Translations under genes and position numbers: made by a program
Notes under the pieces: generated by a model
Database searches by the model: none
What the model was told of the DNA's origin: nothing
What the model saw: the letters and a program-made list of their open reading frames with translations, nothing else
Shown: one piece after another, positions 1 through 64,000 of the stretch
How positions within the stretch are numbered: position 1 is the stretch's first letter
How the letters are laid out: every line of letters begins with the position of its first letter
Virus record (IMG/VR): IMGVR_UViG_3300037346_000220
Coordinates: 47,268-111,267 of that record
Direction: 5' to 3' (one strand)
DNA: 64,000 nucleotides
Source of the DNA: a virus

Positions 1-1
1 T

Positions 2-187
2 ATAGGAACTCAATTTGCTTTTATTCAAACTGGAACTGGAAGCATTGTCTTCTCCCCTATAGAGACTAATACAACTACAATCTTAAGCAAGAACAATAAT
101 AGGAAAACAGCATCACAGATCTCTCAGGCTATTCTGGTCAAAAAAGAAGCAGACGTCTGGATGCTGATGGGCGACCTTACTGCCTAG
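2..187 (+). CDS. Tail fibre protein, C-terminal end only (partial)
   Basis: The open frame enters from the left edge; only the last 61 residues and the TAG stop are present. They resemble the ends of the complete fibres starting at 5443 and 9019: a strand of the type 'QTGTGS', then a Lys-Lys/Arg segment, then a closing 'W-x-x-x-GDL' motif (here 'VWMLMGDLTA'). This is probably the distal trimerisation or tip-binding domain of a receptor-binding fibre. The next gene starts 8 nt after the stop and its Shine-Dalgarno overlaps the stop codon, as in the other two fibre/tip pairs. The N-terminal part lies outside the window, so the full architecture is inferred from the paralogues. Confidence 0.8.
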   Translation: MGTQFAFIQTGTGSIVFSPIETNTTTILSKNNNRKTASQISQAILVKKEADVWMLMGDLTA

Positions 188-195
188 GAGGCAAG

Positions 196-1011
196 ATGAT
201 AGGCATAGGCGGAAAGTTTGCATCCTCTAAAGGAATGGTCGCAGTACCTTCAATTATAGGATTGACAGTATCCCAAGCTCACATAGCAATCCAGAATTCT
301 GGACTTGAAATTGGTACTCAGGGAAGCACTAGTGGGTCCTCAAGTCAAAACGGAAAACTAGCCTCTCAAACAACGCCTTCTGGAACTCTTGTAGATTACG
401 AAAGCACCATAGGGTTTGCTGTATACCTCTATACTGCCCCAAGCGCCCCCTCAGGACCTTACCTAGTATCTACAAACACTGGTCCTAACTGTGGTACAGT
501 TCTTGCAACAGGAATCATTTCACAAACCTGTGTGGGAAACAATTATGTAACTATTGTAGGAACTCAGAACGTAACAACGTACCGCTATAATTACTCCGAT
601 GGAACCTCCTCCTCTGGATACTCAGTTTGCTTTTCAGGACAGCAAGAATCATCAGTACCCTCTCAAGCCTGTGCTGATCAAAATGCCCCACTGCCCCCAC
701 CGCCTGTCCCCTCTAACTGTACATCATGCACCAATGGAAGCTATACTTACTCGGGATCTGATTCAGGTTGTGCCTCTGGTAACGCCTGGTACAGCGTCTG
801 TATTTTTAACTCTGGCTGCCAACCAGCCTCATCAACATCTAGAAACTGTGTCCCAGTTCCACGTCCACCAGAGCCCGTAAAATGCAAATGCACGGCTGGC
901 TGTGGGGCTACCTGGAGTGGTGCCTGCACTGGCGGCACCCAAGTCCAAGCCATAAGGTGCACAGCCTGTGACTGTAGCTCATCTGTACGAAGCTGGACCA
1001 ACCCCTGCTAG
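196..1011 (+). CDS. PASTA-domain, Cys-rich adhesin (fibre tip protein)
   Basis: 271 residues. Residues ~16-78 fit a PASTA repeat: 'VPSIIGLTVSQA' at the start, 'SGLEIG' in the middle, 'QTTPSGT' near the end and a final beta strand. PASTA domains bind peptidoglycan or beta-lactam-like ligands in bacterial kinases and PBPs. The rest is Gly/Ser/Thr-rich with 18 cysteines, in patterns such as 'CKCTAGC' and 'CTACDC', separated by proline runs. There is no signal peptide. It follows a fibre gene by 8 nt with an AGGAGG site, so it is most likely a virion adhesin made with that fibre. Cell-wall binding is inferred from the family. The Cys-rich part is not recognised. Confidence 0.65.
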   Translation: MIGIGGKFASSKGMVAVPSIIGLTVSQAHIAIQNSGLEIGTQGSTSGSSSQNGKLASQTTPSGTLVDYESTIGFAVYLYTAPSAPSGPYLVSTNTGPNCGTVLATGIISQTCVGNNYVTIVGTQNVTTYRYNYSDGTSSSGYSVCFSGQQESSVPSQACADQNAPLPPPPVPSNCTSCTNGSYTYSGSDSGCASGNAWYSVCIFNSGCQPASSTSRNCVPVPRPPEPVKCKCTAGCGATWSGACTGGTQVQAIRCTACDCSSSVRSWTNPC

Positions 1012-1014
1012 ATA

Positions 1015-1023
1015 TGTTATACT
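1015..1023 (+). promoter_or_regulatory. Extended -10 promoter, leaderless
   Basis: TGT-TATACT, with TATACT at 1018-1023. Exactly 6 nt separate it from the ATG at 1030, so the expected +1 is the A of the start codon. No Shine-Dalgarno fits in the 18-nt gap after the preceding stop. Confidence 0.6.
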
Positions 1024-1029
1024 CTGTAT

Positions 1030-1260
1030 ATGGGTATTAGATATTTTGCATTTGTAGTGGGAGAAGATGTTTCAACAGTCTTTGCTGTAGACGACGAGCA
1101 ATCATACAATAAAGCGGTTATCGCTGGCTTGCGCTCAGGACCCGTAATCATAGAGACAGATGAGTCTCAAGTTTCTTTAGGTTGGAAGTATCGAGATGGA
1201 GAGTTTCTTCCTCCGTTTTTAGGTGATGATGAGGGGCCAGGGTACGAGATAGATGACTAA
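1030..1260 (+). CDS. Small acidic fibre-associated protein (family member 1)
   Basis: 76 residues, acidic at the C-terminus. The core has alternating hydrophobic strands ('FAFVVGEDVSTVFAVDD') and ends in 'LGWKYRDGEFLPP'. The same plan, with a closing Gly-x-x-Tyr-x-x-Gly-x-Phe motif, is seen in the products starting at 11732 and 12700. Such short proteins with a final W/Y-x-x-G-x-F strand are common beside phage fibre genes, where they may be fibre-attached or act as assembly factors; this is inference. It overlaps the following Cys-rich gene by 8 nt, and that gene pairing recurs at 12700-13309. No catalytic motif is visible. Confidence 0.6.
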   Translation: MGIRYFAFVVGEDVSTVFAVDDEQSYNKAVIAGLRSGPVIIETDESQVSLGWKYRDGEFLPPFLGDDEGPGYEIDD

Positions 1261-1504
1261 TGCCTGGGACAGGTACAAAGAAAAACTAGGAGACACCAGA
1301 CCTTGGGATCTTTTAAACCCCAACACAGTTTACGCAGACAAGTCTGTTGCCCAAGAGAGATACAGCATCTGCAAGGCCTGCCCAAAACTTTTACCAACAA
1401 AGCAATGCGACGAATGTAAGTGCTTTATGAAAGTTAAGGTTACTCTTGCAGAAGCAGAATGCCCATTACATAAATGGGGTAAGTCTAACCAGGAAACTGA
1501 TTAA
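1253..1504 (+). CDS. Small Cys-rich (zinc-binding type) protein, copy 1
   Basis: 83 residues. The C-terminal half holds 'CKACPKLLPTKQCDECKCFM' and then 'AECPLHKW': two CxxC knuckles, an extra CxC and a final CP-x-x-KW. Six cysteines in this order suggest a structural zinc-binding domain. A clear homologue starts at 13106, with the same downstream 'CP-x-G-KW' ending and the same type of upstream neighbour. Similar proteins occur near tail genes of large aquatic phages (recalled, not searched). Function is unknown. Its last 20 bases run antisense over the end of the minus-strand transglycosylase gene. Confidence 0.65.
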   Translation: MTNAWDRYKEKLGDTRPWDLLNPNTVYADKSVAQERYSICKACPKLLPTKQCDECKCFMKVKVTLAEAECPLHKWGKSNQETD

Positions 1505-2072
1505 GCATAGCCTTAGCTTTTTCGCTAGTAGTCCAAGCACTCCAGGAAGAGCCTCCGTCAGAGATTACATATGCAACTCTAGAGTTTACTTCAGGGCTAA
1601 AGAGTTCTTCATTAGTTTTAAGACCATGTTGCTTGAGTCTTGCTGGACCCATGCTCCCAATCATGTTGATCTGAAAAAGACCGTAAGAGTTGTCTCCAGT
1701 ACTTGAGTTTTGGTTATGAGCATAGAGCCTGTTTGTTGATTCAAGCTTTACTACAGCCCAAGCCATCTGCAACCCTTTACCAGAAAATCCAGCGTTCTCT
1801 AAAACTGATATAAGATCTGTGTCAGACAAGACCATCTTCTGAAAATCTTCTCTAAGCCAGGGCTGGGTTGTTTTGATAGAAACCTCTAGCCTGGAAAAAC
1901 TTCTAGATTCTGATAATACTTCTATAAGGTTCATTCTGTTGCCGACAGAAAGTGTTTGTGTGATTTCTAATTCTTTAGCAAAGGCTCGTGGGGTTTCAAT
2001 TTCGTTACACTGGCTAACACCAGTCAAAATTCCTGCGACGATACCAAGGGAAACAATGGCTTTTTTCTCCAT
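1485..2072 (-). CDS. Lytic transglycosylase-like endolysin with signal-type N-terminus
   Basis: 195 residues; the only gene on this strand. Residues ~87-190 form an SLT/lysozyme-like fold: 'LENAGFSGKGLQMAWAVVKLES' carries the catalytic Glu (in KLES), followed by 'STGDNSYGLFQINM' and 'NSRVAYVISDGG-x-x-W-x-x-W', all typical of phage transglycosylase-type lysins that cut peptidoglycan glycan strands. The N-terminus (MEKKAIVSLGIVAGILTGVS) looks like a weak signal peptide, so export without a holin is possible. It has its own near-consensus promoter, divergent from the gene at 2151. Its 3' end overlaps the convergent Cys-rich gene. It could instead be virion-associated; the family assignment is firm, the timing of use is not. 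Confidence 0.8.
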   Translation of the reverse strand: MEKKAIVSLGIVAGILTGVSQCNEIETPRAFAKELEITQTLSVGNRMNLIEVLSESRSFSRLEVSIKTTQPWLREDFQKMVLSDTDLISVLENAGFSGKGLQMAWAVVKLESTNRLYAHNQNSSTGDNSYGLFQINMIGSMGPARLKQHGLKTNEELFSPEVNSRVAYVISDGGSSWSAWTTSEKAKAMLNQFPG

Positions 2073-2073
2073 A

Positions 2074-2109
2074 AGATAACATTATACCAGGGTTATTGTC
2101 CTAAATCAA
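2074..2109 (-). promoter_or_regulatory. Sigma70-type promoter for the transglycosylase
   Basis: Read on the minus strand: TTGATT (2109-2104), a 17-bp spacer and TGG-TATAAT (-10 at 2086-2081). The ATG begins 8 nt after the -10, so the transcript is leaderless or has a 1-2 nt leader. It lies back to back with the promoter of the gene at 2151. Confidence 0.7.
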
Positions 2110-2135
2110 CCTTGCGATGTAATCTTAAAGTATTA

Positions 2136-2144
2136 TGGTATACT
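2136..2144 (+). promoter_or_regulatory. Extended -10 promoter, leaderless
   Basis: TGG-TATACT (-10 at 2139-2144), 6 nt before the ATG at 2151. It fixes the start of the downstream gene at that ATG rather than an upstream one at 2112, which would lie before the transcription start. Confidence 0.65.
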
Positions 2145-2150
2145 TTTACT

Positions 2151-2525
2151 ATGGCAACCCAAAGAGGATCAACGAACTCATACGAAGTAGGAAACACTCC
2201 ACCAAAAGTATCTTGGACGGTTGTCCGTGGTGACACGGCGTCATTTCGGGTATATGTAACTGACGACAATAAGGTTTCCTTAAACATTCCCGACTGGGAC
2301 ATAAAGATGGACATAAAAAGAGCTGGGACCTTGGTTATGTCTTTGAGCCCCTCAGCAATCTTAGGAGAGGCCCCAGGAGAGTTTACGGTTTCTCTTCTGT
2401 CCTCTCAGTCAGAAATTTTAGAAACAGGAGATGTCTTCGATATACAGCTAACTTCCAACCCAGCACTCTACGTATGGACAGTTGCAAGTGGCAGCTTAGT
2501 AATCTTTGAGGATGTAACAAAATAA
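2151..2525 (+). CDS. Virion beta-sandwich protein (LtfC-like, tentative)
   Basis: 124 residues. A conserved-looking core 'SWTVVRGDTASFRVYVTDD' is followed by 'IPDWDIKMDIKR' and further strands ending 'YVWTVASGSLVIFED'. The W-T-V-x-R-G-D-T start of an all-beta domain resembles the LtfC/p132/Gp6 or BppU-type N-terminal sandwiches found in baseplate and fibre proteins of Gram-positive phages. The start is chosen from the -10 box 6 nt upstream; a longer in-frame version from 2112 has no support. It overlaps the next gene by one base (TAATG), so the two are translationally coupled. A structural role in the tail tip or fibre region is inferred. Confidence 0.55.
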   Translation: MATQRGSTNSYEVGNTPPKVSWTVVRGDTASFRVYVTDDNKVSLNIPDWDIKMDIKRAGTLVMSLSPSAILGEAPGEFTVSLLSSQSEILETGDVFDIQLTSNPALYVWTVASGSLVIFEDVTK

Positions 2526-2830
2526 TGGCTTCATCAGCTATTCTTAAGCAAACTCAAAAAGTTGAGATGCAAACAAAGTTCTTCCCTAAAGCCACATTCC
2601 TTTCTGGTGAGTCAACATCTCTGAAGATAACAGACCTTGTCCATAACACCGAAAAAGTCCAGTCCGCACATTTTTCAAACTCAAAAGCCTTTGCTAACGA
2701 AAGAGCAGCTTTAGTATCTGAAAGACTCCCATTTCGGGTGAGAATAACCAATTTGGGAGTGGCTTATGGCCCCAGCCACCCTGCTCCCATTGGAATTGCC
2801 ATACTGGGTTTGAACAACTATATACTTTAA
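2525..2830 (+). CDS. Small virion-associated protein, unknown
   Basis: 101 residues, rich in Ser, Ala and Lys, with no membrane segment. The N-terminus alternates charged and hydrophobic residues ('KVEMQTKFFPKATFLSGE'). The C-terminal end 'PFRVRITNLG' followed by 'PAPIGIAILGLNNYIL' reads as beta strands and looks like a conserved ending. Its start overlaps the stop of the gene before it, which argues for joint production. I do not recognise the family; the position among fibre genes suggests a structural or fibre-attachment role. Confidence 0.5.
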   Translation: MASSAILKQTQKVEMQTKFFPKATFLSGESTSLKITDLVHNTEKVQSAHFSNSKAFANERAALVSERLPFRVRITNLGVAYGPSHPAPIGIAILGLNNYIL

Positions 2831-2850
2831 AAACTTTAAAAAATACCCCC

Positions 2851-2856
2851 TATAAT
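2851..2856 (+). promoter_or_regulatory. -10 promoter, leaderless
   Basis: A perfect TATAAT ending 6 nt before the ATG at 2863, in an A/T-rich gap. The only TG that could extend it is not at the right distance. No Shine-Dalgarno is present. Confidence 0.55.
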
Positions 2857-2862
2857 GTATAT

Positions 2863-3309
2863 ATGGCTAGAGTATCAATCCCTTATGTAAAGACCAGGTT
2901 CGAGACTGGCGACCGCCCAGAACAGGCGGACTATCAAGACCTGATAGACACAGCAGCAGGCCAGGCAACTGATCTGGGAACCGCTGGAAACAACGAGAAC
3001 ACTATTGCTGGTATTGAAAACATCACGGTAATTGACAGCTTTGACGCTAGTCAGTGGAGACTTGTTAAGTACTTGGTTTCAATCTCAAAGACTTCATTCG
3101 GAGACAATAAGTTTTACGCAACAGAACTTTCCATACTGGTAGACGGCACAGATATATCTGTCACAGAGTACGGAGTAATAGACAATGATGGGAATATGGG
3201 CACCATCGATGTTTCTAGAACTGGAGATACCGTTGCATTGACGGTGACCCCTGATTCAGTAATCAAGCCAGTGACCGTGCGATTTGCTCGCATGGGTCTC
3301 AAGGCCTAA
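2863..3309 (+). CDS. Tail fibre-associated protein with shared C-terminal beta domain
   Basis: 148 residues. Residues ~1-55 include a polar helix-rich start ('RPEQADYQDLIDTAAGQATDLG'). Residues ~58-148 form a beta-rich domain with 'ISVTEYGVIDNDGNMGTIDV', which lines up with 'ISITEYGVVGTNGSLSTLSA' at the C-terminus of the 518-residue fibre encoded next. Sharing this domain between neighbours suggests that both ends bind the same partner or trimerise alike. It begins a transcript at its own -10 box. Structural function is inferred; no enzyme motif is seen. Confidence 0.55.
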   Translation: MARVSIPYVKTRFETGDRPEQADYQDLIDTAAGQATDLGTAGNNENTIAGIENITVIDSFDASQWRLVKYLVSISKTSFGDNKFYATELSILVDGTDISVTEYGVIDNDGNMGTIDVSRTGDTVALTVTPDSVIKPVTVRFARMGLKA

Positions 3310-3326
3310 CTAGGAGATTAAAAAAA

Positions 3327-4883
3327 ATGGCAACAGTTAATAAAGATTTCAAGGTAAAAGCTGGCTTAGTCGTTGAGGGTGCCTCAGGTACCATTAATGG
3401 CTATAGCGTACTAACAGAGGCTCAGGCCAGCATAGACTTCATCGTAAACACTATTGGGGGAACAGCTACATCAACATCGACTCCAAATACTGTAGTGAAG
3501 CGTGACGAGAACTCAGACTTTTCAGCAGGAGTAATAACTGCAGACATAGTCGGAAGCCTTACTGGTGACGTAACTGGAAACTCTGATACCTCAACAGCTT
3601 TAGAGACTCCGAGGACTATCTCCGTAAGTGGCGATGCTGTCGGTTCTGTATCTTTTGATGGAACATCTGACGTATCAATTGCAATCACCTTAGACTCAGC
3701 ATTTGCTACCGATGTAGAGGTTGGTACCTCTAAGAGTGAAGCTGTAACCGAAGCTGCTTCTTACACAGACGGAGAAATTTCTACTCTAGAAGCTTCCTTG
3801 CAGTCTTATGCCGATCTAGCTCAGTCAGATGCAGAGACTTCTGCTGCCTCTTACACAGACGCTCGTGAATCAGCTATTACCTCTGCATACCAAAGCTACA
3901 CAGATACAGCAGAAGCTGATGCAAACACATATGCAGACTCTGCAATCGCAGCTCTAATCGGAGGAGCCCCAGAGCTTCTAGACACTCTTAATGAACTAGC
4001 AGAGGCTATTGCCGATGACCAAAACTTCTCAGCAACAGTAGTTAACGACATTGCAGCAGGTCTTGTAACAGCTAAGGACTACACAGACACCCGTGAAGGT
4101 CTTATCACTACAGCCTACCAGGGTTATGCAGACACTGCTGAAGCCGATGCGATCTCTACCGCAGCTTCAGATGCAACTGCTAAAGCCGACACAGCAGAGT
4201 CAGAAGCAAATAGCTACACTGACACCGAAATTGCCACAGAGGTTAGCAGTCGTAACACAGCTATTACTACAGCTGTTGACGCCCTAGATACAGACGCTAT
4301 AGAGGAAGGTTCTTCAAACTTCTATTTCACTGATGAAAGAGCTCAGGATGCTGTCGCAGCCTCCATTGCTGCTGGTTCACACCAAAACATTACTGTGACT
4401 TACGATGATGCTCTTGGCTCTCTAACTCTTGTTGCAGAAAACGGAGTAGCAGATTCTGACACGGACGATTTGGTAGAAGGTTCCACAAACTTGTACTTCT
4501 CAAGTGCACGTGCGGTGGCAGCTCTGGAAGCAGTAGTCCCTAACTTTACAGAGGTAGACCTTAACTCAGTTGCAACTCAAGTAGCTGCTACTCAAACAGT
4601 CTCTACCGCAAGTCAAGTCGTAGGATATTCCTTTAGCGGTACTTCCTACAGGACAGCAGAATTTGTAGTAAAATCTGCTTCAGGTGTGCACACAGAAGTT
4701 TCAAAGGTTCTTTTAACTTTGGACACAGCAAACAATATTTCCATTACCGAGTACGGAGTAGTAGGAACTAATGGTTCTCTATCAACTCTTTCTGCAGGTA
4801 TGGATGGGAACACGGTTCAGCTACTAGTTACAACCCTTAACAACGGCACAGATGTTACAGTTGTTGGTACACTAGTAGTATAG
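3327..4883 (+). CDS. Coiled-coil tail fibre protein
   Basis: 518 residues. N-terminal 'DFKVKAGLVVEG' (shared with the product starting at 4919) is probably the virion-attachment end. Residues ~120-330 are Ala/Asp/Thr/Ser-rich with repeated 'YTD-x-x-E-x-x-A' and 'YADTAEADA' units, typical of trimeric phage fibre shafts. 'SNFYFTDERAQDAV' and 'TNLYFSSARAV' are fibre repeats also common in long tail fibres. The C-terminal ~95 residues repeat the beta domain of the gene before it. AGGAG lies 10 nt before the ATG. It is most likely a receptor-reaching fibre. Confidence 0.8.
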   Translation: MATVNKDFKVKAGLVVEGASGTINGYSVLTEAQASIDFIVNTIGGTATSTSTPNTVVKRDENSDFSAGVITADIVGSLTGDVTGNSDTSTALETPRTISVSGDAVGSVSFDGTSDVSIAITLDSAFATDVEVGTSKSEAVTEAASYTDGEISTLEASLQSYADLAQSDAETSAASYTDARESAITSAYQSYTDTAEADANTYADSAIAALIGGAPELLDTLNELAEAIADDQNFSATVVNDIAAGLVTAKDYTDTREGLITTAYQGYADTAEADAISTAASDATAKADTAESEANSYTDTEIATEVSSRNTAITTAVDALDTDAIEEGSSNFYFTDERAQDAVAASIAAGSHQNITVTYDDALGSLTLVAENGVADSDTDDLVEGSTNLYFSSARAVAALEAVVPNFTEVDLNSVATQVAATQTVSTASQVVGYSFSGTSYRTAEFVVKSASGVHTEVSKVLLTLDTANNISITEYGVVGTNGSLSTLSAGMDGNTVQLLVTTLNNGTDVTVVGTLVV

Positions 4884-4918
4884 TTTCATACAACAATAGA
4901 GGCAGGAGGAAGCAATAG

Positions 4919-5377
4919 ATGGCGCTAAGCGAAAAAGACTTTAAGGTCAAAAATGGAATCCAGGTATCTGGAGACGCTGTAATTGGTGGAACTATAACCG
5001 CAGCATCTCCAACATTGGGCAGCCATGTTGTAACTTTGGAATATTTTACAGAGAATGCAAACTCTGGCTTTAAGGCACAATCTGTTGCTCCTGTTTCCCC
5101 TACTGATGGAGACCACTACTTCGACACTGCTACCCAGAGACTAAACGTTTTTTACGATGGCTCCTGGATAACTATGGCCTCAGTAGAAGATACCCAGAAT
5201 ATCCCACAACACATTCACGACACTTCGATTGACGGTTCTGGGCTAATAGTTTCAAGATTTACAGATGCAGCATCCCCCACCAGTCCACAGGGAGCACCAG
5301 TGGATGGCGGAGGAGTTTCAACCACATCATGGGATTCAGTACTTGACGGTGGCTCAGTTTTAGATAACTTCAATTAG
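4919..5377 (+). CDS. Short tail fibre / fibre-attachment protein
   Basis: 152 residues. The N-terminus 'KDFKVKNGIQVSGDAVIGG' matches that of the preceding fibre ('KDFKVKAGLVVEG'), so both probably dock on the same tail structure. The middle 'PTDGDHYFDTATQRLNVFYDGSWI' is a beta-hairpin motif often found in phage fibre proteins ('G-x-x-Y-x-D-x-x-x-x-x-L-x-x-Y-x-G-x-W'). The last ~45 residues are Gly/Ser/Asp-rich and low-complexity. AGGAGG lies 9 nt before the ATG. Function as a short fibre or adaptor is inferred. Confidence 0.65.
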   Translation: MALSEKDFKVKNGIQVSGDAVIGGTITAASPTLGSHVVTLEYFTENANSGFKAQSVAPVSPTDGDHYFDTATQRLNVFYDGSWITMASVEDTQNIPQHIHDTSIDGSGLIVSRFTDAASPTSPQGAPVDGGGVSTTSWDSVLDGGSVLDNFN

Positions 5378-5388
5378 CCTAAAAAAGT

Positions 5389-5397
5389 TGGTATAAT
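5389..5397 (+). promoter_or_regulatory. Extended -10 promoter with leader
   Basis: TGG-TATAAT (-10 at 5392-5397). The expected start is near 5404, giving a leader of about 39 nt that contains AGGAG 8 nt before the ATG at 5443. Confidence 0.6.
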
Positions 5398-5442
5398 AGT
5401 AAAAGGCTTAAACGTGACACCCTAAAAGTAGGAGAATGGACT

Positions 5443-7293
5443 ATGGCAACAAGGATGCAACAGAGGCGTGGTACCGCAGCAGAGTGGACCAGCATTAACC
5501 CAGTTTTAGCTGGCGGAGAGATCGGCTATGAGTCAGACACTGGCCGTTTCAAAATGGGCGATGGAACAAACAATTGGGAGAACCTGTACACTTACGGCTC
5601 TATAGACTCAATTCTTGACGCAGCCCCAGAAACTCTTAATACTCTAAATGAGCTGGCAGCAGCTATAAATGACGACCCCAGCTTCTACACAAATGTCGGT
5701 CTAGCAGTCTCAACCGCAAAGACCGAAGCTATATCTGAAGCAGGAACATATGCAGACCTCCTTATTGGAGATGGAACTGTCGACGGAACATCTGGAAATA
5801 CAGTAACAGCCAGAATTCAATCTGCGATCAGTGACCTTGTTGGTGATGCACCTGGAGCACTAGACACTCTAAACGAGCTCGCAGCAGCACTTGGCGATGA
5901 CTCAAACTATGCAGCAACCATAACACAGATTGTCTCTAACATCCAGCAAAGCGTAATTGACGCAACAACGTCTCTTAACGAAGGTATAGCCCTTGCCAGA
6001 ACAGATCTGGGAGCAGATATTGACTCTGGAATCGCAGATGAAGTAACAAACAGAGACAGTGCAATCTCAGCAGCTGTAGACCTGGAGGCAACTGCCAGAG
6101 GCTTAGCCATCGCAGCAGATAGCTCAGACACCCTAGATGCGTACACTTTGGCAGTAGCTGCCGAGGCAACGGCTAGAGAAGCAGCAATCACCGACCTAGG
6201 CACAACGATAACTACAGCATATCAGGACTACGCCGATACAGCCGAATCTGATGCAATTGCGACCTCTTCGACAGACGCAAGCAGCAAAGCAGATGACGCA
6301 CAATCAGCTGCAGAGCTAACAGCTTCAATAGCTTTGACGTCTCACAATGACGCTACTACGTCTGTGCACGGTATTGCAGACACCTCGGTGCTTGCCACAA
6401 AAACAGACGTGAGTACGGCACAGACAAATGCTGAGAGTTATGCAGATGGCCTTTCAGGTAACTATGATGCAGTAGGTTCAGCTTCTACAGCTCAGGATGC
6501 AGCAGAGTCTACTGCAGCCTTAGCTCTGACAGCGCATAATGACGATACTACCTCGGTGCACGGAATTGTGGATACCTCAAAACTAGTTCTTACAGAGGCT
6601 GCAAGTCAGACAATCACTGGAGACTTTATTGTTACTGGAGATCTGACTGTTTCGGGAACGACAACCACAATCGATACTGCAAATTTTGAAACAACTGACC
6701 CTTTGATTGCACTTGGAGAAGGAAACGTTACAAATGCAGTTGACCTTGGTTTTGTCTCAACATTCAATGACGGAGTCCAGCAAATAACTGGTTTCGCCAG
6801 AGATGCGTCCTCTGATACTTGGAAGTTGTTTAAGGGAGTTACTGACGTTCCAACTACAACTATTAACTTCGCCCAGGGATCCTTGGATGACCTATCAGTT
6901 AAAGATTTGTCTGCTGCTGTCGTAAATGCTGCTTCTGTGGTATTTGCAGACGGAACAACTCAAACTGTAGCAGCAGTGCCTTCCCTGACAGTATTCTCAG
7001 AAAAGACTGCTAGTTACACTCTAGACACCATCGACCACAAGGACAACTTGGTTGAGGTAAACTCTGGTAGTGCAACTACATTTACTATCCCAACGAACGC
7101 CTCTTTGGCCTGGCCAGTAGGAGCTTCAATGGATATTCTTCAGACTGGCTCTGGTCAGGTAACTATTTCCCCAGCAAGCGGAGTAACTCTAAACTTTACT
7201 CCTGGAAATAAGTTACGCACTCAGTGGTCATCTGCTACAATACTTAAAAGGTCTGCAGACTCATGGGTTGTCTACGGCGACCTAACAGCTTAA
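5443..7293 (+). CDS. Tail fibre protein with Mtd-N-like head (cassette 2 fibre)
   Basis: 616 residues. Residues 4-48 carry 'MQQRRGTAAEW', 'PVLAGGEIGYESDT' and 'FKMGDGTNNWENL', the N-terminal domain also seen in the fibre starting at 9019 and related to the attachment domain of major tropism determinants (established for that family). A long Ala/Asp/Thr-rich shaft follows, with 'ETLNTLNELAAAINDD'-type repeats and two 'TSVHGI-x-DTS' copies, a 'TGDLTVSGTTTTIDT' beta segment (~400), and a C-terminal domain ending 'WVVYGDLTA'. It is probably a trimeric receptor-binding fibre. The tip gene follows after 22 nt. No reverse transcriptase or template repeat was seen, so this is not a DGR target as far as the window shows. 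Confidence 0.82.
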   Translation: MATRMQQRRGTAAEWTSINPVLAGGEIGYESDTGRFKMGDGTNNWENLYTYGSIDSILDAAPETLNTLNELAAAINDDPSFYTNVGLAVSTAKTEAISEAGTYADLLIGDGTVDGTSGNTVTARIQSAISDLVGDAPGALDTLNELAAALGDDSNYAATITQIVSNIQQSVIDATTSLNEGIALARTDLGADIDSGIADEVTNRDSAISAAVDLEATARGLAIAADSSDTLDAYTLAVAAEATAREAAITDLGTTITTAYQDYADTAESDAIATSSTDASSKADDAQSAAELTASIALTSHNDATTSVHGIADTSVLATKTDVSTAQTNAESYADGLSGNYDAVGSASTAQDAAESTAALALTAHNDDTTSVHGIVDTSKLVLTEAASQTITGDFIVTGDLTVSGTTTTIDTANFETTDPLIALGEGNVTNAVDLGFVSTFNDGVQQITGFARDASSDTWKLFKGVTDVPTTTINFAQGSLDDLSVKDLSAAVVNAASVVFADGTTQTVAAVPSLTVFSEKTASYTLDTIDHKDNLVEVNSGSATTFTIPTNASLAWPVGASMDILQTGSGQVTISPASGVTLNFTPGNKLRTQWSSATILKRSADSWVVYGDLTA

Positions 7294-7315
7294 TAACTAG
7301 GAGAAGAGAAAAGAC

Positions 7316-8107
7316 ATGGCAAAAAAAGAAGCAGGCGGTAGGTCAGCATCACAGAATGACTTCCTGGAGCCACTAACACCAGTAAGCGTAACAGCTTCCA
7401 ATGTCGGCACAAGCCGAGTATACAACGACGGAGCTGCCACAGTTTCATTTTCACTTCCAGCTAACTCACCAGCTGCAACTTCTTATTTAGTTACAGCCTC
7501 TACTGGACAAACGGGGACTGGATCTTCATCTCCAGTAACGGTAGAAGGGCTGGGTTCTTCCAGCACTCCAACTTTTACAGTTGTAGCTTCTAACGCATCT
7601 GGCGACTCAGGTTCCTCATCCGCTACAACGGCTATTACAATAACCACAGTTCCAGCAACCATGGCAGCACCATCCGTTAGCACTCCAACTCCTTCATCAA
7701 GCACAAACCAAACAGGAACATCTACAGACTCAGTATCCTGGAGTGCACCAAACAATGGTGGATCCTCAATAACCACTTATCGCTGGACATCCTCTGATGG
7801 AAAGACGGGGACAGAAGCTGGAACATCTGTGTCAGTAAGCCAAGAGGGTGGCTCTGCTCAAACATATTCTGTTCGTGCAGAGAACTCTAACGGATCTGGA
7901 TCTTACTCAAACAACTCTTCAAGCATAACCACTTTTGGATTTACTCCATTTAGTTTTGCTCCTTTTGGGTTTACACCATTTAGCTTTACTCCATTTAGCT
8001 TTACCCCCTTTGGAGCTTTTGGGTTTACCCCCTTTGGAGCTTTTGGGTTTACCCCGTTTAACTTTGCTCCTTTCGGATTCGCTCCATTTAACTTTTCACC
8101 CAGGTAA
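7316..8107 (+). CDS. Fn3-like adhesin with C-terminal Phe-Pro repeats (cassette 2 tip)
   Basis: 263 residues. Two immunoglobulin/fibronectin-III-like domains (~residues 20-110 and ~115-205) show 'SVSWSAPNNGGSSITTYRW' and 'YSVRAENSNGSGSYS', typical Fn3 strands. The last ~58 residues are pentapeptide repeats of type [G/S/N]-F-[T/A]-P-F: nine full units and one partial, twice interrupted by 'GAF'. The repeat is very hydrophobic and has no charge until the final Arg, so it is likely to assemble into an oligomeric tip or bind a hydrophobic surface. It directly follows a fibre gene and precedes an oxygenase-like gene, whose product could modify the repeat prolines (inference). Confidence 0.65.
   Translation: MAKKEAGGRSASQNDFLEPLTPVSVTASNVGTSRVYNDGAATVSFSLPANSPAATSYLVTASTGQTGTGSSSPVTVEGLGSSSTPTFTVVASNASGDSGSSSATTAITITTVPATMAAPSVSTPTPSSSTNQTGTSTDSVSWSAPNNGGSSITTYRWTSSDGKTGTEAGTSVSVSQEGGSAQTYSVRAENSNGSGSYSNNSSSITTFGFTPFSFAPFGFTPFSFTPFSFTPFGAFGFTPFGAFGFTPFNFAPFGFAPFNFSPR
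7933..8103 (+). repeat. In-gene Phe-Pro pentapeptide repeat tract
   Basis: Degenerate 15-nt coding units for x-F-x-P-F. Within it a 24-nt unit beginning CCTTTGGAGC is present twice, identically and head to tail, at 8007-8030 and 8031-8054. This points to recent slippage expansion. Confidence 0.85.
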
Positions 8108-8118
8108 TTCCACCTGTG

Positions 8119-8127
8119 TGATATAAT
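8119..8127 (+). promoter_or_regulatory. Extended -10 promoter with leader and upstream dyad
   Basis: TGA-TATAAT (-10 at 8122-8127), expected start near 8134. AGAAGGGG lies 8 nt before the ATG at 8154. A CAGGT-6 nt-ACCTG inverted repeat (8101-8116), with outer CAC/GTG arms (8097-8099 and 8118-8120), overlaps the preceding stop codon and the -35 position. It is a possible operator or weak RNA hairpin. Confidence 0.55.
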
Positions 8128-8153
8128 TATTAAATAGAGAAGGGGTCTTACCG

Positions 8154-8825
8154 ATGCAACCTGAAAAAGCCATGCCACAACCAATGCAAAGCCATTCTAA
8201 GTCAACTCAGCCACACAAGTTCTTTGAGTCATTTCTAGACAATGACTTGGAGTCTTTAGCAAATGAGTTACAGGCCAGGTACCAGCTAATTGAAAACGTT
8301 GAGATTAGAGGTGTCACTCCTGTCACCGAAGCAGATGGTTGGATAGACTCTGGCAGTGTTTCAACTATGAAGTGGCAACAATACAACGTCTTCCAGTTTA
8401 ACATTCCTGGTGTTCATAACCTTTACAAGGCCTTGTCTGAGATGGTTCACGAAGCCTGTAATTACTATGGAATAGATTTTGAGTCACAGAAATTTGTAGT
8501 CCAAGGCTGGTTCAATATTAACCACACAAAGACTGGGAAGCTAGATTGGCACGACCATGGCCCTGGAGGGGCCCCTCTATTTCACGGATACTATTCCGTA
8601 GCAGCAGAGCCTTCTGAGACACACTATATCGTAACGAACCAGGAAAAAAGAATTAATCATAATGTCAACAATCGTGCAATCTTGTCAGAGATGGCCCACC
8701 CACATGCTATGGCAGATTGGTCTTGGGAAGGCCCAAGAATAACAATCGCATATGATGTTCTTCCTATGGAGCACCTAATACCAGGAGGACCAGGCCAGGA
8801 GCAACATTGGATACCTCTAATCTAA
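8154..8825 (+). CDS. 2-oxoglutarate/Fe(II) oxygenase-like protein, copy 1
   Basis: 223 residues. The motif order fits the 2OG-FeII oxygenase group that uses H-x-H: 'FNINHTKTGKLDWHDHGPGG' (~residues 122-140), 'FHGYYSVAAEPSETHY' (~142-157), a distal His in 'MAHPHAMADW' (~181) and 'RITIAYDV' (~195) carrying the Arg that binds the co-substrate carboxylate. A clear paralogue starts at 60228. Such enzymes hydroxylate protein side chains or small molecules; the substrate here is unknown. It sits between a proline-repeat tip protein and a fibre gene, so virion-protein hydroxylation is a reasonable guess. An in-frame ATG at 8172 is an alternative start. Confidence 0.65.
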   Translation: MQPEKAMPQPMQSHSKSTQPHKFFESFLDNDLESLANELQARYQLIENVEIRGVTPVTEADGWIDSGSVSTMKWQQYNVFQFNIPGVHNLYKALSEMVHEACNYYGIDFESQKFVVQGWFNINHTKTGKLDWHDHGPGGAPLFHGYYSVAAEPSETHYIVTNQEKRINHNVNNRAILSEMAHPHAMADWSWEGPRITIAYDVLPMEHLIPGGPGQEQHWIPLI

Positions 8826-8842
8826 AAAAGATTTTATGCTTT

Positions 8843-8962
8843 ATGGGAAAGCACGATATAGTCATAGCTACATGCCCATTCACTAAAGCAGAAGCCAAGT
8901 CCTGTACCAGGTGTGACTTTGGAGACTCTCACAAAAAAGACAGTGGCATGTCCTTTAGCTAA
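8843..8962 (+). CDS. Small Cys-containing protein (39 aa)
   Basis: A 39-residue frame with 'TCPFTKAEAKSCTRCDFGDS': a CPF and a CxxC that could bind one metal ion with a nearby His. It fills most of an otherwise empty 190-base gap and reads like the other small CxxC proteins of this phage. There is no convincing Shine-Dalgarno and no -10 box at leaderless distance, so translation may depend on coupling to the oxygenase gene 17 bases upstream. Its function is unknown, and it could be a chance frame. Confidence 0.4.
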   Translation: MGKHDIVIATCPFTKAEAKSCTRCDFGDSHKKDSGMSFS

Positions 8963-8970
8963 TAAAACAA

Positions 8971-8979
8971 TGTTATACT
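8971..8979 (+). promoter_or_regulatory. Extended -10 promoter for fibre gene
   Basis: TGT-TATACT (-10 at 8974-8979), expected start near 8986. The leader carries AGGAG 6 nt before the TTG start at 9019. Confidence 0.6.
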
Positions 8980-8982
8980 TAA

Positions 8983-9009
8983 CTATCCTGGTATTTTTAT
9001 GCCAGATAG
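8983..9009 (+). promoter_or_regulatory. Hairpin covering part of the ribosome site
   Basis: CTATC-c-TGG pairs with CCA-GATAG around a 10-nt loop (one bulged C). The 3' arm takes in the first two bases of the AGGAG site of the fibre gene. RNA started at about 8986 would lack the outer 5' arm, so the full hairpin could form only in read-through RNA. Confidence 0.35.
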
Positions 9010-9018
9010 GAGATCATA

Positions 9019-10704
9019 TTGCTAATTAGGCTTCAACAAAGAAGAGGTACAGACACTCAGTGGTCTTCCTCAGACCCCGTTCTTGCTGCTGGAGAGATTG
9101 CCCTATCTACCGATGACCAAACATTCAGGATGGGTGATGGAGTAACGGCTTGGTCCTTGTTGCCATATTTTCAGAATGCAGCAGACATAGAAGTAATCCG
9201 ATTAGCCGTCTTGGCAAACGCAAACTCCTATTCTGACACAGAGCTTGATGCAGCTATCTTATCAACTGAGAGTACCCTCTCACAAGCCATCAGCGACTCA
9301 GAGACGGCAGCAAACACTTACACGGATACCGAGATAGCCTCTCTAATTGATTCAGCACCAGAAACTCTAAACACTCTTAAAGAAATAGCAGAAGCCATTG
9401 CTGAGAACGACGGAGACATCGGCACAATTCTTGCAGCTTTAGATACAAAAGCTGCAACCGACCACACGCATACCCTCTCCGACCTAACAAATGTAGACCC
9501 CTCAGGAGCTAATTTAAACGATGTTCTGTTTTTCGACGACTCCGATCAAACCTGGAAGCCAAAAGAACTTATAGGCATCGATGCCATAACTGTAACTACT
9601 GGAGTCCCCACAGGAGCAGGAGAGCTATCCTATAATTCCAACACAGGGGCTTTCAGTTTTGCTCCAGCCATAACTGGAGTTACAGCAGGATCTTTTGGGG
9701 TATTGAATAGCACAACCACGTTTGCTGCATCCACAGGATCTGTATATACTTATTGGGATGGAGCAAAGAAACTAGAAGTGTCCATAACTACGACTTCTAG
9801 TTACGTAAACCTAATAAGCCTGACCAGCGACCACTTCGGCTCGTCCTCGGTAAAGCTTGTTCGGGTGGTTGACTCTGTAGAGACAGATCTCTTCACTTGG
9901 CCAATCTTAGGTACTAGGGACTTTGGCTGGACGTACTACGATCAGCATAATCTAGACGTAGGGACAGTAGTTACCTATAGAATTAAGGGACAGGCGTCAT
10001 CAGGTACCTCGTACATTGGTCAAAACGCTGATGTTCAAATGCATGTTCAAGAAGTAGCTGGGGCTTTGGGAGGACAGCCTACAAGCCCAGACATATCCGT
10101 AGCCGTTGAGGGTACTGGAAGCACCACTGGTGGCTTGGCTTACGACGACGGACTTCTTACTTACACCCCAGTGCTTCCTGCAGCAGCAGCACTATCAGAA
10201 TTAACTGACGTAGATTTAACTGGATTGTCAGACACGGATGTCTTAGCTTATGATCTAGCCTCTGGAACTTGGTTACCAGGTTCTGCAGCATCATCTGTAG
10301 CCCAACTTTCCGACGTAGACCTAACAGGCATGATTGATAAATCCCTGTTGCAGTACTCTTCTTCATCGGATAAGTGGGAAGCTACGTCTATAGACATAGC
10401 TCCAAGTCTTGTAGCTTTTAACCCCAGGTACGGACCCTACACTTTTGAGATCACAGACAAAGACAAGATGGTAGAATGTACATCGGAGGTTACCTTCACG
10501 GTACCCAACAACTCTTCAGTAGCCTTTCCAATTGGATCAACGATAACTGTTATGCAGAAAGGTTCTGGTCAAATTACTATTGTGGGAGCTTCTGGGGTGT
10601 CTCTGAACTTCACCCCTAGCAACAAAACAAGGACCCAGTACTCTTCAGCAACTCTAGTAAAGAGAGATACGAATGTCTGGTACTTGATGGGGGACCTAGA
10701 GTAA
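9019..10704 (+). CDS. Tail fibre protein with Mtd-N-like head (cassette 3 fibre)
   Basis: 561 residues from a TTG start (AGGAG 6 nt upstream). Residues 3-47 repeat the cassette-2 head: 'RLQQRRGTDTQW', 'PVLAAGEIALSTDD', 'FRMGDGVTAWSLL'. A shaft with 'ETLNTLKEIAEAIAEND' and a 'DHTHTLSDLTNVDPSGA' segment follows, then a beta domain (~210-330) and 'LSELTDVDLTGLSD' repeats. The C-terminal ~95 residues match cassette 2, with 'GSGQITI', 'LNFTP' and a final 'WYLMGDLE'. The shared ends with a diverged middle suggest recombination-driven exchange of receptor specificity. Its tip gene begins 1 nt after the stop. Confidence 0.82.
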   Translation: MLIRLQQRRGTDTQWSSSDPVLAAGEIALSTDDQTFRMGDGVTAWSLLPYFQNAADIEVIRLAVLANANSYSDTELDAAILSTESTLSQAISDSETAANTYTDTEIASLIDSAPETLNTLKEIAEAIAENDGDIGTILAALDTKAATDHTHTLSDLTNVDPSGANLNDVLFFDDSDQTWKPKELIGIDAITVTTGVPTGAGELSYNSNTGAFSFAPAITGVTAGSFGVLNSTTTFAASTGSVYTYWDGAKKLEVSITTTSSYVNLISLTSDHFGSSSVKLVRVVDSVETDLFTWPILGTRDFGWTYYDQHNLDVGTVVTYRIKGQASSGTSYIGQNADVQMHVQEVAGALGGQPTSPDISVAVEGTGSTTGGLAYDDGLLTYTPVLPAAAALSELTDVDLTGLSDTDVLAYDLASGTWLPGSAASSVAQLSDVDLTGMIDKSLLQYSSSSDKWEATSIDIAPSLVAFNPRYGPYTFEITDKDKMVECTSEVTFTVPNNSSVAFPIGSTITVMQKGSGQITIVGASGVSLNFTPSNKTRTQYSSATLVKRDTNVWYLMGDLE

Positions 10705-10705
10705 T

Positions 10706-11731
10706 ATGGGCATAAAAGCAATCTTGCGAGCAGGACAACAATCTCTTTTGAAAGAGGTTAGCCTAAACTTAAGCTCTGAACCAGACCTCTCTATTGACGC
10801 AAGCCTTGTCAACAACTCTTTAAGCTCAACAACAAGAACAAATGCTAGAGGATCCACGTGGAGTTTTACTAGAGGTACCTGGGGGATTCTGTCAGGAAAG
10901 CTAAAAGCATCTAATCCCTCAAGTTATCCCATTGCCGTAGTTGACGCATTAGTCCCAAACGTAGAAATAAATATTAAAGATATTGGACAGGGCTCTGGAA
11001 CCGCTCTTTGGTATACGGACAGCGATAACTGGTGGGGTGTCGGAGTGTATCAAGACTCTGAGAATTGTAACTGTACAACCTCATACTATAGCTGCAACTG
11101 TACTGCATACAGCTACTGTACAGGTGGCTATACAACCTGCAATTCTGGCAGTGAACAACCTAATGGCACTTGGGCTCAACACTATAGCTATCAGACGTGC
11201 GGCCCAGCTTATGTCTTTAACTACTGCTCTTCTTATGGGACTATTAACTATAATTACACCTATGGGTACACTAATACAGGCTGTACGGGGTACTCCCAAG
11301 GTAGTAACGCCGTTTGTACAACTCATCAAAATACTGTGATACATCAAAACTACGCATTTGTTTGTAACTCTTCGACCTATACTTGCAATCAGTGGGCTGG
11401 GGGCTCAAGCTGCTCAATATGTGCCTCAACAAGTTGCCAAACTTGCTACCCAGCGTATGTTAGAATGGTAAGGTCAGCATCAGCTACAGTTTCCACGTTG
11501 GCAACGTATGCAATTGATTATGTGGCAAGGTCTCTAAGAGTTTTCGTAAAAGACAAGCAAGTTACCATCCAACCATTTTCTGACGCAGCTGGGAATACAT
11601 CTATTGGAAGCGAGATAATCTATGATGCGTCAGCAGCGACAGAGACTACAAAATTTGGAATTCTGATTTCACCTTCATCTTACGATGAGCAAGGATCCAT
11701 ACAAGATATATCTATCAAAAGGAGATACTAA
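10706..11731 (+). CDS. Lectin-like adhesin with Cys/Tyr-rich insertion (cassette 3 tip)
   Basis: 341 residues. The outer parts read as one concanavalin/LamG-like beta sandwich: 'STWSFTRGTWGILSGKLKAS' and 'TALWYTDSDNWWGVGVYQ' before, 'VRMVRSASATVSTLATYAID' and 'LRVFVKDKQVTIQPF' after. Between ~residues 118 and 250 an insertion rich in Cys (16), Tyr, Thr and Asn breaks the fold ('CNCTTSYYSCNCTAYSYC', 'SICASTSCQTC'). It could be a disulfide- or metal-stabilised loop presented at the fibre end. Translation is probably coupled to the fibre gene, because no good Shine-Dalgarno lies close to the ATG. Carbohydrate binding is inferred from the fold only. Confidence 0.6.
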   Translation: MGIKAILRAGQQSLLKEVSLNLSSEPDLSIDASLVNNSLSSTTRTNARGSTWSFTRGTWGILSGKLKASNPSSYPIAVVDALVPNVEINIKDIGQGSGTALWYTDSDNWWGVGVYQDSENCNCTTSYYSCNCTAYSYCTGGYTTCNSGSEQPNGTWAQHYSYQTCGPAYVFNYCSSYGTINYNYTYGYTNTGCTGYSQGSNAVCTTHQNTVIHQNYAFVCNSSTYTCNQWAGGSSCSICASTSCQTCYPAYVRMVRSASATVSTLATYAIDYVARSLRVFVKDKQVTIQPFSDAAGNTSIGSEIIYDASAATETTKFGILISPSSYDEQGSIQDISIKRRY

Positions 11732-11965
11732 ATGTCATTACCAGACATCCCAGCAATATCAGAGATAAACTCAGGCCGATACCCATTTAACATTGCCGTA
11801 GTGATTGACAATGTCGTGTACTCAGTCTTAAACCTACCAGGTTCCCAGGCAGCGCTTTACGCCGCTCAGCCAACATTTGTCCAGGTTGACTTTAATCAGG
11901 TTGTTACAGGTTCGGTCTATAACCCTGCCGATGGAACATTTACTGACCCAGAAGTAAACGAATAG
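11732..11965 (+). CDS. Small fibre-associated protein (family member 2)
   Basis: 77 residues. Strands 'FNIAVVIDNVVYSVLNL' and 'TFVQVDFNQVVTGSVYNPADGTFTDP' follow the same plan as the products starting at 1030 and 12700 (V-x-x-x-G-x-x-Y-x-x-x-D-G-x-F). It begins directly after the stop of the Cys-rich tip gene and has a strong AAAAGGAG site 7 nt before the ATG. It is probably made together with the tip and fibre. Function is unknown; a fibre-cap or assembly role is possible. Confidence 0.55.
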   Translation: MSLPDIPAISEINSGRYPFNIAVVIDNVVYSVLNLPGSQAALYAAQPTFVQVDFNQVVTGSVYNPADGTFTDPEVNE

Positions 11966-11996
11966 GGGGCTAACTCGACAAACCCCCATGGGGTTT
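11965..11996 (+). other. Alternative overlapping hairpins between genes
   Basis: GGGGG at 11965-11969 can pair with CCCCC at 11983-11987. Alternatively AAACCCC (11980-11986) pairs with GGGGTTT (11990-11996) around a 3-nt loop. The two forms exclude each other. There is no U-tract after either, so a classical terminator is unlikely. Confidence 0.4.
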
Positions 11997-12010
11997 AGAT
12001 TGGACAAAAT

Positions 12011-12700
12011 GTGAAGCTTATTAGGTTTACCTCGCATAAAGATTATGAATCATCTGGACAACCTGTCCCAGCAAAGAAGACCGTGCCCCAATGGTTTAAG
12101 GATGCAGAAGTTACCTTTACCGTACCAGGGTCTAAAACTCCTATGTCAGGGTTAAAGAAATGTATACCTTACCTTGATGTTCTGACCTCAGGGTATATGC
12201 TTGTAACTCCAGCTGACATCTATATCTCTCAAAATAAGTCTGGCGATGGCATTGACGTCAAATGGGACGAGTCTCCCTCAGGAAGCTTTATAGATGAGAG
12301 GCCAAAAGAGCTTGGAGCAACAATGCCAAGACCAGAGGGCTTTGCTCCTAATCACATGGTTTGGGTAGGTCGCTGGGGTTGGAAAGTCCCTAGGGGTTAC
12401 AGTGTCCTCGTAACACACCCTTTTAATAGGTTAGATCTGCCATTCCATACTCAGTCTGCTATTATCGATAGTGATAGTTTTTTTGCCCCAGGAAACATCC
12501 CCTTCTTCATAAATAAAAGCTTCTCTGGGAAGATACCAAAAGGGACTCCTTTTGCACAGCTGCTGCCAATTAAGCGTGACAGTTGGAAGATGGTAAAAAA
12601 TGATCAGGCCTTGCTAGAAATTGCAGATCTCCAGGGGCACGTCGTCCGATCTGATGCCCCGTACAGAATGATATCTTGGTTTAGAAAGAAGTATGACTAA
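12011..12700 (+). CDS. Conserved phage protein, DUF6065-like (tentative), copy 1
   Basis: 229 residues from a GTG start. Landmarks: 'TVPQWFKDAEV' near the N-terminus, 'GLKKCIPYLDVLTSGYMLVTPADIYI' (~residues 42-68), 'NHMVWVGRWGWKVPRGYSVLVTHPFNR' (~120-146), 'FIN-x-x-FSGKIPKGTPFAQLLPIKRDSW' (~178-203). The same landmarks occur in the products starting at 63120 and 63844. The all-beta look and the 'G-T-P-F-A-Q-L-L-P-I' strand recall trimeric dUTPase-type folds, but the dUTPase catalytic motifs are absent. Proteins of this kind occur in many large aquatic phages (recalled). Function is unknown. It overlaps the next gene by one base. Confidence 0.6.
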   Translation: MKLIRFTSHKDYESSGQPVPAKKTVPQWFKDAEVTFTVPGSKTPMSGLKKCIPYLDVLTSGYMLVTPADIYISQNKSGDGIDVKWDESPSGSFIDERPKELGATMPRPEGFAPNHMVWVGRWGWKVPRGYSVLVTHPFNRLDLPFHTQSAIIDSDSFFAPGNIPFFINKSFSGKIPKGTPFAQLLPIKRDSWKMVKNDQALLEIADLQGHVVRSDAPYRMISWFRKKYD

Positions 12701-13146
12701 TGACTAAAAAAAGCAAAAATGTAAACAAGGACGGAATTAGGAAGCCAGTTCCTGCCATCGTAAACTTGGAAGCAGCTAGGTTCGTAAAGATCTCTACAGC
12801 CCAGCTAATAAAGATATGGCTAAGAAAAAAGATTATAGGAGAATCAGACATTGCTGGTAAGATTCATGAGCTAGAGCATAAGGCTCTAATGAAGGAGCAG
12901 ACAGAAGACCCGTCTTACAACCCCACCCCCACTTCGGTCAAGGCTTACCACCTAGCTGTAGTCGTTGAGGGCAACGTCGTAGAGATAATGAGGGCTTCAG
13001 ACGGTATGACAGAGATTCTGCTAATGTCCCCAGACTTTATAGTTTACCTTCCAAAAGAGACTGACGTCAAGATTGGAATGGAGTATAAGAACGGAGACTT
13101 TGTAGATGTCGCAGAAGAATTTGCCAAAGATACCACCACTGAATAA
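12700..13146 (+). CDS. Small fibre-associated protein (family member 3)
   Basis: 148 residues. The N-terminal ~75 residues are basic and helical ('STAQLIKIWLRKKIIGESDIAGKIHELEHKAL'). The C-terminal half 'AYHLAVVVEGNVVEIMRASDG' to 'VKIGMEYKNGDFVDVAEEF' matches the plan of the products starting at 1030 and 11732. It is longer than those two by the N-terminal helical extension. As at 1030-1504, the next gene encodes the Cys-rich 'CP-x-x-KW' protein, and the two overlap by 41 bases here. Function is unknown. Confidence 0.6.
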   Translation: MTKKSKNVNKDGIRKPVPAIVNLEAARFVKISTAQLIKIWLRKKIIGESDIAGKIHELEHKALMKEQTEDPSYNPTPTSVKAYHLAVVVEGNVVEIMRASDGMTEILLMSPDFIVYLPKETDVKIGMEYKNGDFVDVAEEFAKDTTTE

Positions 13147-13309
13147 ACCTCAAGTTGCTATAAGCAAAGAAACAAGAGAGGCCAGGTATGACACTTGTAA
13201 GTCCTGTAAGTTTTTTATGAAGATAAACAGTGTGTGTAAACTATGCGGTTGTGATATGGAACAAAAGACTCACGTTCAAGAAGCTACCTGCCCAGCTGGT
13301 AAATGGTAA
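13106..13309 (+). CDS. Small Cys-rich (zinc-binding type) protein, copy 2
   Basis: 67 residues, with 'YDTCKSCKFFMK', 'SVCKLCGCDMEQK' and 'ATCPAGKW'. The order CxxC, CxxCxC, CP-x-x-KW is the same as in the product starting at 1253, so the two are paralogues. They sit in the same gene pairing, which suggests that the pair was duplicated as a unit. It likely binds one or two zinc ions through its cysteines. A role in tail or fibre formation is possible only by position. Confidence 0.65.
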   Translation: MSQKNLPKIPPLNKPQVAISKETREARYDTCKSCKFFMKINSVCKLCGCDMEQKTHVQEATCPAGKW

Positions 13310-13325
13310 AAAAAATAGTTTATTA

Positions 13326-13334
13326 TGCTAAAAT
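13326..13334 (+). promoter_or_regulatory. Extended -10 promoter, leaderless
   Basis: TGC-TAAAAT (-10 at 13329-13334), 6 nt before the ATG at 13341. No Shine-Dalgarno is visible. Confidence 0.5.
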
Positions 13335-13340
13335 AGAAAC

Positions 13341-16300
13341 ATGTCTCAACCATCGAATCTTTATGCAGAAAAGATATTTGCAGAACACCCCATAGCTCTC
13401 TGGGCCCTAGAAGAGCAGGTAGACTATCTATCATTAGTCTCTGATCCCCAAAGAGACTTCTCCCAATGGCAGCCAGTAAATTCTGAAGTCTTGTCACCAG
13501 ATAGTTCAGCCCTAGACTATCCAGCTCCTTACCCACTTTCACCCTTGGGTCTAATGTCGTTAACGACAAGCACCTCTGGGTTCACGTCCTTTGGCGCAGC
13601 GTCCCCCCTGGCATATCCAGTTATGGTTGATTCGTTTTCTTCTACGAAGGACACCTTCTGCATAGGCATTCATCTTCTAGCGGTCAGTCAAACAGTGCTC
13701 TCTATTTCAGTAGGGTACACTTATGTAGACTCAGAGACAGGCCTGCCCGTTACCAAGGCAACGTCCTTTCCAGTATCGTCAAACACTAACTGGTCTTTCA
13801 TATCAGAAACCTTTTCCGTTTCAGAAATAAACTCAGAGTCGTTCTACCCCTCAATCTCTGTAGTCTCGGCCCACCCAGAATCAATTACAGGTCCAATAAC
13901 TCACCTAGTCTATGTCAATGGTCTTACCGTAGGGCAAAACTCAGAAGAGTTCAACTACGGGTCATTAGGAATTTCTCCATCTGGTCAAGAAGAAAATATC
14001 TTTGGTGTAGAACCCAGCGACATCCTAGTTCCGTCCGATCAGTATGGGATAGTAGGGAGAAAAGCTTACTATGTCGTAAAAGGCGGAAACAATCTAGTCT
14101 CTCAGAACTCAGGGATGCCTCTTGTTTATGGCGCTCAGAATGCTACAGTCATGACAAATTCTCAGGGAACCCCCAACCTACTGATACCAGGATATGGGTT
14201 TATGAATGATTCAGGAAGAAACAAGGAGTACACTTTTGAAATGTGGTTTAGACCAAACTCTTTTGCAACATCTTCCACTAGAATTTTTGGACCAGTAGCC
14301 TCAAATGACGGGATCTACATAGATGGAGCATTCTTAAGGTTAAAGCTAGGAGGTTCTATAGCATCACACTATGTAGGCGATTCCTTCAGGCCTATGCTCG
14401 TAAACATTAAAACTCTAAAAGACTCAGCTTCCTTGCTTATTAACGGAGAGTCGGTAGCAACTATAACGTTTGATTCAGCCACCATTCCTCTACCAGCTCC
14501 TAAACTTGATGGAAAGAATCAAGACTTTTTAGCATTCTATACTTCAGACGCTGTTCCTCAGATTGATGTAGACTGCGTGGCCATCTACTCATACTCAGTT
14601 CCTTCCTTAGTAGCTAAAAGGCGAATGGCCTACGGCCAAGCTGTAGAGTTTCCAGAAAACGTAAACACGGCATACAGTGGGACAACGGCGTACTTCGATT
14701 ATAACTTTGCAGATTACACAAACAATTATTCATACCCAAATATCGGAAGATGGTATCAGGGAATTTCAGACAACCTTGTTTTTGACAATGATGTCCTCTC
14801 AACGCCAAGCTATGGGCTCCCACAGCTAGTTATGCAGGATGAGACAACTTATAAGAATTGGGTTTCTGAAAACTCTGATAATCAGGTGGTAGACGAAGAC
14901 CTGTTCTTCAGCTTTAGCTCACCTGGCTACCTGTACTTTGAAAAACTTAGAATGCTTACTCAAGATACCAGGGCTATCTATATGGTTTTTGAAACCTCAG
15001 GATACTCAGAGAACAAGCAGGTATTGCTTAGAGTTGAAGACAACTTGACAACCAACAACTTCGAGGTATCTGTTACTGGATCAGATGTGTCTTACACCCT
15101 AAACTACCAAGGGGTAGAGACTTCCCTATACACGGAGTCAGACCTGATAGCAAACACAAAAGCCTTTGCAGGGATAGACATAGACGGTTTGGCAAAGTAT
15201 TTCGGAAGAACCTTTACTGCATTCTTTGGTAACAAGTCACGCCTCAGTGTTTATGTTGGATCAGACAAAGACTTTGAGAGCCCATTCTCAGGAAAGATTT
15301 ACTCTATAAATTTCTGTACCAACAAAAACTTTCAGAAGGTCTCAGCCTTTTTCCAAGATCCAGAGATCATTAGCACAGACTTTGTTGCTGACGCAGGAGA
15401 TAACTACTTTGGCACTGACGCATCGACATGGTTCAGAACCTTTGACGGAGGCTTTGTAGATTCTTTTAGCCTAGATGGAGCAGCTAGCCACATAGCGAGT
15501 TATAGCCTAAGAGCTAAAAGCATTTTTGATAATTACTCTATAGACATCCTAGCAGATTCTTATTGGGAAGATTACATTCCCCTAAAGCATTTTGCACAGT
15601 ATGTCACCAACAGTGACTCAGGATCTTATTATGACTTGGATTTTTTGCAGTTTAACGTGGGATACCCAGCAATTAGAAAGTTCTTAGCTGGAAGTTTTGA
15701 TACGTCTAATAGCTCCGTAAAGAGTTATATAACTTTTCAGTACTTAGCTACAGGAGCGACAGCGCAACCAGGATACTTTACAGAGACCATGAGCGCACCA
15801 CAGAGCGGTATTGTAGAGCCTGGAGATAACTGGATGACAACAAGGTACGAGGTTGTCAATGGTTCGATCATCTACCTTCCAAAGAACATAGACTTTTTAG
15901 ACATAGCTTTGGTGACAAGCTTAGAGATAGTTTCCCAGGGCATCAGTTTAGATAAGATAAAGATAAAAAGCCTAGAGTATGCATCTCAGGCTTTTAATGG
16001 AGACACCTCAAACCCTATTGGTACTCGGTTTGGTCTCCCTGTGTTTCCCTACAGAAAATACAACCTTTACTACGACTATAAGACTAGGAACCCATACAAG
16101 ATATACAAGAGGGGCTCTCCTTATCTTTACTTGACGTCAGACAGCGGAATCAAAAAGGTGGGAGAGCAAGAGAGGGTCACAGACAGAGGGCTTTCAATAC
16201 CAGTTAACTTAAACCTATCAGAAAAGTATAGGGTGGTATCTATGCAAATGGCAATGAGGTTTGACGAAGAATCTTTCCCCGACAAGGTCAGAGTATTTGA

Positions 16301-16877
16301 GGTTGAAGCAAAGAACTCATATATTAAGTTTTACTTAGCCAAGGTTGGAACTTCAGGAAAGAGGGCAAAGCTGTATGCCGTCAATGCAGCAACAGGCGCA
16401 GTAAACGACGGTGTCGCTTTTTATCTTAATGGAAAGCTTGTCCGTCAACCTGTGATCAATCTAGACCAATGGAACATGCTAGGAGTAACATTCTCGACAG
16501 TTCTCAATTTTGACTCATACTCTGGGGGTATCAGAATTACTGGTCCTCTAATGGTTAATAATGTTTCGCAGTATCAGTCTACAAACCTACAGGAAATTCA
16601 GGAGCAAGACTTTAGGCAATGGTCTGAGGTCGCCACTAACCCAGCAGACATATCAGGACTTGGCTGGAAGTTCTGGAGCAATACATATATTTGGAATGGG
16701 GTTCTAGTAAAGTCCTCTACAAATATCTATGGAATAACTCCTGACGATATATATAGGACTTACATAGGGACAAATAAGATAATCGTTGACGACAATCAAT
16801 CAATATCTATAGGAAATTACGAGTATTCAGCTTATGCTGACATCAAGTGGACCACATCTGTTGCCACTCCCGTATAA
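13341..16877 (+). CDS. Giant lectin-like virion protein (LamG-type domain)
   Basis: 1178 residues. The N-terminus 'LYAEKIFAEHPIALWALEEQVDYLSL' is followed by a beta-rich domain (~60-190). A clear concanavalin/LamG-like domain lies at ~297-413, with 'YTFEMWFRPNSF', 'GIYIDGAFLRLKLGG', 'ASLLINGESVATI' and 'VDCVAIYSYSVP'. Two further sandwich-like regions are at ~515-690 and ~960-1090 ('DGVAFYLNGKLVRQP', 'WNMLGVTFST'). There is no signal peptide, coiled coil or catalytic motif. It starts a transcript at its own leaderless promoter, just before the head genes. It is probably a minor tail or fibre protein that binds surface glycans. The lectin-like fold is clear; the ligand is unknown. Confidence 0.65.
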   Translation: MSQPSNLYAEKIFAEHPIALWALEEQVDYLSLVSDPQRDFSQWQPVNSEVLSPDSSALDYPAPYPLSPLGLMSLTTSTSGFTSFGAASPLAYPVMVDSFSSTKDTFCIGIHLLAVSQTVLSISVGYTYVDSETGLPVTKATSFPVSSNTNWSFISETFSVSEINSESFYPSISVVSAHPESITGPITHLVYVNGLTVGQNSEEFNYGSLGISPSGQEENIFGVEPSDILVPSDQYGIVGRKAYYVVKGGNNLVSQNSGMPLVYGAQNATVMTNSQGTPNLLIPGYGFMNDSGRNKEYTFEMWFRPNSFATSSTRIFGPVASNDGIYIDGAFLRLKLGGSIASHYVGDSFRPMLVNIKTLKDSASLLINGESVATITFDSATIPLPAPKLDGKNQDFLAFYTSDAVPQIDVDCVAIYSYSVPSLVAKRRMAYGQAVEFPENVNTAYSGTTAYFDYNFADYTNNYSYPNIGRWYQGISDNLVFDNDVLSTPSYGLPQLVMQDETTYKNWVSENSDNQVVDEDLFFSFSSPGYLYFEKLRMLTQDTRAIYMVFETSGYSENKQVLLRVEDNLTTNNFEVSVTGSDVSYTLNYQGVETSLYTESDLIANTKAFAGIDIDGLAKYFGRTFTAFFGNKSRLSVYVGSDKDFESPFSGKIYSINFCTNKNFQKVSAFFQDPEIISTDFVADAGDNYFGTDASTWFRTFDGGFVDSFSLDGAASHIASYSLRAKSIFDNYSIDILADSYWEDYIPLKHFAQYVTNSDSGSYYDLDFLQFNVGYPAIRKFLAGSFDTSNSSVKSYITFQYLATGATAQPGYFTETMSAPQSGIVEPGDNWMTTRYEVVNGSIIYLPKNIDFLDIALVTSLEIVSQGISLDKIKIKSLEYASQAFNGDTSNPIGTRFGLPVFPYRKYNLYYDYKTRNPYKIYKRGSPYLYLTSDSGIKKVGEQERVTDRGLSIPVNLNLSEKYRVVSMQMAMRFDEESFPDKVRVFEVEAKNSYIKFYLAKVGTSGKRAKLYAVNAATGAVNDGVAFYLNGKLVRQPVINLDQWNMLGVTFSTVLNFDSYSGGIRITGPLMVNNVSQYQSTNLQEIQEQDFRQWSEVATNPADISGLGWKFWSNTYIWNGVLVKSSTNIYGITPDDIYRTYIGTNKIIVDDNQSISIGNYEYSAYADIKWTTSVATPV

Positions 16878-16879
16878 TG

Positions 16880-16888
16880 TGGTATACT
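16880..16888 (+). promoter_or_regulatory. Extended -10 promoter, leaderless
   Basis: TGG-TATACT (-10 at 16883-16888), 7 nt before the ATG at 16896. This supports that ATG over the TTG two codons upstream. Confidence 0.6.
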
Positions 16889-16895
16889 ATTGTAC

Positions 16896-17264
16896 ATGGA
16901 AGAGAATAATAACGGGCAAATTGGTAAATCAAAGATTACAGTCTTAAACAAGGACTACCCCTGGGGTATTTATTTTTGGAAGAAAGCAAACGGGAAGCCT
17001 TATACAGACGGCCACGGAAGTGTTTTAAACATTCCTTCACACAAAGGTGACGTTCTTCAGCTTCAGAAGCTAACAAACGAAGCGACAGCCCTAGGCCATG
17101 GTGATGGATCTTACGAGTTTATAGCAGGTGCTGGCCGAGTTTCAGAAGAAGAGTATTCTGAGCAGGTAGATCGAATGAAGCAAGGACTCCTTCCAAACCT
17201 TAATGACTTAGGAGCTGTCCAAGCAGCCAAAGACACCATATCTCTTTATGGAGATGAGGAATAA
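16896..17264 (+). CDS. Conserved pre-portal protein, unknown
   Basis: 122 residues, acidic. 'KITVLNKDYPWGIYFWKKANGKPYTDGHGSVLNIPSHKGD' in the first half is hydrophobic and aromatic; the second half is helical ('SEEEYSEQVDRMKQGLLPN'). It overlaps the portal ATG by one base (TAATG), so the two are coupled. A small gene directly before the portal is common in actinophages, but no function is established for this one. It could be a head-assembly factor or the last relic of a packaging gene; no terminase motif is present. Confidence 0.55.
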   Translation: MEENNNGQIGKSKITVLNKDYPWGIYFWKKANGKPYTDGHGSVLNIPSHKGDVLQLQKLTNEATALGHGDGSYEFIAGAGRVSEEEYSEQVDRMKQGLLPNLNDLGAVQAAKDTISLYGDEE

Positions 17265-18865
17265 TGACTGACTACGAAGTTCCATTTATTCAGGCAAACT
17301 TAGATCAAGAACAAAAGTCCGAAGACTTATTTAAAAAGCAAGACCCGTTTAACAAAAGCTGGGACATGCTTAAGGGCTTGGTCAACATCGAGCCAAATTT
17401 TAAGCGTAGAACTAGCAGAATCTCCAAAATTGCACCACCTACAGACAACTATCTCGCAACAGCAAGAGCAATTCCTACAGGTGAAGGCGCAGCCTCAAAA
17501 GAGATTAATCCTGGAAGTGTATACAATAATGGCTACGGACTCTTTGACGTAATCACACCACCATGGAATCTTTACGAGCTAGCGAACTACTATGATACCT
17601 CGTTTGCGAACCACGCAGCTATTGACGCAAAGGTCGAAAACATTGTGGGCCTGGGTTATGATTTTGAGACAAACCAGAGAACAATGCTGAAGCTTGAGAT
17701 GAACAACGACAAAGAGGCCACAGCAAGAGCTAGGAAGAGAATTCAGAGAGTAAAGGTTGAGCTTAGAGATTGGCTAGAGAACCTAAACGATCAAGACTCA
17801 ATGACTCACACACTCATGAAGTTCTATACAGATGTGCAAGCAACTGGAAATGGCTACCTAGAAGTAGGTCGTAAAACAAACGGAGACATTGGTTATGTGG
17901 GACACATCCCAGCTACGACCATGAGAGTACGTAGACTCCGTGATGGTTACGTACAGATTATTGGTCAAAAGATTGTGTACTTCAGAAACTTTGGGGCAAA
18001 GAACAAGAACCCTATAACCACTGACCCAAGGCCCAATGAAATTCTTCATTACAAAGAGTACTCGCCTCTTAATACGTTTTACGGTATTCCAGACATAATG
18101 TCTGCCATATCTTCCTTACACGGAGATCAACTTGCAAGTCAGTACAACATTGATTACTTTGCTAACAAAGCAACTCCAAGATACATTGTTACTCTTAAGG
18201 GTGCAAAGCTTTCAAGCGATGCCGAAGATAAGCTATTCAGATTCTTACAGACTAGCCTAAAAGGTCAGTCCCACAGAACACTGTACATTCCTCTACCAGG
18301 AGATACAGAGAATAGCAAGGTAGAGTTTAAAATGGAACCCATAGAGAACGGTGTCCAGGAAGCCTCATTCAATGAGTACCGAATGCGAAATCGTGACGAT
18401 ATCCTTGTAGCCCACCAGGTACCTCTTTCTAAGATTGGAGGAGGAGACGGAGCAAGCATTGCAGCAGCTCTCGCTCAAGACCGTACGTTTAAAGAGCAGG
18501 TAGCCAGACCAGCACAGACAAATCTAGAAAAAATGCTCAACAGGATTGTTCGTGAAAAGACAGACATCTTAGAATTAGCTTTTAACGAACTAACTCTGAC
18601 GGATGAAATTGCTCAGTCACAGATTCTAGAGACATATGTAAAGACTCAGGTCATGACTCCTAACGAAGCAAGAGAGGCCTTAGGATTGCCACAACGACCA
18701 GATGGAGATAAAATGTTTGACTTATCTCCTCGCCAAGCAACCGACGCAAGAGCCAACCTTGCACAAAACCGTGAAAGAGATAGTGAAAGATCTAATAACC
18801 AGGCAGATTCATCTGGTACAATAGATGGTAGGAATGCACAAGGAGAGGGTAGGGCCAGTAACTAG
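17264..18865 (+). CDS. Portal protein
   Basis: 533 residues, usual length for the HK97/PBSX portal family. Recognisable segments: 'TPPWNLYELANYYDTSFANHAAIDAKVENIVGLGYDF' (~100-136), 'YLEVGRKTNGDIGYVGHIPATTMR' (~200-223), 'EILHYKEYSPLNTFYGIPDIMSAI' (~258-281), 'DYFANKATPRYIVTLKG' (~297-313) and a Gln/Asn-rich disordered tail. The portal forms the dodecameric channel at one capsid vertex through which DNA enters and leaves. It is followed by the protease/scaffold and capsid genes, in standard order. Terminase is not adjacent; it lies 36 kb downstream. Confidence 0.9.
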   Translation: MTDYEVPFIQANLDQEQKSEDLFKKQDPFNKSWDMLKGLVNIEPNFKRRTSRISKIAPPTDNYLATARAIPTGEGAASKEINPGSVYNNGYGLFDVITPPWNLYELANYYDTSFANHAAIDAKVENIVGLGYDFETNQRTMLKLEMNNDKEATARARKRIQRVKVELRDWLENLNDQDSMTHTLMKFYTDVQATGNGYLEVGRKTNGDIGYVGHIPATTMRVRRLRDGYVQIIGQKIVYFRNFGAKNKNPITTDPRPNEILHYKEYSPLNTFYGIPDIMSAISSLHGDQLASQYNIDYFANKATPRYIVTLKGAKLSSDAEDKLFRFLQTSLKGQSHRTLYIPLPGDTENSKVEFKMEPIENGVQEASFNEYRMRNRDDILVAHQVPLSKIGGGDGASIAAALAQDRTFKEQVARPAQTNLEKMLNRIVREKTDILELAFNELTLTDEIAQSQILETYVKTQVMTPNEAREALGLPQRPDGDKMFDLSPRQATDARANLAQNRERDSERSNNQADSSGTIDGRNAQGEGRASN

Positions 18866-18905
18866 TTTTTGCTAATATTACAAAAACGTAACAATTTAGC
18901 AAAAA
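18866..18905. repeat. Inverted repeat between portal and protease genes
   Basis: TTTTTGCTAA at 18866-18875 and TTAGCAAAAA at 18896-18905 are perfect 10-bp arms. An inner TTAC/GTAA pair lies inside the loop. The right arm ends 5 bp before the TATAAT at 18911. There is no U-run on the 3' side on either strand, so it is an operator candidate or RNA hairpin rather than a terminator. Confidence 0.6.
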
Positions 18906-18910
18906 GGGTC

Positions 18911-18916
18911 TATAAT
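18911..18916 (+). promoter_or_regulatory. -10 promoter of the capsid operon
   Basis: TATAAT 8 nt before the ATG at 18925; the leader is 0-2 nt. It lies immediately downstream of the 40-bp inverted repeat and probably drives protease, scaffold and capsid genes up to the terminator at 21466. Confidence 0.55.
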
Positions 18917-18924
18917 ATAGTAGT

Positions 18925-20292
18925 ATGACTATTTTAAAAGCACAGTGGGATTCAGACGGCGATAAGCTGCGACTTTCAATGCCCTTTTCCAAGGTTGATA
19001 AAGAGCGTAGAATTGTGTCTGGGTTTGCCACTTTAGACAACGTAGACAAGCAAGATGACATAGTCACTGCCGATGCCAGCCTCGACGCATTTAAAAGATT
19101 TCGTGGGAATATTAGAGAGATGCACCAGCCACTAGCAGTTGGCAAGATGGTAGCTTTTAAAGAAGACAAATACTTTGACCCAGAAAGCAACAAGTTCTTT
19201 TCTGGAGTTTACGTTTCTGCTTACGTATCTAAGGGTGCACAAGACACTTGGGAAAAGGTTCTAGACGGAACCCTTTCTGGTTTTTCCATTGGTGGGAGAA
19301 TGAACAAGTGGGACGACGCTTATGATGCAAAGATGGACAAGCCTATTCGTATTATTAAAGAGTACGACTTAGTAGAGCTCTCCTTGGTAGATACCCCAGC
19401 AAACCAGTTTGCAAACATTCTGTCCGTTGAAAAAGTAGACGGAGCTGACGTTCTTAAAGGCGATTTTGTAGACATCGAGATAGAAAATGTCTTCTACGAT
19501 GAAGAGTCTGGACTCGTTGTTCTCTCAACAGAAGAGACAGCTCAAACCCCTATTGATGGTTCTGAAATGAAGAACATAGGTTTCGTTGAAAAGAATGATA
19601 ACGAAAAAACAGAAATGATGAAGTTCTTAGTTGATAGTGCTAAAGGCATTAATCTTTCTAAGATGACAAAGGAGGTAAGTCCTATGACTGACAAAATGAA
19701 TGAGGTAGCAGAAGCTGCCGTAACAAAGTCAGATGAGGTCGCTCCAGAGGCAGATGCCCTAGTAGAAGCAGTAGCTACAGAAGATGTAGCAAAAGCAGAC
19801 ACACCAGAGGTTGCAAAGACAGAGAACATGGAAGAAGACGAAGAAAAGTCTTACTCAGATGATGAGGAAGAAAAGAAGAAGTCTGAAACTATGGATGAGG
19901 AAGAAGAAGAAATCAAGACTGCAAAGTCAGATTCTCCAGAAGCCACTGTTGAAGTAACTGAAGAGGTATCAAAATCAGATGATGTATCAAGTGGGATAGC
20001 AGAGCTAACTTCTACAGTTACATCAGCCTTTAGCGATCTGACAGCAGTCGTAAAATCTCTAAATGAGGAGATTGCTGATCTGAAGAAATCACTAGGCCTA
20101 GCAACTGCAAAACTTGAGGATGCAGAAGTTGGTTTTAATGAGCTTGGGAAGAGGGTAGACGCAGTTGAGTCTGACACCGCTTTCCGCAAATCTGGCGATC
20201 TCGGCGAGATTGTACAGGAAACTCAGATGGAAAAATCTGAGCAATCCCTATGGGGCGGTCGTTTCCTCAAAACTGCCGATTTATTTAAATGA
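18925..20292 (+). CDS. Prohead protease (XkdF-like) fused to scaffold
   Basis: 455 residues. Residues ~1-170 are a phage serine protease of the XkdF/S78-like type: 'RRIVSGFATLDNVDKQDDIV', a His in 'REMHQPLAVGKM' (~73), 'SGFSIGGRM' with the likely nucleophile Ser (~118), and 'YDLVELSLVDTPAN'. Residues ~254-455 are scaffold-like: very acidic ('EEDEEKSYSDDEEEKKK') and then a coiled coil ('LTAVVKSLNEEIADLKKSLG'). The protease matures the head and removes the scaffold. A strong internal ribosome site allows the scaffold part to be made alone (see the nested entry). The capsid gene follows in the same unit. Confidence 0.8.
   Translation: MTILKAQWDSDGDKLRLSMPFSKVDKERRIVSGFATLDNVDKQDDIVTADASLDAFKRFRGNIREMHQPLAVGKMVAFKEDKYFDPESNKFFSGVYVSAYVSKGAQDTWEKVLDGTLSGFSIGGRMNKWDDAYDAKMDKPIRIIKEYDLVELSLVDTPANQFANILSVEKVDGADVLKGDFVDIEIENVFYDEESGLVVLSTEETAQTPIDGSEMKNIGFVEKNDNEKTEMMKFLVDSAKGINLSKMTKEVSPMTDKMNEVAEAAVTKSDEVAPEADALVEAVATEDVAKADTPEVAKTENMEEDEEKSYSDDEEEKKKSETMDEEEEEIKTAKSDSPEATVEVTEEVSKSDDVSSGIAELTSTVTSAFSDLTAVVKSLNEEIADLKKSLGLATAKLEDAEVGFNELGKRVDAVESDTAFRKSGDLGEIVQETQMEKSEQSLWGGRFLKTADLFK
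19668..19676 (+). promoter_or_regulatory. Internal ribosome binding site for nested scaffold
   Basis: AAAGGAGGT lies inside the protease frame, followed after 8 nt by the in-frame ATG at 19684. It is one of the best Shine-Dalgarno matches in the window. Confidence 0.7.
19684..20292 (+). CDS. Nested scaffold protein (internal in-frame start)
   Basis: 202 residues, identical to the C-terminal part of the protease product, starting at its Met254. The frame is the same (253 codons after the outer start). The product holds the acidic Glu/Asp/Lys stretch, the coiled coil and the C-terminal 'LWGGRFLKTADLF' segment, with no protease residues. Lambda Nu3, nested in the protease gene C, is the established precedent: the shorter product is the abundant scaffold and the longer one brings in a few protease copies. 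The internal AAAGGAGGT supports separate initiation, but expression has not been shown here. Confidence 0.65.
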   Translation: MTDKMNEVAEAAVTKSDEVAPEADALVEAVATEDVAKADTPEVAKTENMEEDEEKSYSDDEEEKKKSETMDEEEEEIKTAKSDSPEATVEVTEEVSKSDDVSSGIAELTSTVTSAFSDLTAVVKSLNEEIADLKKSLGLATAKLEDAEVGFNELGKRVDAVESDTAFRKSGDLGEIVQETQMEKSEQSLWGGRFLKTADLFK

Positions 20293-20324
20293 ATAAACTA
20301 AACAATCACTTAGGAGGTGACAAT

Positions 20325-21446
20325 ATGTCGGAAGAAATTATCAAGAACAACCCAGACACAGCTGGCGACGACTCAGGACTATATAACGGAGAAGGTGCTT
20401 TTGCTTCTGGAGGTATTGGTGGAGTAACTACTCCTGGAGCTTCAACTCTAGGAAATATTCCAACTGCAAACATGGGAGTAACAAGCGGTGGTAATGCCGT
20501 CAACCCTTCTGGTGATGCTGGTAGTGGTATCCTACGCCCTGAACAGGCACGTCGTTTTATTGACTACGTATGGGATGCAACAGTTCTCGCCAAGGATGGT
20601 CGTCGTGTTACAATGCGAGCGAACACCATGGAGCTAGAAAAGGTTAATGTTGGAGAGCGTGTTATCCGTGCAGCAGCACAGGCAACTGGCGACTACAACA
20701 ACACAGGCGCTACCTTTACAAAGGTAGAGCTAACCACAAAGAAGATTCGTTTGGACTGGGAAGTCTCTGCTGAATCACTAGAGGATGGAGTCGAGGGCGC
20801 AGCCCTAGAGGATCACCTAGTACGTCTAATGACAGGTGCTTTTGCAAATGACATCGAGGACCTAGCCATCAACGGCGACGGTACTACTGGTGACTTCTTG
20901 TCAATCATGGACGGGTTCGTAAACAGGTCTAAGACTGGTGGAGCACACGAGTCAATAGTTACTGTAGAGAACAACTCATGGACCCCAGAGGTCATGCAGA
21001 ACCTTATCCTGGCTATGCCACGTAAGTACCGTGCTATCAAGAACAACCTAAAGTTCTATGCAGGTACAGACGCATTCCAGGGTATCGTTAAGAACAACGG
21101 AACACTTGCAGACGCTATTGCTGAGGCCTTCGGATCTCACCCAGGCGCTGCTGGTACTCCATCGGGACGTGACCGTTACCTAGACGGCGCAGACCAGACA
21201 TTCGGTGGAGCTCGCTCTACCCGTGTTCTTGGTGTGCAGGTACAAGAAGTACCTTACTACCCAGCTGGCTTCGTTGATCTAACCTTCCCACAGAACCGTG
21301 TTTGGGGTTTCCAGAGAGACATCACTGTAAACCGTGAGTACAAGGCTAAGAAGGACACCATTGAGTACACCGTATTCGTACGTTTCGGTATTCAGTGGGA
21401 AGAAGAGGACGCAATTGCTTGGGCTGACGCTGCAGCAGATGCATAA
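20325..21446 (+). CDS. Major capsid protein (HK97 fold)
   Basis: 373 residues from the ATG that follows TAGGAGGTG by 6 nt; an in-frame ATG 36 bases earlier has no such site. Residues ~1-70 are Gly/Asn/Ser-rich and flexible. The folded part begins at 'ILRPEQARRFIDYVWDATVLAKDGRRVTMRANTMELEKVNVGERV', a familiar opening of actinophage and myophage-like capsid proteins, with 'LEDHLVRLMTGAFANDIEDLAINGDGTTGDF' as the spine-helix region. Arginine codons are mostly CGN, unlike neighbouring connector genes, which fits high expression. A strong terminator follows. It forms the icosahedral shell. Confidence 0.9.
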   Translation: MSEEIIKNNPDTAGDDSGLYNGEGAFASGGIGGVTTPGASTLGNIPTANMGVTSGGNAVNPSGDAGSGILRPEQARRFIDYVWDATVLAKDGRRVTMRANTMELEKVNVGERVIRAAAQATGDYNNTGATFTKVELTTKKIRLDWEVSAESLEDGVEGAALEDHLVRLMTGAFANDIEDLAINGDGTTGDFLSIMDGFVNRSKTGGAHESIVTVENNSWTPEVMQNLILAMPRKYRAIKNNLKFYAGTDAFQGIVKNNGTLADAIAEAFGSHPGAAGTPSGRDRYLDGADQTFGGARSTRVLGVQVQEVPYYPAGFVDLTFPQNRVWGFQRDITVNREYKAKKDTIEYTVFVRFGIQWEEEDAIAWADAAADA

Positions 21447-21465
21447 TCTATAACTAAATAACCTT

Positions 21466-21507
21466 AAGGGGGGCTGGGGCATCTCGCCCTGGCCCTCTTT
21501 TTTTACT
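21466..21507 (+). terminator. Rho-independent terminator after capsid gene
   Basis: A G-rich arm AGGGGGGCTGGGGC pairs with GCCCTGGCCCTCT (one bulge) around a 5-nt loop, followed by a run of T. It ends the capsid transcript. Confidence 0.85.
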
Positions 21508-21515
21508 TAATTCAG

Positions 21516-21524
21516 TGATATAAT
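21516..21524 (+). promoter_or_regulatory. Extended -10 promoter with leader
   Basis: TGA-TATAAT (-10 at 21519-21524), expected start near 21531. AAGGAG lies 6 nt before the ATG at 21553. It restarts transcription after the capsid terminator. Confidence 0.65.
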
Positions 21525-21552
21525 TATCATATAGAAAGCAAAGGAGAATCAA

Positions 21553-22041
21553 ATGTCAGATTTCAAAGAACACGCCCGTGACGGCGACGGAGACGGTCTA
21601 GTTCAGGACGGTACAGAATGGGAACGTCCAGTGGCAGAAGAGGCAGAAGAGGCTCAAAAAGAGTCAGAAGCTGAACTGTTCGCAGAAGAGCTAGGAATTG
21701 AGGCTTCTGTTTCAGAAGCTGTAGAGGAAGAGTCAGTAATCAGTACTCCTACTTATAAGTCAGATAAGGGCTCAAAAAAGAAAGCTATGACTTCAGTAGC
21801 TGACGGAGTAATTGGAACCGACGTTCCGTCAAAGCCAAAAGCCAAGGTTACCAACCAGGTAAAGAACATTACAGACAAGACAGTAGCTATCTACTCTGGT
21901 CGTAATGTCCGCTGGGAAGGTGTTGGAAAGATCAACAAGGGTTACAACATCTTAGACCCTGAGACTGCAGATCTATGGATCGGTAAGCTGTCTCACGTTA
22001 GACTTGCTACTCCAGAAGAGGTTTCTAGGGAACTAGGCTAA
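21553..22041 (+). CDS. Head decoration / connector-region protein (tentative)
   Basis: 162 residues. The N-terminus 'ARDGDGDGLVQDGTEWERPV' has the spacing of a Ca-binding D-x-D-x-D-G loop and is familiar from proteins encoded next to actinophage capsid genes. The middle is acidic and disordered. The last ~55 residues 'KTVAIYSGRNVRWEGVGKINKGYNIL' to 'VRLATPEEVSRELG' form a compact domain found in various phage structural proteins. It lies right after the capsid gene, the usual place of a decoration or head-stabilising protein. That function is inferred from position and composition. Confidence 0.5.
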   Translation: MSDFKEHARDGDGDGLVQDGTEWERPVAEEAEEAQKESEAELFAEELGIEASVSEAVEEESVISTPTYKSDKGSKKKAMTSVADGVIGTDVPSKPKAKVTNQVKNITDKTVAIYSGRNVRWEGVGKINKGYNILDPETADLWIGKLSHVRLATPEEVSRELG

Positions 22042-22045
22042 CCTC

Positions 22046-22933
22046 ATGGAGATATTGAGGGTTCCACCATATAACACCATTAGTGCATCGATAGATGTCT
22101 CTGTCGCAGGAGATTCCTACGAGGTGTCTATTATTAATATGGTGGACTCCTCTTTATCAACAGTCACAGTAGTAGCATCAGCAAATTCAAAAGTTGCTAT
22201 TCCGCTACCTTCAGACTATGACTCAGAGTTTTTGTTACAGATAGATGAAGAAGAGCACCAAGTAGAAGTTACAAGACCATACGTAAACCCCAAGACTAAA
22301 GCCGACACCGCATCAGCAATCGCAGAGTATGCAGGTAACGAAGAGATCGCAAGAGCAATAATTGACTCGATCATAAAAGAAGGATTCTATTACAAAAAGC
22401 ATGTTCTAGAGATGATAGGAATGGGTTCAGACTACTTGCCTATATGGGTAGAGTCAAGAAAAGTTTTGCAGGTGTACGAGAACAACGTTCTTATCTTTGA
22501 TGCCTCTGCCCCCTCCTCATACTCCAGAGCATTTGCAATCTCTGCAGATAAGACATCGGTCATAGAAACTACTTATGACGCTGGAAGCGTAAATCGTTTA
22601 GAAAGTGCGGTAATCATGATCCCACTAGCAGCTACAGACTCCAACCACATGACATATTACAACAGTGGCTTTGTTAAGAATTCAGACTATAAGGTTATCT
22701 TGGCAGCAGGATACAAAAACGTACCATCAGACATCGTAAAAGCCACCGAGCTTTTAGTAGAGGATATTTCGTGTGGCAAGTTGGACTATTACAAAAGGTA
22801 CATATCAGATTACAGCACTGACCAGTTTAAGATAAAGTTTGATAACCGAGTATTCGAAGGAACAGGAAACATAATGGTAGATAAAATACTTTCAAAGTAT
22901 TACAAGTCTATCACTAGACTAGGGGTCCTGTAG
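22046..22933 (+). CDS. Head-tail connector (adaptor) protein
   Basis: 295 residues. Residues ~1-85 look like a separate beta domain ('YEVSIINMVDSSLSTVTVV'). Residues ~90-295 are helical and resemble head-tail adaptor proteins: 'TASAIAEYAGNEEIARAIIDSIIKEGFYYKK' at the start and 'VPSDIVKATELLVEDISCGKLDYYKRYISDY' near the end, the last of these typical of gp6/gp15-like adaptors that sit below the portal. It is longer than usual because of the N-terminal domain. Neighbours in order: decoration, this, stopper, neck, terminator. Confidence 0.55.
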   Translation: MEILRVPPYNTISASIDVSVAGDSYEVSIINMVDSSLSTVTVVASANSKVAIPLPSDYDSEFLLQIDEEEHQVEVTRPYVNPKTKADTASAIAEYAGNEEIARAIIDSIIKEGFYYKKHVLEMIGMGSDYLPIWVESRKVLQVYENNVLIFDASAPSSYSRAFAISADKTSVIETTYDAGSVNRLESAVIMIPLAATDSNHMTYYNSGFVKNSDYKVILAAGYKNVPSDIVKATELLVEDISCGKLDYYKRYISDYSTDQFKIKFDNRVFEGTGNIMVDKILSKYYKSITRLGVL

Positions 22934-22934
22934 C

Positions 22935-23384
22935 ATGTCCGTAAATGAGACCCCAGATTTCTTGTACCCCACATTGGCAACAGTTTTCTACCCCTTAGTT
23001 GAGCAGGGGGCCTACGGAAACATTAAGAAACAGTGGATAGCCGACAGGATAGTTGCTGTGAGCATGAACAGCCAGGGATCTGCCATGAGCGAGGATGTCA
23101 AGCCAAACGTAAACATCACCCAAGAAGTTACCCTCGTGGGAAGAACGAAGACAGACCTGAGAGTCTCCAGTAAGCTTGCAAAGACTTCAATAACAAACAT
23201 CGTAGTTAGTAATTTTTGTGACAAGAATGGGAATCAGATCTATATCGAGACAGCAGGCATTAGGATAGGGAAGTCAACCATATTTGAGGTAGCTGGTCAA
23301 GAGCCATTCCTAGGACCTTTCGGCAACGTAGAGTATTACAAGGTTATGCTTAAAAGATCTGAGAACCAGTCAGTAGATATTTAA
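22935..23384 (+). CDS. Head closure / stopper protein (tentative)
   Basis: 149 residues, all-beta in look: 'LATVFYPLVEQGAYGNIKKQW', 'DRIVAVSMN', 'TQEVTLVGRTKTDLR' and 'GNVEYYKVMLKRSE'. The position, second after the adaptor, fits the head-closure protein that plugs the portal ring after packaging. No unique motif confirms it. It starts 1 nt after the preceding stop, and the next gene starts directly after its stop, so the neck genes form one tightly packed unit. Confidence 0.45.
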   Translation: MSVNETPDFLYPTLATVFYPLVEQGAYGNIKKQWIADRIVAVSMNSQGSAMSEDVKPNVNITQEVTLVGRTKTDLRVSSKLAKTSITNIVVSNFCDKNGNQIYIETAGIRIGKSTIFEVAGQEPFLGPFGNVEYYKVMLKRSENQSVDI

Positions 23385-24062
23385 ATGAAAGTCTCGTATA
23401 ACACGGCAAAGTTTGCCAGAGAGATGAATAACATCATAGACTACTCCATAGGCTTTCTCGAGGGTGCCCAAAAGGGAAAGACCATGTTCCTGAGGAACCT
23501 AGGAGAGAACGCCACAGAGATAATGAAAGAGTTCGTGGACTCAAGTGCTAGGATAAATCCAGAGTCTCTTCACCACGTATATGAGTGGTACAAGAACGGC
23601 AGCCCAGAAGCCAGACTCTTTGATATAAACTATACAGTTAGTAACTTGGGACTCTCTTTTAAGTCATCACTTAGCCAGTCTTCATCAGTAAAAGCTGGAT
23701 CGAAAGTACCATTTTATGACAAGGCGAGAATCATGGAAGAGGGTATTCCTGTTACCATAAGGCCCGTTTCATCTCAAGTTCTAGTTTTTGACGTGGATGG
23801 AGAGACTGTGTTTACAAAAAAAGAAATCAGAGTAGAAAATCCAGGTGGAGTAGAAGTCCAAGGATCTTTGGAAAGAACGCTAGACATGTTTATGAGACAA
23901 TACTTTACTCAAGCATTCCTGTATAATAGTGGTATAGCAAAACACTTTAGCAATGGCACCATGTTTAAGAATAACATGAGATCGGGCAAGAGTCTAGGTA
24001 AGCCAAAAGGTATTGAGACAGGCTATCGCTGGATCGTTAACGTATCAAAGGGAGCTCTATAA
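23385..24062 (+). CDS. Neck / tail completion protein (tentative)
   Basis: 225 residues. The N-terminal helix region 'FAREMNNIIDYSIGFLEGAQKGKTMFLRNLGENATEIMKEFVDSSARINPESLHHVYEWYK' resembles the HK97 gp10-like minor capsid/neck family in arrangement (helix, then 'NPESLHHVYEW'). The second half is beta-rich with 'FYDKARIMEEGIPVTIRPVSS'. It overlaps the next gene by one base. Its role is to join head and tail; the assignment rests on gene order and overall pattern. Confidence 0.5.
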   Translation: MKVSYNTAKFAREMNNIIDYSIGFLEGAQKGKTMFLRNLGENATEIMKEFVDSSARINPESLHHVYEWYKNGSPEARLFDINYTVSNLGLSFKSSLSQSSSVKAGSKVPFYDKARIMEEGIPVTIRPVSSQVLVFDVDGETVFTKKEIRVENPGGVEVQGSLERTLDMFMRQYFTQAFLYNSGIAKHFSNGTMFKNNMRSGKSLGKPKGIETGYRWIVNVSKGAL

Positions 24063-24619
24063 TGACAATTTTTTATCCACCAGCTTTTATTAATGGATAC
24101 ATGAAAGAAAAGATTACGGATTACTTTTCTGAGAATCCCCTCAACGGGTTTACGGGTGACACTAACCTGCCCTTCTTCCCCACCAGTCCTACAGCTATAG
24201 AAGACTTGACAGCAAGCTTCCCAAATGGTGGTGGGCAGTTCGCAGTCTACGATAGAATGATGAAAATGAGAAGGTCCCCATTCCCACACATCAAGTCAGA
24301 GCAGCTGCTTTATTACTTCTATGCAACTGGAGAAAATCCCATTCCGTTCATGATCGAGCTAGCTCAAAAGGTTCAAGACCTTCTAGACAATGAGGATGAG
24401 TCTGCTCAAGATCTTAATGCTTGGATAAAAGCAAAGCAGTCTTCAGCATCACCTCTAGTCGATGATTCAGGAACCCCACTCCCCCTTCCATTCTTTCACA
24501 AGATAAAAATTTACCAGCTTGAAGAGAGCAGAGACATTGTTGATTTTGGCACAGCCAGAACCTTTGCAGGTAATAAAATAATTATTGACTATGACTGGCA
24601 TAAGAGTAGTTCTTCATAA
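24062..24619 (+). CDS. Tail terminator protein (tentative)
   Basis: 185 residues. 'PFPHIKSEQLLYYFYATGENPIPFMIELAQKVQDLLDNEDESAQDLNAWI' in the middle and 'FFHKIKIYQLEESRDIVDFGTARTFAGNKIIIDYDWH' at the end give an alpha/beta arrangement seen in tail terminator proteins, which cap the tail tube at its head-proximal end. It is the last gene before the tail tube gene, the standard place. No promoter lies directly upstream; it belongs to the neck operon. Confidence 0.55.
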   Translation: MTIFYPPAFINGYMKEKITDYFSENPLNGFTGDTNLPFFPTSPTAIEDLTASFPNGGGQFAVYDRMMKMRRSPFPHIKSEQLLYYFYATGENPIPFMIELAQKVQDLLDNEDESAQDLNAWIKAKQSSASPLVDDSGTPLPLPFFHKIKIYQLEESRDIVDFGTARTFAGNKIIIDYDWHKSSSS

Positions 24620-24624
24620 ACCTC

Positions 24625-24633
24625 TGGTATAAT
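24625..24633 (+). promoter_or_regulatory. Extended -10 promoter of the tail tube gene
   Basis: TGG-TATAAT (-10 at 24628-24633), expected start near 24640, leader of about 50 nt. AAGAGGTG lies about 8 nt before the ATG at 24691. Confidence 0.65.
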
Positions 24634-24690
24634 TGTAATTGAGGAAACAAACGCCCTTTCTATCTATTAAGAAAAAGAGGTGAAAGAAAT

Positions 24691-25338
24691 ATGGCATATA
24701 CACGTGGTACGAGTGCAAACATCATTGTTGGTGCAGCAGCTCTATTTACATACGAACTTGGCGAGTTGAATGACGCAGCCATGCCAGCCTACGTTGATAA
24801 CGAATCCCTAAAGGATACGCTTGAGGCAGATGCTGACTTCCGAAATGTTGGTTACACCAGCAACGGACTGGAGCTACAGTTCCAGCCAGACTTCGGAGAA
24901 GTAAGCGTTGACCAGGTACTAGACGTTGCAAAACTTTACAAGCAGGGTATGCAGGTTAACCTGAATACATCGTTTGCAGAGGCAACACTAGAGAACCTAC
25001 TGTTTGCAGTAGCTGGACAGGATGACGACCTAGTCGACGTAGTCGGCACAGGTGGAACATCTTCCACACTAAGCACCCTAAACCTGTCCGCAGGTGACAT
25101 CGGTGAGTGTCCAGTAGAGCGTGGTTTGGTTGCTGTTGGTCCAGGTACAGGAGACTGTGCTGCTGGTTCAGCAATTGAGCGAGTCTATGTTGCATACCGT
25201 GCACTCTCAATCGAGAGCGTTACAGTATCAGCTAAGCGTGACGAAGCAACAATGTTTGAGGTAAGCTTCCGCTTGCTACCAAACAACGCTGCATCATACG
25301 GAAAGATCGTTGACCGCACACTAGAAATGCCTGCGTAA
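24691..25338 (+). CDS. Major tail tube protein
   Basis: 215 residues. 'GTSANIIVGAAALFTYE' at the N-terminus and strands such as 'LELQFQPDFGEVSVDQVLDVAKLYKQG', 'SIESVTVSAKRDEATMFEVSFRLLPNNAASYGKIVDR' fit a tube protein of the siphophage type that stacks in rings around the tape measure. Arg codons are CGN, as in the capsid gene, and the gene has its own promoter and terminator. Both point to high expression. It is placed between tail terminator and chaperone genes, as expected. Confidence 0.75.
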   Translation: MAYTRGTSANIIVGAAALFTYELGELNDAAMPAYVDNESLKDTLEADADFRNVGYTSNGLELQFQPDFGEVSVDQVLDVAKLYKQGMQVNLNTSFAEATLENLLFAVAGQDDDLVDVVGTGGTSSTLSTLNLSAGDIGECPVERGLVAVGPGTGDCAAGSAIERVYVAYRALSIESVTVSAKRDEATMFEVSFRLLPNNAASYGKIVDRTLEMPA

Positions 25339-25363
25339 GCAGACCAAAAGATTAGTTAGATTT

Positions 25364-25395
25364 CCCCCTAGTGTAATGCTAGGGGGTTTTCTTTT
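25364..25395 (+). terminator. Rho-independent terminator after tail tube gene
   Basis: CCCCCTAG pairs perfectly with CTAGGGGG around a 7-nt loop, followed by TTTTCTTTT. The next promoter begins at the end of its T-run. Confidence 0.88.
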
Positions 25396-25403
25396 GCTAT
25401 AAT
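25395..25403 (+). promoter_or_regulatory. Extended -10 promoter, leaderless
   Basis: TGC-TATAAT (-10 at 25398-25403), exactly 6 nt before the ATG at 25410. No Shine-Dalgarno is visible. Confidence 0.65.
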
Positions 25404-25409
25404 AGAAGC

Positions 25410-26102
25410 ATGGCAACTAGAGTATATAATTCAGGATACGTCTACACAGTAGACGGGGTAGAGATTTACGTAACCCCACTTAAAATAAAGTTTCTCCGTG
25501 ACTTCATGGTTGAGTTCGCAGAGGTAAGGACTTCTAAGGGGGCTAACGATGATGTAGCTCTTAAGCATCTCATAGAGTGCATAAGAATATCTATGAGACA
25601 GTACTGCCCCTCAATAAAGACATCCGAAGAAGTCGAGGACAACTTTGATGTTCAAACTCTTTACGAAATACTCAATTACGCAGCAGACATCAGTCTGAGT
25701 ACAGAAAAGCCTGAGCCAATATCTGATCAGGCTAAAGAGTCAGAAGCAAGCTGGGAAACTTTTGACCTTGCCAGTCTAGAGGCAGAAGCTTTTCTTCTGG
25801 GAATTTGGAAAGACTATGCGGAGTTGGAGAGTTCTATTTCCTTGCCAGAACTAAGTAAGACCATAGAGATGAAGAGAGAGCTTGACTACGCAGAGAAGAA
25901 GTTCTTGGCAGCTATGCAGGGTGTTGACCTGGATGAGCAGACGGGTAAGAAAGAGGCTAACGCATGGGAAGAGATGAAGGCCAGAGTATTCTCACGTGGA
26001 AAGACCTCAGACCCTGACGATATTATAGCCTTACAGGGAAACAACGCTGCAAAGGCTGGTTTCGGTATAGGTATGGGCCTGTCGTATGAGAAGATCGGAT
26101 AA
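25410..26102 (+). CDS. Tail assembly chaperone, long form (GT-like)
   Basis: 230 residues. Residues ~14-100 ('EIYVTPLKIKFLRDFMVEFAEV' to 'VQTLYEILNYAADISLS') align with the next gene's product. The C-terminal extension 'IEMKRELDYAEKKFLAAMQGVDLDEQTGKKEANAWEEMKARVFSRG' plus 'GFGIGMGLSYEKIG' is the T-like part that in many phages is added by a ribosomal frameshift. Here the long protein is one uninterrupted frame. Chaperones of this family load the tape measure and tube subunits. It is transcribed from its own leaderless promoter. Confidence 0.7.
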   Translation: MATRVYNSGYVYTVDGVEIYVTPLKIKFLRDFMVEFAEVRTSKGANDDVALKHLIECIRISMRQYCPSIKTSEEVEDNFDVQTLYEILNYAADISLSTEKPEPISDQAKESEASWETFDLASLEAEAFLLGIWKDYAELESSISLPELSKTIEMKRELDYAEKKFLAAMQGVDLDEQTGKKEANAWEEMKARVFSRGKTSDPDDIIALQGNNAAKAGFGIGMGLSYEKIG

Positions 26103-26117
26103 TCCGTCCCCTAACTA

Positions 26118-26126
26118 TGCTATAAT
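26118..26126 (+). promoter_or_regulatory. Extended -10 promoter with leader
   Basis: TGC-TATAAT (-10 at 26121-26126), expected start near 26133. A small TAGAC/GTCTA hairpin (26131-26148) covers the first bases of the leader, and GGAGAGG lies 9 nt before the ATG at 26166. Confidence 0.6.
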
Positions 26127-26165
26127 TGTGTAGACTAATAAAGGTCTATGGAGAGGTAAACACAA

Positions 26166-26480
26166 ATGGCTACAACAACTATCGGGCAAACCGAGATCGA
26201 ACTAATGGATGGAACTAAGCTAACCGTTCGTCCCCTAAAGGTTTCACTGCTACGCTCATTTTTGAAGAAGTTTGGAGAAATTTCTGAGGTTGCTACAGAC
26301 AATGACAAGTCAATGGACATTCTTATGGAGTGTGTGCAGATTGCAATGCGTCAGTACAAGCCAGAAATTGCGGATGATCTAAAGGCTCTTGAAGAGAACC
26401 TAGATCTTCCAACTGTTTACAAGGTGGTAGAAGCAGCATCAGGCATAGTCCTAGATGATGCCAATGTTCTTGCAACATAA
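26166..26480 (+). CDS. Tail assembly chaperone, short form (G-like)
   Basis: 104 residues. 'KLTVRPLKVSLLRSFLKKFGEI', 'CVQIAMRQYKPEIADDL' and 'LDLPTVYKVVEAASGI' line up with residues ~14-100 of the preceding protein ('PLKIKFLRDFM', 'CIRISMRQYCPSI', 'DVQTLYEILNYAADI'). It lacks the T-like extension, and no compatible downstream frame exists before the tape measure start. So a short and a long chaperone are made from two paralogous genes instead of by frameshifting. It has its own promoter and a ribosome site, unlike the leaderless long form. Confidence 0.7.
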   Translation: MATTTIGQTEIELMDGTKLTVRPLKVSLLRSFLKKFGEISEVATDNDKSMDILMECVQIAMRQYKPEIADDLKALEENLDLPTVYKVVEAASGIVLDDANVLAT

Positions 26481-26503
26481 TAATTAACACGAGGTGCTAG
26501 TGA

Positions 26504-29500
26504 ATGGCTGATTTCGAAGCTAAATTCGGCGTAAACATAGATACAACGGCAGCTCTTGCATCGATTAAGCAACTTCAGTCTCAAATATCAACCTTTCATC
26601 GGCAGCTTGCAAAGGGGTCGGCAGTCAACACTGCTAGCCAACAGAACCTACAACGTAACTTAATATCCGACATAAACTCATCTGGTAAGTTTAATGCCAG
26701 TATGCAAAGAGTGCATTCCACCACAGAGAACTTCACGAATGCTCTTGAGAAAAACAAGCTGTCTATGGGGCAGTACTTTAGATACGCTGGTGGGGCATCT
26801 AAAACCTTTGGTCGTAAATTCATTAGTGAGTTTAACACCATAAACAAGGTAGCACGAGAACGTGTAAAAACCCTGCAGACCCAATACATTGCCATGGGTC
26901 GAGACGCTAATGGGGCACTACAATCTATAGCAGTCAGACCTTTGAGTCTGGACATGAACAATCTCGCCACTAAAACAGCTATAGCAGCCCAGAAGCAACA
27001 AATCTTTAACCAACTGCTTAGGCAGGGGTCTACCAACCTACTGAACTTCGGAAAGAATACTCAGTGGGCTGGTAGACAGCTTATGGTTGGTTTTACTATT
27101 CCTCTAGCAATCTTCGGATCCATGGCTGGTAAAACATTCATGAAGGTCGAAGAAGAAGCTATTAGATTTAGGCGTGTATACGGAGAGCTCTTCACCCCAC
27201 CAGAAGAAGCCAACGCCATGATTGACCAGCTTAAAGAGTTGGCCTCAGAGTTTACCCAGTATGGAGTATCCCTAGAATCAACCCTGGCACTAGCCTCAGA
27301 CGTAGCTGCCATGGGTAAGACAGGGGCAGACCTAATGGCCCAAGTATCAGAAGCTACAAGGCTGTCCGTGCTGGGATCTGTGGATCAAGCAAAAGCCCTA
27401 GAGGCTACGATCTCTGTAACAAACGCTTTCGGAATCTCGGCAGAAGACTTAGCAGGAAAGATAGACTTTCTTAACGCTGTAGAGAACCAGACAGTGACGG
27501 CCATTGAAGACTTAACCATAGCTATTCCAAAAGCTGGTCCAGTTATCCAACAGCTTGGTGGAAGCGTAGAAGACCTAGCCTACTTCTTGACCGCCATGAA
27601 AGAGGGTGGCATCAATGCCTCAGAAGGAGCTAACGCTCTAAAGTCGGGTCTTGCCAGAATAATTAACCCAACCATGAAAGCATCAGAAATGATGAAGGGT
27701 CTGGGAATTAACATTAATGGTATTGTTGAGGGCAACGCAGGAGACATAAAGACAACCGTAACAGAGCTTGCTTTTGCGCTAGATGAATTGCAGCCTTTGC
27801 AAAGATCGAGAGCTATTGAAGAACTTTTTGGAAAGTTTCAGTTCGCAAGAATCTCAACCCTATTCCAGAACATAACAAAAGAGGGTAGCCAGGCAGCAAG
27901 GGTTCTAGATTTAACTAGAGCTTCAACTCAAGAGCTTGCAAACCTATCTTCCAAAGAGCTTGGAGCTGTTTCAGAGTCAACCACCTTCGCATTCAAGAAG
28001 GCTTTTGAGGACTTGAGGATTGCAATTGCTCCTATTGGAGAGCAATTCATCAAAGCAGCCACACCTATTATTCAGTTTGCTACTAAACTTCTTAGCCAAT
28101 TCGATAAGATGGGTGACGGAGCAAAGAACTTTGTCGTAATCTTAACAGCTGTCCTGGGACTAATAGCACCCGTAGCTCTGATGACGTTTGGTCTTCTTGC
28201 TAACGGCGCAGCAAACATTCTTAAAGGTTTTGCAGCTCTAAGAACTATGTTCCTAAGAACAGCTCAGGACACCAGCGTACTGGGAAGCCAAACTCAGTAC
28301 CTGACACAGGAGCAACTGATAGCCAACGCAGCATCAGCATCTCTTGAGCAGTCACACATGAGGCTAACTCAGCAGTTCACATCCGAGACTACAGCTGTAT
28401 CCCTATTGACAGCAGCATACGAAAAAGCAGCTCTCGCTGCATCAAGGCTAACAGCAGTTCGTCCCATGCCAACATCCATCGGAAAAGGTGCGGTCAAAGG
28501 ATACGCTTCTGGTGGAATAATCTCAGGTGAGGGAACAGGGACTTCAGACTCTATCTTGGCGCAGGTCTCTAATGGAGAAGCTATCATACCAGCCAAGGTA
28601 GTAAGCAAGAATCCAGGATTTTTTGCTAAGCTTATTTCAGGAGGAATCCCAGGATTTGCTAAAGGCGGAATTCTCGGAGGTAAGGTCAACGTCGGAGGCA
28701 AAGAGTATGGTGTCCCAGATGGAAGAAGTTCAGGAGCCATGCAGTCCAGAATACAAGGTCTCGCCGATGCAGGGACATCCCTTGACTCCCTGACCTCTGT
28801 TATGGATAAGCTAGAGGCCCAATCAAAATTAACCGCAGCAGCCCTTAAAGCAGAGGTCAGAGCCAGAGGCCTGTCTCCAAAAGGTGGCCCAAGCGAGGTA
28901 CAGAGAGCTCACCTTACCCTGCCTACAAAAAATGCAGACGGATCTATGGGTCTTTCTGGTCTAACCAGAGAAATGTCCAGAGAGCAAAACATAGCACTTA
29001 GGACTGGGCAGAATAAGGATCAGTTCTTAAAAGAGTATTCTTCAAGAAAAGGTGGCCTGACCGCTGCAGGAGAAGCTGGCATGCGACAGACGGGAGCCCT
29101 AGGACCCAGGGAATCTATGTCTTCGGATATGGTAGCTACCATGCAACAGCTTGATGACGAAATAGGAAAGTTAGCCCACGAGCTCTCTGTAGACGGTTTA
29201 GTATCTGACGCCGAGCTAGCAAAAGCTGCAGACATCGTAATCAGAAAAGCAGAGTCTAAGTCAGGGAATACGGGAACTGCAGGCAGTGCTCTAAGAGAAA
29301 GACAAAAAGCCCAAGTAGCTACTAGGTCAGCAATATCATCAAAGATGAATGCGGAAAACATTAGGTCTGGAAAAACTTCTCTTCGAGGTAATGGTGTCAC
29401 TCTCGTTGATTCAAATGGAGCAGTTCAAGGCAAACTGCACAAGGCTGATGCTGATAGGGCTCACGCTGCTAGATCTGCTCAGGAGAAAAGAGAGATCACA

Positions 29501-32500
29501 GCTGCTTCTAGGGTAAGTAGCTCAACGACAGCTCTAGCTGGACAAAGGTCCTACACAGGATATAAGCAGATGTCTTCACCAGCAAATAGCCAGTCTGCCC
29601 TTATCAAAAAGGGAGCTGAAGACACAAAAGCCTATAACAAGGGAGTCCAAAGCAACAAGTCTCAAGACCAGTATATGCAGAACAGAGATCGGAAGAGCCC
29701 ACACAGGCTCGCTGCCAAAGATGGATCCGATGACGCTAAAGCTTACAACCAGGGAGTAAAGTCTGGGTCTAGGAGATCCTCAAGTGCTGGCCAGCAGAGG
29801 CAGTCTGGAATCATAGATGCTGCAAGTCAGAAGCCAGCAGGCAAAAGAAGGTCCTCAACTCCTCAGCAAAACACGTCTGGAGATGCAGCGAGAGCTGCGG
29901 TTGCACAAAGGCAATCCGTTATAGCGACCCAAGCCCAAAGCGCAGCTACAAAAAACAGCACTGCAAGACTTCAGAAGATGTCAGGGGCCCTAAGCGGAGG
30001 AATGTTTGCTCTTACCTCTCTTGCAGGTGCAGGAATGATGGCAGGTGGAAAGCTTGGAGAGGTATCTCAGAAGGTCTTCCAGTTGTCAGGAGTCTTCTTT
30101 GCCTTAATCCAGATAACTCAGATGCTTACAAAAGAAAGTTTCTTGCTTTCCGTAGCCAACAGAAAAAGAGCAGCCTCAGAAGCTGCAGCCACGGTCGCTG
30201 CCGCAGGTGGAGGGGGATTGAAGAAGGGGCTTGCAGGAATCAGCGCTTTCGTTGGAGGTCCTATGAAAATGGCTTTTGTCGCAGCTGGTCTAGCTGTGGC
30301 AGGACTTATCGCTGTGTTCCTGCACTTTAAGAAAAAATCTGATGAAGCAGCAAAGAGGGTAGAGAATCTAGGGAAAGCTTCAAACTTTAGCGCAGAAAAG
30401 CTACAAGCTCTGGGTACGCTTTTTGGAAAAGACATAAACACTAGCTCCCCTGGTTCGTTAGGTGGCAGGACAAACGGAAAGAATGCAGACCAGAAGAAGC
30501 AGATTGACGAGTTGTCAAAGAGTGAAGAGCTAAAGGCTCAGTTTGGAGATGAGATTGCTGGACTTGAATCCGCTTCTAATGCTCAGGCTAAGTCAATAAT
30601 GAGGTCTTTAGCTTTTGCCTTAGCCTCTGGAGGGGTAGACGAAGAGTCCGCAGGAATAATTCTACAGTCAATAGCCATCGCAGCAGAGAAGGGAAACTTA
30701 GGTCTAGATTTTTCTAAGATTCCAGTTACAATCCCCGACTTAACAAAAGACAGACTCGAAGTTTCTGAATCCGCTAATAGCGCTTTCGACAGTGCCTTAG
30801 TGCGAAACACTCCGAACCCCACAGATGTTCAAAAAGCAAGACAGGTATTTGAGGAATTTGGACAGCAGCTAACTCAAGATGTTATATCCACGGCCTCTGA
30901 CCTGGGGTCTCTAAGGACTGAGTTTGAGAACTCAGCGATGTCAAGTCTAGACTTCTCCACTAGTGTGACAAAGTTGCTAAGGCCTTTGACTAGTCTAGAA
31001 GAAGAAATGCAAAAACTATTGCTGCCTAACCTAGCTGAGCAGTTGAACCTAGATCCAGAAGCCTTTGTTAACGTTGAAAACTTAGCTGGAGCTCTCTCAG
31101 TTCTTAAAGCAGTAGCCATGGGGATTGACATCGACGCCTCGTTCCTGGAGACATTCAATAAAAGACCTAAGAACTCCGAAGACAAAAAAGAGCAAGCCTT
31201 GGCTCAAAGAGAGCTAAACAAGATCATAGAGAAGAACATAGAGCTTACAATTAAGGGCAGAAAAGCTACCGAAGATAAAATCATTACCGATCAAGCAGCA
31301 GCTGACCTAGCCGACCTTGAAGCAGAAGTCATAGCAGCTAAAGAGAAGAAAGCAGCTTTTGAAGCCTTGGTTCTCGCAGGCAAAGACCAAACAGAAGCTT
31401 TAGAGATGGTATCAAACGGTAACATGCTAGTAGCTCTAACCTCAGCAATTGCTGCAGATGAGGTTAATCGCTTAAACAACAACATGGGAGATACAACCGC
31501 TGTGGAGGACGTTATGGCTTTGTTTGCAGAGCTGGCAGCCCAAGAGTTGCCTTCCTTTGACCGAACCTCAGGCTCAGGAGATAAGAGCCCCTACCAGCTA
31601 GCCATTGAGTCACTAAAAGAAGAAAGAGCTCAGATAAAGAATAACCTAAAAGCTTACGGACTACTACGTAAAGCTGGTATGGATATTTCTGCAGCTTCTG
31701 ATGCAGCGTCTGACTCAACCTTAGCTCTTGCTCTAGCTACTACAAAAGTAGGAAGTAAGAAGTATAAGGAGATCTTGTCTCTTGTAAAAGAGATTGACGT
31801 AGTAAGCAAGAAGAATGCTTTGAGAGAACTCCTTGGTGGCAGGTCAGAACAGATTCAGATGCAATCTCAGTTCTTAAAGATAGTTCCGATTCTTAGTAAG
31901 ATGGGGGTTGAGGCACAGGACATAGTCGACATTCTTGGAAATGCAGACTTAGCAAAGGCTTTCATTGCAGATCTTAAAGATGGAAAGCTGGATGCTGCAG
32001 CACTGAAAAACTACCTAAAGCAAATTGAAATGATGAAGTCTCTTGAGATTCAGGTAACTCTTACGACTCCTGAAGGTCAGGCAGCAGCTGTAAGCGAAGC
32101 CTTTTCTAATATCTCAGAATGGTTCGCAACAAAGAAAGCAGCCATAGATATTCAGTTCCGACCTCGGTTCGACGCTGCAGGTAAAATAATAAAAGAAGCA
32201 GAAGAGGCTATCGAATCCTATACAGACAAAGTAAGCGAAAACGAATACCAGTTGTCTGGAATAGAAAGGTCTGAAGATGCTATCAACGAAAAATACGAAG
32301 CAAGAATTAAGTCTCTGGAGGCAATTCAGAACGTAAACAAGCTCATTCAGTCACAAGAGAAGGCGTCTCTAAACGTAGCTGACGCACTGTCTCGTGGTGA
32401 CATAGCTGCTGCAGCACAGGCGGTACAGGAAGCCAGGTCCCAGGCAGCTTCAGACCAAGCTGACACGATGAAGGCAAACATTGACACAGCTAAGGAAAGA

Positions 32501-33343
32501 GAGTTAGCTTCCATAACTTCGACCAGTGGCCAAACGAGGGTTGAGCTGGAGAAGCAGATTGCTGGCTGGAAGCAAGAGATTGAAAGAATTGAGCACGATA
32601 CCTTGGTCCCAGCCCAGAGGTCTCTAAACATAGCGGAAAAAGCAAGAGACGCACAGTTTGACACTCTGACCTATCTGGGTAGAACAGAAACGCAGTGGGG
32701 AGACATTGAGAACGCAACTAACCTAGCTCGAGTTGAAGCAGAGTCTTACATGGATGCAATAAAGAAAGCTTTGGCTCTTCTTCCAGGACTAACTGGAGGT
32801 AAAGTAGACTTAGGTATGGGTCCCGTAGACAAGGGCAACTCCAACGACTCTGAGACAGCAGAGCTTAACAGGCTAATTCAGATTACTAGAGACAGAGTCC
32901 GTAGTGGCAACTTTGAAGATGCAGCCATGGGGAAAAGGCTCGAGAGCATAAACATTGAAAGAATTAAAAAAGTTAGAGGCTTGACTGGAGATCAAAATAC
33001 TATGGGTGGCAGAGGATACGCCATGGGTGGAGTGGTCAGAGGATATTCTATGGGAGGCCTGGTTCCCAAGTACTTTGCTAGCGGAGGCTTTGCTATGGGT
33101 TCTGACACTGTTCCAGCAATGCTGACTCCAGGAGAGTTCGTAATGCGCAAGTCAGCAGTAAAGAGTTTCGGGGTAGATAAGATGAAGTCAATGAATAATG
33201 GAACATCCTCAGCTGATTCAGTGTATAATTATAGCTTGAACGTAAATGTTAAGTCAGATGCCAACCCTGACCAGATTGCTAGTGCAGTGATGCAAAAAAT
33301 AAAGAGTATAGACTCTCAAAGAATACGTGGAGGTAGGTCGTAA
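26504..33343 (+). CDS. Tape measure protein
   Basis: 2279 residues; it sets tail length. At ~1.5 Angstrom per residue this predicts a tail of about 340 nm (rule of thumb). Residues ~200-500 hold the TP901-type core ('VYGELFTPPEEANAM', 'TLALASDVAAMGKTGADLM', 'FGKFQFARISTLFQN'). Hydrophobic segments are at ~545-575 ('FVVILTAVLGLIAPVALMTF'), ~1160-1220 and ~1250 ('MAFVAAGLAVAGLIAVFL'). The motifs 'YASGGIISGEG' with 'NGEAIIPAKVV' (~665) and 'FASGGFAMGSDTVPAMLTPGEFVMRKSAV' (~2190) are repeated ends seen in this family. Residues ~1000-1150 are Ser/Lys/Gln-rich and disordered. The stop overlaps the next ATG. Confidence 0.93.
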   Translation: MADFEAKFGVNIDTTAALASIKQLQSQISTFHRQLAKGSAVNTASQQNLQRNLISDINSSGKFNASMQRVHSTTENFTNALEKNKLSMGQYFRYAGGASKTFGRKFISEFNTINKVARERVKTLQTQYIAMGRDANGALQSIAVRPLSLDMNNLATKTAIAAQKQQIFNQLLRQGSTNLLNFGKNTQWAGRQLMVGFTIPLAIFGSMAGKTFMKVEEEAIRFRRVYGELFTPPEEANAMIDQLKELASEFTQYGVSLESTLALASDVAAMGKTGADLMAQVSEATRLSVLGSVDQAKALEATISVTNAFGISAEDLAGKIDFLNAVENQTVTAIEDLTIAIPKAGPVIQQLGGSVEDLAYFLTAMKEGGINASEGANALKSGLARIINPTMKASEMMKGLGININGIVEGNAGDIKTTVTELAFALDELQPLQRSRAIEELFGKFQFARISTLFQNITKEGSQAARVLDLTRASTQELANLSSKELGAVSESTTFAFKKAFEDLRIAIAPIGEQFIKAATPIIQFATKLLSQFDKMGDGAKNFVVILTAVLGLIAPVALMTFGLLANGAANILKGFAALRTMFLRTAQDTSVLGSQTQYLTQEQLIANAASASLEQSHMRLTQQFTSETTAVSLLTAAYEKAALAASRLTAVRPMPTSIGKGAVKGYASGGIISGEGTGTSDSILAQVSNGEAIIPAKVVSKNPGFFAKLISGGIPGFAKGGILGGKVNVGGKEYGVPDGRSSGAMQSRIQGLADAGTSLDSLTSVMDKLEAQSKLTAAALKAEVRARGLSPKGGPSEVQRAHLTLPTKNADGSMGLSGLTREMSREQNIALRTGQNKDQFLKEYSSRKGGLTAAGEAGMRQTGALGPRESMSSDMVATMQQLDDEIGKLAHELSVDGLVSDAELAKAADIVIRKAESKSGNTGTAGSALRERQKAQVATRSAISSKMNAENIRSGKTSLRGNGVTLVDSNGAVQGKLHKADADRAHAARSAQEKREITAASRVSSSTTALAGQRSYTGYKQMSSPANSQSALIKKGAEDTKAYNKGVQSNKSQDQYMQNRDRKSPHRLAAKDGSDDAKAYNQGVKSGSRRSSSAGQQRQSGIIDAASQKPAGKRRSSTPQQNTSGDAARAAVAQRQSVIATQAQSAATKNSTARLQKMSGALSGGMFALTSLAGAGMMAGGKLGEVSQKVFQLSGVFFALIQITQMLTKESFLLSVANRKRAASEAAATVAAAGGGGLKKGLAGISAFVGGPMKMAFVAAGLAVAGLIAVFLHFKKKSDEAAKRVENLGKASNFSAEKLQALGTLFGKDINTSSPGSLGGRTNGKNADQKKQIDELSKSEELKAQFGDEIAGLESASNAQAKSIMRSLAFALASGGVDEESAGIILQSIAIAAEKGNLGLDFSKIPVTIPDLTKDRLEVSESANSAFDSALVRNTPNPTDVQKARQVFEEFGQQLTQDVISTASDLGSLRTEFENSAMSSLDFSTSVTKLLRPLTSLEEEMQKLLLPNLAEQLNLDPEAFVNVENLAGALSVLKAVAMGIDIDASFLETFNKRPKNSEDKKEQALAQRELNKIIEKNIELTIKGRKATEDKIITDQAAADLADLEAEVIAAKEKKAAFEALVLAGKDQTEALEMVSNGNMLVALTSAIAADEVNRLNNNMGDTTAVEDVMALFAELAAQELPSFDRTSGSGDKSPYQLAIESLKEERAQIKNNLKAYGLLRKAGMDISAASDAASDSTLALALATTKVGSKKYKEILSLVKEIDVVSKKNALRELLGGRSEQIQMQSQFLKIVPILSKMGVEAQDIVDILGNADLAKAFIADLKDGKLDAAALKNYLKQIEMMKSLEIQVTLTTPEGQAAAVSEAFSNISEWFATKKAAIDIQFRPRFDAAGKIIKEAEEAIESYTDKVSENEYQLSGIERSEDAINEKYEARIKSLEAIQNVNKLIQSQEKASLNVADALSRGDIAAAAQAVQEARSQAASDQADTMKANIDTAKERELASITSTSGQTRVELEKQIAGWKQEIERIEHDTLVPAQRSLNIAEKARDAQFDTLTYLGRTETQWGDIENATNLARVEAESYMDAIKKALALLPGLTGGKVDLGMGPVDKGNSNDSETAELNRLIQITRDRVRSGNFEDAAMGKRLESINIERIKKVRGLTGDQNTMGGRGYAMGGVVRGYSMGGLVPKYFASGGFAMGSDTVPAMLTPGEFVMRKSAVKSFGVDKMKSMNNGTSSADSVYNYSLNVNVKSDANPDQIASAVMQKIKSIDSQRIRGGRS

Positions 33344-33996
33344 TGGCAAGCAACGCTTATGTTACTGGTAGGCAGAAGTATGCAAGACCTCAAGCTGTGC
33401 TTTGGTCAGAGACAGAGCCTGTTCTGACAAACGGGTTATACCTGCCATCGGGTTCCGAGCCAGGTTCTAATAATTGGATCAAAGGCAATGACGAGTTCAT
33501 AATCCTCTCTGACCACAACAGGCAACCTATTGATGTTGCTATAGAGAGAATAGAAAACAGGCAAAGGACTATTAACGGAAGAATGCGATCTCACCATATT
33601 GCAGACAAGATAACTCTAGCCCTGTCTTGGGACATGCTTCCTTCAAAATCTTACGCTTTAGACCCTAAGTTCGATACCGAGGGAAAGACTGAATACCTTG
33701 GCGGTTCTGGAGTCCCAGGTAAAACAGACATGGAGTATACGGTTGACGGTGGCGCTGGAGGCGCAGAGCTTCTTCACTGGTACAACAATCACCAAGGATC
33801 TTTTTGGGTAATGCTCTCTTACGACAATTACAAGGACACTGTTTTTAACGGAACAGACATGTACTCAGACCTGGCTATACAGAGGTACACTCAGGTAAAA
33901 GAAATGTTCGTTTCAGACTTTACCTATAGCATCCAAAAGAGGGGTGCTGGAAACTTAGATCTTTGGAATCTGTCCGTATCTCTGGAAGAGGCCTAA
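33343..33996 (+). CDS. Distal tail / minor tail protein
   Basis: 217 residues. 'PIDVAIERIENRQRTINGRMRSHHIADKITLALSWDMLPSKSY' is the signature of a minor tail protein that follows the tape measure in actinophages, and 'FVSDFTYSIQKRGAGNLDLWNLSVSLEEA' is its usual ending. It probably forms the ring below the tube that anchors the hub. GGAGGT precedes the ATG, and its own stop is immediately followed by the next ATG, so both are made together. Confidence 0.65.
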   Translation: MASNAYVTGRQKYARPQAVLWSETEPVLTNGLYLPSGSEPGSNNWIKGNDEFIILSDHNRQPIDVAIERIENRQRTINGRMRSHHIADKITLALSWDMLPSKSYALDPKFDTEGKTEYLGGSGVPGKTDMEYTVDGGAGGAELLHWYNNHQGSFWVMLSYDNYKDTVFNGTDMYSDLAIQRYTQVKEMFVSDFTYSIQKRGAGNLDLWNLSVSLEEA

Positions 33997-36900
33997 ATGT
34001 ATAATAGTCCAGAACTCAGTTCTCACATAAACACATCTGCAACAATAAAGTCTCAGACCCTAATCTTGGCTGAGTGGAATATGAACTTTGCAGATAATAT
34101 AGAATTGGTAGGAAACTACAGATTTCGTCCAAGGGATGAAACAAAGTTCTCAAACATCCCTAATTCCTTTGATCCCTATGACACTGGTGGATACTACACA
34201 AACGCCACCGATGCGGATGTCGTAATCCAAGGAGGATACCTAGACCAAACACTAAGCAGTCAAGAGTTAATTCCCACAGCCTTTCTTTCTATAAAGCAAA
34301 AAGAAAAACTTCTATATTCTTTAGATGACTGCTTTGCAAGGTTCAGGCCAAGGTCTGGAATAAACAAGCTTCGCATTGGAGTAAATAACAACTATACTCA
34401 CTCTGCAAACATGTATATGTCTCAGAGACCAAGGTACTATGCTTCAGATAAGAAAGACAAGTTTAAGTACTGGACGTCATACAGGACAGAGGGTGGCATA
34501 GAGTATGGGATTGCTAATGATCAGCAGGGCAGTAAGTTCTACATAAGTGATGCAGCCCCCTTCGTAGTATACAAAGAGCCTGTGCCAGCTAACAGAGTTG
34601 TCGTAAAGATGCAGACGAATATTGGTTCCATAGATCTGGGACCCTTCTCTACAGAGGACGGAGCAATAGATGATCCTTTATACGGAGAGCTCTATCAGAC
34701 GACACCTGTTGACTGGGAAATCCAGTACTTAGATGCCGATAACTCCTGGGTAAACGCACTATCATTCTTATCATCTGACAGGAGAAGAGATGGGTCTCCT
34801 ATCATCGGTTCCGACGGATATGTGGAGATTGGATACGGCCTAGACATACCAGAAGCTTTTGTAGAAAGTTTTAGCGTGGTGGGAGAAGTTTCCGACTTTC
34901 TTTCTTTAGTGCCATCCGACAGGGTCGGAGACGCATACCTGGTCAGGGATAACGCTTCTGACGGTGGGACATACCACGTATGGACAGGAACGTATTACAT
35001 GTCATTTGCTTCAAGTTATTCTTGGAGGCTCACCGACTATGAGAATGACTCTTATAAGATCATAACATCTAAGATCGTAAACGCAGATAGCTTTGTCTCC
35101 GTGTCTGGACTTCCAGAGTACAGAGAGTTCAAGTACATCAACGGTCTTCGGGTAGTGGCCAAGACCATGAATAACCTAAACTCCACTTTTGACCTTATCG
35201 AGCTATCGCCTAGGCTGGTTGCGGATATCTCAGATTATACAGAAGCTTTGTCTATACAAAAGAACGCCTCAGACTTAGGTATTAGTGGTTTGCCAGTTGG
35301 ACAGCTACTAGCCTCCACGGGATCTATAACAATCTTTGACCCCGACAGAGCCTTTGACAAAAACAATAAAAAAAGTCTTATCTCTAAGTATGCTGCAAAC
35401 AACCTCAGCATATCAATCTTTGATGCCTTTTTTGGCGTGGATGGGGTCGATTACTACGTTCCGATAAAGACTCTATACGCAGATGGATTCCCCCAGATAG
35501 AACACGCAAACAGAAAAGTAACTATTAATCTAAGGGACAAGTTTTTCTATTTCGAGTCCCTCCAGGCACCACAAGTATTCCTCCCAGATATATCGCTCTC
35601 TTATGCAATATCAGTATTGCTAGACTCGATTGGATTTTCTAATTACGTATTCAAGAGACTAGATTCAGAGTCTGATCCTGTAATCCCCTTCTTCTACGTT
35701 CCACCAGACAAGACAGTAGCCGAAATTCTTAATGAGTTGGCGGTGTCTACCCAGTCAGCAATGTACTTTGACGAGGACAACAACTTCATAGTTTGCTCCA
35801 GAGGTTACATGCTTCCAGGATCTGGGGAAAGACTTTCGGATACAGTTATATACGGAAGCAAGGATGACTCAAAAAACCTAGAGTCAATCATTGACGTAGC
35901 CCAGCAGGGAATGGAAGTCTTTAACGACGGGAACATAAACTTCTCCGTAAACTATATTCAGAAGAGTTACGGAACAATAAGGCAAGCCTACGTAATGGAC
36001 AAAGATAAGACCTGGATCTATAAGCCAGTGCTGCTCTGGGAAGTTCCATCGGAGGACACAACTAAGGCTATTAATGAAAGCTCTTCCACTCAGTCTGGGT
36101 ACGTACTAGGGGCTATGCCACTTAATACAAGTGTTACGGACGTAATCCCCTACGTGTCTAATGGAGAAGTCAGGAATAACATTATTGACATTGGAGAAGC
36201 TGTCTACTGGCTATCTAGGTATAGTGGTTACTTCTACGCTAACGGAGAAATTATAAGATTTGATGCAGTTGAGTACAGCGTTCCTCAAAGAGTGACAAGT
36301 AACAATGCCACCTCAGCAAGTAACGTTTGGCTAACAAGTACACAAGACTACAAAGAGTATTTCTCCCAGCTACCTTTTAATGGAAAGATCTATCCAACAG
36401 GAAGAATTCGGATTTACGCAGAGCCTAACTTTGAGTCTAACCAGGGGCTAGTCAGCTTAAAAAATGGAGAAGTGGCTAAACATGGTAGAGGCCAATTCGG
36501 AACAGAGGTGACCTCCCACTCTGCAGGAATAGACAATTACTGGACAGGACTTTCTTCAATTTCTGGAACAGTCTCTGACCCATTCAGTAAGAGGGCCCTA
36601 GACGCAGCACAAGCTACAGGTCTAGCATCCTTTGCGATCAACGTGTCTGATACTGGTTCATCTGGAACTACAGATATCCTAGAGGTTAAGTCAAGAGCTT
36701 CTAAGTCCTATAGGTCAAGTACCATCAAAAACTTTTTGTCTAACACCTACGAGATGGAGTCCACTGACTCCCAAGCTCTCTATAGCCCAGACACCCTGCA
36801 AGCTTCAGCTTTGGTCTTTAACGGACCTAGCCTTGCATCTGACCAACTGTCAAAGAACCACGTATCTTATGTCTACAAGTCTCTTGCAGGAAGAGAAACT

Positions 36901-38343
36901 TCAATGACAAGCTTTGGGACTCGAATGAGGATTATTGGCAAGATAGAAAACAGCGAGACAACTTCTCAGTCCCCAGCAGGAGGCATGCCATACTATACAG
37001 TATCAGGTGGCTCAGCAAATCAGGATGCCTCCATATCTGGTGGATCAGGTGGGCTAGGAGTTCTGATAGAGCCAACATACGGAACTGGATACTACTTTGA
37101 GCTAGCAGCCTTGTCAGATAGAAACATTGAGAACTATGACACTGGAAACATTTATAACATAGCTTTTTACAAAAGCACAAAGTCAGGATCAGGGAATAAG
37201 ATACAGTTCCAGACTCACTACCTTTGGAACGGACTCTCTAGTGTCCTAGTCGATGACGGCAAGTTTACTGGACAAGGAAGAATTTTAGCAGAAGAAAACA
37301 CCACAGTATACGACCTGGCAGTAGAGTATGAAGACTTTGCTTCCTACAGAAGGTTTTACTTATACATCAACGGAACCCAAATTGCAACCGTAGATGATAA
37401 AGATCCCCTTCCTGTATATCAGAACATGTCTATGTTTGTCAGGGGTTCCTCACGGTGCATGTTTGAGCATGTGTTTGCTTTGTCAAATAACTACGGAGAG
37501 AACCCCTCTTCAAAGATTGATGCTCCAATCTCCACTGCCTTTGGAACTCAGTCAATAACCTCAAACGAAGCCTTTAGAAAGTATTCTATCTCTGGTCTAG
37601 TTCAGTCGACATACCTGTCTGGGATAAGTAGCTCAGGAACAAAGTACAACATTTTTTACGATGAGTTCGGGACCATAATGAGAGAGGCAGCCTACTTTGA
37701 CATAAAGTATGATAAAGCTTACCCAGCTCTCTACGCCAGACTATCTCCTACGTTTAACAAGCTAAGAGGCTACGTGGTATCTGGATTCCAAGGAAACCCC
37801 TATGGGGCAGAGTTCTTAATCTTTAACGCTACAGATACACAGTTAGTCCTAGATGAGACAAGTGGAAACTACCTAAGGATCCAGGGTGTTACTTTTACCC
37901 AGTCAGGCCAGACTGCATTATCCGTAGACGAGTTCTACCAAAAGCACAGCGACCTAAGAGACACCTCGTTTGTCAATGATCCAGAAATCAGGTCTCCGCT
38001 ATTAGTAAAAGAAGAATACAAGAACATAAAAGATAGCAGAATGAAGTATGGAAGAAGAGAGTTCACTCTTGACGCAAACTACTTGCAGACAAATGAAGAC
38101 GCAAGGTCAATGATGTCATGGGTCATGTCAAAAGTATCTAAGGAGAGATTGGCTGTAGGAGTAGATATATTCCCTAACCCTATGATACAGCTGGGAGATA
38201 TCGTAAACATATACTACAAAGACTCTGACGGTACGGACAGAATCTTGCCAGAAACTATTCAGTTTGTAGTATACTCAATATCATACACAAAGAATAGTGG
38301 CGACAGTTCCTCTATGATGTTATACCTAAGTGAGGTAGGATAA
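33997..38343 (+). CDS. Tail hub / minor tail protein with lectin-like insertion
   Basis: 1448 residues. N-terminal ~1-400: beta-rich with 'SATIKSQTLILAEWNMNFADNIELVGNYRFRP'. Residues ~430-620 resemble a gp27-like hub: 'TGSITIFDPDRAF', 'SYAISVLLDSIGFSNY', 'PPDKTVAEILNELAVSTQSAMYFDEDNNF'. Residues ~974-1161 are a concanavalin-like domain ('TRMRIIGKIEN', 'FYLYINGTQIATVDD'). C-terminal 'ANYLQTNEDARSMMSWVMSKVSKERLAVGVDIFPNPMIQLGDIVNI' is the usual end of such hub proteins. It probably forms the tail tip and contacts the cell surface. No peptidase motif was found. Confidence 0.7.
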   Translation: MYNSPELSSHINTSATIKSQTLILAEWNMNFADNIELVGNYRFRPRDETKFSNIPNSFDPYDTGGYYTNATDADVVIQGGYLDQTLSSQELIPTAFLSIKQKEKLLYSLDDCFARFRPRSGINKLRIGVNNNYTHSANMYMSQRPRYYASDKKDKFKYWTSYRTEGGIEYGIANDQQGSKFYISDAAPFVVYKEPVPANRVVVKMQTNIGSIDLGPFSTEDGAIDDPLYGELYQTTPVDWEIQYLDADNSWVNALSFLSSDRRRDGSPIIGSDGYVEIGYGLDIPEAFVESFSVVGEVSDFLSLVPSDRVGDAYLVRDNASDGGTYHVWTGTYYMSFASSYSWRLTDYENDSYKIITSKIVNADSFVSVSGLPEYREFKYINGLRVVAKTMNNLNSTFDLIELSPRLVADISDYTEALSIQKNASDLGISGLPVGQLLASTGSITIFDPDRAFDKNNKKSLISKYAANNLSISIFDAFFGVDGVDYYVPIKTLYADGFPQIEHANRKVTINLRDKFFYFESLQAPQVFLPDISLSYAISVLLDSIGFSNYVFKRLDSESDPVIPFFYVPPDKTVAEILNELAVSTQSAMYFDEDNNFIVCSRGYMLPGSGERLSDTVIYGSKDDSKNLESIIDVAQQGMEVFNDGNINFSVNYIQKSYGTIRQAYVMDKDKTWIYKPVLLWEVPSEDTTKAINESSSTQSGYVLGAMPLNTSVTDVIPYVSNGEVRNNIIDIGEAVYWLSRYSGYFYANGEIIRFDAVEYSVPQRVTSNNATSASNVWLTSTQDYKEYFSQLPFNGKIYPTGRIRIYAEPNFESNQGLVSLKNGEVAKHGRGQFGTEVTSHSAGIDNYWTGLSSISGTVSDPFSKRALDAAQATGLASFAINVSDTGSSGTTDILEVKSRASKSYRSSTIKNFLSNTYEMESTDSQALYSPDTLQASALVFNGPSLASDQLSKNHVSYVYKSLAGRETSMTSFGTRMRIIGKIENSETTSQSPAGGMPYYTVSGGSANQDASISGGSGGLGVLIEPTYGTGYYFELAALSDRNIENYDTGNIYNIAFYKSTKSGSGNKIQFQTHYLWNGLSSVLVDDGKFTGQGRILAEENTTVYDLAVEYEDFASYRRFYLYINGTQIATVDDKDPLPVYQNMSMFVRGSSRCMFEHVFALSNNYGENPSSKIDAPISTAFGTQSITSNEAFRKYSISGLVQSTYLSGISSSGTKYNIFYDEFGTIMREAAYFDIKYDKAYPALYARLSPTFNKLRGYVVSGFQGNPYGAEFLIFNATDTQLVLDETSGNYLRIQGVTFTQSGQTALSVDEFYQKHSDLRDTSFVNDPEIRSPLLVKEEYKNIKDSRMKYGRREFTLDANYLQTNEDARSMMSWVMSKVSKERLAVGVDIFPNPMIQLGDIVNIYYKDSDGTDRILPETIQFVVYSISYTKNSGDSSSMMLYLSEVG

Positions 38344-38344
38344 G

Positions 38345-38821
38345 ATGGCTTCAGCAACACCAGAACTTCCCCAGATTATTGCAAAGACATATGCTACATC
38401 CAGCGAAGACTTTTTAAAGCCAGCTACGATAGACCTAATGCTTGATAGTTCAGAAGTAACTATAGAGCTAATGACAAACCTAATCTTTGAAGAGATAGGT
38501 GGGCAAGAGCTAATTAGTCTTAGTAGGCATGACATGCTTAACGGGCAAGATGTGTCCTACCAGCCCATAAGAAACATGAACAGGATAGCCTTGCAGTATA
38601 GCCCTCGATCCTTAGTTCCCCTATCGGGCTCTTCTGACGAGTTCTTTAAAAACTTTGCAATTAACATAGATGAAAAGCTTCCTACAGAAGAATACTCGGT
38701 GGGATACTTCGAGGATGTTACTGGAGATATCGTCATAAACTTAAACAATATTTCCCAAGATGAGCAAGTAGAGATCCAGGTTATTTCATCTACAAGGCTA
38801 TTTAATGATACAATATACTAG
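38345..38821 (+). CDS. Tail-tip protein, unknown
   Basis: 158 residues. Pattern 'DLMLDSSEVTIELMTNLIFEEIGGQELISLSRHDMLNGQDVSYQPIRN' in the first half, then 'FFKNFAINIDEKLPTEEYSVGYFEDVTGDIVINLNNIS' and a closing strand 'EVQIQVISS'-like. This small protein directly follows the hub in several actinophage tails (recalled). Beta structure dominates, and there is no membrane segment or active site. It begins 1 nt after the hub stop with GAGGTAGG upstream. Confidence 0.55.
   Translation: MASATPELPQIIAKTYATSSEDFLKPATIDLMLDSSEVTIELMTNLIFEEIGGQELISLSRHDMLNGQDVSYQPIRNMNRIALQYSPRSLVPLSGSSDEFFKNFAINIDEKLPTEEYSVGYFEDVTGDIVINLNNISQDEQVEIQVISSTRLFNDTIY
38814..38819 (+). promoter_or_regulatory. Possible -10 promoter
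   Basis: TATACT near the end of the preceding gene, expected start near 38826. The downstream ATG at 38830 also has AGGA 6 nt before it, so promoter use is uncertain. Confidence 0.35.
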
Positions 38822-38829
38822 GAACAACT

Positions 38830-39978
38830 ATGATTACTAATACTGGAAAAACTATACTTGCCAAATATCTTATTGGCCAAGCACCTGCCTATGCCTCGTA
38901 TATTGCAGTAGGTTGCGGACCAAACGCACTCTTGAAAACAGACGTAATCCCCTCAGAAGAATTTGCAGTAAAGACAAGCTTAGACTTTGAGATGTTCAGA
39001 GTTCCCATAATCTCTAGGGGTTACGTACAGGATGATGGAGTATCGAAGATAGTTTTGACGGCAGAGCTACCGACCTCTGACAGGTACGAAATCACCGAGC
39101 TTGGAGTTTATTCAGCAGGCTCAAACCCTTCAGCAGGAGCTTACGACTCCAGGATGGTCTATGCCTTTAGCAGCAACGAAAGTTGGGAACAGCACACAGG
39201 AGAAACCATCTCTCAAATACCAAACATTTTGGTATCTCTAGGAGACGAAGTAACAACTTATAACATTGTACAAACTGCTAATGCATTCTTTACTAACGCA
39301 GACAATAAGACAATGTCTAACACTGCCAGGATAGGTAGAAACGAGACCCCCAGGTACTTAAACAGTACTCTTTTTATAGCAGGAAACTCCTCCACTTTGA
39401 CCTATGATGGAACACACCTGACACCAACCAGCGGTAGCCATGTACACATTACAGGTATTTCTGCAGACTACAATAAGAACTCTCCAGAGGATGAGCTAAG
39501 GCTAGTATTTTCTGTAGTCAACAGAGAGGCTAACTCAGCTCTCATTCCCGACTCAGTAAAGATTATAGTTGAGTTCACCTCTGCAGACACTTCACTAGAA
39601 TCGGGAGACTGGGCCAGGATGGAAGTTGTCGTGGATGACATCTCTTCCTCGGATGCCTCAACCCAAAAGCATGACTTTACAAATGACAGATATGTTAACT
39701 ATACTATTCAGCTAAATGACCTGAGTACCAGTGAAGGCTTTTCCTGGCAGAATGTGTCGACAGTTAAGGTCTACGCTTCCGCAGAGGTGGGTGGGGTAGT
39801 CACAAATGATTTCTACATCGCTCTTGACGGCCTCAGGCTTGAGAACGTAACAAGCTTTAATCCTATATATGGACTTTCTGGATACTCCGTGATTCAGACT
39901 TTGGACGCTACGCCAATTACAAAATTTGCCAATACGGCAAACTTGGTAGAGTTTAGGTTTGGCCTGGGGGTAGAATAA
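38830..39978 (+). CDS. Minor tail protein
   Basis: 382 residues. The N-terminus 'MITNTGKTILAKYLIGQAPAYASYIAVGCG' is a familiar opening of actinophage minor tail proteins ('TGK-x-I-L-x-K-Y-L'). 'TAELPTSDRYEITELGVYSAGSNP' follows, the beta pattern seen in phage tail-collar proteins. Residues ~190-370 form a jelly-roll-like domain ('LRLVFSVVNREANSALIPDSVKIIVEF', 'WARMEVVVDDIS'). It is probably part of the tail tip and a possible carbohydrate binder. Its stop overlaps the next start. Confidence 0.62.
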   Translation: MITNTGKTILAKYLIGQAPAYASYIAVGCGPNALLKTDVIPSEEFAVKTSLDFEMFRVPIISRGYVQDDGVSKIVLTAELPTSDRYEITELGVYSAGSNPSAGAYDSRMVYAFSSNESWEQHTGETISQIPNILVSLGDEVTTYNIVQTANAFFTNADNKTMSNTARIGRNETPRYLNSTLFIAGNSSTLTYDGTHLTPTSGSHVHITGISADYNKNSPEDELRLVFSVVNREANSALIPDSVKIIVEFTSADTSLESGDWARMEVVVDDISSSDASTQKHDFTNDRYVNYTIQLNDLSTSEGFSWQNVSTVKVYASAEVGGVVTNDFYIALDGLRLENVTSFNPIYGLSGYSVIQTLDATPITKFANTANLVEFRFGLGVE

Positions 39979-40409
39979 TGGCAATCAAAAAAGCCAAGTT
40001 CCCAGCATCCCAGCTCCCAGCTATCAACGCAGAAACCGAGGGGTATCTGTTTAGGTTTCGAATTGTGTCTGAAGATAAGAACAGAACCTCTGCGTGGTCA
40101 CCTGTATACTCCCTAGACCCTGATTACGTTTATGACTTGGGTGTAGCAGCTCTCACCGTGTCAGGTTCAATTCTCACAGTATCTTGGGATGCAGTAAATA
40201 TTGTTATTAACGAAGAGAACGTTAGGCTAGTGAACAACTATGATATATGGGTTAGCTGGAACGGATCTGACTACGAGTTTTACGGATCAACTCCTGTAAC
40301 GTATGCGAATATCTTAAAGCCTGCTTCTGCAACAGCAAACGCTGTGAGAATCTACCACAAGACTAACCCCCCTACAGAAATACCAAAGTTTAAGCTATAC
40401 GACATATAG
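39978..40409 (+). CDS. Fn3-like tail protein
   Basis: 143 residues. 'YLFRFRIVSEDKNRTSAWSPVY' and, after 'SGSILTVSWDAV', 'NNYDIWVSWNGSDYEFYGSTPVTYANIL' and 'NAVRIYHKTNPP' give the strand order of a fibronectin-III/immunoglobulin-like fold. Such domains are frequent in siphophage tail tips. It lies between two minor tail genes and is coupled to the first (TAATG). There are no other motifs. Confidence 0.55.
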   Translation: MAIKKAKFPASQLPAINAETEGYLFRFRIVSEDKNRTSAWSPVYSLDPDYVYDLGVAALTVSGSILTVSWDAVNIVINEENVRLVNNYDIWVSWNGSDYEFYGSTPVTYANILKPASATANAVRIYHKTNPPTEIPKFKLYDI

Positions 40410-40420
40410 CCATCGCCTTG

Positions 40421-40429
40421 TGCTATAAT
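40421..40429 (+). promoter_or_regulatory. Extended -10 promoter, near-leaderless
   Basis: TGC-TATAAT (-10 at 40424-40429), 8 nt before the ATG at 40438; no Shine-Dalgarno. Confidence 0.6.
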
Positions 40430-40437
40430 TAACTACT

Positions 40438-40881
40438 ATGGCTAGAATACCAACACCCACAAGAGGACAACCTCTCGACGTATCGTACATCTATCAGATC
40501 GTTGAAGCAATCAACGAACTTGCTAACCTGGCGTCTTCATCAACCTATAAGTATGCCTCCATAGATACTACCTCTGGAGCCCAGAACATGCTTATGACGG
40601 AAACCCGTCTTACCGCAGGTGAGATTGCGGTATATCCAACCTTGACGTCTATCACAGCAAAGACTTCCAAAGCGTTTTCTTATTCATTCAAGGGCGAGTA
40701 TAAGTATCCTCCAATCGTAACAGCTACGCCTGTTCTGATCGAGGGCACATCGGCTGGTCAAGACATGTCTGTTATCATAACTAGTATTACAACTTCAAGA
40801 GTGGACGGTAGCGTTACCTTCAACACTGGTGGTACAATCGCAGCTAAGGTTGATATCATTGCCGTGGGCGTACCCCTATAA
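40438..40881 (+). CDS. Small tail-tip / fibre protein
   Basis: 147 residues. The N-terminal helix 'PTRGQPLDVSYIYQIVEAINELANLASS' is typical of short trimeric fibre or tip proteins. It is followed by beta strands 'SYSFKGEYKYPPIVTATPVLIE' and 'MSVIITSITTSRVDGSVTFNTGG', a jelly-roll-like receptor or collar fold seen at the end of several phage tail modules. It is the last structural gene of the right-hand tail module before the replication genes. The next gene follows after 4 nt. Confidence 0.55.
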   Translation: MARIPTPTRGQPLDVSYIYQIVEAINELANLASSSTYKYASIDTTSGAQNMLMTETRLTAGEIAVYPTLTSITAKTSKAFSYSFKGEYKYPPIVTATPVLIEGTSAGQDMSVIITSITTSRVDGSVTFNTGGTIAAKVDIIAVGVPL

Positions 40882-40885
40882 AACT

Positions 40886-41425
40886 ATGAATCGTAAAGGT
40901 AGTATTGAGGACGAGGAGTATAACTCTAAGCCAGCTATTCTTGGTAGCAAGAGAGTTTGGTTTCTTAACGGGTACCTAGTAAGATCTCACCACATAAACA
41001 AGTCAAACGGAATTATGTCCGTGTATAACATAATCGAAGATAGAATTGAAAGCTGCCTAATAGGAGACTTTAAGAAGAATCGAAAGAAAGCTTTTACTGT
41101 AGGGCAGACCGCAGAGCTAGTTAACCGACACAAAAAGTACATGCCATCTCTAGTTAAGAGAGGCGTCATCCCTCCAGCAACTGGATCACAAAAGGGGGGA
41201 GGCACTGCTTGGCAAGTAAGAAGTTATTACTCAGAAACCCAAGTCCACGAGATTCGTGATATACTTGCATCCTACCACATCGGCCAGCCTCGCAAAGATG
41301 GGTTGATCACAAATAACATGACACCCAATAAACAAGAGTTGACAAGACGAATGGGCGATGGTATACTGACATATACAAGAACAGAAGATGGGAGATTCAT
41401 TCCAGTTTGGTCTGAATCAATTTAG
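40886..41425 (+). CDS. MerR-like winged helix-turn-helix regulator
   Basis: 179 residues from the ATG just after the preceding stop; a longer frame from 40829 would overlap that gene by 53 bases and is rejected. 'AFTVGQTAELVNRHKKYMPSLVKRGVIPPATG' fits the recognition part of MerR/Xis-type winged helices, and 'AWQVRSYYSETQVHEIRDILASYHIGQPRKDGLITNN' follows. Similar proteins lie at the structural/replication border of actinophages (recalled). It may control early or late promoters. No effector-binding domain is seen, and the DNA target is unknown. Confidence 0.6.
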   Translation: MNRKGSIEDEEYNSKPAILGSKRVWFLNGYLVRSHHINKSNGIMSVYNIIEDRIESCLIGDFKKNRKKAFTVGQTAELVNRHKKYMPSLVKRGVIPPATGSQKGGGTAWQVRSYYSETQVHEIRDILASYHIGQPRKDGLITNNMTPNKQELTRRMGDGILTYTRTEDGRFIPVWSESI

Positions 41426-41439
41426 AGAGAGAAGTTGTT

Positions 41440-41649
41440 ATGGAAAACGAAATCACCAAAGTCAAAGTTGGGCTAGGATACACTCTTAACCTCGGTAACT
41501 TTCAATCGTTACGTATTGACCTAGAGATTACAGATAACAAGCGTGAGGGCGAAAACACAACAGAAGCCTTTGATCGTGTATACGCATTCGTAGAGGATCG
41601 TCTGGCAGAAAAAGTCAAGGAAGCCTCCGCTGAGCTAGAAAACAAGTAA
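41440..41649 (+). CDS. Small conserved protein before helicase
   Basis: 69 residues. 'ITKVKVGLGYTLNLGNFQSLRIDLEITDNKREGENTTEAFDRVYAFVEDRL' reads as a beta-hairpin and then a helix, ending acidic. The fold hint recalls small nucleic-acid-associated proteins, but no motif proves it. It overlaps the next gene by one base, inside a tight run that leads to the helicase. It is likely part of the replication unit. Confidence 0.55.
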   Translation: MENEITKVKVGLGYTLNLGNFQSLRIDLEITDNKREGENTTEAFDRVYAFVEDRLAEKVKEASAELENK

Positions 41650-41957
41650 TGGCAGACCGCAAGGAAAGGTTTGCCTTGCTGAGTCGATACGCTAAGCTCC
41701 ACGCTTTGAAGTATGAGGCAAGGTCCCAACTAAACCTAAACGTAGAACAATGGGCCTCAGATGCCCTAGTAGAATCTTACGGTTTACAATTCTGTTATGA
41801 TCTGCTAGACTATTACTTCGAAGTAGCCCAAAATCCGACATGGAAATATTTTGCAAATTACGCACAGAACATTAACGATAAGCGTAATCAATACCAGCAA
41901 GATTTATACGACAGACAGCAACGCAGAGTTGCAGCGAAGAAGTGGTTAAGTGAGTAA
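41649..41957 (+). CDS. Possible helicase loader or replication accessory protein
   Basis: 102 residues, all-helical in look: 'FALLSRYAKLHALKYEARSQLNLNVEQWASDALVESYGLQFCYDLLDYYFEVAQNPTWKYFANYAQNI', then a Gln/Arg-rich tail. It is encoded directly before the DnaB-type helicase, with an 8-base overlap, where helicase loaders often lie. Helicase loading is inferred from position and from the small basic helical character only. No ATPase motif is present, so it is not a DnaC-like ATPase. Confidence 0.45.
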   Translation: MADRKERFALLSRYAKLHALKYEARSQLNLNVEQWASDALVESYGLQFCYDLLDYYFEVAQNPTWKYFANYAQNINDKRNQYQQDLYDRQQRRVAAKKWLSE

Positions 41958-43170
41958 CGCAGAGTCCAAAGTCATATCCGCAGTCCTAAAAGACAAGCAG
42001 GTTCACGTTTTGCTACAGGCGAACGTTCAGAACTTGATGGTAACTCACGGAGATATCTGGGATTTTATAAGAACATATTTCGAGCGCAACGGGTCCACTC
42101 CACCTGTTGATCTAGTCGTTGATAAGTTTAGAGACTTTATTCCAGAGGACGGCATCGGAGCAACAAAGTATCACCTAGAAGAGCTACAGTCTGAGTTTAT
42201 GAACTCAAGCCTTAAAGAGCTTATCCGTAATGCAGCAGCAGACATTCAGGCAGACAAGTCTCCAGAAGCCTTAGAGCTTTTAATTTCAAAGACTGCAGAG
42301 TTAAAGAAAAACGCATCCACCGTCCGAGACATTGATGCTACTGACCTCGGAGATGCTGTTGCCTATTACGAAAACGCAAAGAAGATGGCAGCCTTGGGTA
42401 TCCAGGGAATCAGAACTGGCTTGCCAGGATTTGACGATTACCTCCCAGCAGGGATTACCCCTGGGCAATTAGGAGTGTTCCTTGCGTATCCAGGTATCGG
42501 CAAGTCTTGGTTGTCCCTATACTTTGCGGTACAGGCATGGAAGCTCGGTAAGACCCCCATGGTAGTAAGCCTAGAGATGAGCGAGACAGAAGTTCGTAAT
42601 CGTGTATTTACAATTATGGGTGAAGGGCTCTGGTCTCATCGTAAGCTATCTGCTGGTGAAATTGAGATTGAAGATCTTAAGAATTGGCACAAGAGCAAGC
42701 TTGAGGGCAAGCCTGAGTTTCATATCATATCTAATGACTCTGGTGGAGAAGTAACCCCATCAGTTCTTCGTGGAAAGATTGACCAGTACAAGCCAGATTT
42801 TATTATTGTTGACTACCTTCAGCTAATGTCTCCTAACCAGAAATCTGAGAATGAGACTGTAAGAATGAAGAATCTTTCTCGTGAGCTGAAGCTAATGGCT
42901 ATTTCAGAGGAGATCCCAATCCTGGCTATATCCTCAGCGACCCCTGACGACGTCACCAAGCTAGACACAGTCCCAACCCTAGGTCAAACTGCCTGGAGCC
43001 GTCAAATCGCCTACGATGCCGACTGGGTGCTTGCTCTGGGTAGGGGACCTAACTCCGATGTCATAGAATGTGTGTTCAGAAAGAACCGTAATGGGTTCAT
43101 GGGCGAGTTTTTAGTTCAAGCTGATTTTGATAAAGGTTGGTATAAGTACAAAGACTATCAAGAAAGCTAG
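41950..43170 (+). CDS. Replicative DNA helicase (DnaB-like)
   Basis: 406 residues from a GTG start. RecA-type motor core: Walker A 'AYPGIGKSW' (~residue 178), 'PMVVSLEMSETEVRNRVF' (motif 1a), Walker B 'FIIVDYLQLMSP' (~284), 'IPILAISSATPDD' and arginine-containing 'AWSRQIAYDADWVLALGR'. The short N-terminal domain (~1-150) is helical, like DnaB N-domains. It unwinds DNA at the phage fork with the primase encoded next but one. It belongs to the F4 helicase family and is shorter than host DnaB. It is part of the unit starting at 40886 or earlier. Confidence 0.85.
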   Translation: MSNAESKVISAVLKDKQVHVLLQANVQNLMVTHGDIWDFIRTYFERNGSTPPVDLVVDKFRDFIPEDGIGATKYHLEELQSEFMNSSLKELIRNAAADIQADKSPEALELLISKTAELKKNASTVRDIDATDLGDAVAYYENAKKMAALGIQGIRTGLPGFDDYLPAGITPGQLGVFLAYPGIGKSWLSLYFAVQAWKLGKTPMVVSLEMSETEVRNRVFTIMGEGLWSHRKLSAGEIEIEDLKNWHKSKLEGKPEFHIISNDSGGEVTPSVLRGKIDQYKPDFIIVDYLQLMSPNQKSENETVRMKNLSRELKLMAISEEIPILAISSATPDDVTKLDTVPTLGQTAWSRQIAYDADWVLALGRGPNSDVIECVFRKNRNGFMGEFLVQADFDKGWYKYKDYQES

Positions 43171-43176
43171 TATAAT
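43171..43176 (+). promoter_or_regulatory. -10 promoter, leaderless
   Basis: TATAAT exactly 6 nt before the ATG at 43183; the -10 starts right after the helicase stop codon. No Shine-Dalgarno is visible. Confidence 0.55.
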
Positions 43177-43182
43177 AGATGC

Positions 43183-43509
43183 ATGGATTACTTGCATCAC
43201 AAGCCGATAAAGAAGTTCTCGTTAGAGGGAACAATTCACGACGATGCCTCTTTCATAAGATTAAAAATAGAATACGTAAACTTACTAAAAAGCGAGATGA
43301 GACTTTCTGGCTATGTACAAAGAATAGATATTGACCCAGACTTCACAATAGGGTATAATGAAAAAACAGAGTACTACAACTTCGAACTAACACTATATGG
43401 AATATACACAGGAAAGAAAAAGAGTGAATGGATAGAGTCAGTAAACGCAACACAGGTCATCTATACTCCGAAGAGCAAATCAAACGAGTTCTCACAGGAG
43501 CAGGCCTAA
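43183..43509 (+). CDS. Small protein overlapping primase gene, unknown
   Basis: 108 residues. 'FIRLKIEYVNLLKSEMRLSGYVQRIDIDPDFTIGYNEKTEYYNFELTLYGIYTGKKK' is a beta-sheet-like stretch; the ends are charged. The 3' part overlaps the primase gene by 82 bases in another frame. It may be a replication accessory protein. It has its own leaderless promoter, which speaks for a real gene despite the long overlap. The family is not recognised. Confidence 0.5.
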   Translation: MDYLHHKPIKKFSLEGTIHDDASFIRLKIEYVNLLKSEMRLSGYVQRIDIDPDFTIGYNEKTEYYNFELTLYGIYTGKKKSEWIESVNATQVIYTPKSKSNEFSQEQA

Positions 43510-44372
43510 CTATAGAGGGTGAAGTCGACGTAGACTTTCTCCTTTTTTGCCCATTCCATCCAAACCATCGCACCCCAGCTGGAGAAGTCGATAAATCAAA
43601 GGGAACCTTCTTTTGTTTTTCATGTCACAAAGTTGCAGACTTGATAGAGCTAGTCATGCACACATCCTCCAGAACATATTTTGAGTCTGCTAGATTTATT
43701 AAGAGTAAAGAGACTGAGATTAATCTCGCTATGGAGATTGACAGGCAGCTATACGTAAAGCCCCTATATGTTCCCTACGACGACCTTCAGATCATAAGGC
43801 TCTCCTCAGAAGCTTTAGAGTCCACACGAGCTAAGGAATACTTTTCTGGTAGAAAAATTACAGAAGAGTCTATGCGAAAGTTTAGACTTGGATTCTCTGA
43901 GAGGCAGGACATGGTGACAGTCCCAGTCGCAGCACCAGACGGAACTAGCATTGGGTTTGTGGGTAGGTCGGTAGAGGGGAAGTCATTTAAGAACACTCCA
44001 GGTCTGCCAAAAAGTAAAGTATTGTTCAACCTTCATAGGATAAAAACATCCAACAGTGTATATGTTGTCGAGTCATCCTTTGATGTCATTAGGCTTGATC
44101 AGTGTGGCCTACCAGCAGTTGCTACTCTAGGATCTAACGTATCCTCAATACAAATAGGACTTCTTCAAAAGTACTTCAATAATATTTTTGTTATTGCAGA
44201 CAACGATGAGGCAGGTGGGAATATGGTAACTAAGCTTCAAGATAAGCTTAAGGGCCGTGTATCCGTAATAAAGATAGACAAAAAATATAAAGACGTTGGA
44301 GACATGCCAGACGAAGAGATTAAAAAGTTAGACATTGCGTTTGACAAATCTATAGAGGGCATGCTACAATAA
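43428..44372 (+). CDS. DNA primase (DnaG-like, zinc finger + TOPRIM)
   Basis: 314 residues. Zinc-binding part: 'FCPFHPNH' (~40) and 'FFCFSCHKVADLIELVM' (~62), as in CHC2-type zinc fingers. TOPRIM core: 'VYVVESSFDVIRLDQCGLPAVATLGSNVS' with the acidic Glu (~214) and 'VIADNDEAGG' (~254). It makes RNA primers for lagging-strand synthesis. It is shorter than host DnaG, with no C-terminal helicase-interaction domain apparent. The start lies inside the preceding gene; 'YSEEQIKRVL' near the N-terminus looks conserved and supports it. Confidence 0.82.
   Translation: MDRVSKRNTGHLYSEEQIKRVLTGAGLTIEGEVDVDFLLFCPFHPNHRTPAGEVDKSKGTFFCFSCHKVADLIELVMHTSSRTYFESARFIKSKETEINLAMEIDRQLYVKPLYVPYDDLQIIRLSSEALESTRAKEYFSGRKITEESMRKFRLGFSERQDMVTVPVAAPDGTSIGFVGRSVEGKSFKNTPGLPKSKVLFNLHRIKTSNSVYVVESSFDVIRLDQCGLPAVATLGSNVSSIQIGLLQKYFNNIFVIADNDEAGGNMVTKLQDKLKGRVSVIKIDKKYKDVGDMPDEEIKKLDIAFDKSIEGMLQ
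44362..44370 (+). promoter_or_regulatory. Extended -10 promoter of SSB gene
   Basis: TGC-TACAAT (-10 at 44365-44370) overlapping the end of the primase gene, expected start near 44377. AGGAG precedes the ATG at 44403. Confidence 0.5.
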
Positions 44373-44402
44373 AAACAACTGAAAAACTAACAGGAGAAAA
44401 CC

Positions 44403-45056
44403 ATGAGCGTAATCAAAGGGCTAAAAGATATCAATGCAATACTTGATAAGCCAAAGTATGAATCAACAGGTCAGAAGATCCGTTGGGTAAAGCTAGCAGA
44501 CGGTCAAGCAGCAAAGATCCGTTTTGTAGAAGAGCTTGACACAGAATCAGCAAGTTATAACGATGACAGGGGACTGTCAGTAGTTATTTCAGAGCACACC
44601 AATCCAAAAGACTACAAGCGAAAAGCTGCTTGTACCCAGGAAACAGAAGGTCGCTGCTTTGCTTGTGAGATGTCTCGTAAAGAGCCTAAAGCTGGTTGGA
44701 GAAACAAGCTCCGCTTTTACTGCAACGTTCTTATGGACGATGGAATGGAAGAGCCTTACGTAGCCGTATGGTCTCAGGGAGTTTCGAAGCAATCAGCCTT
44801 TAACACGATTCGGGAGTACGCCCTAGAAACTGGTAGCGTGTCAAACCTGGAGTGGAAGCTAAAGCGTAACGGAGTCGGAACTGAGACTAACTACACGCTT
44901 CTTCCTACAAAGCCAGACTCAGAGCCGTACACATGGCCCGACCTTGAGCTTCCAGACCTAGAGAAGGTTGTTCGTGAAGTTCCTTATGCAGAACAAGAAG
45001 CCTTCTACCTGGGCTTTGATCAGCCATCAGTCACATCCGCCAACATTGATTGGTAA
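44403..45056 (+). CDS. Single-stranded DNA binding protein (gp32-like, tentative)
   Basis: 217 residues. 'GQKIRWVKLADGQAAKIRFVEEL' opens the OB-like domain, 'CTQETEGRCFACEMSRKEPKAGWRNKLRFYCNVLMDDG' contains a C-x-C-x-x-C cluster as in T4 gp32-type zinc ribbons (C...CxxC), and 'PYVAVWSQGVSKQSAFNTI' continues the fold. The tail is acidic ('DLEKVVREVPYAEQEAFYLGFDQP'). It coats single strands during replication and recombination. It has its own promoter and a strong terminator, in line with the large amounts such proteins need. Confidence 0.7.
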   Translation: MSVIKGLKDINAILDKPKYESTGQKIRWVKLADGQAAKIRFVEELDTESASYNDDRGLSVVISEHTNPKDYKRKAACTQETEGRCFACEMSRKEPKAGWRNKLRFYCNVLMDDGMEEPYVAVWSQGVSKQSAFNTIREYALETGSVSNLEWKLKRNGVGTETNYTLLPTKPDSEPYTWPDLELPDLEKVVREVPYAEQEAFYLGFDQPSVTSANIDW

Positions 45057-45071
45057 TTAACTAACATTCTT

Positions 45072-45105
45072 GGGGGTAGCAATCACGCTGCCCCCATTTT
45101 TGTTT
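45072..45105 (+). terminator. Rho-independent terminator after SSB gene
   Basis: GGGGGTAGC pairs with GCTGCCCCC (one G-T) around a 6-nt loop, followed by ATTTTTGTTT. Confidence 0.87.
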
Positions 45106-45117
45106 CTCTTCAGCCCC

Positions 45118-45146
45118 TTGACAATAACAAACAACTGTGTCATAAT
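45118..45146 (+). promoter_or_regulatory. Consensus sigma70-type promoter of the polymerase gene
   Basis: TTGACA (45118-45123), 17-bp spacer ending TGT, CATAAT (45141-45146). Expected start near 45153; GAAGG lies 6 nt before the ATG at 45177. It is the only + strand promoter here with a full -35 box, so it may be an early promoter. Confidence 0.8.
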
Positions 45147-45176
45147 CTTAATAATACAAAACATAGAAGGAAATCA

Positions 45177-48100
45177 ATGAGTTACGCTGGACTACACGTA
45201 CACACGCACTATTCACTATTCGACGGTATTGCTACTCCACAAGAGTATGTCGACAGAGCCGTAGAGCTGGGTATGCCAGCCATTGCTATCACCGACCACG
45301 GAAGTCTCTCTGGACACCGTGAGATGTATCGTGCTGCAAAGGCAGCAGGCATCAAGCCCATCCTCGGAATCGAGGGATACATTACTAAGGATCGCCTTCT
45401 CCACGAAGACAAGAAGCACTTGAATGATCCACTAGACCTGAACTACAACCACCTAATTATTCTTGCAAAGAATGACAAGGGTTTAGAGAACCTAAATAAG
45501 CTAAACGAACTTGCTTGGACTGAAGGATTTTATCGTAAGCCTCGTATTGACTGGGTAATCCTGGAACAGTACAAAGAAGGACTGATCGTAACCTCTGGAT
45601 GTCTCTCTGGTGTCCTAGCAAAAGCCATCGAGGCCGATGAGCTAGCCTACGCAAAAGAGCATGTCCAGTGGTGTAAGAAGACTTTTGGAGATGACTACTA
45701 CATAGAGGTAATGCCTCACAACCCACCAGAGATCAACAAGACTCTTTTGGCACTCGCAGATGAGTTTGGAGTTACTCCAGTAGTCACACCTGATTGCCAC
45801 CACTCAGATCCAGGGCAGAAAGACATTCAGGAGCTAAAGTTAATCCTAAATTCCTACTCTAATAAGACTCTTAAAGATGTTACTTATGAGAAGTCAACTA
45901 AGCACGAGAAGCTAAACGACCGTCTAGATTACCTGTACGGCGCAGATCGCCCAATGACCTTTAAGCGATTTGACATATACCTACTGTCTGACGAAGAGAT
46001 GCACACAGCCATGAAGGCTCAGGGTATTGACCGAGAAGACATGTACCAAGCAACTAGAGACATTGTTGCAAAGGTAGAAGACTACGACATTAGAGACCAC
46101 CAAGACCTCTTGCCAGTACAGTATCAGAACCCAGACAAAGAACTTTATGACCTAGCAATTGCAGGACTAAAGATCAGAGGCCTAGATACAAACCAAGAGT
46201 ACCTTGACCGTTTGGATGTAGAGCTGAAAGTTATTAAGGACAAGAAGTTTGGTCCTTACTTCCTAGTCGTAAGGTCTATGATTGCTTGGGCTAAGAAAGA
46301 AGATATCATGGTTGGGCCTGGTCGAGGCTCTGCTGCTGGCTCTTTGCTTTGCTATGCTCTAGAGATTACAGATATAGATCCTATAGTTCACGGGCTCCTA
46401 TTCTTTAGGTTTATTAACCCAGACCGTAATGACTTCCCAGATATTGATACTGACATTCAGGACACCAGAAGAGAAGAAGTTAAGGATTACCTGACTAGGC
46501 AGTATCGCCACGTGGCATCTATTGCGACCTTCCTCGAGTTTCGTGGTAAGGGAATGATTAGAGACATTTCACGTGTCCTCAATATCCCCTTGATGGATGT
46601 GAACAAGCTTCTTAAACTTGTCGATGACTGGGAAGACTTTACTATGTCTAAGCAGTCTGCGTGGTTTCGTGAAAAGTATCCAGAGGTAGAGGTATATGGT
46701 AACCAACTCCGTGGTCGGATCCGAGGCACAGGAATTCACGCTGCTGGTGTTGTAACTTCTAAGGAGCCAATATTTAAATATGCCCCTCTAGAAACAAGAA
46801 CCTCTCCAGGAACTAAAGAAAGAATTCCTGTAGTCGCTGTAGACATGGCTGAGGCAGAGAGAATTGGTCTAATTAAGATTGACGCTCTAGGCCTCAAGAC
46901 TCTGTCCGTGATTCAGGATACACTTAAGATTGTCGCTAGTAGGACTGGTAAGAAGATTGACCTCCATGATATAGATATGGATGACAAAAATGTCTACGCC
47001 ATGCTGTCCGATGGTCACACAAAGGGTGTCTTCCAGTGTGAAGCAACTCCATATACAAATCTTCTAGTTAAGATGGGGGTGAAGAACTTCTCAGAGCTGG
47101 CAGCTTCTAATGCCTTGGTCCGCCCTGGCGCTGCAAACACTATTGGTAAAGATTACATTGCTCGCAAGCAGGGTAGGCAGAGTATTAGCTACCACCACAA
47201 AGTGTTCAAGGAGTTCACGGAAGAGACTTATGGTTGTATCTTGTACCAGGAGCAGGTCATGCAAGCGTGTGTCCACCTTGGAGGAATGACAATGGCAGAA
47301 GCAGACACTGTTCGTAAGATCATTGGAAAAAAGAAGGATGCCAAAGAGTTTGACCAGTTTAGGGATAAGTTTGTAAAGGGAGCATCTCAGTTTGTATCCC
47401 CAAACGTCGCAGGAGACCTCTGGAGCGACTTTGAGGCCCACGCAGGATACTCTTTCAATAAGTCTCACGCCGTGGCTTACTCGACGCTCTCATACTGGAC
47501 TGCATGGTTAAAGTATGTCTATCCTCTAGAGTTCATGTATTCAGTGCTCAAGAATGAAAAAGATAAGGATGCCAGAACTGAGTATCTTATCGAGGCTAAG
47601 CGTATGAATATTCCCGTAAGGCTTCCTCACATAAACGACTCTGATGCCGACTTTAAAATTGAAGGCAAAGGAATAAGATTTGGTCTAACCGCTATAAAGT
47701 ATATATCCGACAACATTGCTGGAAAGTTTATGGAAGCTAGGCCATTTTCATCGTACAAGGAACTTCAGGAATTCACAACCTCAAAGGGTAACGGGGTAAA
47801 CACTAGAGCCCTATCATCTCTAAAGATTATTGGAGGAGCAACCTTCGATGATAATCCTAGGAATGACGAAGAGATTAAAGAGAATCTATACGAGTACTTA
47901 AACTTGCCAGAGTTTAATATTCCTGTGCCTTCGCACTACCACGCCTTTATGGACGAGGTATGTGACTTCGAAGAAAAGGGATCTTTTGTCTTAATGGGAA
48001 TGGTCAAGAGCATAAAGCGTGGAAAGGGTTGGTCTAGGGTAGAACTTTTGGATAAAACTGGAAGCGTAGGTATCTTTGACGATGAGGACACCACTATTGA

Positions 48101-48461
48101 GCCAGGACAGACTTACCTGTTGTTGGCAAGTGATAACAGAATTGTTACAGCTATACCAGCAGCTGAGATAAAGGATTCTAAGGCCTCAATTATTAGGTTC
48201 TTAAACTACAAGACATTGCCCTTTAAGGACGATGAGTTGTACGTTGTAGCATTTAACACCAGGGTTACGAAAGCAGGCAAGAAAATGGGATCCCTCACCC
48301 TTGCCGATGCTTCACGTGACCTCCACCCAGTCACTGTATTTCCTACGGCATTTCCAAAGGCATACATGAAGATTAAAGAAGGAACAGCTTATAGGTTCTC
48401 TCTAGGAAAAACGAAAGATGGAACAATTATTTTGGAGGATGTATTAGATGACAACGTTTGA
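45177..48461 (+). CDS. dnaE: DNA polymerase III alpha subunit
   Basis: 1094 residues, close to bacterial DnaE length. The PHP domain (1-~270) keeps the metal-ligand set: His9/His11 in 'HVHTHYS', 'TDHGS' (Asp40-His41), Glu66 in 'GIEGY', the 'SGCLSG' Cys and 'TPDCHHSD'. Catalytic palm: 'VGPGRGSAAGSLL' (~380) and 'DFPDIDTDIQD' (~420), with the two catalytic Asp. Finger and 'SFNKSHAVAYS' motifs are at ~760, and the C-terminal OB domain begins near 940. It copies the phage genome. The intact PHP site suggests its own 3'-5' proofreading, as shown for mycobacterial DnaE1; no separate DnaQ is seen. It overlaps recA by 14 bases. Confidence 0.93.
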   Translation: MSYAGLHVHTHYSLFDGIATPQEYVDRAVELGMPAIAITDHGSLSGHREMYRAAKAAGIKPILGIEGYITKDRLLHEDKKHLNDPLDLNYNHLIILAKNDKGLENLNKLNELAWTEGFYRKPRIDWVILEQYKEGLIVTSGCLSGVLAKAIEADELAYAKEHVQWCKKTFGDDYYIEVMPHNPPEINKTLLALADEFGVTPVVTPDCHHSDPGQKDIQELKLILNSYSNKTLKDVTYEKSTKHEKLNDRLDYLYGADRPMTFKRFDIYLLSDEEMHTAMKAQGIDREDMYQATRDIVAKVEDYDIRDHQDLLPVQYQNPDKELYDLAIAGLKIRGLDTNQEYLDRLDVELKVIKDKKFGPYFLVVRSMIAWAKKEDIMVGPGRGSAAGSLLCYALEITDIDPIVHGLLFFRFINPDRNDFPDIDTDIQDTRREEVKDYLTRQYRHVASIATFLEFRGKGMIRDISRVLNIPLMDVNKLLKLVDDWEDFTMSKQSAWFREKYPEVEVYGNQLRGRIRGTGIHAAGVVTSKEPIFKYAPLETRTSPGTKERIPVVAVDMAEAERIGLIKIDALGLKTLSVIQDTLKIVASRTGKKIDLHDIDMDDKNVYAMLSDGHTKGVFQCEATPYTNLLVKMGVKNFSELAASNALVRPGAANTIGKDYIARKQGRQSISYHHKVFKEFTEETYGCILYQEQVMQACVHLGGMTMAEADTVRKIIGKKKDAKEFDQFRDKFVKGASQFVSPNVAGDLWSDFEAHAGYSFNKSHAVAYSTLSYWTAWLKYVYPLEFMYSVLKNEKDKDARTEYLIEAKRMNIPVRLPHINDSDADFKIEGKGIRFGLTAIKYISDNIAGKFMEARPFSSYKELQEFTTSKGNGVNTRALSSLKIIGGATFDDNPRNDEEIKENLYEYLNLPEFNIPVPSHYHAFMDEVCDFEEKGSFVLMGMVKSIKRGKGWSRVELLDKTGSVGIFDDEDTTIEPGQTYLLLASDNRIVTAIPAAEIKDSKASIIRFLNYKTLPFKDDELYVVAFNTRVTKAGKKMGSLTLADASRDLHPVTVFPTAFPKAYMKIKEGTAYRFSLGKTKDGTIILEDVLDDNV

Positions 48462-49455
48462 AGAAGCTCTAGCAATGCTCAACCCGAAGCTTAGGAAGAA
48501 GGTTGCGTCAGGTATTGGCATTAAAACTGAATTCCAGGCTACCCCTAGTATGGGCCTGAATAAGGCCTTAGGTGGCGGACTGCCTTATGGAAGGCAGGTT
48601 CTTCTCTGGGGTAGCAAGTCCAGTGCAAAGTCATCTTTATGTCTTCAGACAGTAGCGATGGCACAGAAGGATGGAAAGCTTTGCGCATGGGTAGATGCCG
48701 AGATGTCTTACGATGAAGAGTGGGCACTTGCTCTAGGAGTAGACACCTCACAGTTAATATACTCTGAGGCCAGAAGCACTAATGACATGGTCGATGTAGT
48801 AGTCGGTCTTCTAAATGCAGGAGTCGATATGATTGTCATTGATAGTATTAGTTCTCTTCTGCCAGCGGTATACTTTGAAAAAGATTCTGATGAGCTAAAG
48901 CAGCTGGAGAATACAAAGCAGATAGGTGCAGAATCTAAAGACTTGAAGCATGCTTGGTTAATGATCAACTATGCAAACAACAGAGAAAAGCCAGCACTGA
49001 TCATGGCAATTTCTCAGTCTAGGACTAACATTGGTGGGCTGTATGCTACTCAGCAGCCATCTGGTGGTCAGACTACTCAGTTCATGTCCTCGACAATCAT
49101 AAAGCTATTCTCTTCAACTTCTGATAACAATGCTATCAAGCATAAGATTCCCGTAGGAGACAAGCTTATCGAGCAGAAGGTTGGCCGAAAGGTGCGCTGG
49201 GAAGTAACCCACTCAAAGACATCTGCTCCAGGAGAGACCGCAGAGTACGACTTCTACTTTAAGGGAGACCTTATAGGAATAGATACCGTTGGAGACCTAG
49301 TAGACACAGCAGAGATGATGGGGCTAACAGAGCGTGGAGGAGCTTGGTACAAGCTTCCTAACGGTGAAAAAGCTCAGGGTAGGGATGCCTTTATCAAGTA
49401 CGTAAAAGAAAACCCAGAGTACCAAGAAGAGTTAAGGGGGAAGATCCTTGGCTAA
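48448..49455 (+). CDS. recA: RecA-like recombinase
   Basis: 335 residues. Residues ~28-60 'FQATPSMGLNKALGGGLPYGRQVLLWGSKSSAKSSLCLQTVAMAQ' hold the Walker A motif in the variant form GSKSSAKS. 'CAWVDAEMSYDEEWALALGVD' and Walker B 'VDMIVIDSISSLLPAVYF' follow, with 'ALIMAISQSRTNIGG' as the loop-2 region. It lacks the long C-terminal domain of host RecA and is closer to phage UvsX/RecA types. It drives strand exchange and repair of replicating phage DNA. GGAGG precedes the ATG, which lies inside the polymerase gene. Confidence 0.88.
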   Translation: MTTFEEALAMLNPKLRKKVASGIGIKTEFQATPSMGLNKALGGGLPYGRQVLLWGSKSSAKSSLCLQTVAMAQKDGKLCAWVDAEMSYDEEWALALGVDTSQLIYSEARSTNDMVDVVVGLLNAGVDMIVIDSISSLLPAVYFEKDSDELKQLENTKQIGAESKDLKHAWLMINYANNREKPALIMAISQSRTNIGGLYATQQPSGGQTTQFMSSTIIKLFSSTSDNNAIKHKIPVGDKLIEQKVGRKVRWEVTHSKTSAPGETAEYDFYFKGDLIGIDTVGDLVDTAEMMGLTERGGAWYKLPNGEKAQGRDAFIKYVKENPEYQEELRGKILG

Positions 49456-49624
49456 CGGTAAGTATGAGATCTTTGCTGGTGAGTTTCCATGCCATACATG
49501 CAAGGTAATAGTCAAAAGCCTTAGGCTTTATGTAGATACAAAAGAAACTACCTGGCTGTGCCCTGAGAGGCACTTGTCTTCTGTGTCTTTTGCTCAAAAG
49601 AAAAGCAGGAAAAACTATGAGTGA
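49448..49624 (+). CDS. Small zinc-finger protein (58 aa)
   Basis: 58 residues from a TTG start that overlaps the RecA stop. 'EIFAGEFPCHTCKVIVKSLRLYVDTKETTWLCPERHLSSVS' has C-x-x-C and, 20 residues later, C-x-x-x-H, a classic one-zinc knuckle. The sequence closely fits a small protein often found after recA in actinophages (recalled, not searched). Its end overlaps the next gene by 8 bases, so it sits in the middle of the recombination unit. It may be a recombination or transcription accessory protein; function is unproven. Confidence 0.6.
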   Translation: MANGKYEIFAGEFPCHTCKVIVKSLRLYVDTKETTWLCPERHLSSVSFAQKKSRKNYE

Positions 49625-49904
49625 ACGAGGAGAGTCAAAGCGCATTGGTGCTAAGCAGCACAAGAACTCAGGACGAAACATGGTCAAGGGTGATGCTAGC
49701 TGGGAAAACTTCGTTGTTGACTTTAAGGAGTATCCTAAAGGCATAACCGTAAACAAAGACATCTGGGCCAAAGCTGTAACAGACGCTATGACACAGGGCA
49801 AAGATCCAGCTCTCATCCTTGTGCTAGGAGAAGGAAACCAGAAGGTCAGGCTTGCAGTTATTGAGTTTGAGATCTTAGACCAGCTAGTTAAGGGTGTATA
49901 CTAA
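49617..49904 (+). CDS. PD-(D/E)XK nuclease, Holliday junction resolvase-like (tentative)
   Basis: 95 residues from ATG; an upstream in-frame ATG at 49590 would add nine residues and is not supported. 'RIGAKQHKNSGRNMVKGDASWENFVVDFKEYPKGITVNKDIWAKAVTDAMTQGKDPALILVLGE' shows the K-G-D (acid 1), D-x-K (acid 2 with Lys) and G-K-x-P-x-L-x-L strands of small PD-(D/E)XK resolvase-type nucleases. It sits beside recA, so it likely cuts branched DNA. A second, unrelated resolvase (RuvC-like) starts at 52659. Catalysis is inferred from motifs. Confidence 0.6.
   Translation: MSERGESKRIGAKQHKNSGRNMVKGDASWENFVVDFKEYPKGITVNKDIWAKAVTDAMTQGKDPALILVLGEGNQKVRLAVIEFEILDQLVKGVY
49895..49902 (+). promoter_or_regulatory. 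-10 promoter, leaderless
   Basis: TG-TATACT (-10 at 49897-49902), exactly 6 nt before the ATG at 49909. The last T of the box is the first base of the preceding gene's TAA stop. Confidence 0.6.
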
Positions 49905-49908
49905 TAGT

Positions 49909-50697
49909 ATGAATAAATTTACTGCCCCTGGTATGTGGGATTACCTAACAGATATGAGCAAGTTCAATGAAACCTTGCCAATCTACGTGGAAAAGCCATT
50001 CTCTGAAGATCAGATAGACAGAGTCAAAGCTATCATAGAAAACCTTCTTAACGTAAAACCAGAACATTACCTTGTTCCAGGTGGACAAGAAGAATACCGT
50101 GGTAAAAACTGGTATGACCCAAAGAAAGTTTCTCACATGTCCAGAGAGATGGTAGAGTTCTTAGCCCCAATGGACCTCGAATTAACCATGGACAAGTATG
50201 CCAAGCACCTACACCAAGATGAAATTAAGCTATGCCACTACAGTTACATAGACTATAACCCAGTTCATGGAGATGGAAAATATGCTCCCTCCCTACCTCC
50301 ACATATAGACAACACTGAGACACTGGTCACGTTTAACTACATGCTAGACGGAAATATTGATTGGGAGATTTATATTGATGGCAAGTCCTACGATCTAAAG
50401 GTCGGAGATGCCATAATGTTCAGTGCAGTGAATCAGCCTCACTTTAGGCCAAAGCGTAACTGGAAAGACGGGGAGTTCGTAAAGATCCTTACTTTTGATT
50501 ACTCTCCCCTAACAGATTGGAGATTCTTAAAACAAGATTTCCCTCTTGACCCCTTAAAGTTTCAGGGTAGGATTGCAGCATACAACAAAGCTCTTTCCAA
50601 TGAGCCCAAGATGCAAAGCGCATGGTCAATGTATAATCAGTTAGGCACGGCCCTGGGTTATGACACAAACACTCACGGTTCCTTGGATAGTGTATAA
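49909..50697 (+). CDS. 2OG/Fe(II) oxygenase-like protein, second family, copy 1
   Basis: 262 residues. 'YSPYID'-like strands, then 'PPHIDNTETLVTFNYMLDG' with the H-x-D iron ligands, 'IYIDGKSYDLKVGDAIMFSAVNQPHFRPKRNW' with the distal His and Arg, and 'ILTFDYSPLTDW'. This is the jelly-roll order of 2OG-Fe(II) or cupin-like oxygenases. The next gene encodes a shorter relative. It differs from the H-x-H type starting at 8154 and 60228. The start is fixed by the -10 box 6 nt upstream. The substrate is unknown; protein, nucleotide or cell-wall components are all possible. Confidence 0.6.
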   Translation: MNKFTAPGMWDYLTDMSKFNETLPIYVEKPFSEDQIDRVKAIIENLLNVKPEHYLVPGGQEEYRGKNWYDPKKVSHMSREMVEFLAPMDLELTMDKYAKHLHQDEIKLCHYSYIDYNPVHGDGKYAPSLPPHIDNTETLVTFNYMLDGNIDWEIYIDGKSYDLKVGDAIMFSAVNQPHFRPKRNWKDGEFVKILTFDYSPLTDWRFLKQDFPLDPLKFQGRIAAYNKALSNEPKMQSAWSMYNQLGTALGYDTNTHGSLDSV

Positions 50698-50698
50698 T
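50691..50698 (+). promoter_or_regulatory. -10 promoter, leaderless
   Basis: TG-TATAAT (-10 at 50693-50698), 7 nt before the ATG at 50706. Confidence 0.55.
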
Positions 50699-50705
50699 AG
50701 TTATT

Positions 50706-51278
50706 ATGACTATTCAGCAAAATCTAATTATATCTAACGTCTTGTCCGATGCTGAGATCCATTCGGTATATGAGCACATAAATAACACACCAGTAGATAA
50801 GACACAGGTGATAAACCATATAGGTCACAGAGCATACCATAGCTGGTTGCCCCAGAGCGTAGTAGACAAGCTTACATCAGTAGCCCAATCCACTACAAAA
50901 AGAGGCCTTGAGCTTAGAGAGCTTTCTTTCGCCAGGTATAGTCACGAGCTATCTCCTAGACTTCAGCCACATCTAGATTCAGGGTTTAAGGAGCAAAGGC
51001 TAACCTTTGATCTTCAGATTGGAGGTAACGTTCTCTGGCCAATCTCAGTAGAAGGCTCGGAGTTTACTTTAGTAAATAACCAAGCCTTAACTTTTGCAGG
51101 AACCCACCAAATTCACTGGAGGCCCAAGACTACTTTTCTAGAGGGGCAATACCTGGACATGGTATTTTGTCATTATTCGTTTGTCGATGATGAGCCAAAC
51201 TCTCTAGGAGATGAGCACTACTTGCCATTGAGAGCAAGGTGTGATAAACTAATACAGATATACAATAATGAAAGTTAA
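50706..51278 (+). CDS. 2OG/Fe(II) oxygenase-like protein, second family, copy 2
   Basis: 190 residues. 'ELSPRLQPHLDSGFKEQRLTFDLQIGGNVLWPISVEG' gives H-x-D, and 'NNQALTFAGTHQIHWRPKTTFLEGQYLDMVFCHYSFVDD' gives the distal His and Arg. The spacing and order match the gene before it, so the two are a tandem pair that has diverged and shortened at the N-terminus. It has its own leaderless promoter. No function beyond the iron-site-like motif can be given. Confidence 0.55.
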   Translation: MTIQQNLIISNVLSDAEIHSVYEHINNTPVDKTQVINHIGHRAYHSWLPQSVVDKLTSVAQSTTKRGLELRELSFARYSHELSPRLQPHLDSGFKEQRLTFDLQIGGNVLWPISVEGSEFTLVNNQALTFAGTHQIHWRPKTTFLEGQYLDMVFCHYSFVDDEPNSLGDEHYLPLRARCDKLIQIYNNES

Positions 51279-51281
51279 CTA

Positions 51282-51587
51282 ATGGATAAAGAAACTACAA
51301 CAATTGATATGCTCAATGGGCTAAGTGAGATCGCAGATTTCATGGAAGACGAAGAGCTGACAAAAGCCTTAGTGACCATATCAAAGTTAGTGTTGAGACC
51401 AGATATTCCTATGAATGTTGCGGTAATAGAAATTGTTAGGCTGCAAGCAATTGCAGCAAAAATGTCCTTCAGGGCTACCTGGATGGTAAACGTAGATAAA
51501 GGAGATAGAGCGAAGAAGAACATCTACTTCACAGCAGCAGAATCAATTAACAATCTTGTATCTGCACTCAAGTATATTATTCGCTAA
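51282..51587 (+). CDS. Small helical protein, unknown
   Basis: 101 residues, helical: 'TIDMLNGLSEIADFMEDEELTKALVTISKLVLRPDIPMNVAVIEIVRLQAIAAKMSFRATWM', followed by 'AKKNIYFTAAESINNLVSALKYIIR'. It resembles in composition small actinophage proteins of the recombination unit, but no domain is recognised. It lies 3 nt after the oxygenase-like gene and 7 nt before the Cas4-like nuclease. It may be an accessory subunit of that nuclease; this is inference from adjacency only. Confidence 0.5.
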   Translation: MDKETTTIDMLNGLSEIADFMEDEELTKALVTISKLVLRPDIPMNVAVIEIVRLQAIAAKMSFRATWMVNVDKGDRAKKNIYFTAAESINNLVSALKYIIR

Positions 51588-51594
51588 AAACGTT

Positions 51595-52410
51595 ATGGCT
51601 AAAAACTTACTAGATCAAATTATGATAAAGGCTTCGGCAGCAACTGCCTACAAGAGGTCGTTCGTTGACGTCGATGCCCTAAGTGAAAAGATTAAGACTG
51701 GATATACAATTAAGCGTGTGTCCAAGCACACCCAGAAGAAAACCTTTGCTCCATCTACCGTAGCTTACGGCCACGGGGAATGTCCTCGATACTGGTACCT
51801 AGCTTTTGACGGTACAACTTTTACCGACAGTGCAGATGCCTACGGTGGAGCTAATATGACAGCTGGTACAAAATCTCACGAGAGAATACAGGAAGCCATG
51901 GGCAACGTCCCAGACTTTTTGGTTGACTCTGAGTTTAGGATTACAGCTAACGATCCACCCATCTTTGGGTTTGGAGACGTTATTCTAAACGTAGACGGTA
52001 AAGAACTGTTGGGTGAGATTAAGACTATGCCTAATGAGGGCTTCGAGTATCGTAAGGCAGCAGGAAGACCTAAGACTGGTCACCTAGTACAGCTTCTAAT
52101 TTATATGAAAATCTTAGGTAAGGAAGAAGCAGTTCTTATTTATGAAAACAAAAACAATCATGAGCTACTGATTTTACCAGTAGTTCTCAATGATTATTAC
52201 ATTAAGTGGGTTAATGGCACGTTTGACTGGTTAAGGTCAGTTCGTAAGGCATGGACAGACAGGACATTGCCTGAAAAGAACTACAGGTCAAACTCAAGGA
52301 TTTGCAAGGGATGCCCCGTAAAGGCTACTTGTGATCTTGCTGGTAAGGGAGATATAAAAATACTATCCCTGGAGCCTATAAATGAAGAGCAAGCACTGTC
52401 AGTGGTGTGA
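51595..52410 (+). CDS. Cas4/RecB-like exonuclease (PD-(D/E)XK)
   Basis: 271 residues, starting at the ATG after the preceding stop. Nuclease motif: 'FGFGDVILNVDGKELLGEIKTMPNEG', with the catalytic Asp (~128) and E-x-K (~141). 'GECPRYWYLAF' (~61) and 'CKGCPVKATC' (~236-245) supply four cysteines, as in the Fe-S cluster of Cas4/AddB-type nucleases. 'HLVQLLIYMKILG' is the usual helix after the active site. It likely resects DNA ends for RecA-based recombination or genome maturation. There is no CRISPR nearby, so a recombination role fits better than spacer uptake. Confidence 0.75.
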   Translation: MAKNLLDQIMIKASAATAYKRSFVDVDALSEKIKTGYTIKRVSKHTQKKTFAPSTVAYGHGECPRYWYLAFDGTTFTDSADAYGGANMTAGTKSHERIQEAMGNVPDFLVDSEFRITANDPPIFGFGDVILNVDGKELLGEIKTMPNEGFEYRKAAGRPKTGHLVQLLIYMKILGKEEAVLIYENKNNHELLILPVVLNDYYIKWVNGTFDWLRSVRKAWTDRTLPEKNYRSNSRICKGCPVKATCDLAGKGDIKILSLEPINEEQALSVV

Positions 52411-52696
52411 TAACACCTTTGCCTCCGTAATATCCTATCAAGTTTATTGCTCGGCAGAATGCCGTGAGGCAGCCACAAAAGAAAAAATAGCAGCACGATA
52501 TGTGCAGACTAGAACCAATAGAAGGATTGGCAAAACAAGGTTGTGCAAAAATTGTAATGCCAATCTTTCTATCTATAACGATGACCCAGTTTGTGCACGG
52601 TGCACCATAAATCCAAAAGATCTTGGCATCGCTATAAAAGACCTGAAGGGGTTGGCAAATGGAAAAGATAGTCAAGCTGTCAAAAAAGAAGATTAA
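52382..52696 (+). CDS. Zinc-finger protein with two CxxC pairs
   Basis: 104 residues. 'KHCQWCDNTFASVISYQVYCSAECREAATKEKIAARY' is an MYM/FCS-like finger (CxxC...CxxxC), and 'RLCKNCNANLSIYNDDPVCARC' is a zinc ribbon. A basic helix lies between them. It overlaps the Cas4-like gene by 29 bases and the RuvC-like gene by 38 bases. Such proteins probably bind DNA or RNA; the partner is unknown. Position suggests a role in recombination or regulation. Confidence 0.6.
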   Translation: MKSKHCQWCDNTFASVISYQVYCSAECREAATKEKIAARYVQTRTNRRIGKTRLCKNCNANLSIYNDDPVCARCTINPKDLGIAIKDLKGLANGKDSQAVKKED

Positions 52697-53255
52697 TCCT
52701 AGGCCTAAGCCAAGGAGAATCTGCTCAATTGACGCTAGTACAAATAGCCTTGCTTTTGCAATCTTCGATGATGTAAAGCTGACACACGTAGGCAAGATTG
52801 AATTCGAAGGCAACAACGCATACGAAAAACTCGTTGACGCAGCAAAGAAGTCAGGATCATTCTTTAAGCTATTTGAGATAGATGCAATAGTTATAGAACA
52901 TACGATCTTTATTAATAGTCCAAAAACAGCTGCTGACTTAGCCTTAGTGCAGGGAGCTATGCTAGGAGCTGCAGGCCAGAGTGGAGTTCCAACGGCAGGG
53001 TCAATCAATCCCATCGCTTGGCAAACATATCTTGGAAACAAGAAGCTTAGCCAAGAAGAAAAGCTTGCCATCATGAAAGAGTTCCCAGAGAAGTCTACTT
53101 CCTGGTACAAGGCATATGACAGAGATTTCAGGAAGCAAAGAACAATCAGACTAGTAAACATCCACTATAATAAAACCATTACTGATAATGATGTAGCCGA
53201 TGCCGTAGGTGTGGGACACTATGCTATCAATAACTGGGATAAGTTAGGGACTTGA
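52659..53255 (+). CDS. RuvC-like Holliday junction resolvase
   Basis: 198 residues. RNase H-fold motifs in order: 'CSIDASTNSLAFAIFDD' (first Asp, ~25), 'IDAIVIEHTIFI' (Glu, ~79), 'VQGAMLGAAGQSGVPTAGSINPIAWQTYLG', and 'DNDVADAVGVGHYAINN' (last acidic pair, ~177). This is the RuvC pattern with the usual catalytic acids. It resolves branched DNA made by RecA before packaging. The N-terminal ~20 residues are basic. Together with the PD-(D/E)XK protein starting at 49617, the phage has two different resolvase types. Confidence 0.75.
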   Translation: MEKIVKLSKKKINPRPKPRRICSIDASTNSLAFAIFDDVKLTHVGKIEFEGNNAYEKLVDAAKKSGSFFKLFEIDAIVIEHTIFINSPKTAADLALVQGAMLGAAGQSGVPTAGSINPIAWQTYLGNKKLSQEEKLAIMKEFPEKSTSWYKAYDRDFRKQRTIRLVNIHYNKTITDNDVADAVGVGHYAINNWDKLGT

Positions 53256-53269
53256 CAACAAGGACAAAA

Positions 53270-53422
53270 ATGGCTAAACTATATACAAGCAAGGTGTGGC
53301 TAACGAAGAGATACGTAATGGATAAAAAGACACCACAAGAGATTGCAAAAGAGTGTGGAGCCAGTCTTGAAACCATATATGTATATCTTGCAAAACACGG
53401 ATTAAGGAAATCACGTAGATGA
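53270..53422 (+). CDS. Small helix-turn-helix protein (50 aa)
   Basis: 50 residues: 'KVWLTKRYVMDKKTPQEIAKECGASLETIYVYLAKHGLRKSRR'. A helix, turn and recognition helix ('TPQEIAKECGASLETIYVYLAKHGL') fit a minimal homeodomain-like or resolvase-type HTH, followed by a basic tail. It would bind DNA as a dimer or with a partner. The ATG follows AGGA by a short gap, and its stop overlaps the next gene by 4 bases (ATGA). It may act as a phage regulator. It is short but clearly structured. Confidence 0.6.
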   Translation: MAKLYTSKVWLTKRYVMDKKTPQEIAKECGASLETIYVYLAKHGLRKSRR

Positions 53423-53682
53423 GCTTACAAACAGAACAAGATATTGAACGGGTAGCTAACCAGGTAAAAGAACTCCTAGTGGCTAAGAATCGATCCTACG
53501 GTGACTCAGCATTGCACCCCAGCAGGATCTTCTCCAAGTCAGACAACGTTGAGCAACTTTTGGTTCGAATTGACGACAAGCTATCAAGGATTCAGAACGG
53601 TCACGACTGGCCTGGGGACAACGAGATCGACGACCTAATCGGATATCTGGTACTATTAAAGATCGCAAAGGAGAGATCATAA
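53419..53682 (+). CDS. DUF1599/Nmad1-like protein
   Basis: 87 residues: 'IERVANQVKELLVAKNRSYGDSALHPSRIFSKSDNVEQLLVRIDDKLSRIQNGHDWPGDNEIDDLIGYLVLLKIAK'. 'KNRSYGDSAL-x-P-x-x-IFSK', the 'RIDDKL-x-R' helix and the closing 'DDLIGYL' are the marks of the DUF1599 (nucleotide modification associated domain 1) family. It is all-alpha and MazG-like in look. In phages it is linked by genome context to modified bases (established only as association). It could act on nucleotides supplied by the NrdIEF system downstream. Confidence 0.65.
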   Translation: MSLQTEQDIERVANQVKELLVAKNRSYGDSALHPSRIFSKSDNVEQLLVRIDDKLSRIQNGHDWPGDNEIDDLIGYLVLLKIAKERS

Positions 53683-53975
53683 TGGGTAGACGCAAGCTAT
53701 CAACCGTAGTTCACCACAGTATCTTTGAAACGAAAACCAGCTTTGAGCTCAACGGCTTTCTAATAACTGCTGGTGACCTCGTAAAGGTTAAGGGCGAATA
53801 TGGGACAAAGTTTAAGGTTCGTGGACTAACTACCAACACAGAGACTGGGGCTCAATGGATAGACACCTTTGAGATGATTCGTGGCCAAGCCTCAGCTTTT
53901 AGAGCGTTTAAGATAGACAGAATTAAGAGAGTGCCTCAAAGAGGAAAGAGAGCCAAGCGTGTCAACGGAATCTGA
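53682..53975 (+). CDS. Small conserved basic protein before terminase
   Basis: 97 residues. 'GDLVKVKGEYGTKFKVRGLTTNTETGAQWIDTFEMIRGQ' is an SH3-like beta-barrel pattern, followed by 'FRAFKIDRIKRVPQRGKRAKRVN', a strongly basic tail. The composition suggests a nucleic-acid-binding protein. It is placed directly before the terminase small subunit gene, with a 17-base overlap, in an order also known from actinophages (recalled). Function is unknown. Confidence 0.55.
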   Translation: MGRRKLSTVVHHSIFETKTSFELNGFLITAGDLVKVKGEYGTKFKVRGLTTNTETGAQWIDTFEMIRGQASAFRAFKIDRIKRVPQRGKRAKRVNGI

Positions 53976-54489
53976 TTTAGTAGTACACCTGGATCAAGTT
54001 AACTCTGTAGTTACGGAGTACTTAAAGGGTAGCGATCCCACCAAGATATCTAAAGACTTGGCCATGCCTAGGCAAAAGGTAGTTGGGTATATCAATGAGT
54101 GGCGAGCAATGGCTTCAGACAACGCTGCTATCCGTGCTAGAGCTAAGGAAGCTCTTGTCGGTGCAGACACCCATTACTCTAAGCTTATAGAAAAAGCCTA
54201 CGAAGTTATTGACGAGTCTACCATGATGGGAAACCTACAGGCCAAAACTGGAGGTATCAAGTTAGTCATGGATCTAGAGTCTCGTCGTATAGATATGCTT
54301 CAGAAAGCTGGCCTGCTAGAAAATAAAGAATTAGCAGAAGAGATGGTTGAAATTGAAGAACGCCAGCAGATTCTTATTCAGATACTAAAAGATGTTGCTT
54401 CACAGCATCCAGAGATCAGGGATAAGATCATGGCTCGTCTATCTCAGGCTACAAAGCCAGGAGAGACAGTAACGATTGTGAATGAATAA
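53959..54489 (+). CDS. Terminase small subunit-like protein
   Basis: 176 residues. N-terminal 'VNSVVTEYLKGSDPTKISKDLAMPRQKVVGYINEWRAMA' is a helix-turn-helix for DNA recognition. The middle 'AREALVGADTHYSKLIEKAYEVIDES' (R-A-K-E-A-L) and the helical 'IKLVMDLESRRIDMLQKAGLLENKELAEEMVEIEERQ' would be the oligomerisation part. It recognises the packaging site and delivers DNA to the large subunit, whose gene starts at its stop (TAATG). The assignment rests on the HTH plus the adjacency. Confidence 0.65.
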   Translation: MSTESDLVVHLDQVNSVVTEYLKGSDPTKISKDLAMPRQKVVGYINEWRAMASDNAAIRARAKEALVGADTHYSKLIEKAYEVIDESTMMGNLQAKTGGIKLVMDLESRRIDMLQKAGLLENKELAEEMVEIEERQQILIQILKDVASQHPEIRDKIMARLSQATKPGETVTIVNE

Positions 54490-56267
54490 TGTTTGATGAT
54501 TTCTTAGAAGCCCTTGAGGACACACCCTTTGCAGAGATACCCGTAGATGCAAAGACCTTTGCAGAGGGAGTAGACTACCTGGGGCTACCTCCCCTGTCTC
54601 CTAGCCAGTATGACATCGTAGAAGCTATGAGTCAAATATACAGGAAAGCAGATCTTGTTTCCCTGATGGGATTCGAAGAGGGAAGTCAGTACTACAAAAA
54701 ATATACTAAGAATGAGGTTATCCTACAGCTTGGAAAGGGTAGCGGAAAAGACTTTACCTCTACTGTAGCCTGTGCATACATTGTGTACAAGCTTCTATGC
54801 CTAAAGGACCCAGCAAGATACTTCGGAAAGCCAGCTGGAGACGCTATAGACATTATTAACATTGCTATCAACGCTCAGCAGGCAAAGAACGTTTTCTTTA
54901 AGGGATTTAAATCTAAGATTGAAAGATCTCCTTGGTTCCAAGGAAAGTACTATTCAAAGATGGATAGCATAGAGTTTGATCACTCCATAACAGTTTACTC
55001 TGGTCACTCAGAGCGTGAGTCTCACGAGGGACTAAACCTATTGCTTGCAGTACTGGACGAGATCTCAGGCTTCGCTGCTGAGGTAGGAACTGGCAATGAC
55101 CAAGGTAAGACCGCAGACAATATATATAAAGCCTTCCGTGCCTCAGTTGATTCTAGATTTCCAGACTTGGGAAAAGTAGCTCTGCTGTCCTTTCCCCGTT
55201 ACCCAGGAGACTTTATCTCTCAAAGGTATGATGCAGTCATTGCTGAGAAAGAAGTTATAACCAAGCACCACACGTTTGTCATGAACGAAGAGCTGCCAGC
55301 CGACGCTGCAGGAAACTCTCTAGAAATTTCTTGGGACGAAGACACAATCATAAGTTATAAATTCCCAGGGATGTTTGCACTTAAGAGACCAACCTGGGTG
55401 ATAAACCCTACTCGAAGCATTGATGACTTTAAGGTTTCCTTTTACACAGATCTTGGCGACGCCATGCAGAGGTTTGCTTGTGTTCCTACGTTTGCGTCCG
55501 ACGCATTCTTCAAGCAGCGTGACAAGGTCCAGGACGCCATGACAATCAGAAATCCCTTAGACCAGTTCAGAAGATTTGATGACACCTTTATCCCTGACCC
55601 TACCAAGAAGTATTTTGTTCACGCCGACCTCGCCCAAAGGCATGACAAGTGTGCCGTAGCTATAGCTCACGTAGAGAAGTGGGTAAACATTCAGGTAATT
55701 AAAGACTACGAGCAGGTCGCCCCTGTAGTAGTTGTCGATGCTGTAGCTTACTGGGAGCCTAAGGTGGAGGGTCCAGTGGATCTATCCGAGGTAAAGCAGT
55801 GGATTCAAAACCTTAGGAGGATAGGGTTCGACATAGGAATGGTTAGCTTTGACCGTTGGCAGTCATTTGATATTCAGAACGAGCTAAAGCAGGTAGGCAT
55901 AAGAACCGAGACAGTCTCAGTCGCTAAGAAACATTACGAAGACATGGCAATGTTAATCTATGAGGAAAGACTTGCTATGCCTGCTATTGATCTCTTGTTC
56001 GAAGAGCTTACAGAGCTTAAGATTATGAAGGGGAACAAGGTTGACCACCCTAGAAAATCCTCCAAAGACCTTGCAGACGCAGTTTGCGGAGCAATCTATG
56101 GTGCCATAGCTCACACACCAAAGAACCTTAACCAAGAAGTTGAGATTCATTCCTTTAAGGATAGGCCAAAAGAGCTCACGGCTGGGGAAAAAACTAATAA
56201 TGTGATACACTATAAACCTAGCGAAAAACAAATTGATGAATACCTAAGTCAATTCAATATGTTATAA
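54489..56267 (+). CDS. terL: Terminase large subunit
   Basis: 592 residues. ATPase: Walker A 'LQLGKGSGKDFTS' (~81), 'IINIAINAQQAKNVFFKGF', Walker B 'LLAVLDEISGF' (~185), 'KVALLSFPRYPGDF' as the coupling region. Nuclease: 'FVHADLAQRHDKCAVAIAHV' (~376, first Asp), 'IGMVSFDRWQSFDIQNELKQ' (~455) and 'KSSKDLADAVCGAIYGA' (~525, last Asp). It pumps the genome into the head and cuts it. Unusually, it lies after the replication genes and far from the portal. The upstream neighbour is the small subunit and downstream is nrdI. Confidence 0.92.
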   Translation: MFDDFLEALEDTPFAEIPVDAKTFAEGVDYLGLPPLSPSQYDIVEAMSQIYRKADLVSLMGFEEGSQYYKKYTKNEVILQLGKGSGKDFTSTVACAYIVYKLLCLKDPARYFGKPAGDAIDIINIAINAQQAKNVFFKGFKSKIERSPWFQGKYYSKMDSIEFDHSITVYSGHSERESHEGLNLLLAVLDEISGFAAEVGTGNDQGKTADNIYKAFRASVDSRFPDLGKVALLSFPRYPGDFISQRYDAVIAEKEVITKHHTFVMNEELPADAAGNSLEISWDEDTIISYKFPGMFALKRPTWVINPTRSIDDFKVSFYTDLGDAMQRFACVPTFASDAFFKQRDKVQDAMTIRNPLDQFRRFDDTFIPDPTKKYFVHADLAQRHDKCAVAIAHVEKWVNIQVIKDYEQVAPVVVVDAVAYWEPKVEGPVDLSEVKQWIQNLRRIGFDIGMVSFDRWQSFDIQNELKQVGIRTETVSVAKKHYEDMAMLIYEERLAMPAIDLLFEELTELKIMKGNKVDHPRKSSKDLADAVCGAIYGAIAHTPKNLNQEVEIHSFKDRPKELTAGEKTNNVIHYKPSEKQIDEYLSQFNML

Positions 56268-56281
56268 CCAAAGGTTTGTAT

Positions 56282-56675
56282 ATGTCTATTAAAATTGTAT
56301 ATTTTTCAAACTATTCAGGAAACACCAAGAGATTTGCGGAGAAGCTAAATGGAAGCTCTATTCCTATTCCTATTAAGTCTAGCAGTGACGGGGTCCTTCT
56401 TATGGATAGCCCTTATGTGTTGTTTGTACCGACTTATGGTGGCGGTAGTGATTCACACGCAATCCCAAAACAAGTTCGAAGATTCTTAAATAACAGAAAC
56501 AATCGTGAACATCTCCAGGGGGTAGTTGGCTTCGGCAATACCAACTTTGGAGAAGACTTTTGTAAAGCAGCGCACATGATATCTAGCAAAACAGGAGTAC
56601 CGCTCATTGCCAAGGTAGAAATATTCGGTACACAAGATGACTTAGAAAAAGTCAAAGATAGGTTGGAGATGCTCT

Positions 56676-56686
<11 letters not shown>
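56282..56686 (+). CDS. nrdI: NrdI flavodoxin-like protein
   Basis: 134 residues. '[18 protein letters not shown]' binds FMN phosphate, '[26 protein letters not shown]' and '[22 protein letters not shown]' bind the flavin ring, all as in NrdI. It reduces and activates the NrdF metal cofactor of class Ib ribonucleotide reductase. The ATG is taken after AAAGG (7 nt); a TTG two codons earlier is less likely. The stop lies 11 bases inside nrdE. Confidence 0.87.
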
Positions 56687-59790
<3,104 letters not shown>

Positions 59791-59807
59791 CTAAATAGAT
59801 TAAGATG

Positions 59808-59837
59808 AGGGGTCTGGCTTCGGCTAGGCCCCTTTTT
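59808..59837 (+). terminator. Rho-independent terminator with UUCG loop
   Basis: AGGGGTCTGGC pairs with GCTAGGCCCCT around the tetraloop TTCG, followed by TTTTT. It ends the NrdIEF unit. Confidence 0.9.
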
Positions 59838-59848
59838 ATATACTCTAG

Positions 59849-59854
59849 TATAAT
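59849..59854 (+). promoter_or_regulatory. -10 promoter with leader
   Basis: TATAAT, expected start near 59861; AAGGAG (59878-59883) lies 5 nt before the ATG at 59889. Confidence 0.55.
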
Positions 59855-59888
59855 AGGAATATAGCCAACCCCACCCCAAGGAGTTATA

Positions 59889-60152
59889 ATGGAATTCAGA
59901 CAAGTAGATAAGGCAAAGCTTTTTAAGAACATTGCCATAAGAATTACAGCAGTATTCATAGCCTCCGCACTAGGAGTCCTGGGTGCTGGAGCTATCGTCG
60001 GCGTAGGTGTTGGTGAGTCAGTAGTCATGGCTGGAATCCTGGGCGTAGCCAGTGTAATAGAAAGACTAGCTAGAGGATTCATAAACGACGGCAAGCTGAC
60101 ATTGGAAGAAATTGATAACGCCTTCTCTCCAAGAGATAGTAGCGGTATGTAA
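59889..60152 (+). CDS. Holin-like small membrane protein
   Basis: 87 residues. Two hydrophobic segments: 'IAIRITAVFIASALGVLGAGAIVGVGVG' (~16-43) and 'SVVMAGILGVASVIERLARGFI' (~45-66). They are followed by a charged C-terminus 'NDGKLTLEEIDNAFSPRDSS'. The size, two membrane segments and charged tail fit a class II-type holin, which forms the lesion that lets endolysin out or collapses the membrane. The transglycosylase gene is 58 kb away in this window, so the lysis genes are not a cassette here. It could be another small membrane protein. Confidence 0.5.
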   Translation: MEFRQVDKAKLFKNIAIRITAVFIASALGVLGAGAIVGVGVGESVVMAGILGVASVIERLARGFINDGKLTLEEIDNAFSPRDSSGM

Positions 60153-60163
60153 GTCTTGAGGAT

Positions 60164-60199
60164 TCTTCCTGGATAGTGTATACTTATTGTCTAGGAAGA
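60164..60199. promoter_or_regulatory. Dyad symmetry over the promoter of the oxygenase-like gene
   Basis: TCTTCCT (60164-60170) and AGGAAGA (60193-60199) are perfect inverted arms; six further inner pairs form if G-T pairs are allowed. The -10 box TATACT (60179-60184) lies exactly between them. This is the typical place for an operator that shuts the promoter. Confidence 0.5.
60179..60184 (+). promoter_or_regulatory. -10 promoter with leader
   Basis: TG-TATACT, expected start near 60191, leader about 37 nt to the ATG at 60228. A purine-rich AGAGAAGAG lies upstream of that ATG. Confidence 0.55.
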
Positions 60200-60227
60200 T
60201 TTTCCTACGTTTTAGAGAAGAGACTTA

Positions 60228-60962
60228 ATGATAGAAGATAAAGATGTAATCCTTAGCCCCTGGAGCTTTGACAAGAACGTCAAGCCACAGAAGTTTTTCG
60301 AAAGATTCTTAGATAACGATCTATCTTACACAGCCGAAAGACTCAAGATTGAGTACGAAAGAATAGCTAATGCTGAGATGATTGGAGTTACCCCTCAAGA
60401 CCCAGATAACGATATTTTTGTATATACAAAGTCGGTATCCACTCAGAAGTCTAGAGAGTACAATGCTTTTCAGATGTACTACCCCTTCATGCATGACCTG
60501 CTGTCTGCAGTTACAGACATGACAAGAGAAGCGTGTAAGTACTATGAGATTGATTACAACTCAGAGCAGTGGATGGCACAAGCCTGGTTTAATATTAACA
60601 GTAGAGAGAAGGGTGGAAAGTTGGACTGGCACGACCACCTTGACCCAAACATAACAGTACCAGCTTTTCATGGGTACTACTCTGTAAATGCTGAGCCTTC
60701 AGAAACACACTACAATATTAACGGTACAAACGTAATCAACGTAAACCAGAACAACAGGGCCATCCTTTCAATGGTTGGCTTCGAACACGCACAAGCACCC
60801 TGGAAATGGGATGGAGAGAGAATAACCATAGCTTACGATGTGGTTCCATTGAAGATCATGGAGCAGGAAGCCTACCTATCCTCCAAGTATATAAAGCCAG
60901 AAGAGAGGTTCTGGGAGCAGCACTACTTCCCTCTTCCTAAGATTTACGATCAGTCAAGTTGA
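60228..60962 (+). CDS. 2OG/Fe(II) oxygenase-like protein, copy 2
   Basis: 244 residues. It matches the product starting at 8154 along its length: 'VKPQKFFERFLDNDLSYTAERLK' near the start, 'KLDWHDHLDPN' (H-x-H), 'FHGYYSVNAEPSETHY', a distal His in 'GFEHAQAPW' and 'RITIAYDVVP'. It is longer by about 20 residues, mainly at the C-terminus ('RFWEQHYFPLPKIYDQ'). The promoter has a symmetric operator-like element. Two copies far apart suggest different substrates or timing. The substrate is unknown. Confidence 0.65.
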   Translation: MIEDKDVILSPWSFDKNVKPQKFFERFLDNDLSYTAERLKIEYERIANAEMIGVTPQDPDNDIFVYTKSVSTQKSREYNAFQMYYPFMHDLLSAVTDMTREACKYYEIDYNSEQWMAQAWFNINSREKGGKLDWHDHLDPNITVPAFHGYYSVNAEPSETHYNINGTNVINVNQNNRAILSMVGFEHAQAPWKWDGERITIAYDVVPLKIMEQEAYLSSKYIKPEERFWEQHYFPLPKIYDQSS

Positions 60963-60981
60963 CAGATCTGATCTCTTAAGG

Positions 60982-60987
60982 TATACT
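60982..60987 (+). promoter_or_regulatory. -10 promoter, leaderless
   Basis: TATACT exactly 6 nt before the ATG at 60994; no Shine-Dalgarno is visible. Confidence 0.55.
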
Positions 60988-60993
60988 CTAGAT

Positions 60994-61170
60994 ATGGATA
61001 AAAATATTAGTTTGGGAGACTGGCTAGAGATTGGACAAGAAAAGGGTTGGATATCACAGCCCTTCTGTTTCACTCATGACGGCGACTCCTACATGACAGA
61101 AGAAGAAGAAGCCGAATGGGAAGAAGGGGGTGACCCATGTTGTCAAGTCGTAAAGTTCTTGCAGTACTAG
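60994..61170 (+). CDS. Small acidic conserved protein (58 aa)
   Basis: 58 residues. 'DWLEIGQEKGWISQPFCFTHDGDSYMTEEEEAEWEEGGDPC' has the order W-x-x-x-G-x-x-x-G-W-x-x-x-x-x-C-x-x-H-D-G, then an acidic run and 'GGDPC'. I recall near-identical small proteins in actinobacteria and their phages (not searched). It overlaps the start of the lipoprotein gene by 34 bases in another frame. The leaderless -10 box supports its start. Function is unknown; conserved Cys and His could bind metal. Confidence 0.6.
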   Translation: MDKNISLGDWLEIGQEKGWISQPFCFTHDGDSYMTEEEEAEWEEGGDPCCQVVKFLQY

Positions 61171-62213
61171 GCTCTACCATTGTTTTAGCTGCAACGTTAG
61201 TAGCATGCACACCAGCTGATGCTGCTGCCACTTGCACCTTGGTAAACAAGTATTACCCTAATGGGGTATCGGCAAGCAAGTATTCCAAGAATGTTGGAAC
61301 AGATATCATGCCACCCAAAGTCAGGTCAAGTGTCTACAAGAAATATAAGTATTTAGACTTAGATAGAGATACCATTGTATGCGAAAAAGAAATTACAGAC
61401 AAACAGCTGTTGGCTTTTAATAGTCTGTATGCTTCAGGGCCCACCACGGGAGGAAGCTTAGAGGGTATCAACTTCTTAGTATCCAACAATGTAAGCAAAG
61501 AAGTCCTTAAGCATGAGAAGAGTCTACTAAAGATTGCTACGTCTGTTTGGGCTTCCTATCAGGTGAAGGATGTGAGCGTTGCATACTTTACTCGTAAAGA
61601 CGCAGTATGGTTACAGGATATCCTTTCTCAGTATGGGGGAAGAATGTCTCCAGGTAAGACTGTTCAGCAGTGGCTAGACACTTACCCAAATCAGTGCACG
61701 GTAGCTTTTGCAACCAAGGGTCTAGATGAAAAGCCAATATTCTACCTATGCGTTGATGATAAGGTAAGAGACAATTCATATGATCAAACAGGAATTCATG
61801 AGTACTTTCACCTAGTCCAGGACAGTATTGGCATTAGCGGTGCAAACGCACCCTCTTGGTTGATAGAAGGTTCCGCTGCCTACTTTGGAGCAACCCTTGC
61901 CACAAAAGACTACAAGTTCGCTAAAAAGTTTGCAGGGTACACAGGCAAGGTGTATGTTCAAGATGCTATTTCCGTGATGAGAAAGCTAGAAGATCCAGAT
62001 AGAAGATTCGATGGATACAAGCTAAATCATTACGGTATGGGTTCGTTAGCTACACAACTACTCATAGCTGATTACGGATACGAAAAGTTTATGGAATTCT
62101 TAAAAGCAATCCCCAACGAGGGTTGGAAAGAATCGATGATCTCAAATTTTGGAATTGATTCAGAATCGTTTTACAAAAACTATGCAGATTACCTGAAAGT
62201 ACTGTATAATTAA
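61137..62213 (+). CDS. Secreted lipoprotein with Excalibur-like and HExxH peptidase domains
   Basis: 358 residues. Signal peptide with lipobox 'LVAC' (Cys24): exported and lipid-anchored. Residues ~33-84 look like an Excalibur domain ('CTLVNKYYPNGVSASKYSKN', then D-x-D-x-D at 74-78 and Cys82), a Ca-binding module of secreted actinobacterial and firmicute proteins. Residues ~130-358 carry 'GIHEYFHLVQD' (HExxH at 221-225) and, 18 residues later, 'WLIEGSAAYF' (Glu244), the gluzincin zinc-peptidase set. 'NHYGMGSLATQLLIADYGYEKF' follows, usual in M1/gluzincin-like lipoproteins. It would act outside the host membrane. Possible roles: superinfection exclusion, cell-wall or surface processing. GGGGGTGA precedes the ATG. 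Confidence 0.75.
   Translation: MLSSRKVLAVLGSTIVLAATLVACTPADAAATCTLVNKYYPNGVSASKYSKNVGTDIMPPKVRSSVYKKYKYLDLDRDTIVCEKEITDKQLLAFNSLYASGPTTGGSLEGINFLVSNNVSKEVLKHEKSLLKIATSVWASYQVKDVSVAYFTRKDAVWLQDILSQYGGRMSPGKTVQQWLDTYPNQCTVAFATKGLDEKPIFYLCVDDKVRDNSYDQTGIHEYFHLVQDSIGISGANAPSWLIEGSAAYFGATLATKDYKFAKKFAGYTGKVYVQDAISVMRKLEDPDRRFDGYKLNHYGMGSLATQLLIADYGYEKFMEFLKAIPNEGWKESMISNFGIDSESFYKNYADYLKVLYN
62203..62210 (+). promoter_or_regulatory. -10 promoter for the RNA region and tRNA
   Basis: TG-TATAAT (-10 at 62205-62210) overlaps the end of the lipoprotein gene, expected start near 62217. It would transcribe the hairpin region and the tRNA-Thr. Confidence 0.5.
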
Positions 62214-62216
62214 GTA

Positions 62217-62358
62217 GTCATCATGCTTTTATCACTCAAGGATATTCGCTGCATGAGGACTTAAGAGAATTATCAGACAGTGCGAAAGTGTTGTCTTAAT
62301 GGCTTAATAGCTATTACAGGTGTTGTCCCTACCTGGGTGCTCGTATCAAGGGGCACAA
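62217..62358 (+). ncRNA. Candidate structured RNA upstream of tRNA-Thr
   Basis: No credible frame. Five hairpins can be drawn: TCATGC/GCATGA (62221-62226 / 62251-62256); 9 bp with a GAAA loop (62275-62296, three wobble pairs next to the loop); 8 bp with a TAAT loop (62297-62316); CAGGT/ACCTG (62317-62335); and GTGC/GCAC (62337-62356). The last four follow one another with at most one unpaired base between them. It starts at a -10 box and ends at the tRNA. No known RNA family is recognised; it could also be a processed tRNA leader. Confidence 0.4.
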
Positions 62359-62432
62359 GCCCCCTTAACTCAGTTGGCCAGAGTGCCACTCTTGTAAAGT
62401 GGAAGTCGTCGGTTCGAATCCGACAGAGGGCT
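62359..62432 (+). tRNA. tRNA-Thr (anticodon TGT)
   Basis: Acceptor arms GCCCCCT / AGAGGGC pair with one C-A mismatch at the fifth position. D stem ACTC/GAGT, anticodon stem CCACT/AGTGG with loop CTTGTAA (anticodon TGT at positions 34-36), T stem GTCGG/CCGAC with loop TTCGAAT. CCA is not encoded after the discriminator T. It reads ACA, a codon used often in the fibre genes here. The mismatch may mean a somewhat weakened or decaying tRNA. Confidence 0.9.
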
Positions 62433-62452
62433 CAAAGATAGAAAGGTTTTTC

Positions 62453-63133
62453 GTGGAAGAAAAGAAAATTCTTCAAGAGACAGTAGACTATGACAAAGAT
62501 GCCTGGGTGACAAGTCCAGATCCAGACTTTAAGACTCTGTATGCCGATGTCCGAGCCCCAGAAAACTGGGTATCTTTTGAAACAGTTGCCACAGGCAGGT
62601 ATGCTAAAGAAGTAATCAAGCCACTTAGTAACTACAACTCCGTCCTAGTCCCACCACCAGAGCTAAAGAGTATTGTAGGAAACATCGTAACCCTTAGGTA
62701 CAGAACATTTGCAGACATCTACGTAATCGATAAGGGTGAGTCAGGTAACTTCTACAATGTAGATAGACCGTGGGTAAGACAATACTATATGACAGCAAAG
62801 GATTACCCAGTACCTGAGGATGCATGGAGCAAGACCTACAAGTTCTACACCCCTTGGTTCCTTGACTACAAGGTAGAGGTTACTTACAAGCCAATCTTTG
62901 ATGAGGAGACGCCTTTCTATGTTCAAGAAACTAGAGACATGTGGCATCCAGTACATAAAGAAGTCGTTATAGCCAATCCCCACTTTGTCCCATTTAACTT
63001 TAAGAAGGTAGGATCTCACATGAAGGACGCTGATTATGGAGTCATAGAGATTGGTTCCCCAATGTTTGACATGGAGTTCGTAGCAGATGATATAATATTA
63101 GAGAAGGTCAGGAGCTTCTATGCCAATAATTAA
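62453..63133 (+). CDS. Conserved phage protein, unknown
   Basis: 226 residues from a GTG, with AGAAAGG 6 nt upstream. The frame is open further back into the tRNA, but that part cannot be coding. 'AWVTSPDPDFKTLYADVRAPENWVSFETVATGRYAKEVIKPLSNY' opens it, and 'YKFYTPWFLDYKVEVTYKPIFDEETPFYVQETRDMWHPVH' lies in the middle. The end 'HFVPFNFKKVGSHMKDADYGVIEIGSPMFDMEF' has a 'G-V-I-x-x-G-[ST]-P' strand that recalls 'GVIKQGTPLVQILPI' of the next gene, so remote kinship is possible. No membrane segment or active site is seen. Confidence 0.55.
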   Translation: MEEKKILQETVDYDKDAWVTSPDPDFKTLYADVRAPENWVSFETVATGRYAKEVIKPLSNYNSVLVPPPELKSIVGNIVTLRYRTFADIYVIDKGESGNFYNVDRPWVRQYYMTAKDYPVPEDAWSKTYKFYTPWFLDYKVEVTYKPIFDEETPFYVQETRDMWHPVHKEVVIANPHFVPFNFKKVGSHMKDADYGVIEIGSPMFDMEFVADDIILEKVRSFYANN

Positions 63134-63842
63134 ATTTTACCCATTCAATGATGCAACAGCAGAGTTTGCGCCACCCCCTAAACCAGGTATAAGGTTTGTT
63201 CCAGATTGGTACAAGTCCCAACCAGGAAGCAAGGATGATGAAAAGTCAATACCTATGGGGTTTGCAACCTCAACCGTAAAGCGCTGCATGCCAATCTTCG
63301 ATGCTATGACAGCAGGATATATATTAGGAGCGCCCTGTGACATATACTTAGACGCAACTGACCCAGAGAAGCTTTCATGGTCTGTACCTCTCAACGTAAA
63401 GAAGTATGAGCATGAGTTATTCTCTTTCCACTCTCCAGAACAGTATGAGAGCTATCCTATTGATCCTTCAGGGTACCACAAGCAACTGCTAAGGGTTATG
63501 CCTACCTGGGCAGTTGGAACTGAAAAGGGGTATAGCGCTTTCTTTATGAACCCTCACCACGCAGACGAATCTCCTCTATGGGCCTTCTCTGCCCTGGTTG
63601 ACACTGATGAGTTTGTTAGTGATGGACACCTATCTTTTCTGGTAAAGAAAGACTTCAAGGGTGTCATAAAGCAGGGAACTCCTTTAGTGCAGATACTACC
63701 AATAAAAAGAGAAGACTGGAAGATGGAAACAGCCTCAGCACCTGAAGCCAGGAAGCTGTTCTCAACTCAAAGAAATATCCTCAGGAGCACGTTCATGAAC
63801 GGATATAAGAATAAGTTTAGGTCTAAGAAAGAATACAAGTAG
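63120..63842 (+). CDS. Conserved phage protein, DUF6065-like (tentative), copy 2
   Basis: 240 residues. Landmarks shared with the product starting at 12011: 'GIRFVPDWYKSQ' near the start, 'TVKRCMPIFDAMTAGYILGAPCDIYLD' (~58-84), 'PTWAVGTEKGYSAFFMNPHHAD' (~128-150), 'GHLSFLVKKDFKGVIKQGTPLVQILPIKREDWKME' (~168-202). It overlaps the gene before it by 14 bases, with AGGAG inside that gene. The third relative starts 1 base after its stop. Function is unknown; beta-rich, no catalytic residues recognised. Confidence 0.6.
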   Translation: MPIIKFYPFNDATAEFAPPPKPGIRFVPDWYKSQPGSKDDEKSIPMGFATSTVKRCMPIFDAMTAGYILGAPCDIYLDATDPEKLSWSVPLNVKKYEHELFSFHSPEQYESYPIDPSGYHKQLLRVMPTWAVGTEKGYSAFFMNPHHADESPLWAFSALVDTDEFVSDGHLSFLVKKDFKGVIKQGTPLVQILPIKREDWKMETASAPEARKLFSTQRNILRSTFMNGYKNKFRSKKEYK

Positions 63843-63843
63843 T

Positions 63844-64000
63844 ATGTCGGAAGACTTTAAAAAGATATCTTTTACACCTAGCAGGAAAAATGATGATGGG
63901 CTGTTGCTACCTCCCGAACCTGCCTCATGGCATATCCCAGAGTGGTACAAGAGTTTGGCTAAGTTTGAAAGATCAAACAGTGAAAAACAACTCTTCCCCG
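63844..64000 (+). CDS. DUF6065-like protein, copy 3 (partial at right edge)
   Basis: 52 residues are visible before the window ends. 'KISFTPSRKNDDGLLLPPEPASWHIPEWYKSLAKFE' corresponds to the N-terminal parts of the products starting at 12011 and 63120 ('I-P-E-W-Y-K-S' against 'VPDWYKSQ' and 'VPQWFKDA'). It is a tandem relative of the preceding gene, so this family has at least three members in this phage. The rest lies outside. Confidence 0.6.
   Translation, partial: MSEDFKKISFTPSRKNDDGLLLPPEPASWHIPEWYKSLAKFERSNSEKQLFP

Follow-up and report, generated by a model that had tools for sequence, protein, structure and literature searches.

A candidate exported metallopeptidase in an exchangeable cargo slot of an actinobacterial phage

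A virus record of 111,267 bases carries in its right-hand part, analysed here as one stretch of 64,000 nucleotides (the window), a gene whose product is a putative gluzincin-like metallopeptidase, and we hold, at a little better than an even chance, that it is a host-derived exported peptidase of the MA clan, carried as cargo, that cuts host-envelope proteins outside the membrane. In the proposed mechanism, the gene would be cargo of host origin, a secreted MA-clan zinc peptidase of the gluzincin type whose lipobox was gained in this phage; its product would be exported by Sec during infection, anchored, probably via a lipid, to the outside of the cytoplasmic membrane, and would there cut proteins of the host envelope. 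The proposal draws on a predicted export signal with a lipobox, an HExxH...E motif, homology to a peptidase family of the host order, and a conserved genomic unit in which this protein and an unrelated subtilisin-like protease alternate. More tentatively, and somewhat short of an even chance, this unit may be a dedicated, promoter-equipped "surface-protease slot" that exchanges unrelated host-derived exported proteases (gluzincin, subtilisin and a dead variant) for alteration of the host surface in abundant aquatic actinobacteria.

Phage-encoded exported proteases are known in principle; the phages known to place such enzymes on the host surface are few, and a literature search confined to open PMC text turned up none for this group of actinobacterial phages. 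The same search, which was not exhaustive, gave no earlier account of the slot, or of either protease in phages of this kind; new here are the exchangeable slot and the two host-derived protease families, previously unannotated. The slot provides a concrete handle on how phages alter the surfaces of small aquatic actinobacteria.

The phage genome and the layout of the slot

The first 127 bases of the record are identical to its last 127 (window positions 63874–64000), and contig L142 spans the terminal junction of the record; the record therefore circularises, into a circle of about 111,140 bp. An earlier note on this DNA had described the peptidase as phage-encoded, and this is borne out by a DnaE 55% identical to that of Streptomyces phage Muntaha and its kin (Stanwilliamsviridae), as well as by a portal, a maturation protease, head proteins and WhiB, the last regarded as an actinophage marker (PMC10202952). 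The phage is one of freshwater-type actinobacteria. Its genome runs forward except for a lone minus-strand gene (window 1485–2072), the product of which has a hydrophobic N-terminus and a match to the lysozyme-like SLT_3 domain (PF18896, E = 5.6e-15).

Table 1. Features of the slot, in window coordinates, and parts of the metallopeptidase, in residues
Feature	Position	Strand	Description
Holin-like small membrane protein	59889–60152	+	phrog_443, E = 1e-4; conserved left-hand neighbour
oxy244	60228–60962	+	ORF preceding the slot in some relatives, whichever protease they carry
Promoter, near-consensus sigma-70 type	60959–60987	+	TTGACA-17-TATACT; from consensus match and conservation
small58	60994–61170	+	conserved acidic ORF, 58 aa; overlaps start of peptidase gene by 34 nt
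Metallopeptidase lipoprotein gene	61137–62213	+	358 aa; gluzincin-like, exported (predicted)
Signal peptide	residues 1–23
Lipidated cysteine	Cys24		predicted
Excalibur-like segment	residues 31–83
Peptidase domain	residues ~100–358
Zinc-site residues	H221, E222, H225, E244
tRNA-Thr (TGT)	62359–62433	+	directly behind cargo gene
p244b	62435–63133	+	conserved ORF downstream of the slot
p240	63120–63842	+	phrog_7084 family; conserved right-hand slot flank

The slot is anchored in related phages by small58, and its layout of promoter, small58, one cargo gene and tRNAs recurs in dozens of them. Four loci (the window, L072, L079 and L114) run from the holin-like gene through oxy244, small58, the metallopeptidase, the tRNA(s) and p244b to p240; in L111, L065, L066, L068 and L097, small58 and p244b/p240 flank a different, subtilisin-like gene. 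Directly behind small58, the metallopeptidase stands in 12 loci and the subtilisin type in 16, counts that include L106 and L107, added on reading the sequences, and that reduce, owing to several near-duplicates, to about 6 and about 11 distinct lineages. Both proteases together were found in none of 37 records, many of which are fragments. At other loci no gene fills the slot, or its occupant is a carbamoyltransferase (directly behind small58 in L083 and L095), an HNH-like ORF, a 139-aa exported protein or an M23-LysM endolysin. When the two protease labels are mapped on the NrdA tree, 5 changes are needed, at least 4 of which are forced by well-supported branches. The likeness to a cargo locus suggested in the earlier note is strengthened by this alternation of unrelated secreted proteases at one slot.

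Several neighbours deserve comment. The holin-like protein has a stronger match to phrog_26427, labelled nuclease, than to phrog_443, and the ORF listed for p244b opens at a GTG (62399) inside the tRNA, its true start probably lying later. The starts of oxy244 and of an ORF at window 8154–8825 are similar (KFFE.FLDN), so that the structural region may contain a paralogue of oxy244. In L116 (6032–6559; phrog_1040, E = 4.5e-22) and L066 (13623–14153; assigned by resemblance), the position of oxy244 immediately before small58 is taken by an HslV/proteasome-like peptidase. Downstream of the slot, at the left end of the record, is a Nol-like carbamoyltransferase (L186:3219–4655; phrog_1601, E = 2e-104).

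Between the predicted promoter and the small58 ATG lie 6 nt, a leaderless arrangement. Essentially every small58 locus examined has a site that agrees with the consensus at 10–12 of 12 positions, has exactly 17 nt between its two boxes, and lies 5–7 nt or about 27–29 nt before a start codon; the search took the best site per region, which maximises the individual scores, and the constancy of spacer and position would not be expected by chance. Across the whole record there are 12 near-consensus sites (at most 1 mismatch); some lie close to the genes for primase and DnaE, and the structural block has none. Behind the cargo gene, the tRNA reported earlier is indeed present, as tRNA-Thr(TGT), and relatives carry tRNAs for Asn, Asp, Thr and often Glu. 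The candidate RNA that had been placed beside the gene is not supported as a known RNA or as a separate, non-tRNA part of the cargo: the 145 nt between the peptidase gene and tRNA-Thr (62214–62358) fold better than shuffles (z = −2.7), with no match to any Rfam family and no convincing tRNA remnant, and relatives have tRNA-Asn and tRNA-Asp there.

The metallopeptidase, its relatives and the alternative cargo

The open reading frame is present exactly at the position, strand and length given in the earlier note. Its product begins with a charged MLSSRK, followed by a hydrophobic core and the lipobox L-V-A-C24 (LVAC at 21–24), which fits the pattern [LVI][ASTVIG][GAS]C; the signal peptide with lipobox claimed before is thus found, and the protein is a predicted lipoprotein, with an alternative signal-peptidase-I site (ADA-A) after the lipobox. 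Four of the six phage proteins have a lipobox (the window protein, L072, L079 and L114), which is absent from L118 and L122. As for the Excalibur-like domain proposed previously, the D-x-D-x-D..C loop is present, in an Asp-rich Cys-Glu stretch (LDLDRDTIVCE, residues 73–83), but an Excalibur domain proper is not supported, the match of residues 31–83 to positions 2–36 of the Pfam profile PF05901 scoring 16.0 bits (E = 0.016) under a cut-off of 22. The usual residue of the Excalibur loop is Gly where the metallopeptidase has Thr, and no fusion of Excalibur with the peptidase was found among the cellular relatives compared.

The zinc-site motif HExxH(18)E is confirmed as H221-E-Y-F-H225, 18 residues and E244. 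It arises in 4 of 100,000 shuffles of the protein, the fuller form HExxH..W..EG.A.[YF] in 0 of 100,000, and at the DNA level it is seen a single time in the window and in none of 100 shuffles; the motif is far above chance. The metallopeptidase alone has no significant match in Pfam, PHROGs, NCBIfam or PDB sequences, and viral scans with it as sole query gave nothing beyond the near-identical record. Likewise, tblastn searches of 50,697 phage records gave no match with the metallopeptidase, with small58 or with the subtilisin-like cargo. Homologues were found behind ribonucleotide-reductase genes in related viral contigs (L072, L079, L114, L118 and L122), five further distinct phage proteins that share 16–25% overall identity.

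Peptidase families were searched, as the earlier note had advised. The window protein itself passes no curated cut-off and has no match to Peptidase_MA_2 (PF13485), to which its sister L072 matches with E = 1.5e-6 and 28.6 bits (curated cut-off 32.4); the sister L122 matches M9 collagenase (E = 1.4e-4). The AlphaFold model, confident for the peptidase domain only (residues 1–84 are of low confidence), places HExxH in a helix (218–230) and E244 in the next (240–256). Its best PDB fold match is an M61 aminopeptidase (7xyo_B; probability 0.98, with E = 0.086 and TM 0.37), and a fold search of BFVD gave nothing significant. Because of the profile matches of the sisters, the zinc-site helices of the model and the M61 best match, we call the protein gluzincin-like, in agreement with the earlier assignment.

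All four zinc-site residues are kept in 40 of 45 aligned stretches; 5 of the 6 distinct phage proteins and most cellular ones keep them at about 25% identity. The exception among the phages reads QKYFQ...WISGG where others read HEYFH...W..EG, and has lost all four catalytic residues; these copies are identical in two samples (L114:14282–15538 and L115:8068–9324), with an intact 419-codon frame, so that catalysis is usually, not always, retained. Degenerate members occur among host proteins too. Compared with the near-identical L002, the peptidase gene has 9 nucleotide and 2 amino-acid differences (dN 0.0024, dS 0.030), and it appears to be under purifying selection, with a dN/dS well below 1 that is based on these 9 differences only.

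A first scan of genome contigs with query A2 gave no relatives, and a motif-pattern search then found cellular ones in an actinobacterial MAG (L138) of Rimov-type freshwater. In the order of L138, a model built from phage proteins only matched 52 of 101 genomes, often with several copies each, and a model including L138 matched 115 of 201, as against 3 of 295 genomes sampled from the rest of the phylum, where the family is nearly absent. Judged by these matches, the metallopeptidase belongs to an unnamed family of predicted secreted peptidases that is common in one small-genome actinobacterial order; from its genome sizes of 0.8–2.2 Mb and its freshwater source, this order is likely to be 'Ca. 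Nanopelagicales' (acI). One record, L139 (CAMCYO010000008.1), is titled Streptomyces griseus yet is part of a MAG of 1.5 Mb that groups with the small-genome order, and the title looks wrong.

Within the peptidase domain the cellular family is homologous to the window protein (HEYFHLVQ...W..EGSATYFG), L150 and L151 being its nearest members in the tree. Most cellular proteins carry a plain Sec signal together with a C-K-G...C-K-S-G-K..W module, whereas the window protein has the lipobox and the Excalibur-like segment instead. A tree of the domain requires at least two separate origins for the phage proteins; the window protein lies near L150/L151 with moderate support, and L122 falls within a supported group of cellular sequences. 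Finer conclusions are limited by long branches. Phages thus apparently acquired the peptidase from their hosts at least twice.

The alternative cargo is non-homologous to the metallopeptidase and is a putative secreted subtilisin-like (S8) protease. It is predicted to be exported, its residues D32, H70, N171 and S244 are invariant in 13 members, it matches a subtilisin profile (E = 5e-6), it scores below the Pfam cut-offs, and Foldseek assigns it a subtilisin fold (E = 1e-9, TM 0.58). Relatives occur in 12 of the 101 genomes of the same actinobacterial order, and one pair of S8 genes gave dN 0.016 and dS 0.145. In L068 (14590–15375) the subtilisin-like cargo is split into ORFs of 131 and 108 aa, by decay or sequencing error.

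Possible functions of the exported proteases

Because two unrelated protease folds fill the slot, selection is likely to favour proteolysis outside the membrane and not one binding interaction; that unrelated proteases have refilled it repeatedly suggests that extracellular proteolysis as such is the property most likely selected. Against catalysis being essential, the L114/L115 lineage would seem to do without it. The slots that are empty or filled by other genes, and the position of the window protein below every Pfam, NCBIfam, PHROG and PDB threshold, also count against the main proposal. It is conceivable that the fold is kept as a non-catalytic surface binder in which the zinc site is incidental, a reading consistent with the intact frame of this lineage and with the degenerate host members. 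We consider it improbable, given that the four residues persist in most phage and cellular proteins at such low identity and that the alternative cargo is a subtilisin-like protein with a complete catalytic set. Highly improbable is a protein that is virion-associated or structural, or a functionless passenger. Its patchy presence (5 of the 50 related records, many of them fragments) and the split S8 copy would fit such a reading, but the slot has repeatedly been refilled with proteases, dN/dS is well below 1, and the gene lies outside the structural block; a virion role was judged unlikely from the export signal.

If the enzyme does act outside the membrane, its purpose may be sought in exit from the cell, in exclusion of other phages or in nutrition. 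Our slightly favoured guess, at less than even confidence, is that the envelope is remodelled in a way that promotes lysis and the release of virions. The earlier note regarded the peptidase as not needed for virion assembly or standard lysis, and named help with lysis beside receptor cleavage, superinfection exclusion and defence as what it could do. A role beside the lysis genes may be envisaged: the holin-like gene sits some 1 kb upstream, an M23-LysM endolysin lies past the circular junction, about 7 kb downstream (within 2–3 kb of small58 in L054 and L116), and exit has a precedent in the Mtz/Tim system discussed below. Rather unlikely, though close behind as a purpose, is receptor destruction or superinfection exclusion, in which an early, surface-anchored enzyme would cleave a protein receptor and block adsorption of related phages, and of progeny, to the infected cell or its debris. 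The lipobox in four of six phage proteins, which would give a location like that of the Ltp lipoproteins (PMC3952083), agrees with exclusion, and the swapping of cargo together with one catalytically dead member would be in keeping with an arms race or with a role in binding. The promoter before the unit, of a class found near the primase and DnaE genes, points the same way: its absence from the structural region hints at early rather than late expression, which weakens an exit role. However, the nearest near-consensus promoter upstream of the endolysin is the slot promoter itself, so this class cannot separate early from lysis genes. Finally, a secreted peptidase might feed the infected cell with amino acids from external protein, a function that any protease fold would serve and that would accord with secreted cellular relatives widespread in the host order. 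We regard such a nutrient gene as distinctly improbable, since a lipobox that would anchor the enzyme in four phage lineages is poorly suited to scavenging, and the benefit over one short infection in dilute plankton would presumably be small.

Comparison with known systems

The preferred reading, an exported and anchored peptidase acting on the host envelope, can be set against several known systems. With MA-clan gluzincins (PF13485, M61, M1 and M9) the window protein shares the HExxH helix and, in the next helix, a Glu 18 residues on with W..EG.A.Y, besides the weak profile and fold matches that it or its sisters show; it differs in falling below every curated cut-off, in having its own N-terminal part, and in belonging to a family found mainly in one actinobacterial order and its phages. 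In Listeria, lysis by phage is enhanced by the phage-derived secreted metzincin Mtz acting together with the TIMP-like Tim (PMC8235301). Mtz is an exported metalloprotease that acts outside the membrane, as is predicted for the slot peptidase; it is encoded close to holin and lysin genes, which in the window stand about 1 kb (a holin-like gene) and about 7 kb away. It is a metzincin that works with a lipoprotein partner, whereas the slot peptidase is gluzincin-like. The metzincin motif HExxHxxGxxH is absent from the metallopeptidase, which reads HEYFHLVQDSIG, and no Tim-like lipoprotein lies beside it, its neighbours being small58 and a tRNA. By description, a likeness can also be drawn to a secreted antiphage protease of Salinispora, which lowers phage titre (PMC13175485) and is likewise an exported actinobacterial protease affecting infection from outside the cell, although it is encoded by the bacterium and not by a phage. 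Ltp proteins are superinfection-exclusion lipoproteins on the host surface (PMC3952083), the location predicted for the slot peptidase, but are not proteases. We liken the exchange of cargo at the slot to that of receptor-binding proteins and anti-defence genes in other phages.
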